Shown: positions 1 to 64,000, counted from the first letter of the stretch. The stretch is 64,000 nucleotides of DNA from Thermoanaerobaculia bacterium (GCA_022071945.1 JAJVIN010000011.1:10921-74920); one strand, 5' to 3'. The notes: generated from the letters alone by a model not told the origin. Numbers and translations: made by a program.

Positions 1-153
1 TTTCGGCGCTTCCCGGGAAGCCGCGATTTCGGCGCTTCCCGGGAAGCCGCGATTTCGGCGCTTCCCGGGAAGCCGCGATTTCGGCGCTTCCCGGGAAGCC
101 GCGATTTCGGCGCTTCCCGGGAAGCCGCGATTTCGGCGCTTCCCGGGAAGCCG
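1..153. repeat. 26-bp palindromic tandem repeat, about 5.9 copies
   Basis: Five identical 26-bp units begin at 1, 27, 53, 79 and 105 and a 23-bp partial unit at 131. Each carries the perfect 14-bp palindrome GCTTCCCGGGAAGC. The window begins inside the array, so it probably extends further left. The units touch each other with no spacer, so this is not a CRISPR. No open reading frame uses it. The perfect identity of the copies suggests recent slippage or amplification. Possible roles are protein binding or a transcript hairpin array; neither is shown. Confidence 0.95.
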
Positions 154-209
154 GGGACAGCGCTGCGCTTGTCCCCGGCTAATCTCTGATGCCCCTTGGG
201 GGCAAAGGA
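149..209. repeat. Dispersed hairpin element, copy A
   Basis: Perfect 11-bp inverted repeat AGCCGGGGACA/TGTCCCCGGCT (149-159 and 170-180) around a 10-nt loop, followed by TAATCTCTGATGCCCC and a smaller GCCCC/GGGGC hairpin. The same arms recur at 49812-49843, and the whole two-hairpin layout recurs at 49746-49806. It looks like a REP-type short dispersed element. It lies between the tandem array and the nadB terminus. Confidence 0.8.
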
Positions 210-372
210 GGCCTCCGGGCGTGTTTGGCGCGCTGCTTCGAATCTCCGTGCCGAGGGCGTGTTTCGGTTGCCCGGGGCCGCCGGCCAGCGGGGGAAGGGC
301 AGAGATCTCGACCAAGGTCGCACCCGGTTAGATTCCTGCCCTGCCGTGAGCGCACGGAGGGAAAGCCGCTTT
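210..372. other. Noncoding stretch downstream of nadB
   Basis: I see no convincing gene here. Short frames exist on both strands but lack start context and recognisable composition. A CCCGGTTAGATTCC segment near 323 loosely resembles the tail of the hairpin element at 45151. Together with the repeats this makes 1-372 gene-free. Confidence 0.5.
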
Positions 373-1989
373 TCAGTTCTTCCGGTAGTGGGCCCCGCGG
401 GAGACCGGGTTCTTGAGGGCCGCCTGAGCGATCAGGAGCGACGCCCGCACGCCGTGGAAGAGATCGACGATTCCGCGGGAGATCTTCGTCTCGTGGTAGA
501 AGCGGGTCATCCGCTTTTCCATGTCGCGCAGGTCGGCGACGGCGCGGCGCAACCTCTCCGTCGTCCGCACGATGCCGACGTAGTTCCACATCGTGTGGCG
601 AATCGTGGCCCAGTCCTGCTGGACGAGTGCGGGGTCCTCGTTCTCCGCGTTTCCCGGCGCCTTCCAGTCGGGGATCGCCTTGAACATCGATTCGGGGAAG
701 AGCTTGCCGGCCGCGAGGCGCTCGCCGATCGACCGGGCCGAGTGGTAGCCCCACACGAGACCCTCCAGGAGTGAGGTCGACGCGAGGCGGTTGGCTCCAT
801 GCACGCCGGTGCAGCTCGTCTCCCCCACCGCGTACAGGTGGCGAATCGTTGTTCTGCCCTCGAGGTCGGAAAGGACTCCGCCGCAGAAGTAGTGGGCCGA
901 AGGCACGACCGGAATGGGTTCTTTTGCGATGTCGATCCCGAGCGACTCGCAGCGGGCCGCGATCGTCGGGAACCTGTCCCTGATCGAGAGCCCGTTCTTG
1001 GCGTGGTAGTTGTGGGCCAAGTCAAGGTAGACGCAGGGCTCCCCGCGGGTCGTCATCTCCTCGACGATGGCGCGCGTCACGACATCGCGCGGCGCCAGAT
1101 CCTTGCGCTTTGGGTCGTACCGTTCCATGAACGCCTCTCCGGCCCGGTTGATGAGGATGGCTCCCTCGCCCCTGAGGGACTCCGAGATCAGGAAGCCCTC
1201 CGCGTCCTCGTGATAGAGCGTCGTCGGGTGGAACTGGATGTACTCGAGATTCAGGACTGCGGCCCCGGCCCGCTCGGCCATGACGAGACCGTCGCCGATG
1301 GCGTGTTTCGTGTTCGAGGTGTGAAGGAAGAGCCGGCCCACGCCGCCCGTGGCGAGAACGGTGAAATCGGAGAGGACGGTGTGAACGGCGGCTTCCACGT
1401 CGAGGATGTAGGCGCCGAGACAGGGGTCCTGGAGCTGGTACTTCTGATTCACGTCGCTCGAATGGTGGCGGGCGGTGATCAGGTCGATGGCGGAGGCATT
1501 CGTCCAGATGGTGACGTTCTTTTCTCTCTGGACGCGCTCGAGGAGGGCCATCTCGATCGCGTTCCCCGTCGCATCCGCGGCATGGACGATCCGGGCGATG
1601 GAGTGGGCGCCCTCCCGTGTGAAATCGAGTTCTCCCTTTCGTGTCCGCGAAAAGGGGACTCCCGCCTCCTTGATGAGGATCTCCTCGACGACGCGAGGTC
1701 CCTGTTCGGCGAGGAAGCGGACCGCATCCTCGAAGCAAACCCCGGCGCCCGCGCGCAGGATGTCCCGAACGAGCGAGGACGGCGAGTCCTTTTTCCCGAA
1801 GTAGATGATTCCCCCCTGGGCCCAGGCGGTGTTGCAGTCCTCGGGCTTGGCGGCCTTGGTGATCAGGAGCACCTTGATTCCCTGGCGAGCCAGGCAGAGG
1901 GCCGTCGTCAGTCCCGCGACGCCGGACCCGATGACGAGCGCGGGCGTGCGAAAACGCAGGGGGAACTTCTTCGTCACGAGTGACTCCAC
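373..1989 (-). CDS. nadB: L-aspartate oxidase
   Basis: Oxidises L-aspartate to iminoaspartate with FAD, the first step of de novo NAD synthesis in bacteria, feeding quinolinate synthase NadA. The 538-residue protein has the normal family length. The N-terminal dinucleotide motif GSGVAGLTTALCLA sits near residue 22, and the flavoprotein segments NTAWAQGG and HGANRLASTSLLEGLVWG are present, the latter typical of the succinate dehydrogenase/NadB family. The C-terminal helical domain is complete. It starts 4 bp after the nadC stop, so the two are surely one transcript. nadA is not in the window. Confidence 0.96.
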   Translation of the reverse strand: MESLVTKKFPLRFRTPALVIGSGVAGLTTALCLARQGIKVLLITKAAKPEDCNTAWAQGGIIYFGKKDSPSSLVRDILRAGAGVCFEDAVRFLAEQGPRVVEEILIKEAGVPFSRTRKGELDFTREGAHSIARIVHAADATGNAIEMALLERVQREKNVTIWTNASAIDLITARHHSSDVNQKYQLQDPCLGAYILDVEAAVHTVLSDFTVLATGGVGRLFLHTSNTKHAIGDGLVMAERAGAAVLNLEYIQFHPTTLYHEDAEGFLISESLRGEGAILINRAGEAFMERYDPKRKDLAPRDVVTRAIVEEMTTRGEPCVYLDLAHNYHAKNGLSIRDRFPTIAARCESLGIDIAKEPIPVVPSAHYFCGGVLSDLEGRTTIRHLYAVGETSCTGVHGANRLASTSLLEGLVWGYHSARSIGERLAAGKLFPESMFKAIPDWKAPGNAENEDPALVQQDWATIRHTMWNYVGIVRTTERLRRAVADLRDMEKRMTRFYHETKISRGIVDLFHGVRASLLIAQAALKNPVSRGAHYRKN

Positions 1990-1993
1990 AGGC

Positions 1994-2926
1994 TCAGGAA
2001 GAGCGGCGTTTGCCGGCCGGCTGCGAATCGGCGGCGATGGGGCGCGTCTGGACCTGGACGTCGAGGGCGATGTCGATCGCCTTCACCGAGTGAGTGATCG
2101 CACCGACCGAGACGAAGTCGACGCCGGCCAAAGCGGCCTCGCGGGCCCGCTTCGGGTCCATCCGGCCCGAGGCCTCGATCTCGACCCGCCGCTTCTTTTC
2201 CGCCGAATACGCCCGGATCCTCTTCACCGCGGCCTTCGTCTCCTTCGTCGACATGTTGTCGAGCATGATCCGCTCGGCACCCCCGTCGAGAGCCTCGTCC
2301 ACTTCCTGCTGGTTTCGAACCTCGACCTCCAGAAGGAACTTCTTCAGGCCCGGGTTCATCACCCTGAAGTCGGCCGCGCGCCGGGCCGCGTGCCAGACGC
2401 TTCCGGAGCCATCGGCATGGTTGTCCTTGACCAGGAAGGCGTGGGCGAGGCCGAAGCGGTGGTTCTGGCCGCCCCCGCAGCGGACCGCGTAGCGCTCGAA
2501 CAGACGCAACCCGGGCGTCGTCTTGCGCGTGTCCAGGATCTGCGCGCCGGTTCCGGCGACAGCGGAGACGAACGCGTTCGTCGCGGTTGCGATACCCGAG
2601 AGCCGCTGGACCAGATTGAGAGCGGTCCGCTCCCCCGCCAGGACGGTGATCGCGGGTCCCTCGACCTCGGCCAGAACCGTGCCCGGCGCCACCTTCGTGC
2701 CGTCCTCGCAAAGGAGCTTGACGCTCGCCTGCGGGTAGAGGAAGGAGAAGAGCCGCGGCAGGAAGACGAGACCGCAGATGACCGCCTCTTCCCGGCAGAC
2801 CATCTTTCCAGAAACGCGGGCCGCCGGTCCGAACACGGCCAGGGAGGTGATGTCCTCGCCGTCCTCGGCAAACGCACGGGTCAGGAGATCGTCCAGAGCG
2901 AGGGCCAAATCTTTGGAAAGCTTCAC
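1994..2926 (-). CDS. nadC: Nicotinate-nucleotide pyrophosphorylase (quinolinate phosphoribosyltransferase)
   Basis: Converts quinolinate and PRPP to nicotinate mononucleotide, CO2 and pyrophosphate, the committing step of de novo NAD synthesis. The 310-residue protein shows the family blocks in order: GERTALNLVQRLSGIAT, LDTRKTTPGLR, GGGQNHR, KDNH, LLEVEVRN and IMLDN, the last part of the barrel active site. The basic C-terminal extension (AGKRRSS) is unremarkable. It is the promoter-proximal gene of nadC-nadB and is divergent from the S46 peptidase across 96 bp that must hold both promoters. Confidence 0.96.
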   Translation of the reverse strand: MKLSKDLALALDDLLTRAFAEDGEDITSLAVFGPAARVSGKMVCREEAVICGLVFLPRLFSFLYPQASVKLLCEDGTKVAPGTVLAEVEGPAITVLAGERTALNLVQRLSGIATATNAFVSAVAGTGAQILDTRKTTPGLRLFERYAVRCGGGQNHRFGLAHAFLVKDNHADGSGSVWHAARRAADFRVMNPGLKKFLLEVEVRNQQEVDEALDGGAERIMLDNMSTKETKAAVKRIRAYSAEKKRRVEIEASGRMDPKRAREAALAGVDFVSVGAITHSVKAIDIALDVQVQTRPIAADSQPAGKRRSS

Positions 2927-3022
2927 GGACTGGAGATTCTACCGGTTCTTCGGGGGCGGCTCCGCACCCCCTCGCCCCGGCGCATAATTCCGGACGCACG
3001 GTTCTCGTGCTGGAGGATTTCT

Positions 3023-5215
3023 TTGAAGAAGACGTCTCTCTTCACGCTCGCTGCACTTGCGCTCTCGGCGAGCACGCTGGCCCGCGCCGACGAGGGGATG
3101 TGGATGCCCCAGCAGATCCCGGACCTCGCTCCGCGTCTGCGTGAGATCGGCTATTCGGGCGACCCGAAGATCTTCGCGGACCTGACCGGTCACCCGATGG
3201 GGGCCATCGTCTCCCTCGGAGGCTGCAGCGCCTCGTTCGTTTCCCCGGACGGCCTCATCGTGACCAACCACCACTGCGTGCAGGGCTCGCTCCAGTACAA
3301 CTCGACGCCAGAGCGGAACCTGATCGAGAACGGCTACCTCGCCAGGACGAGGGACGAGGAATTGTGGAACGGACCCGGCTCGCGTGTGTTCGTCACCGTC
3401 TCGGTTCGCGAGGTGACGGACCTCGTGACGGGCAACATGCCCAAGAAGAAGGGCAAGGAGCTCCCTCCCCGGGAGCGTTACGACGTCCTCGAGCGCCGGA
3501 TCAAGGATCTGACCGCCGCATGCGAAAAGAGCGGCCTGCGCTGCAACATCCAGTCGTTCTTCGAGGGACTCAAGTACTTTGAGCTCGGTCTGATGGAGAT
3601 CAACGACGTTCGCCTCGTCTACGCGCCTCCGGCCGGGATCGGCAATTACGGCGGGGAGACGGACAACTGGCAGTGGCCCCGCCACACCGGCGACTTCTCC
3701 TTCTACCGCGCCTATGTCGGCAAGGATGGCAAGCCCGCCCCGTATGCCAAGGACAACGTCCCGTACAAGCCCAAGCACTTCCTCAAGGTCTCGGCGGCGG
3801 GCGCGAACCCCGGCGACCTCATCCTCGTCGCGGGCTACCCCGGCCGGACGTTCCGCCACGAGACCTTCGCCGAGGTGAAGGAACGGACCGAGTGGACGCT
3901 GCCCCGAGGAATCGCCCGCTCGAAGGAAACCCTCGCCATCCTCGACGAGGTCACGAGGAACAACAAGGAGCTCGAGATCAAGGCCGAGCCGCGCAAGCGC
4001 GGCCTCAACAATGGCCTCACGAAGAACCAGGGCGTCCTCCAAGGATTGATCAAGGGTGGTCTGCTCGCCGAGAAGGAAGCCCGGGAAAAGGCCCTTCTCG
4101 ACTGGATCGCCGCCGAGCCGGGCCGCAAGACGCAGTACGGCGACATCTTCCCGGCGCTTTCCGCGATGCAAGCCGAGCAGGAGAAGACCCGGGAGCGCGA
4201 TTCGACGTTCTACGCGCTCTACCGATCGGCCGAGCTCCTCAACGCGGCCGACGACGCCTACCGCCTCGCTCTCGAGAAGCCCAAGAAGGACGCCGATCGC
4301 GATCCGGCCTACCAGGAGAGGAACTGGAAGAGGCTCCGCGAACGCTTCGAGCGGATGCAGAAATCGTACGCGCCCGAGCTCGACAAGGCTCTCTTGCGCT
4401 ACATCATGATGGAGGGCGCGGGCCTTCCCGCCGGCGTGAGGATCGATCCGCTCGACAAGCTCGTCGGCCTCTCCGCCGGGCTCGCGAAGGAAGAGGCTCG
4501 GAAGAAGATCGATGCCTTCCTCGAGGCGACGTATTCAAAGACGTCCCTCGGCAAGCCAGAAGTCCGGCTCGCGCTCCTCGAAAAGAGCGCGGCGGAGATC
4601 GCGAAGATGGACGACCCCGTCGTGAAGCTCGCCCTCGCCCTGCACCCGATGGCCGAGGCCCTCAGAGAGAAGGAGAAGGAGCGCGTCGGCCAGCGCTCGA
4701 TCCTCAGACCGAGACACATGCAGGCCCTCCTCGCCAAGGAAGGGGGACTCGTCGCTCCCGACGCCAATTCCACCCTTCGCGTGACGTTCGGCCGCGTCAT
4801 GGGCGTCGACTCCAAGGACGGGATCACCTTCAAGCCTCAGACCACGCTTCAGGGCGTTCTCGACAAGCACACGGGCAAGGACGAGTTCGACGCGACCCAG
4901 AAGCTCCTCGACGCCGCGAAGGCCCTCAGGGCCGGCAAGAAGACTCCCTACTTCGACGCCAGGCTGAAAGACGTGCCCGTCAACTTCCTCTCCGACGTCG
5001 ACACGACGGGCGGCAACTCCGGCTCCGCGGTCCTCAACCAGAAGGGTGAGCTGATCGGCCTCCTGTTCGACGGCACATACGAAACCGTCGCATCCGATTT
5101 CCTCTTCGACAAGAAGAAGACGAGATCGATCCAGGTCGACAGCCGCTACATGCTCTGGGTCATGACCGAGGTCGACGGGGCCCGCCACCTCGTCGAGGAG
5201 ATGGGTATCAAGTAG
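3023..5215 (+). CDS. S46-family dipeptidyl peptidase (DPP7-like), secreted
   Basis: A 730-residue exported serine peptidase that releases dipeptides from oligopeptides in the periplasm. The open frame extends far upstream antisense to nadB/nadC, but the real start is TTG at 3023: GGAGG lies 6-7 bp before it and the product begins with a signal peptide (KKTSLFTLAALALSASTLARA). Triad regions: TNHHC near residue 83, DNWQWPRHTGDF near 220 and TTGGNSGSAVLN near the C terminus. Eighteen residues after the catalytic Ser is Gly (FDG), as I recall for DPP7 (hydrophobic P1), whereas DPP11 has Arg. It implies peptide or protein catabolism. A strong hairpin follows the stop. Confidence 0.93.
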   Translation: MKKTSLFTLAALALSASTLARADEGMWMPQQIPDLAPRLREIGYSGDPKIFADLTGHPMGAIVSLGGCSASFVSPDGLIVTNHHCVQGSLQYNSTPERNLIENGYLARTRDEELWNGPGSRVFVTVSVREVTDLVTGNMPKKKGKELPPRERYDVLERRIKDLTAACEKSGLRCNIQSFFEGLKYFELGLMEINDVRLVYAPPAGIGNYGGETDNWQWPRHTGDFSFYRAYVGKDGKPAPYAKDNVPYKPKHFLKVSAAGANPGDLILVAGYPGRTFRHETFAEVKERTEWTLPRGIARSKETLAILDEVTRNNKELEIKAEPRKRGLNNGLTKNQGVLQGLIKGGLLAEKEAREKALLDWIAAEPGRKTQYGDIFPALSAMQAEQEKTRERDSTFYALYRSAELLNAADDAYRLALEKPKKDADRDPAYQERNWKRLRERFERMQKSYAPELDKALLRYIMMEGAGLPAGVRIDPLDKLVGLSAGLAKEEARKKIDAFLEATYSKTSLGKPEVRLALLEKSAAEIAKMDDPVVKLALALHPMAEALREKEKERVGQRSILRPRHMQALLAKEGGLVAPDANSTLRVTFGRVMGVDSKDGITFKPQTTLQGVLDKHTGKDEFDATQKLLDAAKALRAGKKTPYFDARLKDVPVNFLSDVDTTGGNSGSAVLNQKGELIGLLFDGTYETVASDFLFDKKKTRSIQVDSRYMLWVMTEVDGARHLVEEMGIK

Positions 5216-5254
5216 GCTTCTTCGTTCCCGGCCGGCCAGACGTGGCTGTCCCGT

Positions 5255-5296
5255 CTCGCGCCCCCTCTTTCGATTCCGCGAAGGAGGGGGCGCGAG
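5255..5296 (+). terminator. Hairpin downstream of the S46 peptidase gene
   Basis: Eighteen-bp arms (5255-5272 and 5279-5296) starting CTCGCGCCCCCT, with one mismatch and a 6-nt loop, 40 bp after the stop. There is no T tract, so intrinsic termination is uncertain; it may serve as a transcript 3' end or separate the peptidase from convergent vapC. Confidence 0.5.
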
Positions 5297-5371
5297 GTTC
5301 TGGGGGTATCAGGTTGCCGGAACCGTTCGAAATGGCGGCTCGACCAAGATCGCGGCCGAGGCCCGCTCGCC

Positions 5372-5773
5372 TCACGTCCTCCAATTCTCGATCAGGAGAC
5401 CCTCTATCCTCTCGAACTCGGACGTGTTGTCCGTGACCAAGACCAAGCCTTCGGCAAGAGCCTGTGCCGCGATCAGCATGTCGTTGGGTCCAATCGGCGA
5501 GCCTGCCCGTTCCAGCAAGGTCCTGAGCCTCCCGTAAGCCGCCGCGGCCTCTCTGTCGAAATCCAGCGTGGCAACGTCGTCCAGAAAACGATGGAGCGCC
5601 AAGTGATTCGCCTCCGGCCGCGCGCTCTTGTCAGCACCATAACGCAGCTCGGCAACCGCGATCGCACTGACGCGCACCTCGCCAGGAGCCGTGGCCAGCA
5701 GCCGCTCGACGACTCGGGGGTAACGCCCCGTCAAGAAGTCAACACAGACATTCGTGTCGAGAAGGTAGCTCAC
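5372..5773 (-). CDS. vapC: VapC-type PIN-domain ribonuclease toxin
   Basis: A 133-residue PIN nuclease of normal VapC length, predicted to cleave RNA with Mg2+. The acidic residues expected for the active site are visible: D6 in LLDTNV, E in VAELRYG, D in NDMLIAAQA and D in LVTDN. Its ATG overlaps the antitoxin stop by 4 bp (ATGA), the usual translational coupling. Targets cannot be told from sequence. It appears intact, so the pair is probably functional. Confidence 0.93.
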   Translation of the reverse strand: MSYLLDTNVCVDFLTGRYPRVVERLLATAPGEVRVSAIAVAELRYGADKSARPEANHLALHRFLDDVATLDFDREAAAAYGRLRTLLERAGSPIGPNDMLIAAQALAEGLVLVTDNTSEFERIEGLLIENWRT

Positions 5774-6021
5774 CTCTTCCCATCCAGATCGGGACCCATC
5801 TCGACGGGCGGCGGGTCTTCGGGGTACGGGAAGGCCTCCGCGGCTCCCGCCAGATGCCGGAAGGACTCACTCCATTGAGCCTTTCTGGGTTGCAGGATAA
5901 CTCGTTGCCCGTCACGGTAGATGAGGACTTCTGTCTCGTCAGCGAAGCGATACTTTTTCGGAAGTCGCACAGCCTGGCTGCCACCGCTCACGAAGATCTT
6001 CGCAATGTCTGCCATCCTCAT
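5770..6021 (-). CDS. vapB: VapB-type antitoxin (AbrB/SpoVT DNA-binding fold)
   Basis: An 83-residue antitoxin. The N-terminal half (KIFVSGGSQAVRLPKKYRF, then EVLIYRDGQRVILQP) is the swapped-hairpin AbrB domain that binds the operator. The C-terminal tail (PYPEDPPPVEMGPDLDGKR) is the acidic/proline segment expected to wrap the toxin. Two ATGs are possible, 6021 and 6015; the second has a G-rich stretch at better spacing. The pair is expected to repress itself through the AT-rich stretch just upstream. Confidence 0.9.
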   Translation of the reverse strand: MRMADIAKIFVSGGSQAVRLPKKYRFADETEVLIYRDGQRVILQPRKAQWSESFRHLAGAAEAFPYPEDPPPVEMGPDLDGKR

Positions 6022-6028
6022 CCCCCCA

Positions 6029-6064
6029 CAAAAGTATATATCAACTATATCTATGAACTATCGA
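6029..6064 (-). promoter_or_regulatory. Probable vapBC promoter/operator
   Basis: A strikingly AT-rich island in GC-rich DNA immediately upstream of vapB. On the minus strand it holds TATACT (6038-6033), a good -10, preceded by the imperfect direct repeats GATATAGTT and GATATATAC that could bind VapB. No good -35 is visible. The -10 is so close to the start codon that the mRNA leader would be very short. Confidence 0.4.
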
Positions 6065-6242
6065 GAAGGGTTTCGTGGGATCTCCCGTCGCGGGAGCCGG
6101 ATCGTGATCTCGGTTCCCGCGCCGGCGGCTCGGCCCGCCACACCTGTCCTTCACGGACCCCCAGAACTCCGCCTTTGCGGGCCGTCGAGCCGTTGTGCCG
6201 GCCAGTATAGGCCTCTCGACCTTGAACACGGACCGCAGGTCC

Positions 6243-7292
6243 CTACTCCAGAGGCTCGAGCCGTCCGTCCGCAAGACCCCGGAAGGGCTTGCCCTTCTCG
6301 AGCCGCAGGACTTGGCCGGGCTTTCCGTCCTTCAGGCCGGCATCGACGGCCAGAACTTTCCCACCGTGGAGGGCGGTCACGGCGTCCACTGTTGTGTGTC
6401 CCACGACGACCCTGCGGACGCCGAAGACCGCGAGGCCCCGGACGATGTCTTCCACCGTGGCGTCGGGCCGCTTCTTTTCGGCTCCGGGGACGAGACCGCG
6501 ATACCAGAAGGGGCCATCCGTGCCGAGATGGAAGAGCTTCTCCGGTAGATCCAGCTCCTCTCGAACCGCTCGATTGACGGAAGCGACGGTGGGCTCACGA
6601 TCCAGAAGCGCCGGTGAGAAGCCTCCGTGCACGAAGAGGACGTCCCCGAGACGCAGCAACGCGGCACGGCTGCGCAGCCAGCGTCCCAGCTCGGTCTTGG
6701 GTCCGTAAAGCGCGGCCACGCCCCCTTCCAGACCTGCCCAGGCGGTGGTGTATTTCGCATGCAGGTACCGCTGATCCCCGCGCATCACCATCGTCTCGTG
6801 GTTCCCCAGGAGGACGTGCACGCGCCCGCCAGCCTTTCTCGCCTGTTGCTCGAGGCCGTGGAGAAGCCACAGCAGCTCCGTCTGACCCTCGCCGCGGTCC
6901 ATGATGTCCCCGGCCACGACGAGGTTGCCCTTCCCGAAACCCCAGCGCAGGCCGGAACGCAAGACTCCGTGCGCCTCGAGCAGGGCCACCGCTCCCGCCC
7001 AGTTGCCGTGGAGGTCGCTGAGGACGCAGACCCTGGCGGGCAGAGGCAGATCGTCCTCGGCAGCTTCAGGCGGTTCCGGACGGAGGCGAATCTCGGGGAG
7101 ACCCTCGAGCGCGAGACGGTAGGGCGGCGGGAGGGGCGTACGGGTGATTCGTCCCTCCCGGGACCAGAGGACCTCGGCCTCTGGCCCGTCCCACAACACA
7201 TGGGGCCCGTCCGTGCCGGGTTTCGGCGTCTGGGCGGCCAGGGGCAAGACCAGCAGGGCAACGAGGAGGGGGCGGAGGAGACGCTGGAGCAT
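6243..7292 (-). CDS. Exported PPP-family metallophosphatase (Shewanella-like type)
   Basis: A 349-residue protein with a signal peptide (LLRPLLVALLVLPLAAQ). The two-metal phosphoesterase motifs follow in order: SDLHGN at 92-97 (Ser replaces the usual Gly of GDxHG), GDIMDRG at 128-134, GNHE at 163-166, then VHGG and VVGHTTV. Motif order and spacing match the PPP serine/threonine phosphatase superfamily, particularly the bacterial Shewanella-like branch. It acts outside the cytoplasm if the signal is real. Its substrate (phosphoprotein or small phosphoester) is unknown. It stands alone between vapBC and the membrane mannosyltransferase gene. Confidence 0.82.
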   Translation of the reverse strand: MLQRLLRPLLVALLVLPLAAQTPKPGTDGPHVLWDGPEAEVLWSREGRITRTPLPPPYRLALEGLPEIRLRPEPPEAAEDDLPLPARVCVLSDLHGNWAGAVALLEAHGVLRSGLRWGFGKGNLVVAGDIMDRGEGQTELLWLLHGLEQQARKAGGRVHVLLGNHETMVMRGDQRYLHAKYTTAWAGLEGGVAALYGPKTELGRWLRSRAALLRLGDVLFVHGGFSPALLDREPTVASVNRAVREELDLPEKLFHLGTDGPFWYRGLVPGAEKKRPDATVEDIVRGLAVFGVRRVVVGHTTVDAVTALHGGKVLAVDAGLKDGKPGQVLRLEKGKPFRGLADGRLEPLE

Positions 7293-7328
7293 CCCTGCAT
7301 CCTACGCAGACACGGCCCTCACCTCTCA

Positions 7329-8510
7329 TCAAACGACAATCTTGGAGCCGTTAACCCAGAACGCCATGAGAAAGCCCTGCAGCAGGGCCAGTGCGAGCGC
7401 CAGTAATGACTCCACTTCGCGCCTGGCGCTCAGCCTCGCCAGAAGTATCGACACAGGAAACACTGACAGAGCATACCTTGGCATCGACACGAGACTTGTA
7501 CTCAGCGGAACGAGGAGGAATGTCAGTGACATGATGAAGTAGGAAAGCTCCAGTTTCCTCAGTGATGAGACAAGCAACAACAGGATTACTAGGCTCATTA
7601 CGCCCGCGAAGACGCTCGACACGTCTGCCGAGAAGATGCCACCGAGCAGGACTGTTATGGGTGATCGCAACTCACGGCCCCATGATGATTGTATCCGGGC
7701 GAACGCGAGCCAATCCCCGGTCAACCTGAAGTTGTACCACGAGAAAGCGGCCATTCCAGAGGGCACCAACAGGATCCAGGCCGCAGCGATCTTCGGTGCC
7801 TCAGTAGACCGCTTACAGCGCAACAAATAGTCAACCAGTAGCGGCACGACCAAGAAAGCGCCCACCGATCGCGTCAAGGCGGCACCGACGCCGGCGGCGC
7901 TTGCCGCCGCGAACCTGCCATTCCTAAGCAGCAAGAACGCCGCCAGCACGAGGCTGATGAACAATGACTCCGAGAATACCCCGGAAAGAACGAAGGAAGT
8001 GGGAAACAGCATAAAGAAGCGGACAGCCCGCATGGCGGTGTCCTCGTCGTCAGATTCCCGAACCAGGAAGAACAGCAGAACACAAGAGATCAGAAGACAG
8101 ACGTTCGATATGACGATGCCGGCCACGAAGGGGCCACCCAGGAATCTCCCCACCCATCGCATGAGTAGCGGATAGAGAGGGAAGAACGCGTAGTTCGCCT
8201 GGGCGGCGATCGCCGCTTCCGCGCGCTCGACGGGTGAGTACCCTAGGACGGCAATGTCCAGATACCAGCCAGAATCCCAGACGCCCCAGATGCTGAGCCA
8301 CACGGATGAAGAGTAGGTCCAGGGATAGGGTTCGCTTCGCAGTGGATCGACAAGAAGGCGAGAGGCCACGCCTATCAGTAGGAGCACTGCGCGCGAGAAG
8401 CCCACGAACGCCACCAGCCAGAGGAGTTTCTTCATAACGGCAACCCGGCCCGTCGTCTGCTTCCATAGCATGACGAACGAGAGTCGCCTCGATCTATCCC
8501 GCCAGTTCAT
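7329..8510 (-). CDS. Integral-membrane mannosyltransferase of the PIG-V type
   Basis: A 393-residue protein with about nine or ten hydrophobic segments. The first large loop holds WGVWDSGWYLDIAVLGYS, with the Asp and aromatic residues typical of GT-C/PIG-V-like mannosyltransferases, and the second loop holds NYAFFPLYPLLMRWVGR. Such enzymes move mannose from a polyprenyl-phosphate donor onto a lipid or protein acceptor on the outer face of the membrane. The start at 8510 has GGAGG 11 bp upstream; an internal ATG at 8435 (MKKLLWLV) is an alternative. It follows the orphan secreted protein by 18 bp and is visibly lower in GC than the flanks. Confidence 0.75.
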   Translation of the reverse strand: MNWRDRSRRLSFVMLWKQTTGRVAVMKKLLWLVAFVGFSRAVLLLIGVASRLLVDPLRSEPYPWTYSSSVWLSIWGVWDSGWYLDIAVLGYSPVERAEAAIAAQANYAFFPLYPLLMRWVGRFLGGPFVAGIVISNVCLLISCVLLFFLVRESDDEDTAMRAVRFFMLFPTSFVLSGVFSESLFISLVLAAFLLLRNGRFAAASAAGVGAALTRSVGAFLVVPLLVDYLLRCKRSTEAPKIAAAWILLVPSGMAAFSWYNFRLTGDWLAFARIQSSWGRELRSPITVLLGGIFSADVSSVFAGVMSLVILLLLVSSLRKLELSYFIMSLTFLLVPLSTSLVSMPRYALSVFPVSILLARLSARREVESLLALALALLQGFLMAFWVNGSKIVV

Positions 8511-8528
8511 GCAGGACGCAGCCTCCTA

Positions 8529-9425
8529 CTACGAGCAGCCAAAGAAGGGGTCGGCGGATCCAGGCGTGATTAAGTTCCAGGCCGGATCGATGGGCGCGGG
8601 TGGCCACGGCTCCGACGCACTGTTTCGATGAAGAGGAACGTGACGAATCCAGCCATCGTGTTGCTCGTACCAGTTTTCTTCGAGCTCCAGGCACGTGCTA
8701 TTGTCGACTCCCGAGCAGTTCCAGTAGTACCGAATCACCATCACGTCGGCCCATGTCTCGGGAGTGGCCCAGGGGTTACGATTCACTGTAATCGGACCCC
8801 AGGTCTCGTGAATGATGTATTCACCCAGCCTTCCATCGGTGCACACACAACTCTCGCACCCCATTGTATCGGTGACGCTGCTTACGATCACTTCTCCCGG
8901 AAGTCCCGCATGCACCCACCTTTTCGTCATAGGCACATTCGTATTGAACTTGAACTTCTTGTACGAATAGGGATCAAACCATCTCATCTCCGTTATCCAA
9001 GAATAGATGTACCCATCGTCGTAGAGATTGATATCCCAAGCGTCACTTCCGACTCCGTTGAAGCCCTTTACATAGTTGATCTTGTCCGGCCAGACCTTGG
9101 TCGAAAGGTGGAACGCCCCCCCGTCCCAAACATGGTTGACATCTCGATCCGGAGAATCGAGCGTCATCCAGTCCAGCATGTCGATCATGATGACGATCGG
9201 CGGCCACCAGGAACGATCTTGCGAAGGGGCTACAGCTACGAACTGCTTAGCAAGACCGAATGGTTCCTTTGCTAGACCCAAGCCGGGTTGTGGAGCTACT
9301 ACCTCCCGACCAGCGCCGTCAAGGCCACGAGGAGGTTCTCCCATTGCTTTCCCACCGCAGACGAGGGTCGCCGCTAGGAGGACAAGCATCGTTGGTAGTT
9401 GTCGCTTGGGAACTGCGGATTTCAT
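8529..9425 (-). CDS. Orphan secreted protein, aromatic- and cysteine-containing
   Basis: I recognise no family. The start at 9425 is preferred over 9440 because GGAGG lies 8 bp before it. The 298-residue product has a signal peptide (LPTMLVLLAATLVCGGKAMG) and an aromatic-rich mature part (RSWWPPIVIMIDMLDWM, ITEMRWFDPYSY). Cysteines occur as CESCVC, NCS, TCLE and the terminal FFGCS, compatible with extracytoplasmic disulfides. It probably shares a transcript with the downstream mannosyltransferase. Lower GC than its neighbours suggests horizontal gain. It could be a glycosylation substrate, but only adjacency supports that. Confidence 0.6.
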   Translation of the reverse strand: MKSAVPKRQLPTMLVLLAATLVCGGKAMGEPPRGLDGAGREVVAPQPGLGLAKEPFGLAKQFVAVAPSQDRSWWPPIVIMIDMLDWMTLDSPDRDVNHVWDGGAFHLSTKVWPDKINYVKGFNGVGSDAWDINLYDDGYIYSWITEMRWFDPYSYKKFKFNTNVPMTKRWVHAGLPGEVIVSSVTDTMGCESCVCTDGRLGEYIIHETWGPITVNRNPWATPETWADVMVIRYYWNCSGVDNSTCLELEENWYEQHDGWIRHVPLHRNSASEPWPPAPIDPAWNLITPGSADPFFGCS

Positions 9426-9569
9426 ACGGAATACCTCCATTCAACGCAGGGACTCGTACTCCCGCGCCACATACTCAGGATTTCACGTTACACCCAGTCA
9501 GTCCATGGTTTTTCTTGATCCAATCGGCGAAGCGGATGGGGTTCACCTCGCCTCCCGAGAATACCCCCC

Positions 9570-11201
9570 TCAGCTCCGGACGTAGACCTCGTAGGTGTAG
9601 ACGACCTTCTTCTCTTCCCCGCTTTTCACGTCCACTTCCCACACGACGGCGTGCCTGGGGTTCACCCTCCTCAATCCCTGAGCCGTCTTGGTGTCCTTCC
9701 CCTCTGGCTCCATCGTCAGCAGACGGCCCGAGAGTTCCTTTCGGATCTCGACCCGCGCGCCCTGAGCCATCCTGCTCCGAAGCCTGAGCTCGCCCTTGAC
9801 CTTGACGAGGTCGTACGAACTGCCGTGAAACGTCGCGGCGTTCCGCTTCCGTTCGAGCTCGATCTCGGCCCTCTCGGCAACGAGATTCAGGGCCTTGTTG
9901 ATCCTGATCGTCGCCTCCGCTCCCCGAGGCGTGTAGGCGCAGATGTCCTGTCCGGCGATCCGGCCTTCCTTGACGAACTGGGCGGGCGCCGTCGTCAGCG
10001 GCATGTTCAGGGTGTTCGTCATGCGGCAGCAGTGCCAGACCTCCTCGGCGGGCTCTGTCTCTCCCATGCGCCGTTCGGACTCGTCCAGCCCGTCCGGGAT
10101 GCTCCACGTGTAGATGTGCCGGTACGGCAGGCTCGCCTGTAGAAAGACCGTATCGGCCCGGCCCCCCTTCCGAAGCGAGAAGCCCGGAATCGAATAGAAG
10201 AAGAGGTCTTCGGATGAGACCCCCTCGACATCCGAAAGATCCGCGAGGGCGAACCCTCCTTCGGACTGGGACGGGGCGAGGACGTTCGAGAGGACGGCCT
10301 GCTGGGTCAAAACGCCGGGACGCGCCGCTCGGCCCCGGGCCCAGGGCGAGGACTCACCTGCCACCGCCGACAGGAAGTCCGACAGGCTCTGCTTGAGATT
10401 CATCGGACTCGTCACGTCGCCGAACTTGACGTTCGGGAATCCCGTCACGAGCTCGAGAGTCACGTTCTCGAGGTCCGTCAGCTCGTTGATCACGGAGGCC
10501 TTTGCGCTGAAGCGGGCCATCTTGGCGTCGCTGATGTCGATCAGGTAGCTCGGGGCCCACGTGAAGCCCTTCGCGAGATACGAGACCCGAACGGACTCGG
10601 CGGAGGAGGGCTGGGCCAGCTGCAGACGAAGGACGGGAACCTGCCGGTTCGTCGTCGCCGCGATCACGGCCTCCTTCCCCACGACCTCGGCCCGCGACAG
10701 GGCCTGGGGATTGACGGCAACGATCCCTTCCGTCGTCTGGATCAAGACCGCTCCGGTCGCGGGCAGCGAAGACCGTGCCGAAGGCAGCCCGTCGGAGGCC
10801 GGAGCTTTGACGGTGGGAAGAACGACCCCCTCGATCACGTCCCTGTCGGCCTGAAGTCGCACCCGCCTTCCCGCATTCAGCAGCAGGAACTCCGCGATCG
10901 ACTGGACAGGTCCCTTCTCCGAGACGGTCTCCATGTCGGCCTCGAGGGACTTGACCTTCAGGCTCTCCGGGTGCTCCAGCCAGAACGTCCCGTGACTCGG
11001 CACGGGGAGAGCCTCGATCCGGACCGTTTTCGCTCCCTTCGGCAGCGTGGCAGCCGCCTGGACATGCCCCAGGCCATTCTTGAACGCCGCGACCTTCTCG
11101 ACCTTGACCGCGGTGTCTTCCGCCCGCGCCGCAAGGCCGCCCGCGCAGAGGACCAAGAGGGTGAGAGAGCACACGAGACAGGCTGGAGCCGGGTTCTTCA
11201 T
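9570..11201 (-). CDS. Secreted DUF4139-type protein
   Basis: A 543-residue protein from ATG 11201, chosen because AAGGAGGGG lies just before it and a clean signal peptide follows (CLVCSLTLLVLCAGGLAARA); a longer frame to 11231 lacks such context. Blocks such as FKNGLGHVQAAATLPKGAKT and VSYLAKGFTWAPSYLIDI, plus the segment on modified N-terminal beta-sheets, match the DUF4139 proteins, beta-rich envelope proteins of unknown role. It ends in a beta-strand-like stretch (VVYTYEVYVRS) suggesting a compact C-terminal domain. Divergent from the lipoprotein cluster across 101 bp. Confidence 0.7.
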   Translation of the reverse strand: MKNPAPACLVCSLTLLVLCAGGLAARAEDTAVKVEKVAAFKNGLGHVQAAATLPKGAKTVRIEALPVPSHGTFWLEHPESLKVKSLEADMETVSEKGPVQSIAEFLLLNAGRRVRLQADRDVIEGVVLPTVKAPASDGLPSARSSLPATGAVLIQTTEGIVAVNPQALSRAEVVGKEAVIAATTNRQVPVLRLQLAQPSSAESVRVSYLAKGFTWAPSYLIDISDAKMARFSAKASVINELTDLENVTLELVTGFPNVKFGDVTSPMNLKQSLSDFLSAVAGESSPWARGRAARPGVLTQQAVLSNVLAPSQSEGGFALADLSDVEGVSSEDLFFYSIPGFSLRKGGRADTVFLQASLPYRHIYTWSIPDGLDESERRMGETEPAEEVWHCCRMTNTLNMPLTTAPAQFVKEGRIAGQDICAYTPRGAEATIRINKALNLVAERAEIELERKRNAATFHGSSYDLVKVKGELRLRSRMAQGARVEIRKELSGRLLTMEPEGKDTKTAQGLRRVNPRHAVVWEVDVKSGEEKKVVYTYEVYVRS

Positions 11202-11302
11202 GGGACCCCTCCTTCGGGTGAGAGATCTCACAGTCTAGACCGCCGGGCCCCGGGTTCCCGCCTGACAATGAGAGAGGTGCAGAATAGTCCCGGGAGACAG
11301 CC

Positions 11303-14300
11303 ATGAGATGTGCGCGATCCCTGCGCAGCCTGGGAGTCTTGGTCCTCATCGGACCCCTTGCCTCCTCGTGCAACAGGCTTCCGTGGAAGTTCTCGAAGGG
11401 GGCCACGCCCGCCGTGACCCCGTCCCCGGCAGCCGCCTCGGACCCAGACGCCAAGTCCCGGATCGAGGCCTCCTGGAAGGAAACGGCGAAGGCGCTGGAG
11501 AACGAGAAAAAGGCCGAGAAGAAAGAGACCGCCCCGGAGAGGGTCCCCTTCGACGTCGAGGCCTTCGCCGCAAAGAACCCGCCCCCCGAGACCTCGCGAT
11601 TCGCTCCGATCGGCTCGATCAGGGCTTCCGCCAGGCAGGAGGCCCGATTCGACGCCCCCGGAATCAGCATCTCCCTCTCCAGGGGCTCCCTGCCGGAAGG
11701 CACGGACCTGCCCGTGGCAAAGCTGGAGGCGGCCGACTCGCGGATTCGCGCGGCCCAGGCCGAGGGCAAGCCCGTCCTGCCCGTCGGGCCGATCCTCGAA
11801 GTTGGCCCACCCGGCCACGGCACGATCCGCTTGCAGGCCCCCGCCGAGGTGGTCCTTTCTTACTCCGACCCCCCCGAAGAAGCGGGAGGACGGCTCGTCA
11901 TCGCCACGTACGACGAGAAAGCAGGCGAGTGGCGGCCTCTGCCCACGACCGTCGACGAAGCCACTCACACCCTCCGTGCCCGCACCCCTCACTTCTCGGT
12001 CATCGGCGCCATCCTCGTCGGGCTCATCATCGGGCTCCCTCCGTCTTGGGCCTACATCAACTGGGACTATCTCAGCTCGTCGTACTGCATGGACTCGCCG
12101 AGCCAGGCCTTCGGCGTTTGCTGGCGAACCGATGCGGAGGCGCCGTCGGGGCCTTCCATCGCCGTGCCCTACAGGACGTGGTACGGCGGCACGTCCAGCT
12201 GGAATGTCCCCCAGTACGTCATCTCGCTGACCCAGTTCATGGAGCAAACCAGGACCTTCCTGCTGGATCCCTCCCACAGGTTCAAGGTCCCGGGTTCCAA
12301 GGTCTGGATCTACATCCGCAACCTCCCGGCGGGCACGGACGCCGAGCGCAACAGGAAGCTGACCGGGACGTCCTACATCGTCGTCGACAACACCCTGCCG
12401 ACGGACACACTGCAGACGGCCGCCCCTCACGAGTACTTCCACCTCTGCCAGGACCAATACCGGACCGGCGACGAGCAGGGCTGGTGGCCCGAGGCGTCCG
12501 CTCTCGCGATCGAGAACGAGGTCTTTCCCCAGAATCTCGAGTGGCTGAGGAGCTACTTCACCTCCCCGCGCAACGGCCTTGCGACGATCGAGGAGAAGCT
12601 GGAGACGGCCTCCCCCCAGCACGGGTACGAGGAGGGGGTCTTCGCCAAGTTCCTCATTCGCACGCACGGCGTCGACATCCTGCGCCAGATCTACGAGAGA
12701 TATGCGGCTCCCCAGCCCTTCGTGAGCGCGTATCAGTCGGTCCTGACGGCTCCCGCGACCGTCTCGTCACAGTGGAAGCGCTACGCGAGCGGAATCGTCG
12801 AGCCGAACGGCGGGGGGTTCCTCAGACCCGACGAGCTCCAGGCCCTGAATCGGGAAGGGCTGCGCGCCGCGACACCAATCTCCCTGAGCCGATCCGTCCC
12901 GATCCAGCGCTTCTCGCGCGCAAACGCCCCGCTCTCCGCGTACCTCTACAGGCTGCGGATACCCGACTCCGAGCTGGCGGCCTCAACGGACGGAGAACCG
13001 AGATTCGGTCCCCTCATCGTGCGATTCCAGGCCGGCGGAGACGACGACGAGCTCCACGCCTCCTTCAGCAACACACCCGACCCACAATTCAAGCCCGACC
13101 AGCAGCGAAGGGTCCGGACGTTCACAAAGGCCGATGCCGAGAAGTCCTTCGACGTCGGAACTCTGGGTCTTTCTCCCTCCGGACGCGTCGACCGCGCCTA
13201 TCTCTGGCTCGTCGACGCGACGTCCACGGACACAGGTGACGAGAACGAGATGCAGGCGATCTGGCTGATGCCTCCGCAGCAGCTGCAGATTCAGAAGGAC
13301 CCCAACCCCGACAGCGGGACTCCCTGGAAACTGTCGTGGCAGCCGAGCCCCCTCGCTTCCTTCGGCGGGGGCGGACGGCCCGCTTCCCCCGCGACAGGCG
13401 CCCTGCCCGCGGGGATCACTCAGGGAGAGCTCGTCGTGCCATTCGACGGCTACGTCGTGTACCGCCGGAAGGACCCCAACGGCCCCCCCGAGGAGGTCAA
13501 GAAGACGCAACAGCCCGAAGTCCAGCTGACCTCGGCCGAGGCCGGCGGCGCGGGCGCCTGCTATTCCTTCGCCGTGACGACCAAGCTCTGGGGAGTCGAG
13601 GGACGCTCGGAAAGCGAGAAGAGCAAGTGGCTCGCGATCCGGCCCGACATCGCCGGCTTTGAAGTCAAGGGGTCCGTCGACAAGAAGAAGGACGGGAGCT
13701 TCGTCCTCAGAGCAGAGGCGAAGGAAGACAACTCGGGAGTTCACGAAATCGAGGTTCTCGTCGAGATCGGGGGCCGGACGGAGTCGAAGACGAACCGGGT
13801 CGTCAACACCAGCGAGCGCGTGGCGGGACGGCCCGTTCGCCCCAAGGAGGACCCCTTCCTCTGGCAGCCCGGCAAGGACTGGAAGCCCGGCACGCCCTTC
13901 CGCGTCGTGGCTCGCGCCTGGCTCGTTTCGAAGAGCAACCCCTGCTACGACGAGCAGAAGCACTTCAAGGAGGTCGAGATCGGAAGCGGTGCCATCGGTG
14001 AATCCAAGGACGGAGACAACGAGCCCGAAGCCCCGGGCGTTCCGGGCATTGTCCAGGCCACGGTCGATCCCGTGGAGGAGAAGCGGCTCTCGAAGTACGT
14101 CGTCTACGTGACTCCGAACGTCTGCAACTTCGTCAATGTCGCGACCGTGAGGGACTTCGAACGCAAGGAACTGACGGGCGGGCGGGACTGCGGAGGTCCC
14201 GATCCGACCGTCCCCGTGATCAAGGAGCAACTCCTCGGGCCGTTCGAGACCGGGGACGAGGCCTGGAAGGCTTTCTGCGCGCAAGGTTCGGAGAAGATCT

Positions 14301-14404
14301 ACGCACCCAACATCGATCCGTGGGCGAGCTGGTACGTGACTTTCAGGGGGAAGCGCTACTCGCTCCACTTCGACAATTGCCGGGAGCTGCCTCGTGTCCG
14401 CTAG
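11303..14404 (+). CDS. Large lipoprotein with ZU5-like region and HExxH metalloprotease motif
   Basis: A 1033-residue protein with a signal peptide and lipobox LASSC (Cys23), so probably anchored to a membrane from outside the cytoplasm. Residues about 115-235 resemble a ZU5-type beta domain (SISLSRGSLPEGTDLPVAKL, then GEWRPLPTTV). A hydrophobic stretch at 233-247 may be buried. At 376-380 is HEYFH, followed by a Gln-rich stretch and WWPEASALAIENE with E397: the zinc pattern of gluzincin proteases. The rest (residues 430-1033) is mainly fibronectin-like beta sheet. I infer a surface metalloprotease, substrate unknown. The next gene overlaps its end by 11 bp. Confidence 0.6.
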   Translation: MRCARSLRSLGVLVLIGPLASSCNRLPWKFSKGATPAVTPSPAAASDPDAKSRIEASWKETAKALENEKKAEKKETAPERVPFDVEAFAAKNPPPETSRFAPIGSIRASARQEARFDAPGISISLSRGSLPEGTDLPVAKLEAADSRIRAAQAEGKPVLPVGPILEVGPPGHGTIRLQAPAEVVLSYSDPPEEAGGRLVIATYDEKAGEWRPLPTTVDEATHTLRARTPHFSVIGAILVGLIIGLPPSWAYINWDYLSSSYCMDSPSQAFGVCWRTDAEAPSGPSIAVPYRTWYGGTSSWNVPQYVISLTQFMEQTRTFLLDPSHRFKVPGSKVWIYIRNLPAGTDAERNRKLTGTSYIVVDNTLPTDTLQTAAPHEYFHLCQDQYRTGDEQGWWPEASALAIENEVFPQNLEWLRSYFTSPRNGLATIEEKLETASPQHGYEEGVFAKFLIRTHGVDILRQIYERYAAPQPFVSAYQSVLTAPATVSSQWKRYASGIVEPNGGGFLRPDELQALNREGLRAATPISLSRSVPIQRFSRANAPLSAYLYRLRIPDSELAASTDGEPRFGPLIVRFQAGGDDDELHASFSNTPDPQFKPDQQRRVRTFTKADAEKSFDVGTLGLSPSGRVDRAYLWLVDATSTDTGDENEMQAIWLMPPQQLQIQKDPNPDSGTPWKLSWQPSPLASFGGGGRPASPATGALPAGITQGELVVPFDGYVVYRRKDPNGPPEEVKKTQQPEVQLTSAEAGGAGACYSFAVTTKLWGVEGRSESEKSKWLAIRPDIAGFEVKGSVDKKKDGSFVLRAEAKEDNSGVHEIEVLVEIGGRTESKTNRVVNTSERVAGRPVRPKEDPFLWQPGKDWKPGTPFRVVARAWLVSKSNPCYDEQKHFKEVEIGSGAIGESKDGDNEPEAPGVPGIVQATVDPVEEKRLSKYVVYVTPNVCNFVNVATVRDFERKELTGGRDCGGPDPTVPVIKEQLLGPFETGDEAWKAFCAQGSEKIYAPNIDPWASWYVTFRGKRYSLHFDNCRELPRVR

Positions 14405-15005
14405 TTTCTTCCTCATCCTCGCGGCGGTGACGCCCCTGGCCGTCCGGGGCATCGCGCCGGGACAGTCGACGCGGGCCGACGTTCTCAAGGCCTTCGGCAA
14501 TCCCGTCAAGGCCGACTGCCGCAGGGAATGCGAGTTCAATCCCCAGCTCGACTCGAAGAAGATCGTGGTCCGTTTTTCCGGAGACACGGCCAAGGAGGTC
14601 GACGTGACCCTCGACAGGTGGGTCCGCCGCTCGGTCCTCGAGGAGGCCTGGAAGCTCCCGGCGCCCGACAGTGCCGGGAAGCGCGGTGGAGTCTGGCGAG
14701 AGGTGTACCAGGGCAAGGGAATTGTCCTGACGTTCCGCGGAGGAGGTCCGGAGAGCGGCGTCAAGGGGATCCGATATGCCTCGCCAGGATCGCTCGCCGT
14801 GGAGAAGTGGCTGGGCCTGGCGGGCCGCTCCCTGCTGATTCTGGGTTTGACGGGCGCGGCGGGTGCGGCCCTCGTCCTGACAATGAAGAAGAGAAGAGCG
14901 AAGGAAGCAGCCTCGCGGCCCACATGCCCTGCCTGCGGCCATCCTCCTCGCAAGAGAAACAGGTTCTGCACGCGCTGCGGAACCAAACTCGGGGTCGCGG
15001 AATGA
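14394..15005 (+). CDS. BamE-like membrane protein with C-terminal zinc ribbon
   Basis: A 203-residue protein starting at GTG 14394, inside the end of the preceding gene. After a signal-like segment (FFLILAAVTPLAV) comes IAPGQSTRADVLKAFGNPVK, which resembles the start of SmpA/BamE-fold domains. A single transmembrane helix (LLILGLTGAAGAALVLTM, about 141-158) is followed by a basic KKRRAK stop-transfer and a four-cysteine zinc ribbon (CPACGHP...CTRCG). The fold topology places the BamE-like part outside and the ribbon in the cytoplasm. Its stop overlaps the next start (ATGA). Function unknown. Confidence 0.6.
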   Translation: MSASFFLILAAVTPLAVRGIAPGQSTRADVLKAFGNPVKADCRRECEFNPQLDSKKIVVRFSGDTAKEVDVTLDRWVRRSVLEEAWKLPAPDSAGKRGGVWREVYQGKGIVLTFRGGGPESGVKGIRYASPGSLAVEKWLGLAGRSLLILGLTGAAGAALVLTMKKRRAKEAASRPTCPACGHPPRKRNRFCTRCGTKLGVAE

Positions 15006-16675
15006 AATCACGGTTCGTGGCGGACATGGGTCCGGGGCAGCCTCGCCTCGGTCTGGAGTTGATCGAGGACGAGATCACGATCGGGCGTGACCCGGCGTGC
15101 ACGATCTGCCTGGAGGCGGGCGGGATCTCGCGGATCCACGCGCGGCTGGTCAAGACCGCGCGCGGATACATGGTCCTCGACCAGAACAGCGTGAACGGGG
15201 TTTTCGTCAACGGAGAACGTGTTTCCCACCACCTCCTCGTGAGCGGGGACATCGTCCGGCTCGGAACGACGGACTTCACCTACACGGAAGAGGAGTCGCT
15301 CGACAAGACCGTCCTCGAGGCGGGCGCGACGGCCCGGCTCGAGGTGCCGGAAACAAAGGCCAGCCTCCGGCTCAGGGTGGAAAGCAGCCCGGTCACAAGC
15401 CTCGTCGACCGCGAGCTCGAGCTGTCAAAGGACGAGATCACGCTCGGGCGCGATTCCAGAAACGACATCGCGGTCCCGGACAAGAAGGTCTCGCGTCTGC
15501 ACGCCCGGATTCTGAGGGAGGGAGGAAAGTTCTTCCTCCTCGACAACCAGAGTGGCAACGGCACATTCCTTCGCGGCACCCGCATCGAGAAGGCCGAGAT
15601 CGTGTCCGGAGACGTGATCCTGATCGGAGAAACCGTCCTCGAGGTTCTGGGAGGGCCTCGAGCCCTCGGAGATCAAAAACAGATGCGGGTGACGGCGCCG
15701 CTCAGGCTCGAGACCTTCGAGGCCCCTCCGACGCCCGTGGCCCCGGTCGCGCTCGCCCAAAGGCCCGCGGCTCTCCCTTCGCCACCGATCGAGCGGCCCC
15801 ATCCCGCCCCGGCGCCCCTTCCTGCAAAGAAGCCTGCAGTCGAGCCCCCGGCGGGACCGCCTCCGAGGCTCGCGGCGCCCGCGCCGGAGCCTCCGGCCCC
15901 TCCGCCTCGCTTCGGGCCCCGGGAGCTCCCCCAGGAAGTGAAGCTCCCTCCTCCTCCCCCTCCACCGGCGTACTCGGCCGCTCCTCCGCTTCCCGAGAAA
16001 CGGGTGACGGCCCCGGCCCCCCCGCCCCCTCCGCCGCCAATGGAGCGATTCGACGCGCCACCGCCGGCCGCGATCCCGGCCGCCCCAGACCAGCCGGCCC
16101 CGGTTCCCCGAGATCCGGGCGGGGCTCCCCTCGCCATCGCCCTCATTGCCCTCCTGCTCGGGCTCCTCGCTTCCCTGGCGATCGTGCCCCTCTCGGAACC
16201 TCTGACCCGAGCTTCCGGCATCTCCGGCGTCGCGGAGCCCCCTCATCCCCGCGCCATCGCCGCCCTCGCGGTCGCGATCCTCTTTGCCGTGGCCTCGCTC
16301 TGGGTCTTTCTTGCCCTTGTGTGGAGCACCCTGGCCGTCAAGACCGGGACGCGGAATCCGTGGATGGCCTGGATCCCGATCCTCAACGCCGTGCTTCTCT
16401 GCAGGATCGCCAGGCGCCCGGCCTGGTGGGTCGTCCTCCTCTTCATTCCCCTCGTGAACATCGTCGTGGTGCTCATGATCTGGATGGCCATCGCTCGGCT
16501 CCGGGGCAAGCCCGTCTGGCTCGGCATCTTGACCATCGTGCCCGTCGCGGGCTTCTTCGCGATGCTGGCCCTCGCGGCGGGACCCGCTGGCCTTCAAGCC
16601 GCCTGTCAAGGATGCGGCGCCTTTCCGGAGCCTGGCGACCTCCACTGTGGAGCCTGCGGAACCGCCCTCGATTGA
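15002..16675 (+). CDS. Double-FHA membrane protein with C-terminal zinc ribbon
   Basis: A 557-residue protein starting at ATG 15002 in a 4-bp overlap; the open frame extends further upstream antisense-free but without start signals. FHA domain 1 (about 20-95) has IGRD, SRIHA and NSVNGVFVNG; FHA domain 2 (about 140-215) has LGRD, SRLHA and QSGNGTFLRG, so both keep the residues that bind phosphothreonine. A long proline-rich linker (about 225-375) leads to several transmembrane helices resembling DUF5684 (NPWMAWIPILNAVLL, then the repeat-like LLFIPLVNIVVVLMIWMA) and a CQGCG...CGACG ribbon. It should sense phosphorylated partners at the membrane; no kinase gene is nearby. Confidence 0.8.
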   Translation: MKSRFVADMGPGQPRLGLELIEDEITIGRDPACTICLEAGGISRIHARLVKTARGYMVLDQNSVNGVFVNGERVSHHLLVSGDIVRLGTTDFTYTEEESLDKTVLEAGATARLEVPETKASLRLRVESSPVTSLVDRELELSKDEITLGRDSRNDIAVPDKKVSRLHARILREGGKFFLLDNQSGNGTFLRGTRIEKAEIVSGDVILIGETVLEVLGGPRALGDQKQMRVTAPLRLETFEAPPTPVAPVALAQRPAALPSPPIERPHPAPAPLPAKKPAVEPPAGPPPRLAAPAPEPPAPPPRFGPRELPQEVKLPPPPPPPAYSAAPPLPEKRVTAPAPPPPPPPMERFDAPPPAAIPAAPDQPAPVPRDPGGAPLAIALIALLLGLLASLAIVPLSEPLTRASGISGVAEPPHPRAIAALAVAILFAVASLWVFLALVWSTLAVKTGTRNPWMAWIPILNAVLLCRIARRPAWWVVLLFIPLVNIVVVLMIWMAIARLRGKPVWLGILTIVPVAGFFAMLALAAGPAGLQAACQGCGAFPEPGDLHCGACGTALD

Positions 16676-16799
16676 GATCCGGACCGCGAGCTTTTCTCGG
16701 CAAGTGAGGAGGTCTTCAGCTCTGCCCGTGGCGCGCCCTGACAGCGAGGATGGAAGGGACAGACGCCGTGCTCCCGCGAGGACGTCTTAAACTCTACCC

Positions 16800-18314
16800 A
16801 TGGCGCGCCAGATCTCCCCGAGACTTCGTGGACTGCTGGCCGTAACCGCTCTGGCCCTCCTGGTCTCGGCCTATCTGAAGGCGAGCGCCCACGAGAACGG
16901 CCTGAAGATCCTGCCCGAATCGGAACGGGGGTACCGGCGACTCATCCTCGGACTCGACCCGAACGAGACCAAGTTCTTCATGCTCCCCTCCACGGAGTCC
17001 TTCGACCCGAAAAGCACGGACCCGAGGGTGAGACTCCTCAGACGCCAGCTGTACTGGATCAATTTCGAGCTCTTGCACGGGGACATCCTGCGCGCCGTCC
17101 CCTCCTACACACGCTTCTTCGTCGCCGTTCCGGATCCGAGGTTCCATCCGGCGTCGATGGGAAATGAGCAGGAGGTCTTCGAAGACTACCTTCAGACCCG
17201 AATCGGCTGGACGGCGCAGCAGATCAGGGACCGGGTCTTCTACTTCAAGACGCCCGTCGCCATTGCCTTCGCTCAGGACTTGGCAGAGCCCCTCGGTCTG
17301 GACGCGAGGGGGCGGCTGGTCTTGGCCCTCGGCGAGGATTCCGACACGATCTACCAGGAAGGGCTGGGAGCTCTCGTCAAGGCTTTCCCGAACGACTTCG
17401 CGCTTCGGACTCTGAGCGGCATCAACACCGAGGGCGGAGACATCGAGATCGTCTGGCTTCCCGACCTCCGTCCGGCCCTCTTGGTCGGCCACCACCGGAT
17501 CCTGCGCACCATCGAGCGGAAGACCGGCATCAACTACCAGGGCCGTCCCATGCCCGACGCGCAGATCGCGGCCGCGAGGAGCTCCTTCAAGAACGCCTTC
17601 TTCGGACTCGAGACGATCATCGTGAACGAGGGGGGCCTTCGCTCCCCGACCCTGACCTCCGACGACCTCTTCCACTCCGACATGATCGTGAACATCGTCC
17701 GGGGAAAGACGGGCCCCGTGGCCTTCATCCCGAGCTTCGAGAAGGGAGTCGTGGACGCCACGACCCTCACGCCGGTTTCTCCCGAGGTCGTGGCACGCGC
17801 CCAGAGGGTCTACGACAGGGTCGCGGGCGAGCTGTCGAGGCGCGGATACGCAATTGCCCGGCTCCCCCTGGTCGATCATCCGACCCGCAACCCCGTCAAC
17901 GTCGGGAAGTTCGTCGATCCATCCGGCCAGCAGCACGTTCTCCTCGGGAAGTACCCTTTTCACCTTCCCTACAAGGGCCGCAACGCTCAGAAAGAGCTGC
18001 AAGAGGCCCTCGATCAGCTCGACCGTTCAGTCAACACCTGGCGGCAGAACGCTTCCGACCAGAACTGGCGCGCGGTGACGGGCACCCTCGGCTCGATGTG
18101 GCTCCAGTTCGACCGTGCCGCCTCGAGTCCGAACCCCAATTTCGACGCCCAGGCGCGCATTTACGAGTCCCACGGCGTCCGGCCGATCGCCGTTCCAATC
18201 TACCCGACCGGCGAGGGCGGTCTCCACTGCCTGGCCCTCACATCCGGCCGTCCGACCAGCGGCGTGGCGGCCCCCGGCAACTTCCTCAGGACCTCGAGCG
18301 GGCGTCAGCCCTGA
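16800..18314 (+). CDS. Membrane-anchored pentein-fold (guanidino-group-modifying enzyme-like) protein
   Basis: A 504-residue protein with an N-terminal anchor (LLAVTALALLVSAYL, 12-26). Three blocks match the catalytic layout of arginine deiminase, agmatine deiminase, DDAH and related penteins: EGGDIEIV with D214, HSDMIVNIV with H292 and D294, and GEGGLHCLAL with C477 near the C terminus. Spacing fits the superfamily, though the protein is longer than free deiminases (about 370-410). If active it would hydrolyse or transfer a guanidino group outside the cytoplasm. No known subfamily is obvious. It is 124 bp after the FHA gene on the same strand and may be co-transcribed. Confidence 0.7.
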   Translation: MARQISPRLRGLLAVTALALLVSAYLKASAHENGLKILPESERGYRRLILGLDPNETKFFMLPSTESFDPKSTDPRVRLLRRQLYWINFELLHGDILRAVPSYTRFFVAVPDPRFHPASMGNEQEVFEDYLQTRIGWTAQQIRDRVFYFKTPVAIAFAQDLAEPLGLDARGRLVLALGEDSDTIYQEGLGALVKAFPNDFALRTLSGINTEGGDIEIVWLPDLRPALLVGHHRILRTIERKTGINYQGRPMPDAQIAAARSSFKNAFFGLETIIVNEGGLRSPTLTSDDLFHSDMIVNIVRGKTGPVAFIPSFEKGVVDATTLTPVSPEVVARAQRVYDRVAGELSRRGYAIARLPLVDHPTRNPVNVGKFVDPSGQQHVLLGKYPFHLPYKGRNAQKELQEALDQLDRSVNTWRQNASDQNWRAVTGTLGSMWLQFDRAASSPNPNFDAQARIYESHGVRPIAVPIYPTGEGGLHCLALTSGRPTSGVAAPGNFLRTSSGRQP

Positions 18315-18372
18315 GGGCGAAGAGCTCCCGGCATCGCGGACCGGGCTCGGGCTGCTTCCCTGTGAACGGTGC

Positions 18373-19638
18373 TCACTGTCCGAGCGCCCTCAGGACGACA
18401 GTCGCGTAAGCCCCCCTGGGGAGATCCATCTCGAGGCGCCGCGCGAAGAAGCGCCGCGCGGGCGTTGAGTAGAGCTCGTCCTCCTCGAGCGCCGAGAAGA
18501 CCGTGTTTCTCGCGGTCAAGAAGAGCGGCCGCAAGGCCTCGCCGAAGAACGGCCGCCTGAGCCCGGGCACCCGGAGGTCCTTCTGCGAGATGCCTTCCGA
18601 CGCCAGCAGCCTGCAGAGGACGTCACCCCAGGGCGGTTCGAGCCTGGTCGACGGCGAGACGAGCGGGATCTCGAGTCTTTCGAGCGTCTCCGGGATGGCC
18701 TGCCGGGAAGGAAACAGGAGCTCGCCCGCCACATCCTTGACCCGGACGGATCTCGCCTTGCCGGCGACGGCCTCGACCGTTCTTCTTGCCGTCTCGTTCC
18801 AGAGCCACGACTGATAGGCCTCGACCGAGATCTGCTGGACGAAGTAGGGCAGGGACTTGAAGGCGTCGAGGTAGGCGGTTTCTTCGACGAAGCCTTGCCG
18901 GGATCGCTCAGCGAGGAGCTCGATCGCCCGGCGCTCTGGAACCTGTGGGAGCTTCTCCAGGGCCTTCGGCCAGTCGCCCCAGTGTCGCTCGAGAATCGAG
19001 TGGAACTGACGGTAGCGGCCTTCCTCGCCCCGCATCGGCATGGCGACGAGGAGCCTCAGCGCCTGCTCGAACCGGCCGCTGATCAGACAGCGGGCGGCGA
19101 AGCCCCTCCCGTGCCGGGCGCTCCCGAAGCGCTGGGCGCCGAAATAGTTCACGATCAGAAGCTCGGGAGAGGAGACGGGCTTTTCCGGGGAGCCCTTCGA
19201 GAGCGACGGCGGGGAGAACCGCCAGGCTCGTCTGACGAGATCGCTCGCACCTTCCCGGGTCAGCTGGCGGACCGTGATCCGGAAACGATTGAACGCGATC
19301 GCCGCCGAAGAGATCTCCTCGGAGGCGAATCCCACGTGGCGGATGGACCAGCTTCCGCGGCTCGCCTCCCGGGGCAGATCACGAGAGGCCGGGACCCTTA
19401 TGGAGATGTACTGGCTCGTCTGGGCATGTCTGTCCTTCAAGCCAGCACTGGCGACGTCTCCGCGCAAGAGCCCGAGAGTGCGGGCGATCTCGTCGAGGGC
19501 TCTCGGCGTGTCGATGCCCGTCTTGTCGAGCCGGTACACGCCGTAGCTCCCGGCTTCGGCGGAGCCCCACGCCGCGAGGGTGTCTGCCCCCACGCCCTCT
19601 TCGACGATGAAGTCCTCGGATCGTGCCTTGATCGTCAT
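18373..19638 (-). CDS. truD: tRNA pseudouridine(13) synthase TruD
   Basis: Isomerises U13 of tRNAs to pseudouridine. The 421-residue length is a little above the E. coli protein (349), as in many high-GC relatives. Catalytic D69 is in AGLKDRHAQT, and the TruD-specific NYFGAQRFG motif follows; the insertion domain lies between. The initial MTIKARSEDFIVEE block is the family start. It is convergent with the pentein gene (58 bp apart) and 46 bp downstream of the antiporter gene, so it may sit at the end of the mrp transcript. Confidence 0.93.
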   Translation of the reverse strand: MTIKARSEDFIVEEGVGADTLAAWGSAEAGSYGVYRLDKTGIDTPRALDEIARTLGLLRGDVASAGLKDRHAQTSQYISIRVPASRDLPREASRGSWSIRHVGFASEEISSAAIAFNRFRITVRQLTREGASDLVRRAWRFSPPSLSKGSPEKPVSSPELLIVNYFGAQRFGSARHGRGFAARCLISGRFEQALRLLVAMPMRGEEGRYRQFHSILERHWGDWPKALEKLPQVPERRAIELLAERSRQGFVEETAYLDAFKSLPYFVQQISVEAYQSWLWNETARRTVEAVAGKARSVRVKDVAGELLFPSRQAIPETLERLEIPLVSPSTRLEPPWGDVLCRLLASEGISQKDLRVPGLRRPFFGEALRPLFLTARNTVFSALEEDELYSTPARRFFARRLEMDLPRGAYATVVLRALGQ

Positions 19639-19684
19639 GGAGCCGCCATCGATGGTCCCCTCATACCCAAGGATTCCTGCTCAC

Positions 19685-21208
19685 TCAGAGCAGCATGAAA
19701 CAGCAGCCGGCGATCACCGTCGGAAGGATCGCGGCCAGGGCAAGGTGGATGGGAACGACACCATCCGGGAAGTACTTTCCCAGAACGGCCTGACCGGCCG
19801 GATTGGGGGCGTTGGCGATGACGGTCAGACCGCCGCCGGTCACCGCACCGGCCACCACGGCGTGTTTCATCGCCGGGTTCAGGCCGGGCACGAGAGACGC
19901 GAGGTACGTGATGGCAGCGTTGTCGTTGAAGGCCGTCAAGATGGTCGCTCCCACCATCAGGCTCGTGGCTCCGAGGCTCGCCAGGACCGGAGCGATCCAC
20001 CACTGCTGGAGGGTGCCGTGAACGACGAGGCCAGCCAGGAAGAATCCGACCAGGAGCGGCGGCCTGAGGTTCGTGACGTTCTGGTGTTCGGCGGTGGCCT
20101 GGAGAAACGCGAGGAAGAACAGGAATCCCGCCACGAAGAGTGCCGGCGTGTGCGCGGTGAAGACCGTCCAGGCGAGCGCCATCAGGTGAACGGCCGTGAT
20201 CCAGCCCGGGACCCGCTTCTCCGACTCTCGCGGCTCGTCCGGGTCGCGCCCCTGGGCCTTCTTCCCGAGCTCGATGAACTCCTTGCGGAAGGCGAAGGCG
20301 TAGAGACCGTTCGAGATGAGGACCGAGAGGACGGCCTTCCACCCGAAGTTGAGGAACATGAAAGAGAGGTTCCAGCCGAACTTCGTGGCGACCATCAGGA
20401 CGGGTGGAGCCGCGAAATGGGTCAAGGTGCCACCGATGCTGACGTTGACGAACAGGAGCCCGAGCGTGCCGTAACGAAACGCCGTCCCCGGCTTGAGCTC
20501 GAAGATCCGCCTGGCGAGCAAGAGCGCGCTGATCACCATCGCCGCTGGCTCGGTGATGAAGGAGCCCAGGAGGGGTCCGATGGTCAGGATCGAGGCCCAC
20601 CAGGCGAACGGACTCCTGCGGCCCAGACCCGCCAGGATTCCCATGAAGCGTTCCGCGAAGCCGAGAACGGGGCGGGTCGATGAGATCGCCATGATGATGA
20701 CAACGAAGATCGGCTCGGTGAAATTGACGCTGGCGATGTAGCCATTCGCCGTTTGCCATCCCTTCGTGGCCGTCAGGACCGCGATGAGCGGGACTGCCCA
20801 GATGCCGAAAACAGCCTCGACCTCTCCCAGGAAATGGAGGATCTCGGCCCAGAAGCTCGCACCCTCGGCCTGGCCCGCCTCGACCTTCTCCGCGTGCGCC
20901 GCCTTGAGGTGATGAGCAATCGCCGTGATCCGCGCCGCGAGGAACGTGTGCATGACGGCGAGAAAGAAGATGACCGAGGAAACGAGATTGAGCGGCTCGA
21001 GGCGGGCCCGGCTCTTCAGTACCTCGAAGAGCGGCAGCCCCGCTTCCCCCGTGTAAGCGTCGAGCCGTCTGGGAAACGGGGAGAAGCCCCCACTCCCGGG
21101 CTCGACGGGGCTCCCCCAACCCAGGCCCGCCACGAGAACGGCGCCCAGGACGAGAAGCACTGGTCCCAGGGCTCGAATTCGAGGCCACCCATTCCACCGA
21201 CTCGACAC
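19685..21208 (-). CDS. Putative Na+/H+ antiporter (PF07399-type)
   Basis: A 507-residue polytopic protein starting at GTG 21208, with GGAGG 5 bp upstream. It has roughly eleven to twelve hydrophobic helices; ILTIGPLLGSFITEPAAMVI and NVSIGGTLTHFAAPPVLMVA are the conserved cores I associate with the PF07399 family, annotated as putative Na+/H+ antiporters of the ion-transporter superfamily. A Gly/Asn-rich segment AFNDNAAITYLASL also fits. A periplasmic-looking N terminus is unusual. It follows mrpG by 112 bp on the same strand, pairing a second cation antiporter with Mrp. Confidence 0.75.
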   Translation of the reverse strand: MSSRWNGWPRIRALGPVLLVLGAVLVAGLGWGSPVEPGSGGFSPFPRRLDAYTGEAGLPLFEVLKSRARLEPLNLVSSVIFFLAVMHTFLAARITAIAHHLKAAHAEKVEAGQAEGASFWAEILHFLGEVEAVFGIWAVPLIAVLTATKGWQTANGYIASVNFTEPIFVVIIMAISSTRPVLGFAERFMGILAGLGRRSPFAWWASILTIGPLLGSFITEPAAMVISALLLARRIFELKPGTAFRYGTLGLLFVNVSIGGTLTHFAAPPVLMVATKFGWNLSFMFLNFGWKAVLSVLISNGLYAFAFRKEFIELGKKAQGRDPDEPRESEKRVPGWITAVHLMALAWTVFTAHTPALFVAGFLFFLAFLQATAEHQNVTNLRPPLLVGFFLAGLVVHGTLQQWWIAPVLASLGATSLMVGATILTAFNDNAAITYLASLVPGLNPAMKHAVVAGAVTGGGLTVIANAPNPAGQAVLGKYFPDGVVPIHLALAAILPTVIAGCCFMLL

Positions 21209-21320
21209 GACCGCCTCCGATCAAGGACGGGATCAGGATCCGGCCCAAGAAGTGAGCTCAGAGTCTAGAGGAATCCCCTTTCCCGTTCTCGAGCACAGAG
21301 CCGGACCGCGGCGTCAGGCG

Positions 21321-21662
21321 TCACCGGTCCGCTCGTTCCGGCGCCACCGCCGCCCCCTCGAGAGATTCCTCTCCGGCAGAGCCAGCGGGCCGGGTGCGCC
21401 AGACGGCACGGGCGATGGCGTGACACCCGATCGGGCCCGTCAGGAGGAAGAAGACCGCCGCCAGGAGACACCGGACAGCAACCCATGCATCGCCACTCCA
21501 GATCGCGGCCGAAAGGAGCATGAAGGCAATGCCGAGCGTCGCCGACTTGCCCGCGCAGTGAAGCCGCGCGAAGGTGTCCTTGAAGCGAACGACCCCGATC
21601 GCCGCGACCAGCATGAAGAACGCCCCGATCACGGCCGACGCCCCCGCAATTGCCCCGCTCAC
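21321..21662 (-). CDS. mrpG: Mrp antiporter subunit G
   Basis: A 113-residue, three-helix membrane protein starting at GTG 21662 and overlapping the mrpF stop by 4 bp. GVVRFKDTFARLHCAGKSATLG is the conserved MrpG core (RxxDxxxRxHxxxKxxTxG type). MrpG is a small structural subunit essential for assembly of the Mrp Na+/H+ antiporter. Gene order, length and the short helices agree. It is the last of the contiguous mrp genes. Confidence 0.9.
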   Translation of the reverse strand: MSGAIAGASAVIGAFFMLVAAIGVVRFKDTFARLHCAGKSATLGIAFMLLSAAIWSGDAWVAVRCLLAAVFFLLTGPIGCHAIARAVWRTRPAGSAGEESLEGAAVAPERADR

Positions 21663-21994
21663 TTTTCCGCCTCCCGTTCCCCGAGCTGCTCCGCCCGGGT
21701 CTCCCCGGTCCCGGCCGAGGCACCCTCCCGCGCCTCTCGGGCCCGGTGCTCCACGAACGTCGCGAAGGCCGTCGTTCCGACCACCCCGATCAGCCCGATT
21801 CCCAGGGCCACGTCCGTATACATCCAGAACCCCGTCGCCGCCGAGCGAATCACAAGGAACCCGACGGCGAGGGTCGAGAGGAGATCGATCGCAACGACCC
21901 GGTCCGCCAGCCCCGGACCCCGCACCAGGCGCCAGAGGGCCAAGAGGCTCGCCGCCCCCACCGCGGCTTGCAGGAGCGTCAAGAGCAGATTCAT
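21659..21994 (-). CDS. mrpF: Mrp antiporter subunit F
   Basis: A 111-residue, three-helix protein. RLVRGPGLADRVVAIDLL is the MrpF signature, with the conserved Asp in the second helix, and DVALGIGLIGVVGTTAFA forms the last helix. The C-terminal tail after VEHRAREARE is charged and longer than usual. It begins in a 4-bp overlap with mrpE and ends in one with mrpG, typical of tightly coupled Mrp operons. Confidence 0.92.
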   Translation of the reverse strand: MNLLLTLLQAAVGAASLLALWRLVRGPGLADRVVAIDLLSTLAVGFLVIRSAATGFWMYTDVALGIGLIGVVGTTAFATFVEHRAREAREGASAGTGETRAEQLGEREAEK

Positions 21995-22329
21995 GGCTCG
22001 TTCCCTCGCAGAAGACAGAGGATGTCCGCCTCGTAGCGCTCCCGGATGTCGCCGAGCACGCGCTCGGCATCGGCCGCGTACATGGCATGGATCAGGAGAG
22101 TCCGGCGATCGTCGCCGGCATCCAGGGTCAGGGTTCCCGGAGTCAGCGTGATCGCACACGAGAGAAGCATCAACTCGAGATCGGTCCGTGCCCGCGTCTG
22201 GAACTCGAGGACTCGGACCGAGCTGAGATCTCGGGGCGACAGGACGTCGTGGGCCAGTTGGATCGACGACCGTATCGTGTCGATCGCGAGCCTTCCGGCG
22301 AGCCTCACGAGCGCGGCGATGCGTTTCAT
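21991..22329 (-). CDS. mrpE: Mrp antiporter subunit E
   Basis: A 112-residue protein of the MrpE/MnhE family; the conserved segment is LLSCAITLTPGTLTLDAG, followed by LLIHAMYA. It is shorter than Bacillus MrpE (about 158 residues), lacking most of the N-terminal helices, which is common in group 2 operons. Overlaps mrpD upstream and mrpF downstream by 4 bp each. Required for assembly rather than ion translocation in characterised systems. Confidence 0.9.
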   Translation of the reverse strand: MKRIAALVRLAGRLAIDTIRSSIQLAHDVLSPRDLSSVRVLEFQTRARTDLELMLLSCAITLTPGTLTLDAGDDRRTLLIHAMYAADAERVLGDIRERYEADILCLLRGNEP

Positions 22330-23798
22330 CGGCCCCCCCCGAGAACGGCCTCGACGTAGGGTGTCCGCGCCGCGAGCTCCTGGCCGACATCCAGGCTGAA
22401 GCGCCAGAGACGGCCCGCGGTGAGGCCGATGACAACTGTCCCCGCGGCCAGCAACAGGATTCCCGAAAGAGCCCACCGGCTCCCGGGCACCTCCACGAGC
22501 GGTGTGACAGCCTCCTTGGCAAAGGCCTCGCGATGGATCTTCACCATGGAGTAGAGGGTGAGGAAGCCGACCGCCAGGGCGAGTCCTCCTGCCACCCACT
22601 CCCCCGCCTCAAAGGCCGCCTTGACGGTCGCCAGCTTCGCGAAGAAACCGGAAAGGGGCGGCAGCCCGGCCAGACTCGCCGCGGAGATGAGGAAGCCCGC
22701 GTAAAGGGCCGGCCGCATCCTCAACGCCCCGAGCGCGCGAACGTCTTCGCTCCCGCCCTCGGCGGCGGCAAGGCCGGCCACGAGGAAGAGGTTGCTCTTC
22801 ACGAGGATGTGGTGGACAAGGTAGAAAACCGCCGCCGCCAGGGCCGCCGGAGTCCCGAGAGCCACGGCGAGAAGCATGTAGCCGACCTGACTCACGATGT
22901 GGAAAGCCAGGATCCTCTTGAGCTCCATCTGTGTGGCCGCGCCGAGTACGCCGACCGCCATCGTGGCGAGGGCCAGGACGAACAGCACCGCCTGCAAGAT
23001 CGTCGTCCCCAAGGGCAGGACCGTCACCGTCAGCCGCAAGACGGCGTAGACACCGACTTTCGTCAGAAGGGCCGAGAAAAGCGCGGCCGTGGCGGGTGCC
23101 GCTGTGTGATAACTCGCCGGAAGCCAGGCAAAGAGCGGAAACGCGGCGGACTTCAGAAGGAACGCGGCGAGAAGACACCCCGCCGCGGCGAGAAGCGCGG
23201 CCGAGGGCTCGCCCGTGGATCGGGCGATCCGGGAAAGCGCGGCCATGTTCAGCGTGCCGCAGACGCCGTAGAGGATGCCGCAGCCCGAGAGAAAGACCAC
23301 GGAGCTGACCAGGTTGATCGCAACGTACTTGACGGCCCCCTCGAGCCTCTCGCGTCCTCCGCCGAGCGCGATGAGGGTGAACGAGGCCATGAGCATCACC
23401 TCGAACCAGACGAAGAGATTGAACAGGTCTCCCGTCATGAACGCGCCGCAGACGGCCCAGAGCAGAAGATGAACCAGGGGGTGCCATGCCGGCTCCCGCG
23501 CCTGGTCATCGTGATGGCTCCGAGACGACAGGATCGCGGCGACACCGACCAGAACCGAAACGGTCACGAGGGAGGCCGAGAGGCGGTCGACCGCGAAGGC
23601 GATCCCGAGCGACACGGGCCAGCCGCCGGCAGCCCAGACGAGGACTCGGCCGGGCGCCACGTCCAGAAGGAGCCGCGCGGCGGCCGCAAAGAGCGCCAGC
23701 ACCCCCGCAAGGCTCACCCATGCCTGCCAGCGGGGCTTGCCCCAGAGCGCGAGCAGGATGAGGGCGGTCACCGGAGGGATGACGAGCACGGCCGTCAT
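22326..23798 (-). CDS. mrpD: Mrp antiporter subunit D
   Basis: A 490-residue member of the NuoL/M/N proton-channel family. The true start is ATG 23798, within the mrpC stop; the frame continues upstream only as antisense-like sequence. Key regions include FNLFVWFEVMLMASFTLIAL with the conserved helix-5 Glu, LLKSAAFPLFAWLPASYHTAAP with the channel Lys, and HHILVKSNLF. This is one of the two ion-translocating subunits. Its frame and spacing show coupling to mrpC and mrpE. Confidence 0.94.
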   Translation of the reverse strand: MTAVLVIPPVTALILLALWGKPRWQAWVSLAGVLALFAAAARLLLDVAPGRVLVWAAGGWPVSLGIAFAVDRLSASLVTVSVLVGVAAILSSRSHHDDQAREPAWHPLVHLLLWAVCGAFMTGDLFNLFVWFEVMLMASFTLIALGGGRERLEGAVKYVAINLVSSVVFLSGCGILYGVCGTLNMAALSRIARSTGEPSAALLAAAGCLLAAFLLKSAAFPLFAWLPASYHTAAPATAALFSALLTKVGVYAVLRLTVTVLPLGTTILQAVLFVLALATMAVGVLGAATQMELKRILAFHIVSQVGYMLLAVALGTPAALAAAVFYLVHHILVKSNLFLVAGLAAAEGGSEDVRALGALRMRPALYAGFLISAASLAGLPPLSGFFAKLATVKAAFEAGEWVAGGLALAVGFLTLYSMVKIHREAFAKEAVTPLVEVPGSRWALSGILLLAAGTVVIGLTAGRLWRFSLDVGQELAARTPYVEAVLGGGR

Positions 23799-24166
23799 GA
23801 CTTCTTCTCCTCTGTTGGCTCCTCGAGAGGGGGCTCGCTGCGCCGCCACACGGCCAACTCGTCGTCGCCGATCTCCTTCCAGGATCTCCAGGCCAGGGCG
23901 AGAAGGAACGCGGTGGCCCCGAATCCGATGACGATGGCTGTGAGGACCAGAGCTTGAGGGAGCGGATCGGCGGCTCCGGTAAGGGCTTTTCCTCCTGGCG
24001 CGAAGGCGGGCGCCTCGTGAACGCCCCCGGCGGAAAAGACGAGCAGGTTGGCGGCATGACCGAGAAGCCCGAGACCCAGGACGACGTGGATCAACCGGCG
24101 CCTGAGGATGAGCCATGTCCCCGTGCCGGCCAGGATCCCCGTCAGGAGGGCCAGAAGGAGGCTCAT
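23795..24166 (-). CDS. mrpC: Mrp antiporter subunit C
   Basis: A 123-residue, three-helix NuoK homologue starting at ATG 24166, in the 4-bp overlap with mrpAB. VVLGLGLLGHAANLLVFSAGG and DPLPQALVLTAIVIGFGATA are the diagnostic conserved segments (DPLPQALVLTAIVI is nearly invariant). The charged tail (RRSEPPLEEPTEEKKS) is presumably cytoplasmic. It was buried in a much longer out-of-context frame, so its boundaries come from the overlaps. Confidence 0.93.
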   Translation of the reverse strand: MSLLLALLTGILAGTGTWLILRRRLIHVVLGLGLLGHAANLLVFSAGGVHEAPAFAPGGKALTGAADPLPQALVLTAIVIGFGATAFLLALAWRSWKEIGDDELAVWRRSEPPLEEPTEEKKS

Positions 24167-26835
24167 CTCGTCCCCTCCTCGGCTTCCAGAAGGCGTTCGA
24201 CGGCCATCGTCACGATTCCCAGGACGAGGGCCATGACACCGAGATCGAACAGCATCGGCGTGCCAACGGGCCCGAGCCAGAGCGGGAAGAGGAACCCATG
24301 CCCCCAGAGCACGCCGAGGAGGCCAGCCAGGATGACGAGCCCGAGGCCGCTGGCGGCCCACGCAAGAGGCGAGAGGGCGAGCACCCTTCGCGCGGCGGCT
24401 CCTCCTCGGGCCCCGGCCACGAGAATGACGGCCGCCCCGGCACAGAGCCCGCCCGCGAAGCCCCCTCCGGGGGCGTTGTGTCCGCGCCACCAGAAGAAGA
24501 GGCCGAGGAGGATGGCGAGCGGCAGGATGACGCGGCTCGCCGCCGAGAGGATCGGAGACCGCGCAAGCGGCTCTCCCGGCCGCGCCGCCGGCAGCACGAG
24601 CGCCGTGACGCCGATCGCGGCGAGCATCAAGACCGTGATCTCCCCCATCGTGTCCAGAGCCCGGATATCGACGAGGATGACGTTCACGGCATTGGCCCCC
24701 CGTCCTCTCTCCCAGGCAGCCTCGATCAAGGGCCCGCCGATGTGGGGCGAGATCTGATAGCCCTGCGCCGCCAGAACCAGGAGCGTCGCGGCGATCCCAG
24801 CCAAAAGAGCGGCCACGAGGTTCGAGAACCGGCGCGGCCCCGGCCCTTCCAGAGCGGTACTCGGAAGGTGGCGAAACGCCAGAACGAAAAGGACCACCGT
24901 CAGCGTCTCGACGAGGACCTGCGTGAGGGCGAGGTCCGGGGCGCCAAGGCCCAGAAAGATCAGAGAGATCCCGTAACCGACGGCTCCGAGGCCGGCCACC
25001 GCCGCGAGCCTCCTCCGCGCGGTGGCCGCCACAAGGGACCCCACGATGAGCATCAAGCCCAGCGGTCCCATCCAGAGCGGTATCCCGCCGAAGGTCGATG
25101 GGACCGCGATCCGGGCCAGGCCTGGCAACGCGAGGGCGCAGGCTCCCAGAAGCGCGACCGCCAGATATCCCCTCAAGTCGCCGTGCTGCATCACGTGAAC
25201 CGAGGCCCGCCCGGCGGCGATGAGGCCCTTCATCATCCCGTTCCATGCTTGGAGGGACACGTCCGCGGCCGAGGACGGGAGAAGGGCGGCGAGCTTGTCG
25301 CGCGCGGCGGCGGCCAGGAGTCCCGCGCTCAGAATCGCGCCCGCCACCGCGGCCTTGGCCAATCCGCCCGGGAGGGGCGACAGCCCCGCGTCGACCGCCG
25401 CACCCGCAAGATCCGAGGCCGCCCTCTGGGCCAGCGGCGACAGGAGCCAGGCCCCCGCAATGCCGAGCACGAGACCGGACACGGACAGAAAGAGGGTCGG
25501 GATCAGGATTCCCGGGCCCGACTCGTGAGGATGCAGCGACGCGTCGCGGGACCGCCCCCAAAACGGCCGGATGCCCGTCCAGAAAGCGACGGCGACCAGA
25601 GCCACCGCGGAGAGCAGCAAGACCGCGCTCGCAACAAAGCCGGCTCCCGACCCGGCGAGCTTGACCTGCTCCTTGGCCACGAATCCCGCAAACGGAGGCA
25701 ACCCCATCATCGACCCGGCGCCCAGAAGGGCCGCGGCGGCCGTCCAGGGCATCAGCCGGCGCAGTCCGCCGAGCCGGGTGAGACTCCGCGTCCCCGTGCC
25801 GTGATCGACCGAGCCCACGACGAGGAAGAGGGTGCCCTTGTACCCGGCGTGAGCGATCAGGAGCACCACCAGGGCCAGAGCCGCTTCCGCGCCATCGAGG
25901 GCGAGAAGCGTCGCCAGCGTGCCGAGAGCCAGAACCGTGCTCCAGGCGAGAAGCTGCTTGAGGTCGTCAACGGACGGCAGACGGCGGCACGCCGTGATGA
26001 CGGTCAGCGCCGCAAGTGTTCCAAGGAGCCCTTCCCAGAGGGCCGTGCCACCAAAGGCTGGATGGACGCGGGCGAGGAGGAAGATCCCGGCCTTCACCAT
26101 CGTCGCCGCGTGGAGGTAAGCGGAGACAGGAGACGGCGCCGCCATCGCCCCCGGCAACCAGAAGTGGAACGGGAAGAGGGCGCTCTTCGTCGCGGCGCCC
26201 AGGACGATGCAGACGAGGGCGGGAACGAACAGGGGCGACTCGAGGAGCAGTCCCCTTCCGGACGCAAGTCCGGACAGCCGGGCCGTCCCCGTCGCGGCCT
26301 CGGTCAGGACGAGCCCGGCGAGAAGAGAAAGCCCTCCGAGACCCGTCACCAGAAGGGCCGTCGTGGCCGCCTTCAGCGACTCCGCCGTGCGCGTGTGCAT
26401 CACGAGCAGATAGCTGCAGACGCTTGTCATCTCCCACGCCACGAAGACGAGCCAGACGTCATCCGCCAGCGCGAGCAGTTGCATCGCGGAGGCGAAGATC
26501 AGAAGTGTCGAGAGGAGCCGTCCTAGACCTCTGTCCTCGTGCAGGTAGCTCCCGCAGTAGACGGCGACCGCGGCGCCGATGAGCCCGACGAGGAGAGCGA
26601 GGATGAGGCCGAGGGCATCGGCCCTCAGGCACAGATCCGGTCCGAGGGGAGTGGCCCAGCTGACATGGAGCGACACCGGAGAGGCGAGCGCGGCGGGGAC
26701 GAGCCCGAAAGCCGCGGCCGCCGATCCGCCGAGCGCGAGCGCGGCGATCACGGGCGCTCCCCTCGCCCGGGTAGAGGCCACGAGCAGGGCGCCGAGAACT
26801 GGCAGGCCGATGACGGTGAGAAGGAGGATCTGCAT
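24163..26835 (-). CDS. mrpA: Mrp antiporter fused subunit AB
   Basis: An 890-residue protein. The first ~500 residues are a NuoL-like channel: FVAWEMTSVCSYLLV with the helix-5 Glu, ATKSALFPFHFWLPGAMAAPSPVSAYLHAATMVKAG (channel Lys and His region) and HAGYKGTLF. The C-terminal third carries the MrpA DUF4040 part (LVGSLVAATARRRLAAVA, GAPDLALTQVLVETLTVVLF) and an MnhB domain (NAPGGGFAGGLCAGAA), so MrpB is fused in, as in group 2 operons. It drives Na+ or K+ export with proton uptake. First gene of mrpAB-C-D-E-F-G; no strong ribosome binding site is seen. Confidence 0.94.
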   Translation of the reverse strand: MQILLLTVIGLPVLGALLVASTRARGAPVIAALALGGSAAAAFGLVPAALASPVSLHVSWATPLGPDLCLRADALGLILALLVGLIGAAVAVYCGSYLHEDRGLGRLLSTLLIFASAMQLLALADDVWLVFVAWEMTSVCSYLLVMHTRTAESLKAATTALLVTGLGGLSLLAGLVLTEAATGTARLSGLASGRGLLLESPLFVPALVCIVLGAATKSALFPFHFWLPGAMAAPSPVSAYLHAATMVKAGIFLLARVHPAFGGTALWEGLLGTLAALTVITACRRLPSVDDLKQLLAWSTVLALGTLATLLALDGAEAALALVVLLIAHAGYKGTLFLVVGSVDHGTGTRSLTRLGGLRRLMPWTAAAALLGAGSMMGLPPFAGFVAKEQVKLAGSGAGFVASAVLLLSAVALVAVAFWTGIRPFWGRSRDASLHPHESGPGILIPTLFLSVSGLVLGIAGAWLLSPLAQRAASDLAGAAVDAGLSPLPGGLAKAAVAGAILSAGLLAAAARDKLAALLPSSAADVSLQAWNGMMKGLIAAGRASVHVMQHGDLRGYLAVALLGACALALPGLARIAVPSTFGGIPLWMGPLGLMLIVGSLVAATARRRLAAVAGLGAVGYGISLIFLGLGAPDLALTQVLVETLTVVLFVLAFRHLPSTALEGPGPRRFSNLVAALLAGIAATLLVLAAQGYQISPHIGGPLIEAAWERGRGANAVNVILVDIRALDTMGEITVLMLAAIGVTALVLPAARPGEPLARSPILSAASRVILPLAILLGLFFWWRGHNAPGGGFAGGLCAGAAVILVAGARGGAAARRVLALSPLAWAASGLGLVILAGLLGVLWGHGFLFPLWLGPVGTPMLFDLGVMALVLGIVTMAVERLLEAEEGTR

Positions 26836-27023
26836 CGTCCGGGTCGCGCTCCTCGGAGCCGAGGGTAGCCTCCGTACAGCTGAGGGTCAATGAAACGGGT
26901 GTCTGATTCCAGGCTCCCCGAGGCAGGCCGTGGCCCCGCCGCTCGCGTCTGGCGGACCTCTCCACCTCGCGCTTTCGGCACGTGGAGGATCTACAGGCCG
27001 AGCCCTGCTAGGATCCCGCGATC

Positions 27024-28004
27024 ATGCCTGCCTCCAGCCTGCTCGCCCTCATCGACGACATCGCCACGGTTCTCGACGACGTCGCGATCCTGACGAAGGC
27101 CACCGCCCACAAGGCGACGGCCGTCGTGGACGACGTGGCCGTTCTCTCGAAAGTCGCCGCGAAGAAGACCGCGGGTGTCCTGGGAGACGATCTCGCGCTG
27201 AACGCCGAACAGGTGACGGGAGTCAAGGCGGACCGAGAGCTCCCGGTCGTCTGGGCCGTCTTCAAGGGCTCCCTCGTCAACAAGCTGATCCTCGTCCCGG
27301 CAGCGCTGGCGATCAGCGCCATCGCTCCCTGGGCCGTGACACCCCTTCTCATGGTGGGAGGGCTCTTTCTCTGCTTCGAGGGATTCGAGAAGATCGCGCA
27401 CAAGCTGCTCCACAAGAAGGAAGAAGGGGACGCGCATCGCGCCGAGCTGCAGGCGGCCCTCCTGGCTCCGGACCTCGACCTGGCGAAGATCGAGAAAGAG
27501 AAGATCAAGGGGGCTGTCCGGACCGACTTCATCCTCTCGGCGGAGATCATCGCGATCACCCTGGGGACGGTGGCGGCCGCTCCATTCGTGACGCGCATCG
27601 CCGTGCTCTCGGGTGTTGCCCTCCTGATGACGGTGGGTGTCTACGGGCTCGTCGGCGCCATCGTCAAGCTCGATGATCTCGGGATCTACTTGACTCGGCG
27701 TGAGGGGCCGGGGGGCTTCTCGAGAGCAACCCGCGGGCTGGGAAGCGGAATCCTGTGGGCCGCGCCCTTTCTGATGCGGCTCCTTTCGATCGCCGGAACG
27801 GCGGCCATGTTCCTGGTCGGCGGCGGGATCCTGGTCCATGGGATTCCCCCGCTCCATCACCTGACGGAAGGTCTCGTCACCAGGGGCGGTCTCGTTGCCG
27901 GTGCGGGGCCCACGCTCGTGAATGCCCTGACGGGAGTCGTCGCCGGGGGCTTGACCGTGGCGGTCATCACCCTGGGAGCCAAGCTCATCAAGAAGAAGGC
28001 CTGA
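27024..28004 (+). CDS. DUF808 inner-membrane protein (YedI-like)
   Basis: A 326-residue integral membrane protein of the YedI/DUF808 family. Diagnostic blocks are [21 protein letters not shown] at the N terminus, [16 protein letters not shown], and [20 protein letters not shown], with additional helices around [14 protein letters not shown]. Physiological function is not established for the family. It is transcribed divergently from mrpAB and convergently to the ATP-citrate lyase genes, with a strong hairpin in the 47-bp gap. Confidence 0.9.
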
Positions 28005-28009
28005 CCGGC

Positions 28010-28040
28010 CCACCTCCCGCCCGGCCGGGGCGGGAGGTGG
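28010..28040. terminator. Bidirectional hairpin between DUF808 gene and aclA
   Basis: Perfect 13-bp inverted repeat (CCACCTCCCGCCC at 28010-28022, complement at 28028-28040) with a 5-nt loop in the convergent intergenic space. No T tract follows on either strand, so it may end transcripts with help from Rho. Confidence 0.5.
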
Positions 28041-28051
28041 CAACGGGGCGT

Positions 28052-30778
28052 TCAGATGACGAAGGCCAGACGGTCCTCGGGAGTGCGGCAGTCCATGTCG
28101 AGGCCCCGGTCGCGGTGGTCCGCGATCTCGGCGGCCACGCCGATCGACCGTCCGTAGAGGAACAGAATGAAAACGAGGTCTTGGACCTGCTTGATCGTCA
28201 GCGTCCCTTCCCTGAGGTCCTTCCAGACGAGCTTGAGCGTGATGACGGCGAGAGCGGCGTCGACGTTGACGCAGAAGACGTTCTTCGTGACCCCCTCGTC
28301 GAAGAGCTCCTGCACGAGGTGGTGGTAGAAGTCGAGGAAGGCGTTGTAGATGCCGTTCTGCTCGAGCTTCGTCTTGACGTACTGCTCGCGCGGGTCGATG
28401 TTGATCTCGTTTCCCTTGAAGATCGGGTGATTCACGCAGGGGATTCGTCTCACGGCACCCGACTCGACCTCGGCGGCCGACTTCTTGTAGGCGCCGTACT
28501 GCTTGGCGGTCCGGTTCGCCATGGCCTTCAGGTCGAGACCGTGGCCGCGATCGCCTGGATCGGCGAGGGGGACGTCCTTGAACGTCTCGAGCAGGAACTC
28601 GACGGCCTCGAACCCATTCCCGCCGTGGGCCCGGCCCGTGTGGGAGAGACAGCCGACGTAGGCCATGGAAATGTCGTTCCGCGCGCTGACGGAGCCCTTG
28701 GCACCCTTGGCCGAGATCGTTCCCGGACCGTTCGTTAGGGTCAGGCCGATCAGCGTCCGGAACTCCATCAGCTCCGAGTCAGCCGGATTCCGGCCGAAGA
28801 GGACCTTGAACGCGTTCTCGGTGAAGCTCGCATTGATGTTGGCGATCCGCTTGTCGATCAGGTGCTTCCAGTGCTTGTTGCCCCGGCGGTCGATGACCGA
28901 GTAGGCGACGATGCGCGACAGGATGTAGAAATACGTGACCGCGTCTTCCACGACGTGCCGGCTGATCCTCTTCTCGAGCATGGGTTTCCACAGGATGCAG
29001 ACGGCGATCGTCGCCAGGAGGAACTCATAGGTGTCGCGGATCTCCTTTCCGCTCTTTTCGGCGAGCTGGATGATGTGCTGGCAGACCGAGAGGGCCAGGC
29101 ATCGCTTCTCGCTCTTCTTGATCTCGGAGAGGAGCAGGTTGGAAACGTCGGACTTCCGGGATTCCTCGGAGGTCAACAGATGCTCGATGACGTACTCGTC
29201 CATTCCGGCCGGGTACTCGCGCGTCTTCTCGTCGACACCGAACTCGCGGATGAGGTCGATGATGAACCGGGCCTGACGCCGGGACTTCTCCAGGAGGTCC
29301 TTGTTGCCGACCAGGGCGATCTGCGAGGCGATGTACGCGTTCGGCGTACAGCCGTTCGCCTTCCCGATGTCGATCAGGTCGAGGCGGCTCTCGTCGATCT
29401 TCATGAAGAGGTTGAGGATCAGGTTGACCGTCGGGATGTCGGCCTTCTCGGGCATCACCTTCGCCAGGGAGAAGAAGATGTTCTCCTCCATGGTGTAGTT
29501 GCACAGGTCGAGGATGGTCCGGCCGTGCAGCTCGGCGACCTGGGTCTTCGGGTTCATCCGGGACGCCCCGGACTTGTCGCTCATGTTCTGGCGCAGGTAG
29601 TGGGCTCCCACCTGCTTGTTGATCTCGGTGATCTGCTTGTCGTAGGGGGCAAGCGCCTTGACGACCGGAACGGCCACGCTCGGCGGCGGCGTCACGAAGT
29701 TGTCCGAGAGCCAGAGCTTGAGGGAGAGGTCGCCCCTCGCCTCGAAGTCGGGGCTCTCGTCGATCTTCTCGAAGACGGCCTTGACGGCATCCGGGATGTA
29801 CTGGATCGATGGAACCCTCACTCCGCGCTTGGAGACGAGGCGCTTCTTCGGGTCGAAGACCGGCACGCCGAAGTAGTCGTCGAACCAGCGTTCCTTCGCT
29901 TCCGCGTCGTCGCCCGAGCCCGCGAGCGCACCCGCGTGGCCGCACGAGCGGGTGATGTCCTTCTTCCAGCGCCCCGTCACGCAGCAGATGATGGGCTTCG
30001 TGAAGCCGAACCGGCGTTCCTGGATGCAATCGAGGGCGAGCCGCTCGTAGTACCCGCCAGGCTCGACATAGAGAACGACGGCCTTCGTCCGCGGATCGTT
30101 CTGGGCCGCGTAGAGGAACTCGGGCAGCGCGAAATGGATGTAGAGGTCCTTGCCCGAGCTGACGGCCGTGGAGACCCCGAAGCCCGCGATGCGCAGGTAC
30201 TCGGCCATCGTGGTCGTGAAGTTCCCGGAGTTGGAGTGGATCGCGATCGAGCCCTTGCGAAGGGTCTCCTCGGGCCTGTCCCCACCGAGACTCCCGCCGA
30301 CCCGGACGTGATCCCAGACGTTCGCGACGCCGAGGCAGTTCGCTCCGATGACGTCCACGCCGGCTTCCTGGCACATGGCCCGGACGTTTCTCGAGTCGTG
30401 AGCCGGGACCTTCTCGGTGACGATCACGATCCGCTTGAGGGCCTCGTTGTAGTTGAGGAGCTCCGCCACGGCCTGCGAGACGCCGAGGGGCGGGAGGTAG
30501 ACGACGCCCATGTCGAACTGGTGACCGTGGTCGAGCACCTCGCGAATGCTGCGGTAAACCGGGATGTCGCCGATGGCGGTCTCGAGAACGCCCCGGCGTC
30601 CGTACTGGACGCCCGCGACGACGTTGCCGCCGCTGTACTCGTGGGAGACCGGAGTGACCTTTCGGCTCTCGCCTCCCAGGATGTTGATGACGCAGGCCCT
30701 GGATTCCTTGGTGACGAGTTCTTCCAGCGAGTGGATGCCGACGAAGTAGGGAAACGGACGTGTCTTCTGCGATCTCAT
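28052..30778 (-). CDS. aclA: ATP-citrate lyase large subunit, enlarged form
   Basis: Forms acetyl-CoA and oxaloacetate from citrate, CoA and ATP with the small subunit. The 908 residues begin with a succinyl-CoA-synthetase-alpha-like CoA-binding part whose phosphohistidine is H281 (SCGHAGALAG). The citrate-synthase-like module is C-terminal: LTNGPGTISAKGA, H718 in GRAHGGNG, H784 in VNHPIF and D840 in NVDAALAV, then LYGRSIGVAAEIADHRDRG. The equivalent part of human ACLY and Chlorobium AclA is about 610 residues; here about 270 extra, mainly helical residues lie between the modules (roughly 345-665). Gap to aclB is 4 bp. Confidence 0.85.
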   Translation of the reverse strand: MRSQKTRPFPYFVGIHSLEELVTKESRACVINILGGESRKVTPVSHEYSGGNVVAGVQYGRRGVLETAIGDIPVYRSIREVLDHGHQFDMGVVYLPPLGVSQAVAELLNYNEALKRIVIVTEKVPAHDSRNVRAMCQEAGVDVIGANCLGVANVWDHVRVGGSLGGDRPEETLRKGSIAIHSNSGNFTTTMAEYLRIAGFGVSTAVSSGKDLYIHFALPEFLYAAQNDPRTKAVVLYVEPGGYYERLALDCIQERRFGFTKPIICCVTGRWKKDITRSCGHAGALAGSGDDAEAKERWFDDYFGVPVFDPKKRLVSKRGVRVPSIQYIPDAVKAVFEKIDESPDFEARGDLSLKLWLSDNFVTPPPSVAVPVVKALAPYDKQITEINKQVGAHYLRQNMSDKSGASRMNPKTQVAELHGRTILDLCNYTMEENIFFSLAKVMPEKADIPTVNLILNLFMKIDESRLDLIDIGKANGCTPNAYIASQIALVGNKDLLEKSRRQARFIIDLIREFGVDEKTREYPAGMDEYVIEHLLTSEESRKSDVSNLLLSEIKKSEKRCLALSVCQHIIQLAEKSGKEIRDTYEFLLATIAVCILWKPMLEKRISRHVVEDAVTYFYILSRIVAYSVIDRRGNKHWKHLIDKRIANINASFTENAFKVLFGRNPADSELMEFRTLIGLTLTNGPGTISAKGAKGSVSARNDISMAYVGCLSHTGRAHGGNGFEAVEFLLETFKDVPLADPGDRGHGLDLKAMANRTAKQYGAYKKSAAEVESGAVRRIPCVNHPIFKGNEINIDPREQYVKTKLEQNGIYNAFLDFYHHLVQELFDEGVTKNVFCVNVDAALAVITLKLVWKDLREGTLTIKQVQDLVFILFLYGRSIGVAAEIADHRDRGLDMDCRTPEDRLAFVI

Positions 30779-30782
30779 CGCC

Positions 30783-32066
30783 TCACCTCGCCGCCGCCGT
30801 TTCGGCTTCTCGCTGGGAGCGGTAGGCGGCCGCCCCCTCCGCGCCCCACCACTCGTCGATCTTCTTGGCGTACTCCAGAACCAAGATCATCGAGGTGTCG
30901 TGGCCGAACATCTTGTACGGGAGCCTGAGGGTGTCGAGGATGTCCTTGGCGTAGAACATCCCCTTGACGAGATTCGGTCCCCCGCGGCCGATGACGACGT
31001 ACAGGGGTTTCCAGCCCGCCTTCTGGACGTGGTCCCTCAGGGCGTCGAAGACCCCCTTGAAGGTCACGTAGATATCGGTGTTGTTGGCCTTGCCGCCGAT
31101 GATCAGGAGCACGTTGGCCTTCTCGTACCAGTGTTCGAAGACGATCCGGCCGATGTCGTACATCTTGTCGTAGGGAGGGTTGCCGCCGAAGTCGGAGGAG
31201 AAGATGGCGGAGCTCCCGAGCGTCTCCGTCGCAGCGCTGTTGGCTCCGCCGCCGAACATGAAGGGGATGATGGTTCCCTTCGGGTTCAGCTCGAGGACGT
31301 CGCTCTGGCCTTGATAGGTCCGGAGCTTGTTGATGTCGGCCTCGAACGGAGAGATCTCGGACTGGAAGATGGTGGGGGGAAGGTCGATCCGCTTCCAGCC
31401 CGGATTGTCCTGGTCGAAGGCAGCCTTCAGATCGCACGCGATCGGCGTCAGCTTGTTGCCGTCGCGGACCATCCGGATCGGGTTGATCTCGATCGTCGTC
31501 AGGCCGTAATCGTCGTAGAGGTCCCACAGCTTCGGGAGGTGCTGGACGAGGGGCGAGATGAACTCCTCCGGACAGCCCGTGTCCGTGAGGGCGTTGGTGA
31601 TCTCGAAGGAGTTGATCCCGATGAAGGGGTCGATCTCGACGATGGCCTTTTTCCCCGCGGGCAGCGCCTCGATGTCGACACCTCCCCACGGGGTGATGGT
31701 GAAGACGGGGCAGCGGTGGAGGGTCGAGGTGGTGATCGAAAAGTAGACCTCGATCTCGGAGGGGATGAAGGCCTCGAAGGTGACGCCGTTGGCCATCACG
31801 GTCTTCGACCCGTACTTGTGCGTGGCGAAGTAGAGGTCTTTCTTGGCTTGCAGCGCGTCGAAGAGGTTGTCGACGACGCGGATCAGGCCAGCCTTGCCCT
31901 TCTTGCCGACGCCGCCCGAGAAGACGGGCTTGACGACGGCCTTGCCGTACTTGTCGAGAAACCGCTGGATCTCGTCGTTCGTCGCGGAGCCCGTAAGGAA
32001 GTCCGCGACGGGGAATTCAACCAGGGACAGGAGCTTTGCTCCGTACCGGAGCCCGGTCAATTGCAT
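30783..32066 (-). CDS. aclB: ATP-citrate lyase small subunit (ATP-grasp, citrate-binding)
   Basis: A 427-residue protein matching the N-terminal part of animal ACLY and Chlorobium AclB. The ATP-grasp part has VVKPVFSGGVGKKGKAGLI and TIEINPIRMV, a metal/nucleotide-binding strand; the citrate-binding part has LELNPKGTIIPFMFGGGANSA and LLIIGGKANNTDIYVTF. It phosphorylates citrate and hands it to the large subunit as citryl-CoA. AclB is first in the operon. With aclA it suggests export of acetyl units from citrate or a reversed TCA cycle; the other key enzymes of that cycle are not in the window. Confidence 0.88.
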   Translation of the reverse strand: MQLTGLRYGAKLLSLVEFPVADFLTGSATNDEIQRFLDKYGKAVVKPVFSGGVGKKGKAGLIRVVDNLFDALQAKKDLYFATHKYGSKTVMANGVTFEAFIPSEIEVYFSITTSTLHRCPVFTITPWGGVDIEALPAGKKAIVEIDPFIGINSFEITNALTDTGCPEEFISPLVQHLPKLWDLYDDYGLTTIEINPIRMVRDGNKLTPIACDLKAAFDQDNPGWKRIDLPPTIFQSEISPFEADINKLRTYQGQSDVLELNPKGTIIPFMFGGGANSAATETLGSSAIFSSDFGGNPPYDKMYDIGRIVFEHWYEKANVLLIIGGKANNTDIYVTFKGVFDALRDHVQKAGWKPLYVVIGRGGPNLVKGMFYAKDILDTLRLPYKMFGHDTSMILVLEYAKKIDEWWGAEGAAAYRSQREAETAAAR

Positions 32067-32306
32067 GATTTGCCTCGTTGGTGTTGAGGGATTGGGCGGT
32101 GGGAGGGACGGGGTGCGTAGATCACACCAAGCCCTATTCTGGCCTTACCCCGGCTCCGGGTCCAGGGATCAAGAGACTCCCCCGCGGAAACGAAAGTTCT
32201 GCTGAAATCCCTCACATCAGTGATTCACATCAATATTTGAACGACCCAGTACGCCGAAGGTTCGTATAGGATAAAATTAGAAGTTTCACTCTTGGAGGAA
32301 GCACAA
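32067..32306. promoter_or_regulatory. Divergent regulatory gap between aclB and the surface-protein gene
   Basis: Gene-free 240 bp holding both promoters. On the plus strand, 32231-32280 is unusually AT-rich with TTGAAC (32237-32242) and a TATAGGATAAAAT segment (32265-32277); spacing is not ideal, so exact promoter elements are uncertain. GGAGGA at 32294-32299 is a strong ribosome binding site for ATG 32307. I see no riboswitch-like structure. Confidence 0.4.
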
Positions 32307-35300
32307 ATGACTTCGCCCTTTGGGCTGCTGGTTCGAGTCGCCTTTTCGGCCGCTCTGTCGCTCGTCCTTTCAGGGCCCCCAGCCTGGGGCCGCACGCACT
32401 CCGCGGAGATGCCGGTCGCGCCCGAACCTCGCGGCAGCGCCCCTCGGGAGAACCCACCCGCCATGAAGGAACGGACCCCGAGGCCGAACGCCATCCTCAC
32501 GGTGACGAACCTGGCCGATTCCGGGGCTGGCTCTTTGCGGCAAGCGATCGCGGACGCCCTTCCTAATGACACGATCACGTTCTCGGTCACGGGAGTGATC
32601 GAACTCAACAGCTCGCTGACCGTGAACAAGGCCCTCACGATCTCCGGACCCGGACCGTCGAACCTCACGATTCGAAGAAACATCGCGGCGGGGACTCCGG
32701 CATTCAGCGTCTTCGAGATCGTGACGGCGAGCCTCGTGCGAATCTGGGATGTCACGATCGCAAACGGCTCGAGTGACTGGGGCGGCGGCATCGACATGGT
32801 CAACGTCCCGAATCAGGTCATGGAAGTCGAGCGCTGTCACTTCACGGGCAACCAGGCCACCTTGGGGGGCGGAGCGATCAGCAGCTCTTTCGGAACGCTG
32901 ACCGTGAGGGACTCCACATTCAGCGGGAACAGCGTTGCTCCAAGCACTGGAGCGGGGGCCATTCTCGCCCAGGACGGGTCGTTGACCGTCATCAACTCCA
33001 CCTTCACCGGAAACTGGCCGATCGCGATCTCGTCCGCGGCCTACACGGCCGGGTACGCCGCATCGGCGACGATTACGAACTCGACGTTCGCGCGAAACGG
33101 ACCTCAAGTCGGATGGGGGGCGATCGCGGTCACGCGGGGCGGAGCATCCGCCGCACCGCCGGACTTCCGCATGAGGAACACGCTGATCGCGGACCACCCC
33201 GTCAGGAACTTCTCGGTTGCGGGTGTCGGCGCGGCGGTGACTTCCGACGGGCACAACCTCGACACGGACGGCACCAGCGGACTCGTCAACGGCGTCAACG
33301 GGGACATCGCCGGCACGCTCGCGAACAAGCTCAACGCCCGGGTCGGCAACCTCCAGAACCTCGGCGGGCCTGTCCCCACGATGCCGCTGAAGTTCGGGAG
33401 CCCCGCACTCGACGCCGGCGATGACACGGTGACCGGCGCCCCGCTGAACCTCACTCTGGACGCCCGTGGCCTGGCGAGGAATTCCGACGGCACGGGCGAC
33501 GGCGTCGCTCACGTCGATATCGGCGCGCTCGAGTCCCAGCCGTGCGTCGTCACCACCACGGCGGACTCCGGCGCCGGATCTCTCCGTCAGTGCATCCTCG
33601 ACAACGAGGCCTGGGGCGGCGGCCTCGTTCGGTTCAACATCGCCGGCGCCGGCCTGCAGACGATCACCCCTCTTTCGTCCATGCCGGCGATAACCCGCCC
33701 GCTGACGGTCGATGGTTACACGCAGCCCGGTTCGAGCCCGAACACGCTTGCCGTCGGGAACAACGCGGTCTTCGGCATCCAGATCAGCGGCGCCTCCTTC
33801 CCGAATGCCTCCGTGTTTGCCCTCAATGGAAGCGATTCGACCGTCCGCGGGTTCGTCATCAACGGATTCACCGGTGGCCAAGGCTCTTCGATGGGTGGCA
33901 CCGCTTCCACGGACAACTGGGTCCAGGGGAACTTTTTCGGAACCAATGCCGCCGGGACCGCGGCTGTCGCAAACCTTCGAGGGACGTACGTCGCTTTCGG
34001 CGCTAAGCGCAACATCGTCGGCACCGACTCCGACGGGGTCAATGACTACGGGGAGCGGAACCTCCTGTCGGGAAACATCAACGAGGGGATCTTTCTGCAG
34101 AATGCCGGCACGGATTCCAACATCGTGGCTGGTAACTACATCGGGACCAACGCCCAGGGCACAGCAGCGATCCCGAACACCTTCGCCGGCGTCAATATCC
34201 TCACGAACGCCACGAACAACACCATCGGCGGCACGACTGCGGCGGCCCGGAACGTCATCTCCGGAAACAGCACCACCGCAGGTGTGGTCCTGCAGACGGC
34301 CGGAAGCACCGGGAACCGCATCATCGGGAACTACATCGGGGTCAACGCAGCCGGCACGGGGCCCCTCCCGAACCGCTGGGGCTTCTATAGCTTCTACGGA
34401 CCGCAGATCACCGTCGGCGGACCCTCCGCCCCGGAGAGCAATCTCATCGCGTTCAACACGGAACAGGGCGTGCTGCTTCAGGGCAGCGTCTCCAACACCG
34501 TTCGGCGAAACTCCATTCACTCCAACGGGACTCTCGGGATCGAGCTGACCGCCGGAGCCAATGGCGGCATCACCCCTCCCGCCCTGACGTCCATCGCCTC
34601 GAGCACCATCGCGGGCAACCTCGCTGGAGTGAACGGCGAGACCTATCGGGTCGAGTTCTTCGCGAACACCGCATGTGATCCGACCCGCAGGGGCGAGGGC
34701 GAGGTCTACCTCGGCAGCGTGAACGCGGTCCCGGCCTCCGGGACGGCCACATTCTCCTTCCCCTACACCCCCGATGTCGCCCGGCCGTACATCACGGCCA
34801 CCTCCACTCGCGTGAGCACCGGTGACACATCCGCGTTCTCGGGCTGCATCCCCTACGCGACGTCGACGGGCGTGACGTCGTCGCTGAACCCGTCCACCTA
34901 CGGCGGGATGGTCACGTTCACGGCCACGGTCACGAACCTCCTCGCCGGTGGTCCGGTGCCCTCGGGAAGCGTCCAGTTCGTCATCGACGGCAATCCCGTG
35001 GCGACGGTGCCGACCGCCGGAGGCGTTGCCGCGACGTCCCTGAATACCCTCATCCCCGGAAACCACACGGTCGTCGCGAACTTCACGAGCGCGTCGGATT
35101 TCGCCGCCAGCTCCGGCAGCCTCGCCGGCGGCCAGAACGTCAACACCGCGCCTCTCACCATCACGGCCAACAACGCCAGCCGGCCCTTCGGCTCGGCCAA
35201 TCCGCCCTTCTCGGCGGTCTTCACCGGTCTCGTCCTGTCCGACATCGAGTCAGAGGTCAGCGGGGCCGGGTTCAACATCACGACACCCGCAACACCCGCG

Positions 35301-37472
35301 AGCCCGGTCGGCCCCTATCCCATCATTCCCGCCGGCGCGAACGGACCGAAGGCCCCTTACTACACCATCACCTATCAAAACGGCACGCTTCTGGTCGGCC
35401 AGGGCCAGAGCACCACGACCCTCGTCGTCTCGCCGTCTCCTTCCTGTTACGGGCAGCCCGTGACCCTCACCGCGACCGTCACCCCCGTCGCGCCGTCCGT
35501 TCTCACCCCCACCGGCAGCGTCCAGTTCTACGTGAACGGCGTTCCCCAACTGACGGGAACGCTCTTCAATGGGGTCGCCACGGCGAACGCCTACGGGCTG
35601 AACCTCGGCACCACCAACTTCTCCGCCCAGTACATCGAGTCACCGGCGTACACGACCAGCACGTCCGCCGTGGTGGCGCACCTCGTGAAACCGACGCCCG
35701 AGACCACGATCACCGCGCCCTCGGCCATCTGCGCGAGCTCGGCCGGGAGCGCCGCCGTGCCTCTAAATCCCGCGGCCACCTACTCCTGGACGATCTCCGG
35801 CGGGACCTTCACCTCATCGACGACGGGCAGCAGCGTCGCCTTCACGGCCGGCGCGTCGGGCACCGTCACCCTCTGGGTGACAGCCGTCCTCGACGGATGC
35901 CCCTCCAGCTCCTCGAAGACGATCACGATCCAGCAGCTACCGGCCACGCCCGTGGCCAGCTTGCCCGCCAACGGGGCCACCGGGTACACCCTCGGGTTCG
36001 TCGCCTTCACGAGTGCCGGGGACGCCGAGCACGACGTCTACTTCGACACGGTGAACCCGCCGCAGAAGCTCCTCGTGACCGGTCTGACCGACAACTTCGA
36101 GGTCCCGATCCCGGTCTGGTTCTCGAATACCACCTACTACTGGAAGGTCGTCGCGAGAAACGCCTGCGGCTCGTCGGCCGTCTCGCCCGTCTACACCTTC
36201 ACGACCGGCACGTGCCCGTGGAGCGGATCTGCTCCGGCGCTCGTCTCACCGGTCGACGCGGTCAGCGGACTCCCCCGCGGCGTCGAGCTGAAGTGGAACC
36301 TCGTTCCCGGGGCCGCTCACTACGACATCCTGATCGGCACCTCGCCGGCGAATCTGCTCCGGTACGCCTCGATGGGAACCCCCAAGACGAGCCTCGTCGT
36401 CGACCTCGCCCCGGGCAAGAGCTACTACTGGCGCGTCGATGCCTTCCCGGGCTGCAGCACGTCCGCGGCCGTCTCCTCCTCGACCTGGTCGTTCTCGACC
36501 GCGGGCGGCGCCATGAGCCTGGGTTCGGTCACTCCGGCCTTCCTCAACCGCTGGGAAAGCGGCGAGGTCATTCTCTCGGGCGCGGGCTTCCTCGCGACCG
36601 ATTCCCTCTTCATCACAATGGATGACGAGAACGCGGGTTCGATCGTCGCGCCTCCGTTCACGAACTCCTTCTCCAACGCCACGCAGCTCGCGGGCACGCT
36701 GACACCTTCCAGTTCGGCACCGGCGGGCCGGTACGACACGGGTGTCGTCGAAGGCCAGATCGAGGAAGGACGGCTCCTGCAATCCCTGGCGCTGCGCGCC
36801 TTCACGGACGTCACCGAGGCCGACTGGTACTTCGAGTCCTCGGCGCGAATCACCGAGGCCGGGATCATGGAAGGCGATGCCGACCCCGTGACACCGAATC
36901 CCCAGTTCTCTCCCAACTCCCTCGTGACCCGAGCGATGATGGCTCAGTACCTGGCCGCCGCCTATCAGTGGTGGAGGACGCGCTCGACTTCGCTGCCGGC
37001 CGCAACGTGCACCCCGTCGGGTGCCGGTTCGACGACATTCCCCGACGTTCCCTGCTCGCACCCGCAGTGGCTCTCCATCCACTGGCTCAAGCAGTGGGGC
37101 GTCACCTCGGGCTCTCCGTGCGCTCTGGGCACGTGCTACCTCCCCGGCAACACCGTGAATCGCGGGGAGATGGTGACCTTCCTCGAGCGTCTGAAGCAGA
37201 GCGCTCTGCTGCCCACTCTCCTCGCGACGGTGGGGACCACCGATCCCGGCTGCAGCCAGCCCCTCAACGCCTGTTCCGGCTGGACGGACGCGTCCCTTCA
37301 GGCCGACGCCTGGCCGAGGCGCGAGGTCAATGTCGCCTTCGCCGATCGCCTGACGAAGGGGTGCGCGGGCACGCCCGGTAGCGGCCTGACCTTCTGCACC
37401 CTCGACCCGGTCACCCGAGCCCAGATCGGCGAGTTCCTCGCCCGGATCCTGGGCCTCGTCCCGATGCCCTGA
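32307..37472 (+). CDS. Giant secreted beta-helix / Ig-like / SLH-like surface protein
   Basis: A 1721-residue exported protein. ATG 32307 is chosen over an upstream in-frame TTG (32292) because GGAGGA lies 7 bp before it. After the signal peptide, two LTVTNLADSGAGSLRQAI-type leader blocks introduce parallel beta-helix regions (about 60-400 and 410-780, with repeated NYIGTNAQGTAAIPN-type coils). Bacterial Ig-like repeats (PSGSVQFVIDG, TPTGSVQFYVNG), an MBG-like domain (ITANNASRPFGSANPPFSA) and fibronectin-like modules follow. The C terminus has three SLH-like repeats (FTDVTEADWYFESSARI, FPDVPCSHPQWLSIHW, VAFADRLTKGC). I infer an adhesin or cell-surface scaffold. Confidence 0.8.
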   Translation: MTSPFGLLVRVAFSAALSLVLSGPPAWGRTHSAEMPVAPEPRGSAPRENPPAMKERTPRPNAILTVTNLADSGAGSLRQAIADALPNDTITFSVTGVIELNSSLTVNKALTISGPGPSNLTIRRNIAAGTPAFSVFEIVTASLVRIWDVTIANGSSDWGGGIDMVNVPNQVMEVERCHFTGNQATLGGGAISSSFGTLTVRDSTFSGNSVAPSTGAGAILAQDGSLTVINSTFTGNWPIAISSAAYTAGYAASATITNSTFARNGPQVGWGAIAVTRGGASAAPPDFRMRNTLIADHPVRNFSVAGVGAAVTSDGHNLDTDGTSGLVNGVNGDIAGTLANKLNARVGNLQNLGGPVPTMPLKFGSPALDAGDDTVTGAPLNLTLDARGLARNSDGTGDGVAHVDIGALESQPCVVTTTADSGAGSLRQCILDNEAWGGGLVRFNIAGAGLQTITPLSSMPAITRPLTVDGYTQPGSSPNTLAVGNNAVFGIQISGASFPNASVFALNGSDSTVRGFVINGFTGGQGSSMGGTASTDNWVQGNFFGTNAAGTAAVANLRGTYVAFGAKRNIVGTDSDGVNDYGERNLLSGNINEGIFLQNAGTDSNIVAGNYIGTNAQGTAAIPNTFAGVNILTNATNNTIGGTTAAARNVISGNSTTAGVVLQTAGSTGNRIIGNYIGVNAAGTGPLPNRWGFYSFYGPQITVGGPSAPESNLIAFNTEQGVLLQGSVSNTVRRNSIHSNGTLGIELTAGANGGITPPALTSIASSTIAGNLAGVNGETYRVEFFANTACDPTRRGEGEVYLGSVNAVPASGTATFSFPYTPDVARPYITATSTRVSTGDTSAFSGCIPYATSTGVTSSLNPSTYGGMVTFTATVTNLLAGGPVPSGSVQFVIDGNPVATVPTAGGVAATSLNTLIPGNHTVVANFTSASDFAASSGSLAGGQNVNTAPLTITANNASRPFGSANPPFSAVFTGLVLSDIESEVSGAGFNITTPATPASPVGPYPIIPAGANGPKAPYYTITYQNGTLLVGQGQSTTTLVVSPSPSCYGQPVTLTATVTPVAPSVLTPTGSVQFYVNGVPQLTGTLFNGVATANAYGLNLGTTNFSAQYIESPAYTTSTSAVVAHLVKPTPETTITAPSAICASSAGSAAVPLNPAATYSWTISGGTFTSSTTGSSVAFTAGASGTVTLWVTAVLDGCPSSSSKTITIQQLPATPVASLPANGATGYTLGFVAFTSAGDAEHDVYFDTVNPPQKLLVTGLTDNFEVPIPVWFSNTTYYWKVVARNACGSSAVSPVYTFTTGTCPWSGSAPALVSPVDAVSGLPRGVELKWNLVPGAAHYDILIGTSPANLLRYASMGTPKTSLVVDLAPGKSYYWRVDAFPGCSTSAAVSSSTWSFSTAGGAMSLGSVTPAFLNRWESGEVILSGAGFLATDSLFITMDDENAGSIVAPPFTNSFSNATQLAGTLTPSSSAPAGRYDTGVVEGQIEEGRLLQSLALRAFTDVTEADWYFESSARITEAGIMEGDADPVTPNPQFSPNSLVTRAMMAQYLAAAYQWWRTRSTSLPAATCTPSGAGSTTFPDVPCSHPQWLSIHWLKQWGVTSGSPCALGTCYLPGNTVNRGEMVTFLERLKQSALLPTLLATVGTTDPGCSQPLNACSGWTDASLQADAWPRREVNVAFADRLTKGCAGTPGSGLTFCTLDPVTRAQIGEFLARILGLVPMP

Positions 37473-37526
37473 TCCTCAGAGAAGAACGGTGAGGGGTCCA
37501 GAGGGCCTCTCACCGGGCTGTCCTCA

Positions 37527-37564
37527 CCCTCCCCGGCGGAAAACCGGGGAGGGTTTTGTTTTTT
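37527..37564 (+). terminator. Rho-independent terminator of the surface-protein gene
   Basis: Perfect 10-bp stem CCCTCCCCGG / CCGGGGAGGG (37527-37536, 37544-37553), 7-nt loop, then TTTTGTTTTTT. It is 54 bp after the stop. Confidence 0.93.
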
Positions 37565-37596
37565 GGGAAGGGAGCGGACCAGGGGGGGTCGCCGGG

Positions 37597-38445
37597 CTAG
37601 AAACCGCGGAGGGTCTCCACGACCGCCTCGATGTCGTAGTCCGGTGTCGAGGCCCCGGCGGAGACACCGACCTTCTTCATCCCGGCGAACTGCTCCGCGG
37701 TCAGCTCGGCGGCCGTGCCCACGAGAAAGGTGCGTTTGAACTCCCCGGCGATGAGGGCGAGCTCCTTCGTGTTCTTGCTGAACCGGCCGCCGATCACGAC
37801 GATGGCGTCGATGGCGGGATCCACGCAGAGCTCGCGAAGGGCATCCTGGTTTTCCTTCGTCGCATAGCAGATCGTGTCGGCGATCTGAGCCTCGGGAACA
37901 CGGCCGCGAATCTCCGCCACGTGCTCGGAGAAGTGCTCGGCGTTGATCGTCGTCTGGAAGATGATCTTGACCTTCGGGTGGGATTCCCAGTCGAATTCCT
38001 TCACCTCGGCGAGCTCGTAGAAGATCCGGTACCGGGACGGGTCGAGGTCGTGGGTGTAGCCGATCACCTCGCGGTGGTTCTGTTGGCCGAGGATGGCGAT
38101 GAAGGCTCCGGCCGAGAGAGATCGGGAGATCTCCTTGTGGATGTCCGTCACGAACTTGCAGGTCGTGTCGATCGTCGCGAGTCCGAGGCTTTTCGCCTCG
38201 TCTCGCACGGATGGGGCGACCCCGTGGGCGGAAAAGACGATGCGTCCGTCGTGCTTCCGGGCCTCCTCGAGCTCGTGGACGGTCGGGAAGCCCATGCGGG
38301 CCATCTCGGCCTCCACGGATTCGTTGTGGACGACCTGGCCCAGGATCGCGCCCGAGAGGCCCTTGGCGGCCGCCTGCCTGACGAGCTTGTCGGCCACCCG
38401 GACCCCGGCGCAGAACCCGAACTTCTGGGCGAGTACGACTTCCAT
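37597..38445 (-). CDS. ispH: 4-hydroxy-3-methylbut-2-enyl diphosphate reductase
   Basis: Last enzyme of the MEP isoprenoid pathway, reducing HMBPP to IPP and DMAPP with a [4Fe-4S] cluster. The 282-residue protein keeps the three cluster cysteines C12 (FGFCAGV), C96 (DTTC) and C193 (DTICYAT), the substrate histidines H40 (GQVVHN), H74 (SAHGV) and H124 and the proton-donor E126 (NHREVIG). It starts 14 bp after the topoisomerase gene stop, so they are co-transcribed. It supports use of the MEP pathway. Confidence 0.97.
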   Translation of the reverse strand: MEVVLAQKFGFCAGVRVADKLVRQAAAKGLSGAILGQVVHNESVEAEMARMGFPTVHELEEARKHDGRIVFSAHGVAPSVRDEAKSLGLATIDTTCKFVTDIHKEISRSLSAGAFIAILGQQNHREVIGYTHDLDPSRYRIFYELAEVKEFDWESHPKVKIIFQTTINAEHFSEHVAEIRGRVPEAQIADTICYATKENQDALRELCVDPAIDAIVVIGGRFSKNTKELALIAGEFKRTFLVGTAAELTAEQFAGMKKVGVSAGASTPDYDIEAVVETLRGF

Positions 38446-38459
38446 GCCTGCCTCCCTGG

Positions 38460-40835
38460 TCAGTCCGCCGCTGACGTTCCCGACAGATCTACGAGCTCGA
38501 TGGGAGCCGGGATCGCCCGGACGATCTTGTCTCTCTTGACGAGGTCGAATCCCTTGCCCGCCCGGGAGACGATGGCGAATCGCCGGGTCACGTTGATCCG
38601 GGTGCCCTTCGAAGTCTCGACAGGCAGGGAATCATCCCGGACCCCCTCCCTGAGGATGCCCGAGGCCACGACGCGGTCCCCTTCCGCCAGCTTGAGCCCG
38701 ATCACTCCCCGTCCCGGGCTGGCGAGCACCGGGACCTCGTCGACGGGAAAGAGGATGGTCTTCCCCTGCTCGGAGACGATGACGGCCGTGTCGCCCTCCT
38801 TCACGAGACTGGCATGGACGATCTCGTCCCCCTCCATCGTCTTGCCATAGCGCCGGCCGTTGCGGGTGGTGAGCTCCCTGAAAGCTTCCACCGGAAGCCG
38901 GGTGACGAATCCCTGCCGCGACAGCGTGAAGAGGAGGCGCCCCTCGAGGGACGTCACCCTGGGATCGAACGAGCAGGCCTGGATGACCTTCTCGCCGTCG
39001 CCAAACTTGAAGGTCTTCTGAACGGGTTCCCCATAGCCCGTCGAGGCGGGGATGTCGTTGATGCGGCAGACGTAGGCGGAGCCGTAGTTCGTGAAAAAGG
39101 CCACGAGCTCCCGGGTCGACCCTTGCAGGGCGGCCTGGACCTCGTCCCCCTCGCGGAGACGGGTTTGCTTCGGATCCTTCAGCTCTCGCTGGCGTTTCAG
39201 CCACCCGTCGGCCGTCAGGATCACGACGCTGTCCTCGTGCTGGATGAAGGCCTCCTCGTTGTACTCCGGCTCGCCGGCCGCCATCGTGATCCGCGTCTTG
39301 CGCTTCTCCTGGGCGAAGAGCGCGCGGACCTCGACGAGCTCGCGCTGCACGACACCCCACAGTTTCTGGGGCGAGGCCAGGATCGCCTCGATCTTCCTGG
39401 CCTCGAGCCGCTTTGCGAGGAGCTCTTCCTGGATGGCCTTGATCTCGAGCCGGGCGATCTTGTAGAGCTTCGTCTCGAGGATCGCGTCGGCTTGCTCGGC
39501 ATCCAGATCGAAGCGCTTCATCAGCTTCGCCGCGGCGTCGGCCTTGCCCTCGGAGTGCCGGATGATGCGGATGGCCTCGTCTAAGCCGTCGAAGATCTTC
39601 TCGAAGCCCTCGAGGAGGTGGATCCTGCGTTTCAGTTCGAGGAGGTCGAACTCGAATCGGCGGCGAACGGTCTCCAGTCTGAAATCCAGGAAGTGGCGGA
39701 GGATCGCCGCGACGGAAAGCCGGGCCGGTTCGGTGAGGGCCTGCCCCTCCGGAACCGTGGTCTCGCCGTCCGGACTCGCCGCCGATCCGCCCGCGGGGGC
39801 CGCGGAGGGAACGAGGCAGGTCAGGTTGACGGGAACCGTCACCTGCAACGGAGTGTGCTTGTAAAGATACGACATGACGAGCCCCGGGTCCGCGTCTCTC
39901 TTGATCTCGAGCACGATCCTCACGTCCCCGGTCGACTCATCCCGAACGTCGAGAAGCGGCGGGAGCTTCCGCTCGATGATCACCTCGGCGATCTTCTCGA
40001 CGAGAGTCGCCTTGGGCGTCGCGTAGGGCACGGAAGTGATCACGATGGCCTTCGCCCCCCGGCCCTTCTCCTCGATCGTGTACTCGGCCCTCAGCTTGAG
40101 GGTTCCCTGGCCCGACTCGTAGATTTCCCTGAGCTCCTTCTTCGAGGTGACGAGGGCTCCCCCCGTCGGGAAGTCGGGTCCCCGGATGGTGCGGAGGGGG
40201 TCACCGTCCGGCTCATCCACCAGGGCGATGGCGGCGTCGAGGACCTCCAGGGGATTGTGGGGCGGGATGGAGGTGGCCATTCCGACCGCGATCCCCGAGG
40301 CACCATTGATGAGGAGATTCGGGAAACGGGCGGACAGGACCACGGGCTCGAAGAGCACGCCATCGAAATTCGGGCGCCAGTCCACGGTCCTTCGCTTGAT
40401 CTCGGAGAGGAGTTCGACCGCCGAGGTCCGGAGCCGGGCCTCGGTGTACCGGTAGGCGGCGGGCGCGTCTCCGTCGAGCGAACCGAAGTTCCCGTGTCCC
40501 TCCACGAGCGGAAGGCGGAGGGTGAACGGCTGCGCCATCCGAACGAGGGCGTCGTAGATGGCGGTGTCGCCGTGCGGGTGGTACTTGCCGATCACGTCCC
40601 CCACGACGGTCGCCGACTTCTTGAACTTGGCGTCCGGCATCAGGTGGAGGTTTTGATACATGGAGAAGAGGATGCGCCGCTGGACGGGCTTGAGCCCGTC
40701 CCTCACGTCCGGCAGAGCGCGGGAGGTGATGACGGAGAGCGCGTAGTTGAGATAGCGGCGCCGGGTTTCCTCGGGCAGCGCGATCTCGGCATCGAACGGC
40801 AGGGTGCCCTGCCCGTCAGGGGGTTTTCGCGACAC
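38460..40835 (-). CDS. Type II topoisomerase subunit A (GyrA/ParC family; probably topoisomerase IV)
   Basis: A 791-residue DNA-cleaving subunit. The catalytic tyrosine is Y130 in YRYTEARL, and the winged-helix/tower region is complete. The quinolone-determining segment reads [18 protein letters not shown], with Thr at the position of E. coli GyrA S83 and Asp at D87. The C-terminal beta-propeller blades are present ([21 protein letters not shown]), but I find no GyrA box (QRRGGKG), which points to ParC-type decatenation rather than supercoiling; the distinction is an inference. Partner subunit B is not in the window. Upstream of ispH in one operon. Confidence 0.88.
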
Positions 40836-40903
40836 GGGACCTCATCCAGTTGGTGATTCGGAAAGGCCCCTCGCCGCACGAGCGGCGGGGGGAGCCCCGA
40901 GAA

Positions 40904-40938
40904 TACAAAAGCCTGCGCCCGGATGTCCGGACGCAGGC
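40904..40938 (-). terminator. Rho-independent terminator of rpsA
   Basis: On the minus strand, a stem from GCCTGCGTCCGG to CCGGGCGCAGGC (40938-40911), with one mismatch and a short loop, then TTTTGTATT. It begins 36 bp after the rpsA stop and precedes the topoisomerase gene start. Confidence 0.85.
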
Positions 40939-40974
40939 GAACCGAAAGGCCGTCAGACCAATGGAGAAAGAGCT

Positions 40975-42516
40975 CTACTTCTTCCTGTTCTCTTTTTTCG
41001 GGGCGTTCAGTGCGGCGAGCAGCGAGGCCCCGAAGCTGGAAATGCGCGGACCATCGACCCTCTCGCGCCGCTGGCTGTCCTCGCGGTACTTCCGGATCTC
41101 GGCCTTGTCCGCCTCGTCCTTGGCGCCGGAGACAGACAGCGAGATGCGCCGCCGGGCGACATCGAGACCGATGACCTTGACCTCGACCTTCTGGCCCGGC
41201 GCGAAGGCCTTCGAGGCGGGCGTGCCATGGGGAAGGCCCGTCTCGGAATTGGGGACGAGACCCGTCAGGCCCGATTCGAGGCGGACGAATACGCCGAAGG
41301 ACGCAACGTTGTCGACTTCGCCCTGAAGGACCTTGTCCTCGGGAAGCCTCTCCTGGATACCATCCCACGGATCGCTGTCCGGAACCTCACGGAGAGTCAA
41401 GGAGAGCCGCTTGGCGGTCGGGTCGATCTCACGGATCCAGCCGGTCACCGCCTGTCCCGGAGCGAACTGCTCGTCCTTGACGGTCGATCCAGGCGGCAGC
41501 TGGGAGACGTGCAGAAGCCCATCGATACCAGGCTCGAGCTCCACGAAGATGCCGAAGTCCGCATGCCGGGCGATCTTGCCCGTGAACGGAGAACCGGGAG
41601 CCAGGCGGGAGGTGATCCCCTCCCATGGGTCCTTCTCGAAGTCCTTCATCGACAGGGAAATCCGCTTCCCGTCGTTCTCGACCTTGATGACCTTGACCTG
41701 GACTTCCTGGCCGACGGTGAGGGCGTCCTTGGCGTGGGCGACCCGGCGCCGGGAGATTTCGGTCACGTGAACGAGCCCGTCCACACCGCCGAGGTCCACG
41801 AAGGCTCCAAAGTCCGTGATCGACCGGACCTTTCCCGTCAGGACGGCATCGGGAACGATCTTCTCCCTCACCTTCGCGAGCTGCTGCTCCTGGACATCCT
41901 TCAAGAGGGCGGCCCGGGAAACGACGACCCGCTTGCCGTCCTCCGAGTACTCGATGACGCGAAAGTCGAAGGACTTGCCGACGAACTCCTGAAGCGAGGC
42001 CTCGTCATGACGGCCCAGATCGATCTGCGAGACGGGGCAGAAGGCCCGGGGCCCGCCCGAGCCGCCGATGGCGACCTCGAAGCCGCCCTTGTTCCGGGAG
42101 AGGACCTTTCCGAGGACCGGGATCTGGGCGGTGGCCGCGGCCCGAAGCTCGGCCTTCGCCCTCTTGGCAGCGGCCAGCTTGCGAGACAGGCGGATTTCCG
42201 GGCTCGCCTTGATCACCACCGCCTCGATCGCATCCCCGACCTTCTCACCCTCGAGCTCGTCGAGGGCCATCAGGGCTTCCGACTTGCCGCCTATGGAGAC
42301 GAGGACGACGTCTGGGGTGATGCTCGCGATCGTCCCCGAGACCACGTCGCCTTCGTTCGGGCGCCTGTTGGCCGGAAGAGAAGCCGCAAGGGCGGCTTCG
42401 AAAGCATTACGATCCGCCGATTCGGTGGAATCGACGAGAGTAGAGACGGCAGCGTTTTGTGACACGGGACTTATCTCCTGGCCAGTGTTTCCCTTTTCTC
42501 TCTGGGTGCCGGCCAT
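40975..42516 (-). CDS. rpsA: 30S ribosomal protein S1
   Basis: A 513-residue RNA-binding protein with five S1 (OB-fold) repeats. The repeats are visible as GDVVSGTIASITPDVVLVSI, GKVLSRNKGGFEVAI, TGKVRSITDFGAFVDL, TGKIARHADFGIFVEL and LQGEVDNVASFGVFVRL; the third and fourth are the most canonical. E. coli S1 has six repeats, and five or fewer is common elsewhere. It binds mRNA leaders during translation initiation. Acidic N-terminal and basic C-terminal (NAPKKENRKK) tails are as expected. It has its own terminator, and its promoter must lie in the 457-bp gap upstream. Confidence 0.9.
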   Translation of the reverse strand: MAGTQREKGNTGQEISPVSQNAAVSTLVDSTESADRNAFEAALAASLPANRRPNEGDVVSGTIASITPDVVLVSIGGKSEALMALDELEGEKVGDAIEAVVIKASPEIRLSRKLAAAKRAKAELRAAATAQIPVLGKVLSRNKGGFEVAIGGSGGPRAFCPVSQIDLGRHDEASLQEFVGKSFDFRVIEYSEDGKRVVVSRAALLKDVQEQQLAKVREKIVPDAVLTGKVRSITDFGAFVDLGGVDGLVHVTEISRRRVAHAKDALTVGQEVQVKVIKVENDGKRISLSMKDFEKDPWEGITSRLAPGSPFTGKIARHADFGIFVELEPGIDGLLHVSQLPPGSTVKDEQFAPGQAVTGWIREIDPTAKRLSLTLREVPDSDPWDGIQERLPEDKVLQGEVDNVASFGVFVRLESGLTGLVPNSETGLPHGTPASKAFAPGQKVEVKVIGLDVARRRISLSVSGAKDEADKAEIRKYREDSQRRERVDGPRISSFGASLLAALNAPKKENRKK

Positions 42517-42973
42517 AAAAGTGGATTCCCCCCCGGAGGGCGGGGAGAGCCGGGATCTTAGCGCGGATTGGCGTTCCGTGGTCGGCCCGGCGAAAAAAAC
42601 CCTTCACCGGCGGCAACCGGGACTCCCGAAGCCGGACGGAGCGGAACGGCCGGAACGGGAGGCATGCTCTCGTCCGGCGTCCTTGTAGGCAGGTCTTTCT
42701 GGCCGGTCCATCCGGCCTGGCACGGAACAGCGGATACCGAGATCTTACACCCTGGGGAATCCCGTCCGCAGACGGTGCCCGGCAACCCCCGGCCAGAGGA
42801 ATCCCGATTCCGCCGGACGGATCGATCGCGTAAACGCCGGCCGTTCCGCAAGTTCCGGCCCCGGGAGAAATCCATCGTTCCGTGCAAATCCTCCGGAGCC
42901 TTCTTGTCGTACTATCCGAATTGAGTCTCAGGACCGTTTACGCGCACCCGGGACTCGAAGGAGGGGACTTTTC
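42517..42973. other. Gene-free divergent gap between rpsA and the E1 dehydrogenase gene
   Basis: 457 bp with no coding sequence I can support; short frames here have no family signal. It must contain both promoters. Minus-strand TAAGAT near 42743 and plus-strand TACTAT near 42910 are possible -10 elements without convincing -35 partners. GGAGG at 42961-42965 serves the plus-strand gene. No tRNA or riboswitch pattern was recognised. Confidence 0.5.
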
Positions 42974-45061
42974 GTGCTCGAAACCGCTGTTGCCCCATCG
43001 CGATCCCAGGACCTTCTCGCCCTTCTCGGTCCCAGCCGGGAAGACCTGAAGACCTGGTACGCGTTAATGCACCTCGCACGCATCCTGGACGACAAGGCCC
43101 CGAACTACCTCAAGCAGGGCCTTGGCTGGTCCTATCACGCGCCCTGTGCGGGACACGACGGAATCCAGATCGCCCTGGGGACCACGTTCCGCCCGGGCCG
43201 CGACTACCTCTTCCCCTACTACCGTGACATGGCGACCTGTCTGGCGGCGGGTCTGACACCCGAGGAGATCCTGCTGAACGGAATGTCGAAGAAGACCGAT
43301 CCGGCCTCGGCGGGGCGCCACATGTCGAACCACTTCGCCAAGCCCGAGATCTACATCCAGAACGTCTCCTCGTGCGTGTCGAACCACGCGCAGCACGCGG
43401 CAGGGCTGGGACATGCGATCCGCAGCTACACGGGCACCAGCCTGGTGTTCTGCTCGATGGGGGAATCCTCCACATCCGAGGGCTACTTCTACGAGGCCGT
43501 CAACGGTGTCTCGAGAGAGAAGCTCCCCGTCATCTTCGTCATCCAGGACAACGGGTACGGGATCTCGGTCCCCAAGCACGAGCAGACGGCGAACCCTTTC
43601 CCATCCGACAACTTCTCGGGATTCCCGAACCTGAGGATCATCCACTGCGACGGCACGGACGTCCTCGACTCGATGCGGGCCATGCGGGAAGCCGTGGGGT
43701 TCGTGAGGACGGGCGCGGGCGGGGTGATCGTCCACGCGGAGTGCGTTCGCATCCACTCCCACTCGAACTCCGACAAGCACGAGCTCTACCGCTCCCCCGA
43801 AGAGCTCGCGGCCGCCCGCGCTCGCGACCCGCTTCCCAGGCTCCGCGCCGTGCTCCTCGAGGCCGGGTTCTCCGAGGGTGACCTCCGGGCGCTCGAGGAA
43901 GAGAACTGGAGGCGCTACGACGAGGCCGCCGACCGGGCCCGGCGCGCGCCCGATCCCGAGCCGGAATCGATCCACGACTTCGTCATCGCCGAGCCCTGGG
44001 TCCCGGCGGGTGACGGACTGGCGCTGGTCGAGAAGACGTCCGCCGTCAACGCCGACGGCTCGAAGAACCACGAGATGTCCCTCCTGGCCGCCATCAACAC
44101 CACGATGAAGGAACTCTTCCGCGAGAACGCCGACACGTTCATCTGGGGCCAGGACGTGGCCAACAAGGAGAAGGGCGGGATCTTCAACGTCACGAAGGGG
44201 ATGCAGCAGGAGTTCGGCCGGCACCGGGTCTTCAACGCCCCGATCGCGGAGAACTACATCGTGGGCACCGCCGACGGTTTCGCCCGGTACTGCGATGGAG
44301 TCAGGATCATCATCGAGGGCGCCGAGTTCGCCGACTACTTCTGGCCGGCCGCGGACCAGATGGTGGAGATCTCTCACGAGTACTGGAGAACGGCCGGGAA
44401 GTACTCGCCGAACATCACGATCCGGATCGCCTCCGGCGGCTACATCGGCGGCGGCCTCTACCACTCCCAGAACATCGAGGGCTGGCTCACGACGCTGCCG
44501 GGGATCCGGGTGGTCGTTCCCGCCTTCGCGGACGACGCGGCCGGACTCCTCCGGACGGCCGTCCGCTCGCGCGGCTGCACCGTCTACCTCGAGCCCAAGT
44601 TCCTCTACAACAACCCGATGGCCAAGACGAACGTGCCGCACGACTTTGCGGTTCCCTTCGGCAAGGCTCGCCGCCGCCGGTCCGGAACGGACCTGACGAT
44701 CGTGGCCTATGGGACCCCGGTCCACTTCGCCCTGGAGGCCGCCCAGACCCTGGCGGCCGAGGGGAAGGAAGTCGAAGTGCTCGATCTGCGGTCTTTGATG
44801 CCCCTCGACTTCGAGGCCATCGCCGCCTCGGTGAAGAAGACGTCGCGCGTCCTGATCGCACACGAGGACAAGGTGCATGGCGGCTTCGGGGGCGAGATCG
44901 CCGCGCGAATCAGCAACGAACTCTTCGCTCACCTCGACGCCCCGATCGAGCGCGTCGGCTCGACGTTCACCCCTGTCGGGTTCAACAGGATCCTCGAGCG
45001 CGCGGTCCTGCCGAGCACCGAGAAGGTTCTCGCCGCCGCGAGAAAGGTCCTGGCCTACTAG
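42974..45061 (+). CDS. Fused alpha/beta E1 component of a 2-oxoacid dehydrogenase
   Basis: A 695-residue thiamine-diphosphate enzyme starting at GTG 42974, with GGAGG about 8 bp upstream. The alpha half (about 1-340) has the TPP motif as GESSTSEGYFYEAVNGVS and DNGYGIS, with GES rather than GDG at its start, and H/S residues in the phosphorylation-loop region (RIHSHSNSDKH). The beta half (about 350-695) begins EMSLLAAINTTMKELF and carries FNAPIAENYIVGTADG. It should decarboxylate a branched-chain 2-oxoacid or pyruvate and acylate the lipoyl E2. E2 and E3 genes are not adjacent. Fused E1 enzymes of this size are known. Confidence 0.9.
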   Translation: MLETAVAPSRSQDLLALLGPSREDLKTWYALMHLARILDDKAPNYLKQGLGWSYHAPCAGHDGIQIALGTTFRPGRDYLFPYYRDMATCLAAGLTPEEILLNGMSKKTDPASAGRHMSNHFAKPEIYIQNVSSCVSNHAQHAAGLGHAIRSYTGTSLVFCSMGESSTSEGYFYEAVNGVSREKLPVIFVIQDNGYGISVPKHEQTANPFPSDNFSGFPNLRIIHCDGTDVLDSMRAMREAVGFVRTGAGGVIVHAECVRIHSHSNSDKHELYRSPEELAAARARDPLPRLRAVLLEAGFSEGDLRALEEENWRRYDEAADRARRAPDPEPESIHDFVIAEPWVPAGDGLALVEKTSAVNADGSKNHEMSLLAAINTTMKELFRENADTFIWGQDVANKEKGGIFNVTKGMQQEFGRHRVFNAPIAENYIVGTADGFARYCDGVRIIIEGAEFADYFWPAADQMVEISHEYWRTAGKYSPNITIRIASGGYIGGGLYHSQNIEGWLTTLPGIRVVVPAFADDAAGLLRTAVRSRGCTVYLEPKFLYNNPMAKTNVPHDFAVPFGKARRRRSGTDLTIVAYGTPVHFALEAAQTLAAEGKEVEVLDLRSLMPLDFEAIAASVKKTSRVLIAHEDKVHGGFGGEIAARISNELFAHLDAPIERVGSTFTPVGFNRILERAVLPSTEKVLAAARKVLAY

Positions 45062-45095
45062 CGGGGGTTTACCGCGCTCTCGGCGAGCTCCCGCC

Positions 45096-45180
45096 TGGGG
45101 GTCAGGCTCCTGGGGGTCAGGCTCCATCTGCTTGTCGAACGGAATGAAAGAGCCGGGGGTTGAAACCCCCGGCTAGATTC
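45096..45180. repeat. Direct repeat and dispersed hairpin, copy C
   Basis: A 15-bp direct repeat (CTGGGGGTCAGGCTC, about 45096-45125) precedes a perfect hairpin GCCGGGGGTT-GA-AACCCCCGGC (45152-45173) followed by TAGATTCC. The AGCCGGGG/CCCCGGCT ends match the elements at 149 and 49746. It also sits at the end of the dehydrogenase gene and could terminate it, though no T tract follows. Confidence 0.7.
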
Positions 45181-45241
45181 CTTCGGTCGCTGACGCGACG
45201 CACCGGGCTGGGATGTCCTCGCCGCGATGCGTTCCGGTTTT

Positions 45242-47194
45242 CTACCGGGCCGCGTTCGCGTTCATCTCCGCGTTGCGAGAGCTGTCCGACGTCTGGGCCG
45301 GATCGCGCATGCTGCTGGTGTGGCACCAGCCTTCCTTGTGCCCGCGGTTGTTGGCCCCCGGGAGCTGGCCCTTGGCCTTCTCGACGACGCCGTCCTCGGG
45401 GTCGCTCAGGAAGGGCTCGGTGGCGACCTGGCAATAGTCCCAGCGCCACCAGACCTCCGTCTCCGACGTCGTGAAGTAGTGGACCTTCGCGCGGGCCCAG
45501 CTCGGAATGCTCGCGAGCCAGGCTGCCGCGCCCGAATAGGTCAGGTCGTAGTTCGATCCGCAGCCGGCCCCGAAGATTTGGCCGAGGATGGCGAGGTTGC
45601 CGGCAAGGGCAGTTCCCTGGTAGGGGGTTCCGACGGACTGGATCAGCCGGTTGCCGGTCGCGCTATCGAGGCCGCTCCAGTAATAGGAGTAGAGATGAAG
45701 CGAGGCGCAGCCGCCCTGGCTGTGCGCGACGATGCCGTAAGAGTTGAACTTCGTCGCGCCGAAATCGCGGATGCGGCGGGCGAAGTCGTCGTGCGTGCGG
45801 CTCGCGTTCGGGTCGAGGAACGAAGCGGCGCCCGTGAACTGCGAGCTGGGCCACGGATTGCTGCCAGAACAGTAGCCATGAACGAGGAGGAGACCTTTCG
45901 GAGCCACGGCGTTCGTGCGGAACTTCGGGGACGGGGCCGGGCCCATCAGCATGTCGTCCGTGATCTCGTCGACGCGCTCGTCGGCGCGGAGTGCGGGCGG
46001 AAGTCTGCGAACGGAAAGCGCGACGGATTCGGCGGTCGCGACGGGCACGTAGGTATTCGGATCGGTGATCCGGACGTTGCGCAGCTCGAACGGCCGGCGC
46101 GCACCCGCACGGCTGATCCAGCGGCCATCCAGAGCGACAGGCAGGGTCGTCCCCTCGACGACGCTCATGCCGCCGATCCAGGCCAGGGGAATCCTCTGCC
46201 CGTCCGGCCCCGTCCCCCAGACTTCGGCGTGAGCGAGAAGCTGCATTCCGGGAGAGACGCCCGAAACCGGCAGGGCAATCCTCAGCCGGGTGTCATCGGC
46301 GGGCGCGGCGGAGACGTTCTCCCCAAGAGTGGCTGAGAGGGCCACCACGGGAAAGACGTGCTCGCTCGTTCGGATGAACTCCTTGCCCTCGGGGGTGACG
46401 CCGCGAACGATCACCTGGGCGGTGTGCTCGCCCGGCACCGAAGCCACGAACCGGGCGCGATAGCGGCCCTGACCGGCGTCCTGGAGCTCCACCTCCTCGA
46501 CAGCTCCATTCGGCAGCCGGATCGACGCGACGGCGGAATGGACGGCTCCGGAGACGGCTTCCTCCGGGGACCTGGCGGAGTCGAAAAGGGCCGTGACGAA
46601 GCCAATTTCGCTGCCCACCCTGAGGTCGTGGGTGTCCACGTACGAGTAGAGGCGGTAGGGCGAGCGGCTGGAAACGACGAGGAACCCCTCGGAGCCTCCG
46701 GCCCGCTTCCCTTCCGGGGCAGAGAGCTTCACGTTCCACACGCCGCTCTTGGCGCTGGCGAAGCTGAAGACCTCGGCGGGGTACGACGTCCCGTCGACGC
46801 CGGCCGCCGCTGTCTGCCGCCTGACGGCCTCCTCCGGAGCGCGCCTGAGGTCGTAGCTGATCTTGCCGGGCTGAGTGACCGAGAGTTGCCAGGCTGGGCT
46901 GTCGGGAGCGAACAGCAGGAGTTTCAGGTCGTCGGTGCTGTCGATCGGAACCCGAAGGCTCATCGGCTCGGCGCCCTCGGGCAGCTGGACGCGAATCATC
47001 GCGCTGCGAGATCTCACGCCGAGCTCCGCGGGCTCTGGGACCTTCATGGACGCCATCTCCTCGGGCGGCCCCGCGAGCTGCTTGAAGCCGGCGGGGAACT
47101 TCGAGTCGGTGGGGCCTCCGATACCCAGAGCCGCGAGGGCCGGTACCAAGAGGACTACAAGTGACAACGGGACAGACAGCCGTCGCAGGTTCAT
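45242..47194 (-). CDS. Secreted alpha/beta-hydrolase (lipase-like) with N-terminal beta domains
   Basis: A 650-residue exported protein with a signal peptide (LSVPLSLVVLLVPALAALG). Residues about 50-420 are beta-rich, with a choice-of-anchor-X-like arrangement (VRSRSAMIRVQLPEGAEP; GQGRYRARFVASVPGEHTAQV). The C-terminal part is an alpha/beta hydrolase: oxyanion strand LLLVHGYCSGSNPWP, nucleophile S492 in GIVAHSQGG, acid candidates in LSDPEDG (about 597-602) and H625 in GWCH. The cysteine pair near the active site may form a disulfide. Substrate is unknown; secreted lipases and amidases share this layout. It ends abruptly in NAEMNANAAR. Confidence 0.75.
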   Translation of the reverse strand: MNLRRLSVPLSLVVLLVPALAALGIGGPTDSKFPAGFKQLAGPPEEMASMKVPEPAELGVRSRSAMIRVQLPEGAEPMSLRVPIDSTDDLKLLLFAPDSPAWQLSVTQPGKISYDLRRAPEEAVRRQTAAAGVDGTSYPAEVFSFASAKSGVWNVKLSAPEGKRAGGSEGFLVVSSRSPYRLYSYVDTHDLRVGSEIGFVTALFDSARSPEEAVSGAVHSAVASIRLPNGAVEEVELQDAGQGRYRARFVASVPGEHTAQVIVRGVTPEGKEFIRTSEHVFPVVALSATLGENVSAAPADDTRLRIALPVSGVSPGMQLLAHAEVWGTGPDGQRIPLAWIGGMSVVEGTTLPVALDGRWISRAGARRPFELRNVRITDPNTYVPVATAESVALSVRRLPPALRADERVDEITDDMLMGPAPSPKFRTNAVAPKGLLLVHGYCSGSNPWPSSQFTGAASFLDPNASRTHDDFARRIRDFGATKFNSYGIVAHSQGGCASLHLYSYYWSGLDSATGNRLIQSVGTPYQGTALAGNLAILGQIFGAGCGSNYDLTYSGAAAWLASIPSWARAKVHYFTTSETEVWWRWDYCQVATEPFLSDPEDGVVEKAKGQLPGANNRGHKEGWCHTSSMRDPAQTSDSSRNAEMNANAAR

Positions 47195-47328
47195 CGTCGG
47201 AACTCCTCCCAGTCCGTGGCGGGCCTCACAGCCCGCTCTTGTGCGTAAACGCTCATTTTAGAAGAAAGAGGAGCGTATGGAGAGGCCGGGACGAAAAAGG
47301 ACAGCCGCCAACTAGATGGCCAGAGAAG

Positions 47329-47358
47329 GTTCGGCCCGGCGTTTCCGCCGGGCCGAAC
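47329..47358 (-). terminator. Hairpin downstream of groEL
   Basis: Perfect 13-bp stem GTTCGGCCCGGCG / CGCCGGGCCGAAC with a TTTC loop, 27 bp after the groEL stop. On the minus strand it is followed by CTTCTC rather than a T run, so it is a weak or Rho-assisted terminator. Confidence 0.65.
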
Positions 47359-47385
47359 GAGTTTCAGGGTTCTGGGATCAGGGGA

Positions 47386-49029
<1,644 letters not shown>

Positions 49030-49089
49030 TTACCTCTTCGGTATTTCTGTGTCTATTTCAAACAAAAGGCCGGAACGGACGTCCGGCTC

Positions 49090-49380
49090 TTACTTCTCGA
49101 GAATCGCGAGGACCTCGTCCTCACGGAGGATGAGGTAGTCCTCATCGTTGAACTTGATCTCGGTGCCCGCGTACTTGCCGATGAGGATGTGGTCACCCTT
49201 CTTGACGTCGAGGGGGATCCTCTTGCCGGAATCGTCGAACTTGCCCTCGCCGACGGCCTCGACCGTGGCTTCCATCGGCTTTTCCTTGGCCGTGTCAGGG
49301 ATGATGATGCCGCCCCGGATCTGCTCCTTGGGCTCGACGCGCTTCACGAGAAGACGGTCATAGAGAGGACGAACCTTCAT
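49090..49380 (-). CDS. groS: Co-chaperonin GroES (Hsp10)
   Basis: A 96-residue lid of the GroEL chamber. [16 protein letters not shown] is the conserved N terminus, the mobile loop is [16 protein letters not shown], and the terminal [14 protein letters not shown] is standard. AAGGAG lies 6 bp before its ATG. First gene of groES-groEL; the 5' leader holds the CIRCE element. Confidence 0.98.
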
Positions 49381-49473
49381 GGAAAACTCCTTTCGGACTG
49401 CTTGGGCTTCGAGCGGCAGAACGCCGCGAAACTCAACTTCAGGCTTTCTTCAAATCTCGTTTCCGAGGCGTTG

Positions 49474-49500
49474 TTAGCACTCCCGGTTGACGAGTGCTAA
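49474..49500 (-). promoter_or_regulatory. CIRCE operator of groES-groEL
   Basis: Perfect consensus TTAGCACTC-N9-GAGTGCTAA, the binding site of the heat-shock repressor HrcA. It abuts the -10 hexamer, so HrcA binding would block the transcription start. hrcA itself is not in this window. Confidence 0.97.
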
Positions 49501-49527
49501 TTTAGGGACGACTCCGAAATCTGTCAA
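49499..49527 (-). promoter_or_regulatory. Sigma70-type promoter of groES-groEL
   Basis: Minus-strand TTGACA (49527-49522), a 17-bp spacer and TAAATT (49504-49499). The -10 touches CIRCE, so this is a vegetative promoter held off by HrcA. Confidence 0.88.
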
Positions 49528-49745
49528 GGGGCTTGTGAGATTTCTTTTCCTCGCTCGCGGACCCTGGGGCGTCTCTGCCTTCATCGGGTCCAGCGGTCAG
49601 CTTGGCATTCCGGCTCGTTGCTACGCACGGACCGGGCCAGAAGTCGAGGTCCGACCGCTCCGCAGACTCCGCGTCCATTTGTCGCCCGTACCCGGCTCCC
49701 GCCTCACGCTCCGGGATCGCACATCTCCCACCTTCGCCCGCGGGC
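49528..49745. other. Gene-free stretch upstream of groES
   Basis: Between the groES promoter and the hairpin elements I see no supported gene. Short frames here lack start context and family signal. With the repeats and the region to 49924 it forms a gap of about 540 bp. Confidence 0.5.
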
Positions 49746-49806
49746 AGCCGGGGGCAGCGCACAGCTTGCCCCCGGCTCATCTCTGCCGCCCCGCAGGGGC
49801 CAGGGG
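49746..49806. repeat. Dispersed hairpin element, copy B
   Basis: Same two-hairpin order as copy A: AGCCGGGGGCAGCGC, CTTGCCCCCGGCT, then CATCTCTGCCGCCCC and a GCCCC/GGGGC stem. It aligns with 149-209 over about 60 bp with scattered substitutions, including compensatory changes in the stem (GGGGACA/TGTCCCC there, GGGGGCA/TGCCCCC-like here). Confidence 0.78.
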
Positions 49807-49811
49807 ACATG

Positions 49812-49843
49812 AGCCGGGGACAAACGCCGTGCTGTCCCCGGCT
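49812..49843. repeat. Dispersed hairpin element, copy D
   Basis: Perfect 11-bp arms AGCCGGGGACA/TGTCCCCGGCT around a 10-nt loop. The arms are identical to those at 149-180, but the loop differs. It lies 5 bp after copy B, so the two form a cluster. Confidence 0.85.
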
Positions 49844-49924
49844 CCACGGGTTTCACGACCCGCTCAGCGGGGTCCCATGCCCGACCCCGGGCTCCCTCCC
49901 TGGCCTCCAGCTTTGACCCTCGCC

Positions 49925-51085
49925 CTAGGCGTTCTCCTTCGAGAACTCCGCGAGCGTGAACGCGAGGAACTCCTTCTGCCCGCCCGTCAGTTCCGGGAAA
50001 ACCGGAATCGCGACCGTCTCGTTCGCGGCCCGCTCCGACTCGGGCAGGTCCCCCACCTTGCCGCCCCAGGACGCAAAGCACTCCTGCAGGTGCAGCGGGA
50101 CCGGGTAATAGACGGCGTGACCGATCTGGCGTTCGGCCAGACGCGCCTTGAGGGCTTCCCGTCTTCCCTTCCCCACTCTCACGACGAACTGGTTGAAGAC
50201 GTGGAAGCAGCCGTTTGCCTCCACGGGGAAAGAGAGCCCGCCCTCCGCGAAGGGCCTCCCGCCAAACTCCGCAAAGAGGGTCTGGATCTCGTGCGCGTTC
50301 CTTCGCCGCCCCTCGGCCCAGCCATCCAGGTGCGGGAGCTTGATGTGCAAGACAGCTGCTTGTAGAGCATCCAGGCGGAAGTTCCCCCCCACCATCTTGT
50401 GGTGGTAGCGGCTCGTCTCGCCGTGAGTCCGGAGGGCCTTGACCTTGGCGTACCAGCCCTCGTCATTTGTCGTCACCATGCCCCCGTCTCCGAACCCTCC
50501 CAGGTTCTTCGAGGGGAAGAAGGAGAAGCACCCGAAGTCGCCCAGGCTCCCGGCTTTCTTGCCCTTGTAGGCGGCCCCAAGCGACTGGCAGGCGTCCTCG
50601 ATGACGGGAATGCCTTTCTCCCGGGCCACGTCGAGGATGGGATCCATGTCCGCGCACTGGCCGAAGAGGTGGATGGGCTGGATCGCCTTTGTTCTCGGCG
50701 TGATGACCTTCCGGAGCTTCTCGGGATCGACGTTGTACGTCGCGGGGTCGATATCGCAGAAGACGGCCCGCGCCCCGAGGCGGGCGACGGCGCCCGCGGA
50801 CGAAAAGAACGTGTAGGGGGACGTCACGACCTCGTCACCCGGCCCCACGCCGATGGCCATCATCGCGGCGAGCTGGGCGTCGGTGCCCGACGACATTCCG
50901 ACCGCGAACCGGGCGCCGACGTACTCGGCCACGGCCTTCTCGAAGGCCTCGACCCGGGCTCCGAGGATGAAAAGCTGGCTTTCGAAGAGCTCCGCCGTCG
51001 TCCTCAGCACCTCTTCCTTGATGGATTGGTACTGAGGCCTGAGGTCGAGGAGAGGAACGGAAACTGGAGTTGGGATTTGACGCAT
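49925..51085 (-). CDS. DegT/DnrJ/EryC1/StrS-family PLP aminotransferase
   Basis: A 386-residue sugar aminotransferase, likely making an amino-sugar nucleotide for surface glycan. PLP residues are K193 (FPSKNLGGFGDGG) and D164 (VIEDACQSLG); SSGTDAQLAAMMAIG binds the phosphate. ATG 51085 is chosen because PVPLLDLRPQYQSI is the family start; the frame continues to 51226 without support and would overlap the divergent gene. It stands alone, so its nucleotide-sugar substrate cannot be deduced. Confidence 0.9.
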   Translation of the reverse strand: MRQIPTPVSVPLLDLRPQYQSIKEEVLRTTAELFESQLFILGARVEAFEKAVAEYVGARFAVGMSSGTDAQLAAMMAIGVGPGDEVVTSPYTFFSSAGAVARLGARAVFCDIDPATYNVDPEKLRKVITPRTKAIQPIHLFGQCADMDPILDVAREKGIPVIEDACQSLGAAYKGKKAGSLGDFGCFSFFPSKNLGGFGDGGMVTTNDEGWYAKVKALRTHGETSRYHHKMVGGNFRLDALQAAVLHIKLPHLDGWAEGRRRNAHEIQTLFAEFGGRPFAEGGLSFPVEANGCFHVFNQFVVRVGKGRREALKARLAERQIGHAVYYPVPLHLQECFASWGGKVGDLPESERAANETVAIPVFPELTGGQKEFLAFTLAEFSKENA

Positions 51086-51218
51086 CAATCTAAAAGCATA
51101 ACGCCCGGGAGGAAGAGGCGGCAGTGGTCCGGAGCTTGCCTCCTGTTTTGAGAGCGCCGTCTTACGGGGACGGTCTCGATAGAATCCAGGCTGGCAATCG
51201 CGCACGAGGAGGTACTCC

Positions 51219-52520
51219 GTGGACATGCTGCTCCATCGTCACCGGGCAGGAAACAGGACCCCCTGTTCCGTCTGGCTTCGCGCCGGGCTTCTTGGAATCG
51301 GGATTCTTTCGACTTCCCTGGCCTCGACGGCCGCCCAGGCGCAGGGAGGGGGCATCACGCTCTTCACCGGCCGCTACCTTTCCGGGGAGTCCCAGACCTT
51401 CTTCCGGGACGAGCCGGATCTGCGCTACACGCGAATCGGCGCCGGCACGACCAAATCCGTCGGCGTCACGAAGGGATGCGAGGCGACGCTCTACGAGTTT
51501 CCAGGGTATCAGGGCAACTTCGTGAGAATCCGCGGGAACGACAACAACCTCGACAACACGATCCTGAGGCAGAACTCCGTGGGATCGATCAAGGTCTCCT
51601 GCCCCGTTCCGAGCTCGGGATCCTCGATGGGCGGGGGCACCGAGCAGACTGTGAGCCGAGGATGGGTGACTCTCTTCAGCGACCGCCGGTTCACGGGCAA
51701 GAGCGAGACTTTCCAGGGTGACGTCCCAGACCTCAACAGAACGCGGCTTGGGGCCCGCTCCGCGAGCTCCCTGCGCGTGGCGGAGGGGTGCACCGCCATC
51801 CTCTTCGAGTACCAGGACTACAAGGGACGGTCGACCCTTTTCCGCGAGCAAGACGGCGACCTGGGCAACAGCTCGGTCGGGGACAACTCGGCCTCCTCGC
51901 TTCGCCTCTATTGCGGCAAGGAGCACTCCCAGGACGGCTCGGACGGGCCGATCCTCGGCCAGCGGCCCCGCTACGGCGCCACGCTCTTTCGCGACCGCTC
52001 CCTCGGCGGGCCCAGCGAGACGTTCGACCAGGACGTGCCGGATCTCTCGACGACGGTCTTTGGCGCCCGGCGCGCCAGCTCCATCGACGTGACTCCCGGC
52101 TGCGCGGCCACTCTCTACGAGTTCCCGTTCTTCAGGGGCCGCTCGGTCACGGTCCGGGCGAGGGACAACAACCTCGGCAACACGGCGGTGGGAGAAGACA
52201 CGGTCTCCTCCCTTCAGGTGCGGTGCGCGAGCTCAGTGGCCGGACCGGCCGCTCCGTCGCGCGGCATCACCCTCTACCGGGACCGCAGCCTGAGGGGACC
52301 GAGTCAGATCTTCGACCGGGACGTCCCCGACCTCTCGGTGACGGCGATCGGGGCGCGGACCGCAAGCTCGGTCGCGATCTCGCCCGGCTGCGTCGCCATC
52401 CTCTTCGAGCAGCCGGGATACCAGGGCCGCTCCACGACCTTCAAGGACCGCGACAACAACCTCGCCAACACGGAAGTGGGCGAGGACCAGGCCTCTTCTC
52501 TTCGCATCATCTGCAACTGA
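51219..52520 (+). CDS. Secreted protein of four beta/gamma-crystallin domains
   Basis: A 433-residue protein starting at GTG 51219 (AGGAGG 6 bp upstream; ATG 51225 is the alternative). After the signal peptide come four domains of about 85 residues, each with two Greek-key halves: a first half like ITLFTGRYLSGESQTF and a second like ATLYEFPGYQGNFVRI. Second halves of domains 2-4 carry calcium-type motifs (DNSASS, EDTVSS, EDQASS); domain 1 has QNSVGS, and first halves have GARSASS-like variants. Domains end with Cys (LYC, VRC, IIC). It probably binds Ca2+ outside the cell; role unknown. Confidence 0.85.
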   Translation: MDMLLHRHRAGNRTPCSVWLRAGLLGIGILSTSLASTAAQAQGGGITLFTGRYLSGESQTFFRDEPDLRYTRIGAGTTKSVGVTKGCEATLYEFPGYQGNFVRIRGNDNNLDNTILRQNSVGSIKVSCPVPSSGSSMGGGTEQTVSRGWVTLFSDRRFTGKSETFQGDVPDLNRTRLGARSASSLRVAEGCTAILFEYQDYKGRSTLFREQDGDLGNSSVGDNSASSLRLYCGKEHSQDGSDGPILGQRPRYGATLFRDRSLGGPSETFDQDVPDLSTTVFGARRASSIDVTPGCAATLYEFPFFRGRSVTVRARDNNLGNTAVGEDTVSSLQVRCASSVAGPAAPSRGITLYRDRSLRGPSQIFDRDVPDLSVTAIGARTASSVAISPGCVAILFEQPGYQGRSTTFKDRDNNLANTEVGEDQASSLRIICN

Positions 52521-52528
52521 CGCAAGAC

Positions 52529-52565
52529 GGGCGCGGCGGAACGTCTCCTCGTCCCCGCCGCGCCC
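52529..52565. terminator. Hairpin between crystallin and mscL genes
   Basis: Perfect 11-bp arms GGGCGCGGCGG/CCGCCGCGCCC with a 15-nt loop, in a convergent gap. It could end transcripts from either side; no T run is seen. Confidence 0.45.
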
Positions 52566-52587
52566 GGCACGATCTCCCGGCCTTCTT

Positions 52588-52992
52588 CTACTTCTTCGCC
52601 TTCAACAGATCCCGGATTTCCGCGAGGAGCTTTTCCTGCGCGGGCGGTTCGGCAGGCGCCGCCGGCGCCGCCACTTCCTTCCGCTTCAGCGCGTTCATTG
52701 CCTTGATGACCATGAAGATGGCCCAGGCCACGATCACGAAGTCGAAGCACGCCTGCAGGAACTTCCCGTAGCCGAGGACCACGGCCGGAGCCTCGGCCGT
52801 CTTCGCCTTCAGGGTGATGGCAAGGCTCGTGAAGTCCACTCCTCCGATTAGAAGCCCGAGTGGAGGAGTGACAACGTCCGCCACGAAGGACGACACGATC
52901 TTCCCGAACGCCCCTCCGATGATGACGCCGACGGCCAGATCGACGACGTTGCCCTTGACCGCGAATTCCTGGAACTCCTTGATGATGCCCAT
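52588..52992 (-). CDS. mscL: Large-conductance mechanosensitive channel
   Basis: A 134-residue inner-membrane channel that opens under hypo-osmotic shock. The first helix [28 protein letters not shown] has the pore-lining pattern, the second is [18 protein letters not shown], and the cytoplasmic helix bundle ([15 protein letters not shown]) ends it. The [12 protein letters not shown] linker is typical. GGAGG lies upstream of the ATG. It is 57 bp after the DUF481 gene and probably the last gene of that transcript. Confidence 0.95.
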
Positions 52993-53049
52993 TCCGACAG
53001 TCCCTCCTTTCGTTCCCGTGGCAGGCCCGGCCGGTTTCCGGCGCGGGTC

Positions 53050-53805
53050 TCAGAACTTCCAGACCAGGGCCGCGACCAGCGCGGTGTCCGTCTTTTCGAG
53101 CGCGGGATTCGCCGGTCTCGTCCGGTGGTCGATCAGATAGGCGAGCTTCAGATCCGTCTTCTTGTAGATCTGAGCATTGAGACTGAACTCCAGGTGGTAG
53201 ACAGCGTTGCCGGTGTCGTCCCCGTTCCACAGTCCAGTCGCGAGTTGCTTGAACGTGGCCGACTCCGAGATCTTCCACTGAAAGCTCTCACCGGCCGTGA
53301 AGGCGAACTTCTGGGTGGCGTCCAGATTCGTGAGCTTCTCGAAGCGCCCCGCGACACCGGCGTCGAAGGCCAGCGTCACTGTCTTCTCGTCGACGACCTT
53401 GTAGCCGACGCCTGCCCCGGGCGCCACGAGGTACTCCAGATTCTTGAACCGGTCGCGCTGGTACGGGATCTCCCCGAACGCGTAGAACCTCGGGTTGAAC
53501 TTGTACTCGGCGCGCGCCATCGCGGAGATTCTCTCGACGTCGGCAGTGCCGTCCTTCTCACTTCGCAGATACAGGGCGCCCGCCTTGAACACGAGGTTGG
53601 TCTTCGGGTCGTACTTGAGGTCGAAGGCGAAGTTGAATGACCGCGTGTCGGTGTTGCCCGTGGTCAGCGAGAGCCCCGCCCCGAGACTGCCCGTCCAGAA
53701 CGGCTCCTTCGGTTTTTCTTGAGGTGCCTCTTGTGACAGTCCAGCCTTCGGGAGCGCCAGAATCGCCAGAATCACCAGTGTCCGGACCATATCCCTGTGC
53801 CGCAT
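53050..53805 (-). CDS. DUF481 outer-membrane beta-barrel protein (YdiY-like)
   Basis: A 251-residue protein with signal peptide (TLVILAILALPKAGLSQE). The mature part begins WTGSLGAGLSLTTGNTDTRSFNF, the hallmark of DUF481 proteins, and continues as alternating strands to the terminal aromatic VAALVWKF, as in outer-membrane barrels. Family function is unproven. It starts 13 bp after the permease gene, so the two are co-transcribed. It supports a diderm envelope. Confidence 0.88.
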   Translation of the reverse strand: MRHRDMVRTLVILAILALPKAGLSQEAPQEKPKEPFWTGSLGAGLSLTTGNTDTRSFNFAFDLKYDPKTNLVFKAGALYLRSEKDGTADVERISAMARAEYKFNPRFYAFGEIPYQRDRFKNLEYLVAPGAGVGYKVVDEKTVTLAFDAGVAGRFEKLTNLDATQKFAFTAGESFQWKISESATFKQLATGLWNGDDTGNAVYHLEFSLNAQIYKKTDLKLAYLIDHRTRPANPALEKTDTALVAALVWKF

Positions 53806-53818
53806 GTTGCCCTCCAGT

Positions 53819-54868
53819 CTATATCAGACCGAGTTCCTTCAACTCGGTCTTCGTGTACGCATAGATGATAGGCGCCAGGACGACACCCGGGACGCCAAAT
53901 GCGACCTCGAAGACGATAATGGCAGTCAGGATCTCCCAGGCCGTCGCGCCGATCTTGGACCCCACAATGCGGGCATTGACAAGGTATTCGAGCTTGTGGA
54001 TGCCTATCAGGAATCCGAGCGACGCCAGGGCTGTCCACGGCGACACACTCAGTGACATGACGACGATCGCCGTGTTGGAGACGAGGTTCCCGATGACGGG
54101 AATCAGCCCCGCGACGAACGTCACCATGACGAGAGTACCGGAAAAGGGAAGCCCGGCGCCGAAGAGAGGCAGGACCAAGAAGATATAGACCGCCGTGAAG
54201 GCGGTGTTGATCGCCGAGATCTCCACTTGCGCCACCACGATGTTCTCGAAGGCGGCCGAGAAACGCGAGATCCTCCCCATGAGAGCGCGGGAAAGCGGCT
54301 TCTCGGAAGCTGGCTTCTCGGAAGCCTCCGGGCGGCCGAAGAACGCGAGGATCGCGACCGCGGCCCCCATCAGAACGTGGACGAGGAACTTCCCCGCTTC
54401 TCCTCCGGCCCGGGTCAGCTCCGAAGCATGCTGCCGGAGCCACTCCGAGAAGGCCCCCTTCAGCTCCGACTCGTCCGCCAGCCTCTCGAGGACGGGGAAG
54501 TCCATGCCTCGAGACAGCAGCTGGTCACGGGCCCGGTCCACGATGTCGGCCATCTTCGAGAAGACTGTCGGGAGGCTTCCGAGCTTGCCGGAGGCAAACC
54601 CGAAGAGGGCGAACAACAAAACAGCCGCCCCCAATGCCGCCAGTAAGCCCATGAGGCCCGCCGCCAAGACCTTGGCCGCCCCCCGTGAAAGGACGCGGCC
54701 CGACATCAGGCCCGTCATCCGGTGCAGGATGACGAAGACGACGAGGCCGGCCACGAGCGCCGGAACCATGTGGAAAAAGAACACGAAAAGGAGGGCGGCC
54801 GCCATTCCGATCCAGGCCATGCGCAGGCAAAGCACCTCGGTCTTCAGGTCCAAGTCCCCATCCGTCAT
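53819..54868 (-). CDS. AI-2E-family membrane permease
   Basis: A 349-residue polytopic protein of PF01594. Two N-terminal helices, a long soluble segment (about 100-185) and the C-terminal core VTFVAGLIPVIGNLVSNTAIV, LASLGFLIGIHKLEYLVNARIVG and GVPGVVLAPIIYAYTKTELKE are as in the family. Members are variously linked to Na+/H+ exchange and to autoinducer-2 export, so the substrate should not be assumed. A short direct repeat encodes ASEKPASEKP in the soluble segment. Confidence 0.87.
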   Translation of the reverse strand: MTDGDLDLKTEVLCLRMAWIGMAAALLFVFFFHMVPALVAGLVVFVILHRMTGLMSGRVLSRGAAKVLAAGLMGLLAALGAAVLLFALFGFASGKLGSLPTVFSKMADIVDRARDQLLSRGMDFPVLERLADESELKGAFSEWLRQHASELTRAGGEAGKFLVHVLMGAAVAILAFFGRPEASEKPASEKPLSRALMGRISRFSAAFENIVVAQVEISAINTAFTAVYIFLVLPLFGAGLPFSGTLVMVTFVAGLIPVIGNLVSNTAIVVMSLSVSPWTALASLGFLIGIHKLEYLVNARIVGSKIGATAWEILTAIIVFEVAFGVPGVVLAPIIYAYTKTELKELGLI

Positions 54869-54881
54869 CTCTCTTCCCCTT

Positions 54882-54920
54882 CAAAAACACGAAGACCCCG
54901 GAGGCGCACCGACCGGGGCC
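54882..54920 (-). terminator. Rho-independent terminator of HU gene
   Basis: Minus strand: GGCCCCGG (54920-54913), loop, CCGGGGTC (54901-54894), then TTCGTGTTTTTG. It is 25 bp beyond the HU stop and ahead of the permease gene. Confidence 0.8.
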
Positions 54921-54945
54921 ATCGTGAACGGGGCTTGCGCGCCTG

Positions 54946-55248
54946 TCAGTCGGACTTCTTTCCGCCCCGGCGCGGGTTGAGAAGATCCTTCAGATCCTTG
55001 CCAGCCTTGAAGCGAGCAGCCTTGGCAGCCTTGATCTTGATCTTCTCCTTGGTCTGCGGGTTGATGCCCGTGCGGGCCTTCCGCTCGGCCACGCTGAAGA
55101 TCCCGAGTCCAGGCACGGCAACCCGGTCGCCCTTCTTCAGAGCGCCCGCCACCGTGTTCACGAACGCCTCGAAGGCTGCCGTCGCATCCTTCTTCGACAG
55201 TCCCGCGTCGTTCGCGATCGCTTCCACAATCTCCGATTTTCCAGCCAT
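54946..55248 (-). CDS. HU-family DNA-binding protein
   Basis: A 100-residue nucleoid protein. The N-terminal helices KSEIVEAIANDAGLSKKDATAAFEAF and the DNA-contacting arm (RKARTGINPQTKEKIKIKA with the central Pro) are canonical, followed by FKAGKDLKDLLN. A basic tail (PRRGGKKSD) adds further contacts. HU and IHF cannot be fully separated by sequence, but the basic N terminus and length favour HU. It has its own promoter and terminator. Confidence 0.95.
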   Translation of the reverse strand: MAGKSEIVEAIANDAGLSKKDATAAFEAFVNTVAGALKKGDRVAVPGLGIFSVAERKARTGINPQTKEKIKIKAAKAARFKAGKDLKDLLNPRRGGKKSD

Positions 55249-55314
55249 GAAGTTCCTCCTGTTTTTTTCAGATTTCCAGACTCGATGTCGAGGTTTGCTT
55301 TCGCAAGATACGTA

Positions 55315-55344
55315 AATCTAAGGTGACCACGCGGGAATTGTCAA
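55315..55344 (-). promoter_or_regulatory. Sigma70-type promoter of HU gene
   Basis: Minus-strand TTGACA (55344-55339), 18-bp spacer, TAGATT (55320-55315). It is 67 bp ahead of the ATG and just after the rsmB stop, so HU is transcribed independently of the upstream operon. Confidence 0.85.
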
Positions 55345-55372
55345 CGATTCAGAGCGAGGGCAGCCCGCGTTT

Positions 55373-56713
55373 CTAGAGGCTTTTCTCACGTTTTCGCACG
55401 AGCGTCATCGAGAATCCGTCGTTTTCCGCCCCGGGGGGAAGGGTCAGGGTGCCATTTGCCTCGATCCAGGGACGGAACGGCTCCGGCAGACTCTCGCCCC
55501 TAATCGACAGAATCTCGCAGTCGTCGCGCCGCGACACAGTGGCATCCGCCACATCCCTGTTTTCCTCCCGCTCGAGCGAGCACGTGACATAGATCACGAG
55601 TCCGCCCGGAGCCACGAGCCCCATCGCGGCCTCGAGAAGCTCCCTCTGCACCCGGGCCGAGTGGACGAGGTCCTCCCCGGAAAGGATGTATCTCTTCTCG
55701 GGGTTCTTCCTGAGAGTTCCCGTCCCGGAGCACGGGGCGTCCAGGACAACGAGCGGAACCCGCCCCCCGCCAAGGGGCGTCCTCCGTCCATCCGCGGCCA
55801 GGAGCCGGACGTCCCGGAGCCTTCCCGCCAGTCTCAGGTTCTCGCGAAGTCTCATCATCCGGGCGAAGTGGGGCTCGACGCCGATGACGCCTCGCGCCTT
55901 TCCCCGGGCCAGAAGCGTCCTCGTTTTTCCTCCGGGTGCCGCGGCCAGATCGAGCGCCACGTCCACCTCCGGAGCCACTTCCAGGAGCCCCTGAGCGGCG
56001 GCGTCCACCGCCACGATGTCGCGCGAGAAGAAGAGGCCGGCCTCGAACGGATTCCCTCTCCTCACCGTGAGGGCGAGCGGAGCCCAGGGCGAAGGCACCA
56101 CTTCGAGACCTGCGTTGTGGAGGACTTCCCGCGCCGCATCTCGCGAGCCCCAGGTCGCGGGATCGGCAAGGAGATCAATGGGGGAATCCGCGTTGTCGCT
56201 CTCCAGGATCCCCGCCGCGGTTTCCTCGCCGAACCTTGCGATCCAGCGATCGACGAGCCAGCGCGGATGCGAGTACGTGATGGAGAGCCTCTCCGCCGCC
56301 GCGGCGCTGGCGGGGAGCTCCACCCGGCCGGGCGGGGATTCGTGATCCGCGACTTTTCGCAGGATGGCGTTCACAAAACCGGTGGCCCTCGGAACGAAGC
56401 GCCGCAAGGCCTCCACCGTCTCCCTGACCGCGGCATGGCGGGGGATCCGGTCGAGAAGAAGGAGCTGCGCCGCGCCCGCCCGCAGCGCTGCCCGGACATG
56501 CGGATCAGTCTTGCCGAGCGGCCGGTCCGCGGATCGCGCGAGCACGTGATCGAGCCTGAGCTGGTTTCTGAGGACCGTCTTGACGATCGTCCGCAGAAGC
56601 GTCCGATCGAGGGGGGAAAGCTCCCCCATGCGCGATTCCAGAAGCGGCGCCGCGTGGGCTCCGCGCTCGGTCCTCGCGAGGATGTCGAGGGCCGAGACTC
56701 TCACGCTCGTCAC
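55373..56713 (-). CDS. rsmB: 16S rRNA (cytosine-967-C5) methyltransferase
   Basis: A 446-residue SAM-dependent methyltransferase with an N-terminal NusB-like domain (RVSALDILARTERGAH ... RHAAVRETVEALRRF). The Rossmann part has LDLAAAPGGKT (SAM) and the two cysteines of the RNA m5C family in VLDAPCSGTG and YVTCSLEREEN. It shares a 4-bp overlap with fmt, a classic fmt-rsmB arrangement. Last gene of the rsmA-uppP-ftsK-fmt-rsmB operon. Confidence 0.95.
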   Translation of the reverse strand: MTSVRVSALDILARTERGAHAAPLLESRMGELSPLDRTLLRTIVKTVLRNQLRLDHVLARSADRPLGKTDPHVRAALRAGAAQLLLLDRIPRHAAVRETVEALRRFVPRATGFVNAILRKVADHESPPGRVELPASAAAAERLSITYSHPRWLVDRWIARFGEETAAGILESDNADSPIDLLADPATWGSRDAAREVLHNAGLEVVPSPWAPLALTVRRGNPFEAGLFFSRDIVAVDAAAQGLLEVAPEVDVALDLAAAPGGKTRTLLARGKARGVIGVEPHFARMMRLRENLRLAGRLRDVRLLAADGRRTPLGGGRVPLVVLDAPCSGTGTLRKNPEKRYILSGEDLVHSARVQRELLEAAMGLVAPGGLVIYVTCSLEREENRDVADATVSRRDDCEILSIRGESLPEPFRPWIEANGTLTLPPGAENDGFSMTLVRKREKSL

Positions 56714-57639
56714 TGCCAGACTTCGCCTTCCTGGACCCGCTCGCCCCTCACGAATTCCCTTGCGGACAGCTCCTTCCTCCCGTCGCGCTGGAGCTTCCCG
56801 ACACAGAGGAGCCCGCGGGCTGTCTGGATGGCGAGAGCCGGTCCCGCCGTCACGACGGTCCCCGGCTCGCGGTCCTCGGCGCCGCCTTCGGCGAACGAGA
56901 TCCCCGAGACCTTGACGCGGTCGCTCCCCCGGTAACAGAAGAGACCGGGCCAGGGCGAAAACGCCCGGCTCCGCAGCCAGAGCTTCCGGGCCGGAAGCGT
57001 CCAGTCGATGCGCCCGTCTTCTCTCTCGATCTTGGGACAGAAGGTCGCATGCCCCGCATTCTGCGGAACTGGAGCGAGAGCTCCCGACGCGATCAACGGA
57101 AGGGTCTCCACGAGAAGGCCGGCCCCGAGAGCCGCCAGCTTCTCCGTCAGGGACGGGGTGTCATCCGCGTCCAGGATCGGCAGGCGCTCGATCGCGTAAA
57201 CGGGCCCGGCATCCATCTCGGCCACCATGCGCATGATCGAGATCCCCGTCTCCTCGTCTCCCGCCAGGAGAGAGGCCTGGATGGGAGACGCGCCTCGCCA
57301 GCGCGGAAGCAGCGAACCGTGGACGTTCACGGGTGCCACCGACGGCAAATCGAGAAGGAATTGCGGCAGGATCTTCCCGTAGGCGGCCACGGCCAGGAAG
57401 TCGGGGTGCTCCTGCCGGATTCTGGCCAGGGCCTCCTCGGTCCGGAGCTTGACGGGCTGGAAGACCGGGATGCCGAGTCTCTGCGCACAGAGGGCCACGG
57501 GCGGGTCCGTCAGGACGGCCTTTCTCCCGGCTGGCTTGGCGGGCTGAGTGACCGCCAGCGTGACGTCATGGCCCGCTTCGACGAGCGCCGTGAGGCTCGG
57601 GACCGCGAACGCCGGAGAGCCGAAGAAGACGATGCGCAT
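56710..57639 (-). CDS. fmt: Methionyl-tRNA formyltransferase
   Basis: A 309-residue enzyme that formylates initiator Met-tRNA from 10-formyltetrahydrofolate. The catalytic trio N105, H107 and D143 is in NVHGSLLPRWRGASPIQ and VAEMDAGP; the C-terminal OB-like domain binds tRNA. RIVFFGSPAFAVPSL is the usual start. Between ftsK (32 bp) and rsmB (4-bp overlap). Confidence 0.97.
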   Translation of the reverse strand: MRIVFFGSPAFAVPSLTALVEAGHDVTLAVTQPAKPAGRKAVLTDPPVALCAQRLGIPVFQPVKLRTEEALARIRQEHPDFLAVAAYGKILPQFLLDLPSVAPVNVHGSLLPRWRGASPIQASLLAGDEETGISIMRMVAEMDAGPVYAIERLPILDADDTPSLTEKLAALGAGLLVETLPLIASGALAPVPQNAGHATFCPKIEREDGRIDWTLPARKLWLRSRAFSPWPGLFCYRGSDRVKVSGISFAEGGAEDREPGTVVTAGPALAIQTARGLLCVGKLQRDGRKELSAREFVRGERVQEGEVWQ

Positions 57640-57671
57640 GGGACGGGGGCGGTCTGAGAGGGACGCCCTCG

Positions 57672-60281
57672 CTACTCTCCGCGCTGCCTGTCGATCTCGT
57701 CGAAGTAGTCGGCGGAAACGAGAACCTCGCGGCTCTTCGAGCCGTTCGCCCTCGGCCCGACGATCCCGTCGCGCTCCATCATGTCGATGAGCTTGCCAGC
57801 GCGGGAGAAGCCGATTTCGAGGCGTCTCTGAAGAAACGAGATCGAGGCCATCCGCTCCCTCACGACGAGGCGGGCCGCCATGTCGAACATCGGATCGTTG
57901 TCATCCGCCGAGGCCTTCGGGCCGCTGCCCGGCCCGCCCTCCGAGACAGGATCCCTGTCGGCGGTCACGGCCTCGTCATAGAGAGGCTTCCCCTGCTTCT
58001 TGAGGAAGCGGCAGATCTCCTTGATCTCGTCTCCGCCGATGTAGCCACCGTGAACTCTGTCGAGATAGGAGGTCCCCGGAGCCAGATACAGCATGTCGCC
58101 CTGGCCGAGGAGGGCCTCGGCGCCGGTCGCGTCGAGGATTGTCCTGGAGTCGATCTTTGTCCGCGTCGTGTAGGCGATGCGGCAGGGCAAGTTGGCCTTG
58201 ATGGTGCCGGTGATGACGTCGACCGAGGGCCGCTGCGTGGCGAGGATCAGGTGGAGTCCGACGGCGCGGGCCTTCTGGGCGAGACGCGCGACCGACTCCT
58301 CGATGTCCTTCGGAGCGGTCATCATGAGGTCGGCGAGTTCGTCGATCACGATGACGATGTAGGGCATGGGAGAGATCGACCCGTCGGGCCCGGCGATCTT
58401 CAGCTTGTCGCCCAGCTTTTCCTTGACTTCGGCCAGCGCCTCGGGGTCCTTGATGGCGGCGTTGTACTGTTCGATGTTGCGGACGCCCGGCCACTCCGAG
58501 AGGAGCTTGTAGCGCCCTTCCATCTCGTCGACGGCCCACTTCAGGGCATTCGCCGCCTTCTTGGGATCGATGATCACCGGAACGAGGAGGTGCGGGATGT
58601 CCTCGTAGTCCTTCATGTCGTTCATCTTCGGATCGACGAAGATGAACTTCACCTCGTCCGGCCGGGCCTTGTAGAGGATCGAGGTGATCATGCCGTTGAC
58701 GCCGACGCTCTTCCCCGCCCCGGTCATACCCGCGACGAGGAGGTGAGGCATCCGCGCCAGGTCCGCGACCATGGGCTCGCCCTCGCAGTTCAGCCCGAGC
58801 GCGATCGTCAGGAGCGAGGGCGAGCGCCGGAACTTCTCGCTCTCGATCACCTCGCGCAGCGAGATCAGCTCCCGGTGCTTGTTGGGGACCTCGATCCCCA
58901 CGGCCGCCCGGCCGGGAATCCTCTCGATCCGGACCTTCTCCGCGGCGAGAGCCAGGGCGAGGTCGTTCTCGAGGCTCGCGATCTTCGAGACCTTGACTCC
59001 GGCCGACGGACGGAACTCGTAAGTCGTCACGACCGGTCCCGGACGGTACGTGTCGACGATTCCTTCCACGGCGAACTCCAGACACTTGGAGTTGATCAAC
59101 TCCATCGTCCCCTGGAATTCCTCGCGGCTCTTTTCCCGGTCGCGTTTCGGCGCGGCGCGAAGGAGCTTCTCGGGGGGAAAGATCCAGCCGTTCGACTCCT
59201 TCGGGGACGGAAACGGAAGAACGCGCTGATCCGAGACGTCCTTTTTCAGTTCCGCGGGCCGGATGACGGGTACGGGCGCCGGTGCCGGGGGCTCGACGGC
59301 AGCCGGCTTCGTGACCTCGGCGGGCCGCTCGTCGGCGACCGCCGGAGACGGCGCGGGGCCCAGGGCCCGGACGACGGGCGCGGACCGTGCTGTCGAAACC
59401 GTTCCCGTCCTCAGCGCGATCGGACTTCCCTTCTGGATCGAGAACTTCCCCGTGCCCGACCGCTCGCTGACGCGCAGGGACGAGAAGCGCGGGATGTAAA
59501 CGATCCCGGCATCGCCCCCGGAATCCTCCTCGGAGGCCACGGGCCTCGGAGCCGCGGGAACCACTCGCTCGTGGGTCGGGCCGTTCGTTTCGATCTGCTC
59601 GCGCGCCCGCTCCACGTGCTTCTTGACGACTTGCCTCTTCAGCGCCTCCTTCATCTCCCGTTCCTTCCTCACCTCCCGCTCCGTCGAGGTCTTGCGCAGC
59701 CAGTCGGAGGCAAGGGAAGACAGGCGCTGGAAGATCTCACCGAGCGAGAGAGAGGTCGAGAGGAGCAGACTCGTCAGACCCGCGGCCACGAGAACGAGGG
59801 TGGCGCCCGGCACGTTGAAGGCGGCCACGAGCAGGTTCCCGAGAAAGTCCCCCAGGAACCCTCCGGCCGAGACCCCGCTTCCGAGACGAGGAGGCCGGCC
59901 CCAGACGAGATGGGCCGCCGAGGCGAGCGTCAGCGAGAGACCCAGAAGACCGAGAAGCTTGGTCCCCCAGGCCGAGAGCGGGCGCGACACGAAACGCCTG
60001 GCCCCGGCCACGAAGAGGACCGCTGGGATGAGGTACGACGCGTAGCCGATGATCTGCAGGGCCCCTTCGGAGAAGCTCGCGCCGAACCGGCCCACCCAGT
60101 TTTGCGGTCTCACCCCGGAGGTGGAGACGAACGAAAAGAGCGACGGATCCCCGGGGTGGTGCGAAATCAGGGAGGAGGCGAGCAAGGCTCCGCCGACCGC
60201 CAGGGAGATGCCGAGGAACTCGTCCCTGCGGCGAATCAGGACTTCCGGGCTCGTGGACGCGGTCGCGACGTTCTGGGGCAT
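57672..60281 (-). CDS. ftsK: DNA translocase FtsK/SpoIIIE
   Basis: An 869-residue septal motor that clears chromosome DNA and aligns dif sites at division. About four N-terminal transmembrane helices (residues 20-180), a basic/proline-rich linker (195-380), then the motor: Walker A GMTGAGKS (518-525), Walker B IVIVIDELADLMM and RPSVDVITGTIKANLPCRIA. The C-terminal gamma winged helix (RRLEIGFSRAGKLIDMMERDGIVG) reads KOPS-like sequences. Linker is short relative to E. coli. Central gene of the operon. Confidence 0.96.
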   Translation of the reverse strand: MPQNVATASTSPEVLIRRRDEFLGISLAVGGALLASSLISHHPGDPSLFSFVSTSGVRPQNWVGRFGASFSEGALQIIGYASYLIPAVLFVAGARRFVSRPLSAWGTKLLGLLGLSLTLASAAHLVWGRPPRLGSGVSAGGFLGDFLGNLLVAAFNVPGATLVLVAAGLTSLLLSTSLSLGEIFQRLSSLASDWLRKTSTEREVRKEREMKEALKRQVVKKHVERAREQIETNGPTHERVVPAAPRPVASEEDSGGDAGIVYIPRFSSLRVSERSGTGKFSIQKGSPIALRTGTVSTARSAPVVRALGPAPSPAVADERPAEVTKPAAVEPPAPAPVPVIRPAELKKDVSDQRVLPFPSPKESNGWIFPPEKLLRAAPKRDREKSREEFQGTMELINSKCLEFAVEGIVDTYRPGPVVTTYEFRPSAGVKVSKIASLENDLALALAAEKVRIERIPGRAAVGIEVPNKHRELISLREVIESEKFRRSPSLLTIALGLNCEGEPMVADLARMPHLLVAGMTGAGKSVGVNGMITSILYKARPDEVKFIFVDPKMNDMKDYEDIPHLLVPVIIDPKKAANALKWAVDEMEGRYKLLSEWPGVRNIEQYNAAIKDPEALAEVKEKLGDKLKIAGPDGSISPMPYIVIVIDELADLMMTAPKDIEESVARLAQKARAVGLHLILATQRPSVDVITGTIKANLPCRIAYTTRTKIDSRTILDATGAEALLGQGDMLYLAPGTSYLDRVHGGYIGGDEIKEICRFLKKQGKPLYDEAVTADRDPVSEGGPGSGPKASADDNDPMFDMAARLVVRERMASISFLQRRLEIGFSRAGKLIDMMERDGIVGPRANGSKSREVLVSADYFDEIDRQRGE

Positions 60282-60291
60282 GGGCTTCTCT

Positions 60292-61125
60292 TCAGGAACT
60301 CAGAACCAAGTAAATTCCCAGAGTACCGCAGTAGATGATGAACGGATAGAGCCTCATCGCCACGAACAGCTTCAGAAGCAAGGAGATCGCCAGATAACCG
60401 ACGACGGCCGCCGTTACCATCCCGACGGCGTAGGCCATCCAGGATTCCGACCCGTAGAGGGAGAGCTCGTGGTGGCGGTAGGCGCTGATGTTCTCCACGA
60501 CGGCGGCCGAGAGGATCGTCGGAACCGAGAGGAGGAACGAGAACTCGGCAGCGGCCCTGCGCGAGAGCCCACAGAAGAGCCCCACCGAGATCGTGTTCCC
60601 CGACCTGGAGAAACCGTGAAAGATGGCCGAGAACGCCTGGAAGAACCCGACCACCGCGGCATCCCTGAACGTGAGATCGTGAATGTCCCGTCCCCCGTCC
60701 TCCCCCCGCTTCCTGCCGACGGATTGCGTGAACGAGAGCAGCACGGCCGTTCCCATCAGCGCAAAGCCCATCGCCCGGACGTTTTCCATTCCCTCGACCG
60801 CGAGCTTCTTCAGGGGCAGCGCGATCGAGCCGGTCAGCGCGACGGCCAGGCAAAGGGCGAGGAGAAGCCGCCAGGCGAATCGCCGCTTCGGCAATTCGGT
60901 CGAGAAGAGCCCGCTCAGAAGCTCGATGAGGCGGGCCCTGAAGTGATAGACGACGGCGAAGAGGGTCCCGACGTGAAGCATCACGTCGAAGAGGATTCCG
61001 GGTTGGGAAAACCCCGGAAGAAGCCTCTGCACGAGAGCCAGGTGAGCCGTCGAGGAGACCGGGAGGAACTCTGTCAGTCCCTGCACGAAACCCAGCAGAA
61101 TGGCCTGCCAGAGCGTTATCGACAC
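60292..61125 (-). CDS. uppP: Undecaprenyl-diphosphatase
   Basis: A 277-residue membrane phosphatase (BacA type) that recycles undecaprenyl diphosphate for cell-wall synthesis and can give bacitracin resistance. Signature regions are GLTEFLPVSSTAHL near the N terminus and FHGFSRSGNTIS, where the usual LPGxSRSG has His-Gly; both face the active site. Eight hydrophobic helices are evident. Starts 9 bp after rsmA and ends 10 bp before ftsK. Confidence 0.95.
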   Translation of the reverse strand: MSITLWQAILLGFVQGLTEFLPVSSTAHLALVQRLLPGFSQPGILFDVMLHVGTLFAVVYHFRARLIELLSGLFSTELPKRRFAWRLLLALCLAVALTGSIALPLKKLAVEGMENVRAMGFALMGTAVLLSFTQSVGRKRGEDGGRDIHDLTFRDAAVVGFFQAFSAIFHGFSRSGNTISVGLFCGLSRRAAAEFSFLLSVPTILSAAVVENISAYRHHELSLYGSESWMAYAVGMVTAAVVGYLAISLLLKLFVAMRLYPFIIYCGTLGIYLVLSS

Positions 61126-61134
61126 GGCGCGATT

Positions 61135-61956
61135 CTAGCAGCGCGGTTCTGGCCCGCTCCCGGCGGAGAGGAGCCTCGCCAGGGCGAGGAAATCCGAGAG
61201 GCTCAAGACCTCCGCTCTCGCCTGTGCCGGAAGGCCGAGCGCCAGGAGGGCCTCCTCAACCCTGGCTTTCGGCCAGAGGGGCTCGAGGGCGTTCTGAAGC
61301 ATCTTCCTCCGATGGGCAAAGCCGGCAGAGGCCAGCGCGAGGGCCGCCCCGGTCCCTTCAACCGGCACCCGCGGCGTCAGGCGCAAGACCGAAGACTGCA
61401 CCCTCGGCGGGGGATCGAAGTTCGCCGGGCCCACGTCGAACAGACGCTCCGCGCGGGCATGCGCCCCCACATCCAGGGTGAGGAACCCGTAGGCATCCCC
61501 GCCCGGACGCGAGAGGATCCTGTCGGCGACCTCCTTCTGGATCATCACGGTCAGGCTCGAGAACCACTCGGGATGCCTCACGAACTCGCGCATCATCGGG
61601 GTGGCCGACTCGTAGGGGAGGTTCCCGGCGAGAGCCACCGGAGGCACGACGCCGAGCTCCGCGAAGAGAGCTGCGAAATCGGCTGCCAGGGCATCTCCCG
61701 TGTTGACCCGAGCGGGTCGATCGGCCAGCCGCTCGGCCAGCCTTTCCGCGAGAAAGGGATCGGCTTCCAGGGCCAGAAGCCGCACGCCCCGCTCGAGGAG
61801 CGGCAGGGTGAGGGCCCCGCGGCCCGGGCCGATCTCGACGACGAGGTCCCCTTCTTCGGCCTGGACGGCCAGGGCGATTCGCCGGGCAATGCCGGCGTTC
61901 TTCAGGAAGTGCTGGCCGAGACGCTGGCGGCCCGTGCGCGTCCTTGACGCTGTCAT
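61135..61956 (-). CDS. rsmA: 16S rRNA dimethyladenosine transferase (A1518/A1519)
   Basis: A 273-residue KsgA/RsmA enzyme. The start RQRLGQHFLKNAGIARRI, SAM motif VVEIGPGRGALTLPLL and catalytic NLPYESATPMM are present (Ser-Ala after NLPYE rather than the more usual NLPYNI), and the C-terminal helical domain is complete. First gene of the minus-strand operon; its promoter should lie in the 99 bp before it, which are divergent from thioredoxin. Confidence 0.95.
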   Translation of the reverse strand: MTASRTRTGRQRLGQHFLKNAGIARRIALAVQAEEGDLVVEIGPGRGALTLPLLERGVRLLALEADPFLAERLAERLADRPARVNTGDALAADFAALFAELGVVPPVALAGNLPYESATPMMREFVRHPEWFSSLTVMIQKEVADRILSRPGGDAYGFLTLDVGAHARAERLFDVGPANFDPPPRVQSSVLRLTPRVPVEGTGAALALASAGFAHRRKMLQNALEPLWPKARVEEALLALGLPAQARAEVLSLSDFLALARLLSAGSGPEPRC

Positions 61957-62055
61957 GCCCCCAACCTACCATCCCTGGGCCCCCCGGGAAGCGTATCTCC
62001 CCGGGTGGACCCTGGCAGATGCCAGAGCTTCCGAGATTTGGAGAACCAGACCGTC

Positions 62056-62385
62056 ATGGCAGGAAATGTCGTCGAAATCACAGAAAGCAACTTCGATAGC
62101 GTCGTTTTGAAGAGTGACAAGCCCGTTCTCGTCGACTTCTGGGCCGTCTGGTGCGGCCCCTGCCGTCAGGTCGCGCCCGTCGTGGAAGCCCTCGCGGGGA
62201 AGTGGGCCGGAAAGGTGGTCGTGGGCAAGCTCAACGTCGACGACCACGGCGCCATCGCCGAGAGGTTTGGCATCATGTCGATCCCGACGCTGATGCTCTT
62301 CAAGGGCGGAGAAGTCGTCGAGCGCATCGTCGGGGCCATGCCGCAGGCCACGCTCGAGAAGAAGTTCGAGTCTCACGTCAGCTGA
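62056..62385 (+). CDS. trxA: Thioredoxin
   Basis: A 109-residue cytosolic dithiol reductant. The active site is WCGPC (C33, C36), cis-proline in SIPTLMLF, with the conserved buried Asp in VLVDFWA. The start is ATG 62056 (MAGNVVEITESNF), the family-typical start; an upstream in-frame ATG at 62005 would add 17 residues with no support. A strong terminator follows. Confidence 0.97.
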   Translation: MAGNVVEITESNFDSVVLKSDKPVLVDFWAVWCGPCRQVAPVVEALAGKWAGKVVVGKLNVDDHGAIAERFGIMSIPTLMLFKGGEVVERIVGAMPQATLEKKFESHVS

Positions 62386-62405
62386 AGGGCCTCGCCTCCC
62401 TCGAG

Positions 62406-62443
62406 AAGCCTCACCGGACCAACCGGTGGGGCTTTCTGCTTTC
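62406..62443 (+). terminator. Rho-independent terminator of trxA
   Basis: Stem AAGCCTCACCGG / CCGGTGGGGCTT (62406-62417, 62423-62434) with one G-T pair and a 5-nt loop, then TCTGCTTT. It is 20 bp after the stop. Confidence 0.85.
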
Positions 62444-62457
62444 CGGGGCTCCGCTCC

Positions 62458-63093
62458 TCACTCCTGCGGATTCGGGGTCTGCGGAACCGCCGTGGCGGCC
62501 GGACTCACTTCCTGGGGTCCCTGCATGACCTTGCGGGCCAGGGGGCCGTCGACTCCGTCGACGTAGAGAATCCGGAGGCGGCCTCCTCGCTGCGGCTTCA
62601 CGTCCAGGGCCGTGTGGCCGTCGAGCCGAAACACCCGTCCGGCTCCCCCTACCTCGGCGAGAACGACAAAGACACCCGGCTCGTATTGCATGCACTCGCC
62701 GGCCGCTCGCAGGACGGGGGGCGCGGGAGGTCCCTGGTAGACGGGCATTCTCGGGCCCTGAACTTTCGACCAATCTGGCTCGGCGGGCCCTTTGCTCGCA
62801 GTGGCGGAGGCCGGCGCAGCCTTCTTGGCCGTCGTCTGGCCTTTCCGGGACGACCCTTTCTTCTTCTTCGCCCCCTCGAGAGGGGAGGCAGCGAGGAAGA
62901 GAGCCAAGATGAGAACGGCCGCGACGGCCGAGCGGATTCGCGAGACGAAAGGACCCGACACCGCCCGGAGAATACCTCGGTTGGCGCCTGTGACGGCGGG
63001 CACATCCCTTGCTCCATCAGACATGAGTGGACTGTCGATGCCATCCTGGCGAGAGCCGTGTGCAAACGAATCTAATGAATGCCGTTTCGCCAC
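62458..63093 (-). CDS. Small membrane-anchored or secreted hypothetical protein
   Basis: I do not recognise a family. GTG 63093 is supported by AAGGAG 6 bp upstream; ATG 63024 is an alternative. The 211-residue product has a hydrophobic segment at about 52-70 (SAVAAVLILALFLAASPL) followed by a Lys/Ala/Pro-rich stretch and a compact domain (GECMQYEPGVFVVLAEVGGAG to RILYVDGVDG). If the long start is used the hydrophobic stretch is an anchor, if short a signal peptide. Divergent from the MoxR gene across 59 bp. Confidence 0.55.
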   Translation of the reverse strand: MAKRHSLDSFAHGSRQDGIDSPLMSDGARDVPAVTGANRGILRAVSGPFVSRIRSAVAAVLILALFLAASPLEGAKKKKGSSRKGQTTAKKAAPASATASKGPAEPDWSKVQGPRMPVYQGPPAPPVLRAAGECMQYEPGVFVVLAEVGGAGRVFRLDGHTALDVKPQRGGRLRILYVDGVDGPLARKVMQGPQEVSPAATAVPQTPNPQE

Positions 63094-63152
63094 ACACGGC
63101 TCCTTCTCCCTGAGTCCCGCGCCAACTGAAGTTCGAAAGGCCCAAAATCGCG

Positions 63153-64000
63153 ATGAGTAGTGCCGCTCCCGCCGCTTCCCACATCGACCCCGCCATCCTC
63201 AACGAGAAGATCCGCGAGCAGTCGTTTCGGATCTCGGCCCTCCTGACCGAAATCCGGAAGGTGATCGTGGGCCAGCCGGTCATGGTCGAGCGGCTCTTGA
63301 TCGGCCTGCTCGCCGATGGCCACGTCCTTCTCGAGGGCGTTCCGGGCCTGGCGAAGACCCTTGCGGTGAAGGCCCTCGCCCGCGGCCTGGAGGCTGCCTT
63401 CAGCCGGATCCAGTTCACGCCCGACCTTCTCCCGGCCGACCTGATCGGGACCCTCGTCTTCAACCCGAAGAGCCAGGACTTCATGGTCCGGCAGGGACCC
63501 GTTTTCGCCAATATCGTCCTGGCGGACGAGATCAACCGGGCGCCCGCGAAGGTCCAATCCGCTCTCCTCGAGGCGATGCAGGAGAGGCAGGTGACGATCG
63601 GCGACGAGACGATGCCGCTGCCCGAGCCCTTCCTCGTCCTGGCAACCCAGAACCCGATCGAACAGGAAGGCACGTACCCGCTTCCCGAGGCACAGGTGGA
63701 TCGCTTCTTGATGAAGTTGAAGATCGGGTACCCGACAAAGGCCGAGGAGCGCCAGATCCTGGAGCGGATGAGCGAGACGAGCGACGTGGAAGCCACGTCC
63801 CTCGTGCGTCCCGTCCTGGCGCCGGCCGAAATCATGGCCCTTCGCCAGCTGGTCCGGAAGCTCTACGCCGACGAGCGGATCAAGAACTACCTGGTCGAGC
63901 TCGTCTCGGCCTCGCGCGACCCGCGCGCCTACGGCCTGTCGGACCTCGGCGACTTCATCTCTTATGGCGCGTCTCCCCGGGCGACCCTCGCTCTTCTCGC
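63153..64000 (+). CDS. MoxR-family AAA+ ATPase, partial (runs off the window)
   Basis: The first 282 residues are visible, and no stop occurs before the window ends. Walker A GVPGLAKT (62-69), Walker B VLADEINRAP (D125, E126), sensor LATQNPIEQEGTYPLPEAQVDRF and RAYGLSDLGDF are the MoxR signature. MoxR ATPases chaperone metal insertion or assembly of partner proteins, often with a neighbouring DUF58/VWA-domain gene, which would lie beyond the right edge. ATG 63153 is the only good start. Confidence 0.93.
   Translation, partial: MSSAAPAASHIDPAILNEKIREQSFRISALLTEIRKVIVGQPVMVERLLIGLLADGHVLLEGVPGLAKTLAVKALARGLEAAFSRIQFTPDLLPADLIGTLVFNPKSQDFMVRQGPVFANIVLADEINRAPAKVQSALLEAMQERQVTIGDETMPLPEPFLVLATQNPIEQEGTYPLPEAQVDRFLMKLKIGYPTKAEERQILERMSETSDVEATSLVRPVLAPAEIMALRQLVRKLYADERIKNYLVELVSASRDPRAYGLSDLGDFISYGASPRATLALL

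Follow-up and report, generated by a model that had tools for sequence, protein, structure and literature searches.

ZU5/GAIN-like domains are familiar above all from receptors of animals and from proteins of cell death. PIDD, for example, self-cleaves between HF and S right behind each of its ZU5 domains, and CARD8 and NLRP1 do so between SF and S (PMC3210808). Autoproteolysis has also been proposed for the bacterial ZU5 domains of surface proteins (PMC3482391). The gluzincins, which include the neutral metalloprotease 7bb8, the clostridial collagenases (M9), DUF6055 proteins and flagellinolysin, have in common an HExxH motif and a downstream Glu. Cytoplasmic FHA domains on membrane proteins are found in GltG, a gliding protein, and in FhaB/FipA. 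We know of no protease in the GltG or FhaB/FipA families, and to our knowledge little is known of the outputs of Ser/Thr kinases in Acidobacteriota. In the literature searched, no description was found of an FHA or zinc-ribbon/GYF head joined through a membrane segment to an HExxH metalloprotease.

The locus considered here lies in a stretch of 64,000 nucleotides (the window) from a Thermoanaerobaculia bacterium (GCA_022071945.1, JAJVIN010000011.1:10921-74920). The window is part of contig C27 of a 6.17 Mb genome in 69 contigs. Four genes follow one another on the plus strand. Gene A (11303-14404, with the stop codon at 14402-14404) is read from the open reading frame and its sequence as a protein of 1033 amino acids. 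Gene B (14394-15005) starts with GTG at 14394, stops at 15003-15005 and encodes 203 residues; gene C (15002-16675) starts with ATG at 15002 and encodes 557. The last, gene D (16800-18314, ATG at 16800), encodes a pentein-like protein of 504 residues with a signal segment. The borders given by an earlier, sequence-only reading of this DNA are exact: A and B overlap by 11 bp, B and C by 4 bp (ATGA), and 124 bp separate C from D. On balance we favor a reading of A, B and C as one envelope unit, in which FHA and zinc-ribbon adaptors on the inside would set the position or the activity of a metalloprotease.

The product of gene A can be divided, from its reading frame, a sub-cutoff match to NCBIfam NF045524 and homologue alignments, into a lipoprotein-type signal (C23), a ZU5/GAIN-like domain, a gluzincin-like metalloprotease domain and a beta-rich C-terminal part. 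The HEYFH motif at residues 376-380 (12428-12442, plus strand) supplies the predicted zinc ligands and catalytic Glu, and E397 in WWPEASA (12491-12493, plus strand) is the predicted third zinc ligand. Both had been claimed earlier and both are in the sequence. They are also conserved: HExxH and a later Glu occur in all 23 A homologues inspected and form invariant columns in an 11-row alignment. In the alignments of A homologues a Gln and a Tyr downstream of HExxH are almost fully conserved as well.

Assignment of this domain to a family is less sharp. Residues 350-501, the HExxH region, match NF045524, the "MXAN_6640 family putative metalloprotease", with E=2.9e-14 and 53.5 bits, which falls far short of the 140 bits set as curated cutoff; A homologues tested against the same cutoff score 35.1 bits or less, most of the fused ones matching weakly. 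No mention of MXAN_6640 was found in the literature searched. The earlier description of the cluster as undescribed is thus nearly right, the sub-cutoff match of A being the exception. A profile of the A family gave weak matches to PDB sequences, the neutral metalloprotease 7bb8 at E=0.0019 and clostridial collagenases at E=0.08-0.4. DUF6055 and flagellinolysin are matched weakly as well. A differs from all of these gluzincins in its other N-terminal parts and its membrane anchor. The core of A was modeled from five sequences with a pLDDT of 48 and a pTM of 0.45, and a PDB fold search with this weak model gave nothing significant. Its GAIN (8ikj), ankyrin ZU5 (3ud2) and neutral protease (4ger) entries were discounted as evidence, the best E being only 0.1. 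Motif and profile matches support A as a gluzincin-like enzyme and putative protease, with no clear family membership.

The ZU5/GAIN-like domain of A covers approximately residues 105-232 (11615-11998, plus strand) and was recognized with an 11-member profile, in which the terminal His is invariant. Against 177,635 PDB sequences the best four matches of this profile were ankyrin ZU5 domains (E=0.05-0.19); Pfam models gave no match to the domain in the A family. Its C-terminal end carries a cleavage-type motif, H-[FL]-[STC], as H230-F231-S232. More broadly the end resembles the H-[FLA]-[SCT] of ZU5, GAIN and FIIND domains (PIDD, CARD8, NLRP1, GPCR GAIN and bacterial surface ZU5), with A reading exactly HFS, and we take it to resemble the site at which GPCR GAIN domains are cleaved. 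In SLH-type surface proteins of Fermentithermobacillaceae the domain is found again, there with HFT at its end. The His is kept in nearly all A homologues and Ser, Cys or Thr follows two positions on in most. In contrast to the described domains, the Phe is not conserved in the A family (Leu, Ala or Asn replace it in many homologues), a few members lack the Ser/Cys/Thr, those without a canonical site reading HNG, HNY, HNF or KNS, and self-cleavage is here a prediction. Because PIDD, CARD8 and NLRP1 are cleaved at such positions and autoproteolysis has been proposed for bacterial ZU5, the HFS of A is a predicted self-cleavage site, with the cut between F231 and S232.

Genes B and C encode the candidate adaptors. 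B consists of an N-terminal hydrophobic segment, an extracytoplasmic domain with a BamE-type motif, one transmembrane segment by hydropathy (146-164, followed by KKRR) and a cytoplasmic zinc ribbon. The ribbon is well founded, its Cys residues 178/181/192/195 matching Pfam PF13248 at E=2.4e-7. The BamE-like start claimed for B finds no support beyond a motif-level match: PF04355 stays below threshold (12.3 of 23.2 bits, E=0.15) and covers residues 12-40 only. A single-sequence structure model of B (pLDDT 45) was uninformative on this point, and no full-length homologue of B was found in the Acidobacteriota genomes searched. In C, two FHA domains are followed by a Pro-rich linker, four transmembrane segments (DUF5684) and a C-terminal zinc ribbon. 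The FHA domains, both identified with Pfam, are at 15059-15271 (G000:C27:25994-26185) and 15437-15628 (G000:C27:26357-26548) on the plus strand. Both are intact, as had been proposed, with the Arg, Ser, Arg/His and Asn-Gly positions kept in each and an E of 1.2e-36 for PF00498 over the whole protein. The several helices noted before correspond to four hydrophobic segments and a DUF5684 match at E=3.7e-13. As for the ribbon of C, Cys 535/538/549/552 are present, although the Pfam ribbon match is sub-threshold (E=0.01). The best C homologues (G001, G003 and G004) are FHA proteins, none of which adjoins an A-type protease; G003 and G004 carry RDD tails in place of DUF5684. NCBIfam matches to C, those of GltG and FhaB/FipA included, are confined to FHA, and that of the GltG FHA model (E=6.3e-29) is an FHA-level match.

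A-like proteins are sparse. They were detected in at least 4 of 61 near-relative genomes, at least 10 of 149 genomes of the class (E<=1e-5) and at least 16 of 396 genomes of the phylum (E<=1e-10); four candidates were scored per genome, and the counts are lower bounds. A contig profile search with A alone found no relative. With A and G006, its nearest relative, together, five loci were recovered: G006 itself, one distant protease and three surface proteins with only the ZU5-like part. The exact A-B-C order, for which co-occurrence had been the suggested check, is present in this genome only among the Acidobacteriota genomes searched. Of the two findings that the earlier reading had named as refuting, confinement of the neighborhood to one genome thus holds for the exact order, and a lack of HEYFH conservation does not hold.

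The association of FHA and zinc-ribbon domains with the protease nevertheless recurs in other forms. In a tree built from 23 protease cores, G006 is the sister of A (support 100/98); it has FHA, a transmembrane segment, the ZU5-like domain and HEYFH in one chain. This chain is split over two contigs at the protease, the N-terminal one being JAEUQS010000097.1 of an Acidobacteria MAG; we infer that the two are one gene, because their query coordinates adjoin. The presence of G006 in the family also places the host of the window in the phylum Acidobacteriota. In G020 (L045:9725-13288) an FHA domain, a zinc ribbon, a transmembrane segment, the ZU5-like domain and HELFH share a single frame of 1187 amino acids. 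An FHA domain followed by a single transmembrane segment also occurs in G133 (L076), G011 (L082), G211 (L113, with a zinc ribbon in addition) and G240 (L115), so that FHA is carried by 6 of the 23 family members (Pfam E from 7e-6 to 3e-18, or to 5e-18 without G006). These carriers are scattered over several separate parts of the tree, and such positions argue against one inherited FHA event. Other members bear other heads. A zinc ribbon without FHA heads G168 L116 and G211 L120. GYF_2 heads G020 L077 (by Pfam), G133 L075 (just under the cutoff) and, as judged from their sequences, L078 and L086; among the genomes, GYF_2 is read from sequence in G032. Plain secreted members that have no cytoplasmic head are G157, G168a and G020d.

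Two-gene forms have been observed as well. In G060, G133 and G163 the protease gene and its upstream neighbor, which encodes a transmembrane protein, overlap by 4 bp, and these upstream proteins share a transmembrane part with an invariant GQAYNGQP. Their N-terminus is intact and FHA-like in G163 (FHA-clan model, E=0.007) and, as judged by eye, in G133, whereas in G060 the contig breaks off short of it. A protease gene of G133 also stands divergent to an FHA-RDD gene, a multi-ribbon gene lies directly upstream of G168 L116, and in G020 the protease gene is directly followed by a ribbon-TM gene that matches PEGA near threshold. With fused proteins and recurring operon arrangements in relatives, the linkage is more than chance, and given the fused and two-gene forms in relatives the window is taken to hold a split, three-gene form.

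No kinase gene is in the cluster, as the sequence-only reading had said. PF00069 finds about 105 matches above cutoff in the genome, with none on contig C27, so a kinase can act in trans. It is plausible from the intact binding positions that C reads phosphothreonine. The fused FHA domains vary in this respect. They are intact in G020 and G240, have lost one phosphobinding position each in G006, G211 and G133d, and are most degenerate in G011; phosphobinding is therefore not universal to the design.

In the mechanism proposed, A would be an extracytoplasmic metalloprotease of gluzincin-like type, anchored by lipid and preceded by the ZU5/GAIN-like domain. B and C would be inner-membrane adaptors that contact A, and their cytoplasmic zinc ribbons, which may meet as the earlier reading suggested, and FHA domains would relay to the protease a signal from the cytoplasm, probably one of Ser/Thr phosphorylation. 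An FHA domain that binds its phosphorylated partner may change the position or activity of the protease, and the ZU5-like domain may self-cleave between HF and S and keep the protease tethered. Of the phospho-sensing complex over an outside protease that had been suggested before, the core gains from the recurrent FHA-protease fusions and the two-gene forms with 4-bp overlap; it is weaker on the BamE likeness and on D, and the exact triad was not met with again in the Acidobacteriota genomes searched. A wider proposal, that Acidobacteriota have an inside-out device in which cytoplasmic FHA readers or interchangeable zinc-ribbon/GYF heads work across one membrane span on a self-cleaving ZU5/GAIN-like ectodomain, which in turn gates an envelope metalloprotease, is tentative.

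The sidedness of this arrangement depends on how a hydrophobic stretch in A, FSVIGAILVGLIIGLPPSW (residues 231-249, 11993-12049, plus strand, by hydropathy), is read. It lies directly behind the His and may be buried, as a strand or a helix, or may span the membrane a second time. Similar stretches of about 19 residues follow the HF position in most A homologues, not in all. If this were a transmembrane helix, the protease would be cytoplasmic, together with the FHA domains and zinc ribbons. This is very improbable and has been mostly rejected on the hydropathy of homologues, since in G011, G211a, G133d and G168c the stretch is absent or below threshold and a single above-threshold hydrophobic region separates the cytoplasmic head from the protease; head and protease are therefore on opposite sides. 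The flanks behind the stretch tend to be acidic, and the PKD domains behind the G211 protease (E=1.7e-14) are consistent with the same placement. With the protease outside, the FHA and zinc-ribbon parts might still do no more than place a constitutively active enzyme at a kinase-marked or a division- or motility-related site of the envelope. FHA, zinc-ribbon and GYF_2 heads do swap at the same position, like interchangeable docking modules, and C is matched, at FHA level, by the FHA model of GltG, a protein of gliding. Such a role is doubtful rather than far-fetched; it leaves unexplained why in most members a ZU5/GAIN-like domain with a conserved His, and mostly Ser, Cys or Thr, stands between membrane and protease.

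Alternatively, B and C could be unrelated to A and co-transcribed with it by chance, with the FHA fusions reflecting a general mobility of FHA in FHA-rich Acidobacteriota. The restriction of the exact triad to one genome and the want of full-length B homologues fit this account. FHA matches are rare, however, with 7-20 in each of the seven genomes concerned, and yet FHA is found on those 6 of 23 members and in or beside the neighbor gene of at least three more. The chance of 6 in 23 comes to approximately 6e-12 to 1.5e-9 if members are roughly treated as independent and 0.2-0.5% of genes are assumed to carry FHA, a figure that is only a guide as the members are related. The nearest relative of A is fused and the operon with the 4-bp overlap recurs, and chance co-transcription is accordingly unlikely. 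The part of D in the set is hard to uphold. D could be a working part that modifies, for example, arginines of the protease or its substrate; it is on the same strand, 124 bp downstream of C, and has a signal segment. D gave no Pfam match and no match to PDB sequences. It has NTEGGD, FHxDM and GGxHC in common with a homologue of 44% identity, L052 in G012, and these we take to be the acidic, His and Cys active-site motifs of penteins, which fits D being a pentein and is not proof of it. G012, the only relative with D, gave no A-family match, and no D-like gene adjoins the fused family members read. A working role for D with A-C is quite improbable, and D, earlier counted with the set, is treated here as a neighbor.

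A protease family with FHA or zinc-ribbon heads offers a direct and testable route from phosphorylation in the cytoplasm to proteolysis outside the membrane. It ties a possibly self-cleaving ZU5/GAIN-like domain to transmembrane signaling in bacteria. If the tentative proposal is true, the Acidobacteriota would possess a previously unrecognized inside-out device that comes in fused, two-gene and three-gene forms.

Transcribed divergently from A, the gene of the lipoprotein with the predicted metalloprotease, and separated from it by 71 bp, is a gene (window 9570-11231, -) for a secreted-type protein with a sub-threshold match to DUF4139 (E=4.5e-6). Within A, a hydrophobic stretch (11990-12049) immediately follows the H[FLA][SCT] site that ends the ZU5-like domain. 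It is present in the majority of the homologues compared, not in all, and may be a tethered strand or a second TM. The same ZU5-like domain is found ahead of SLH-like repeats in Fermentithermobacillaceae surface proteins (L127, 1979-2395; L128; L130, 1142-1558), where its C-terminal end is DHFTVFAVMAK.

The 6.17-Mb genome has a large kinase set; of approximately 105 above-cutoff Ser/Thr protein kinase matches in a search of the whole genome, none is on the window's contig.

Zinc-ribbon membrane or multi-ribbon genes directly adjoin A-family protease genes at L116 (1811-4822 and 4845-5879, -) and L045 (13565-14542, +), and B, the window's zinc-ribbon membrane protein, resembles these. In three genomes, the protease gene is overlapped by 4 bp by a gene for an FHA-like/Pro-rich/TM protein (L112, 9016-9789, -; L073, 6480-7181, +; L044, 19622-19942, -). 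This protein, with its invariant GQAYNGQP, is undescribed.
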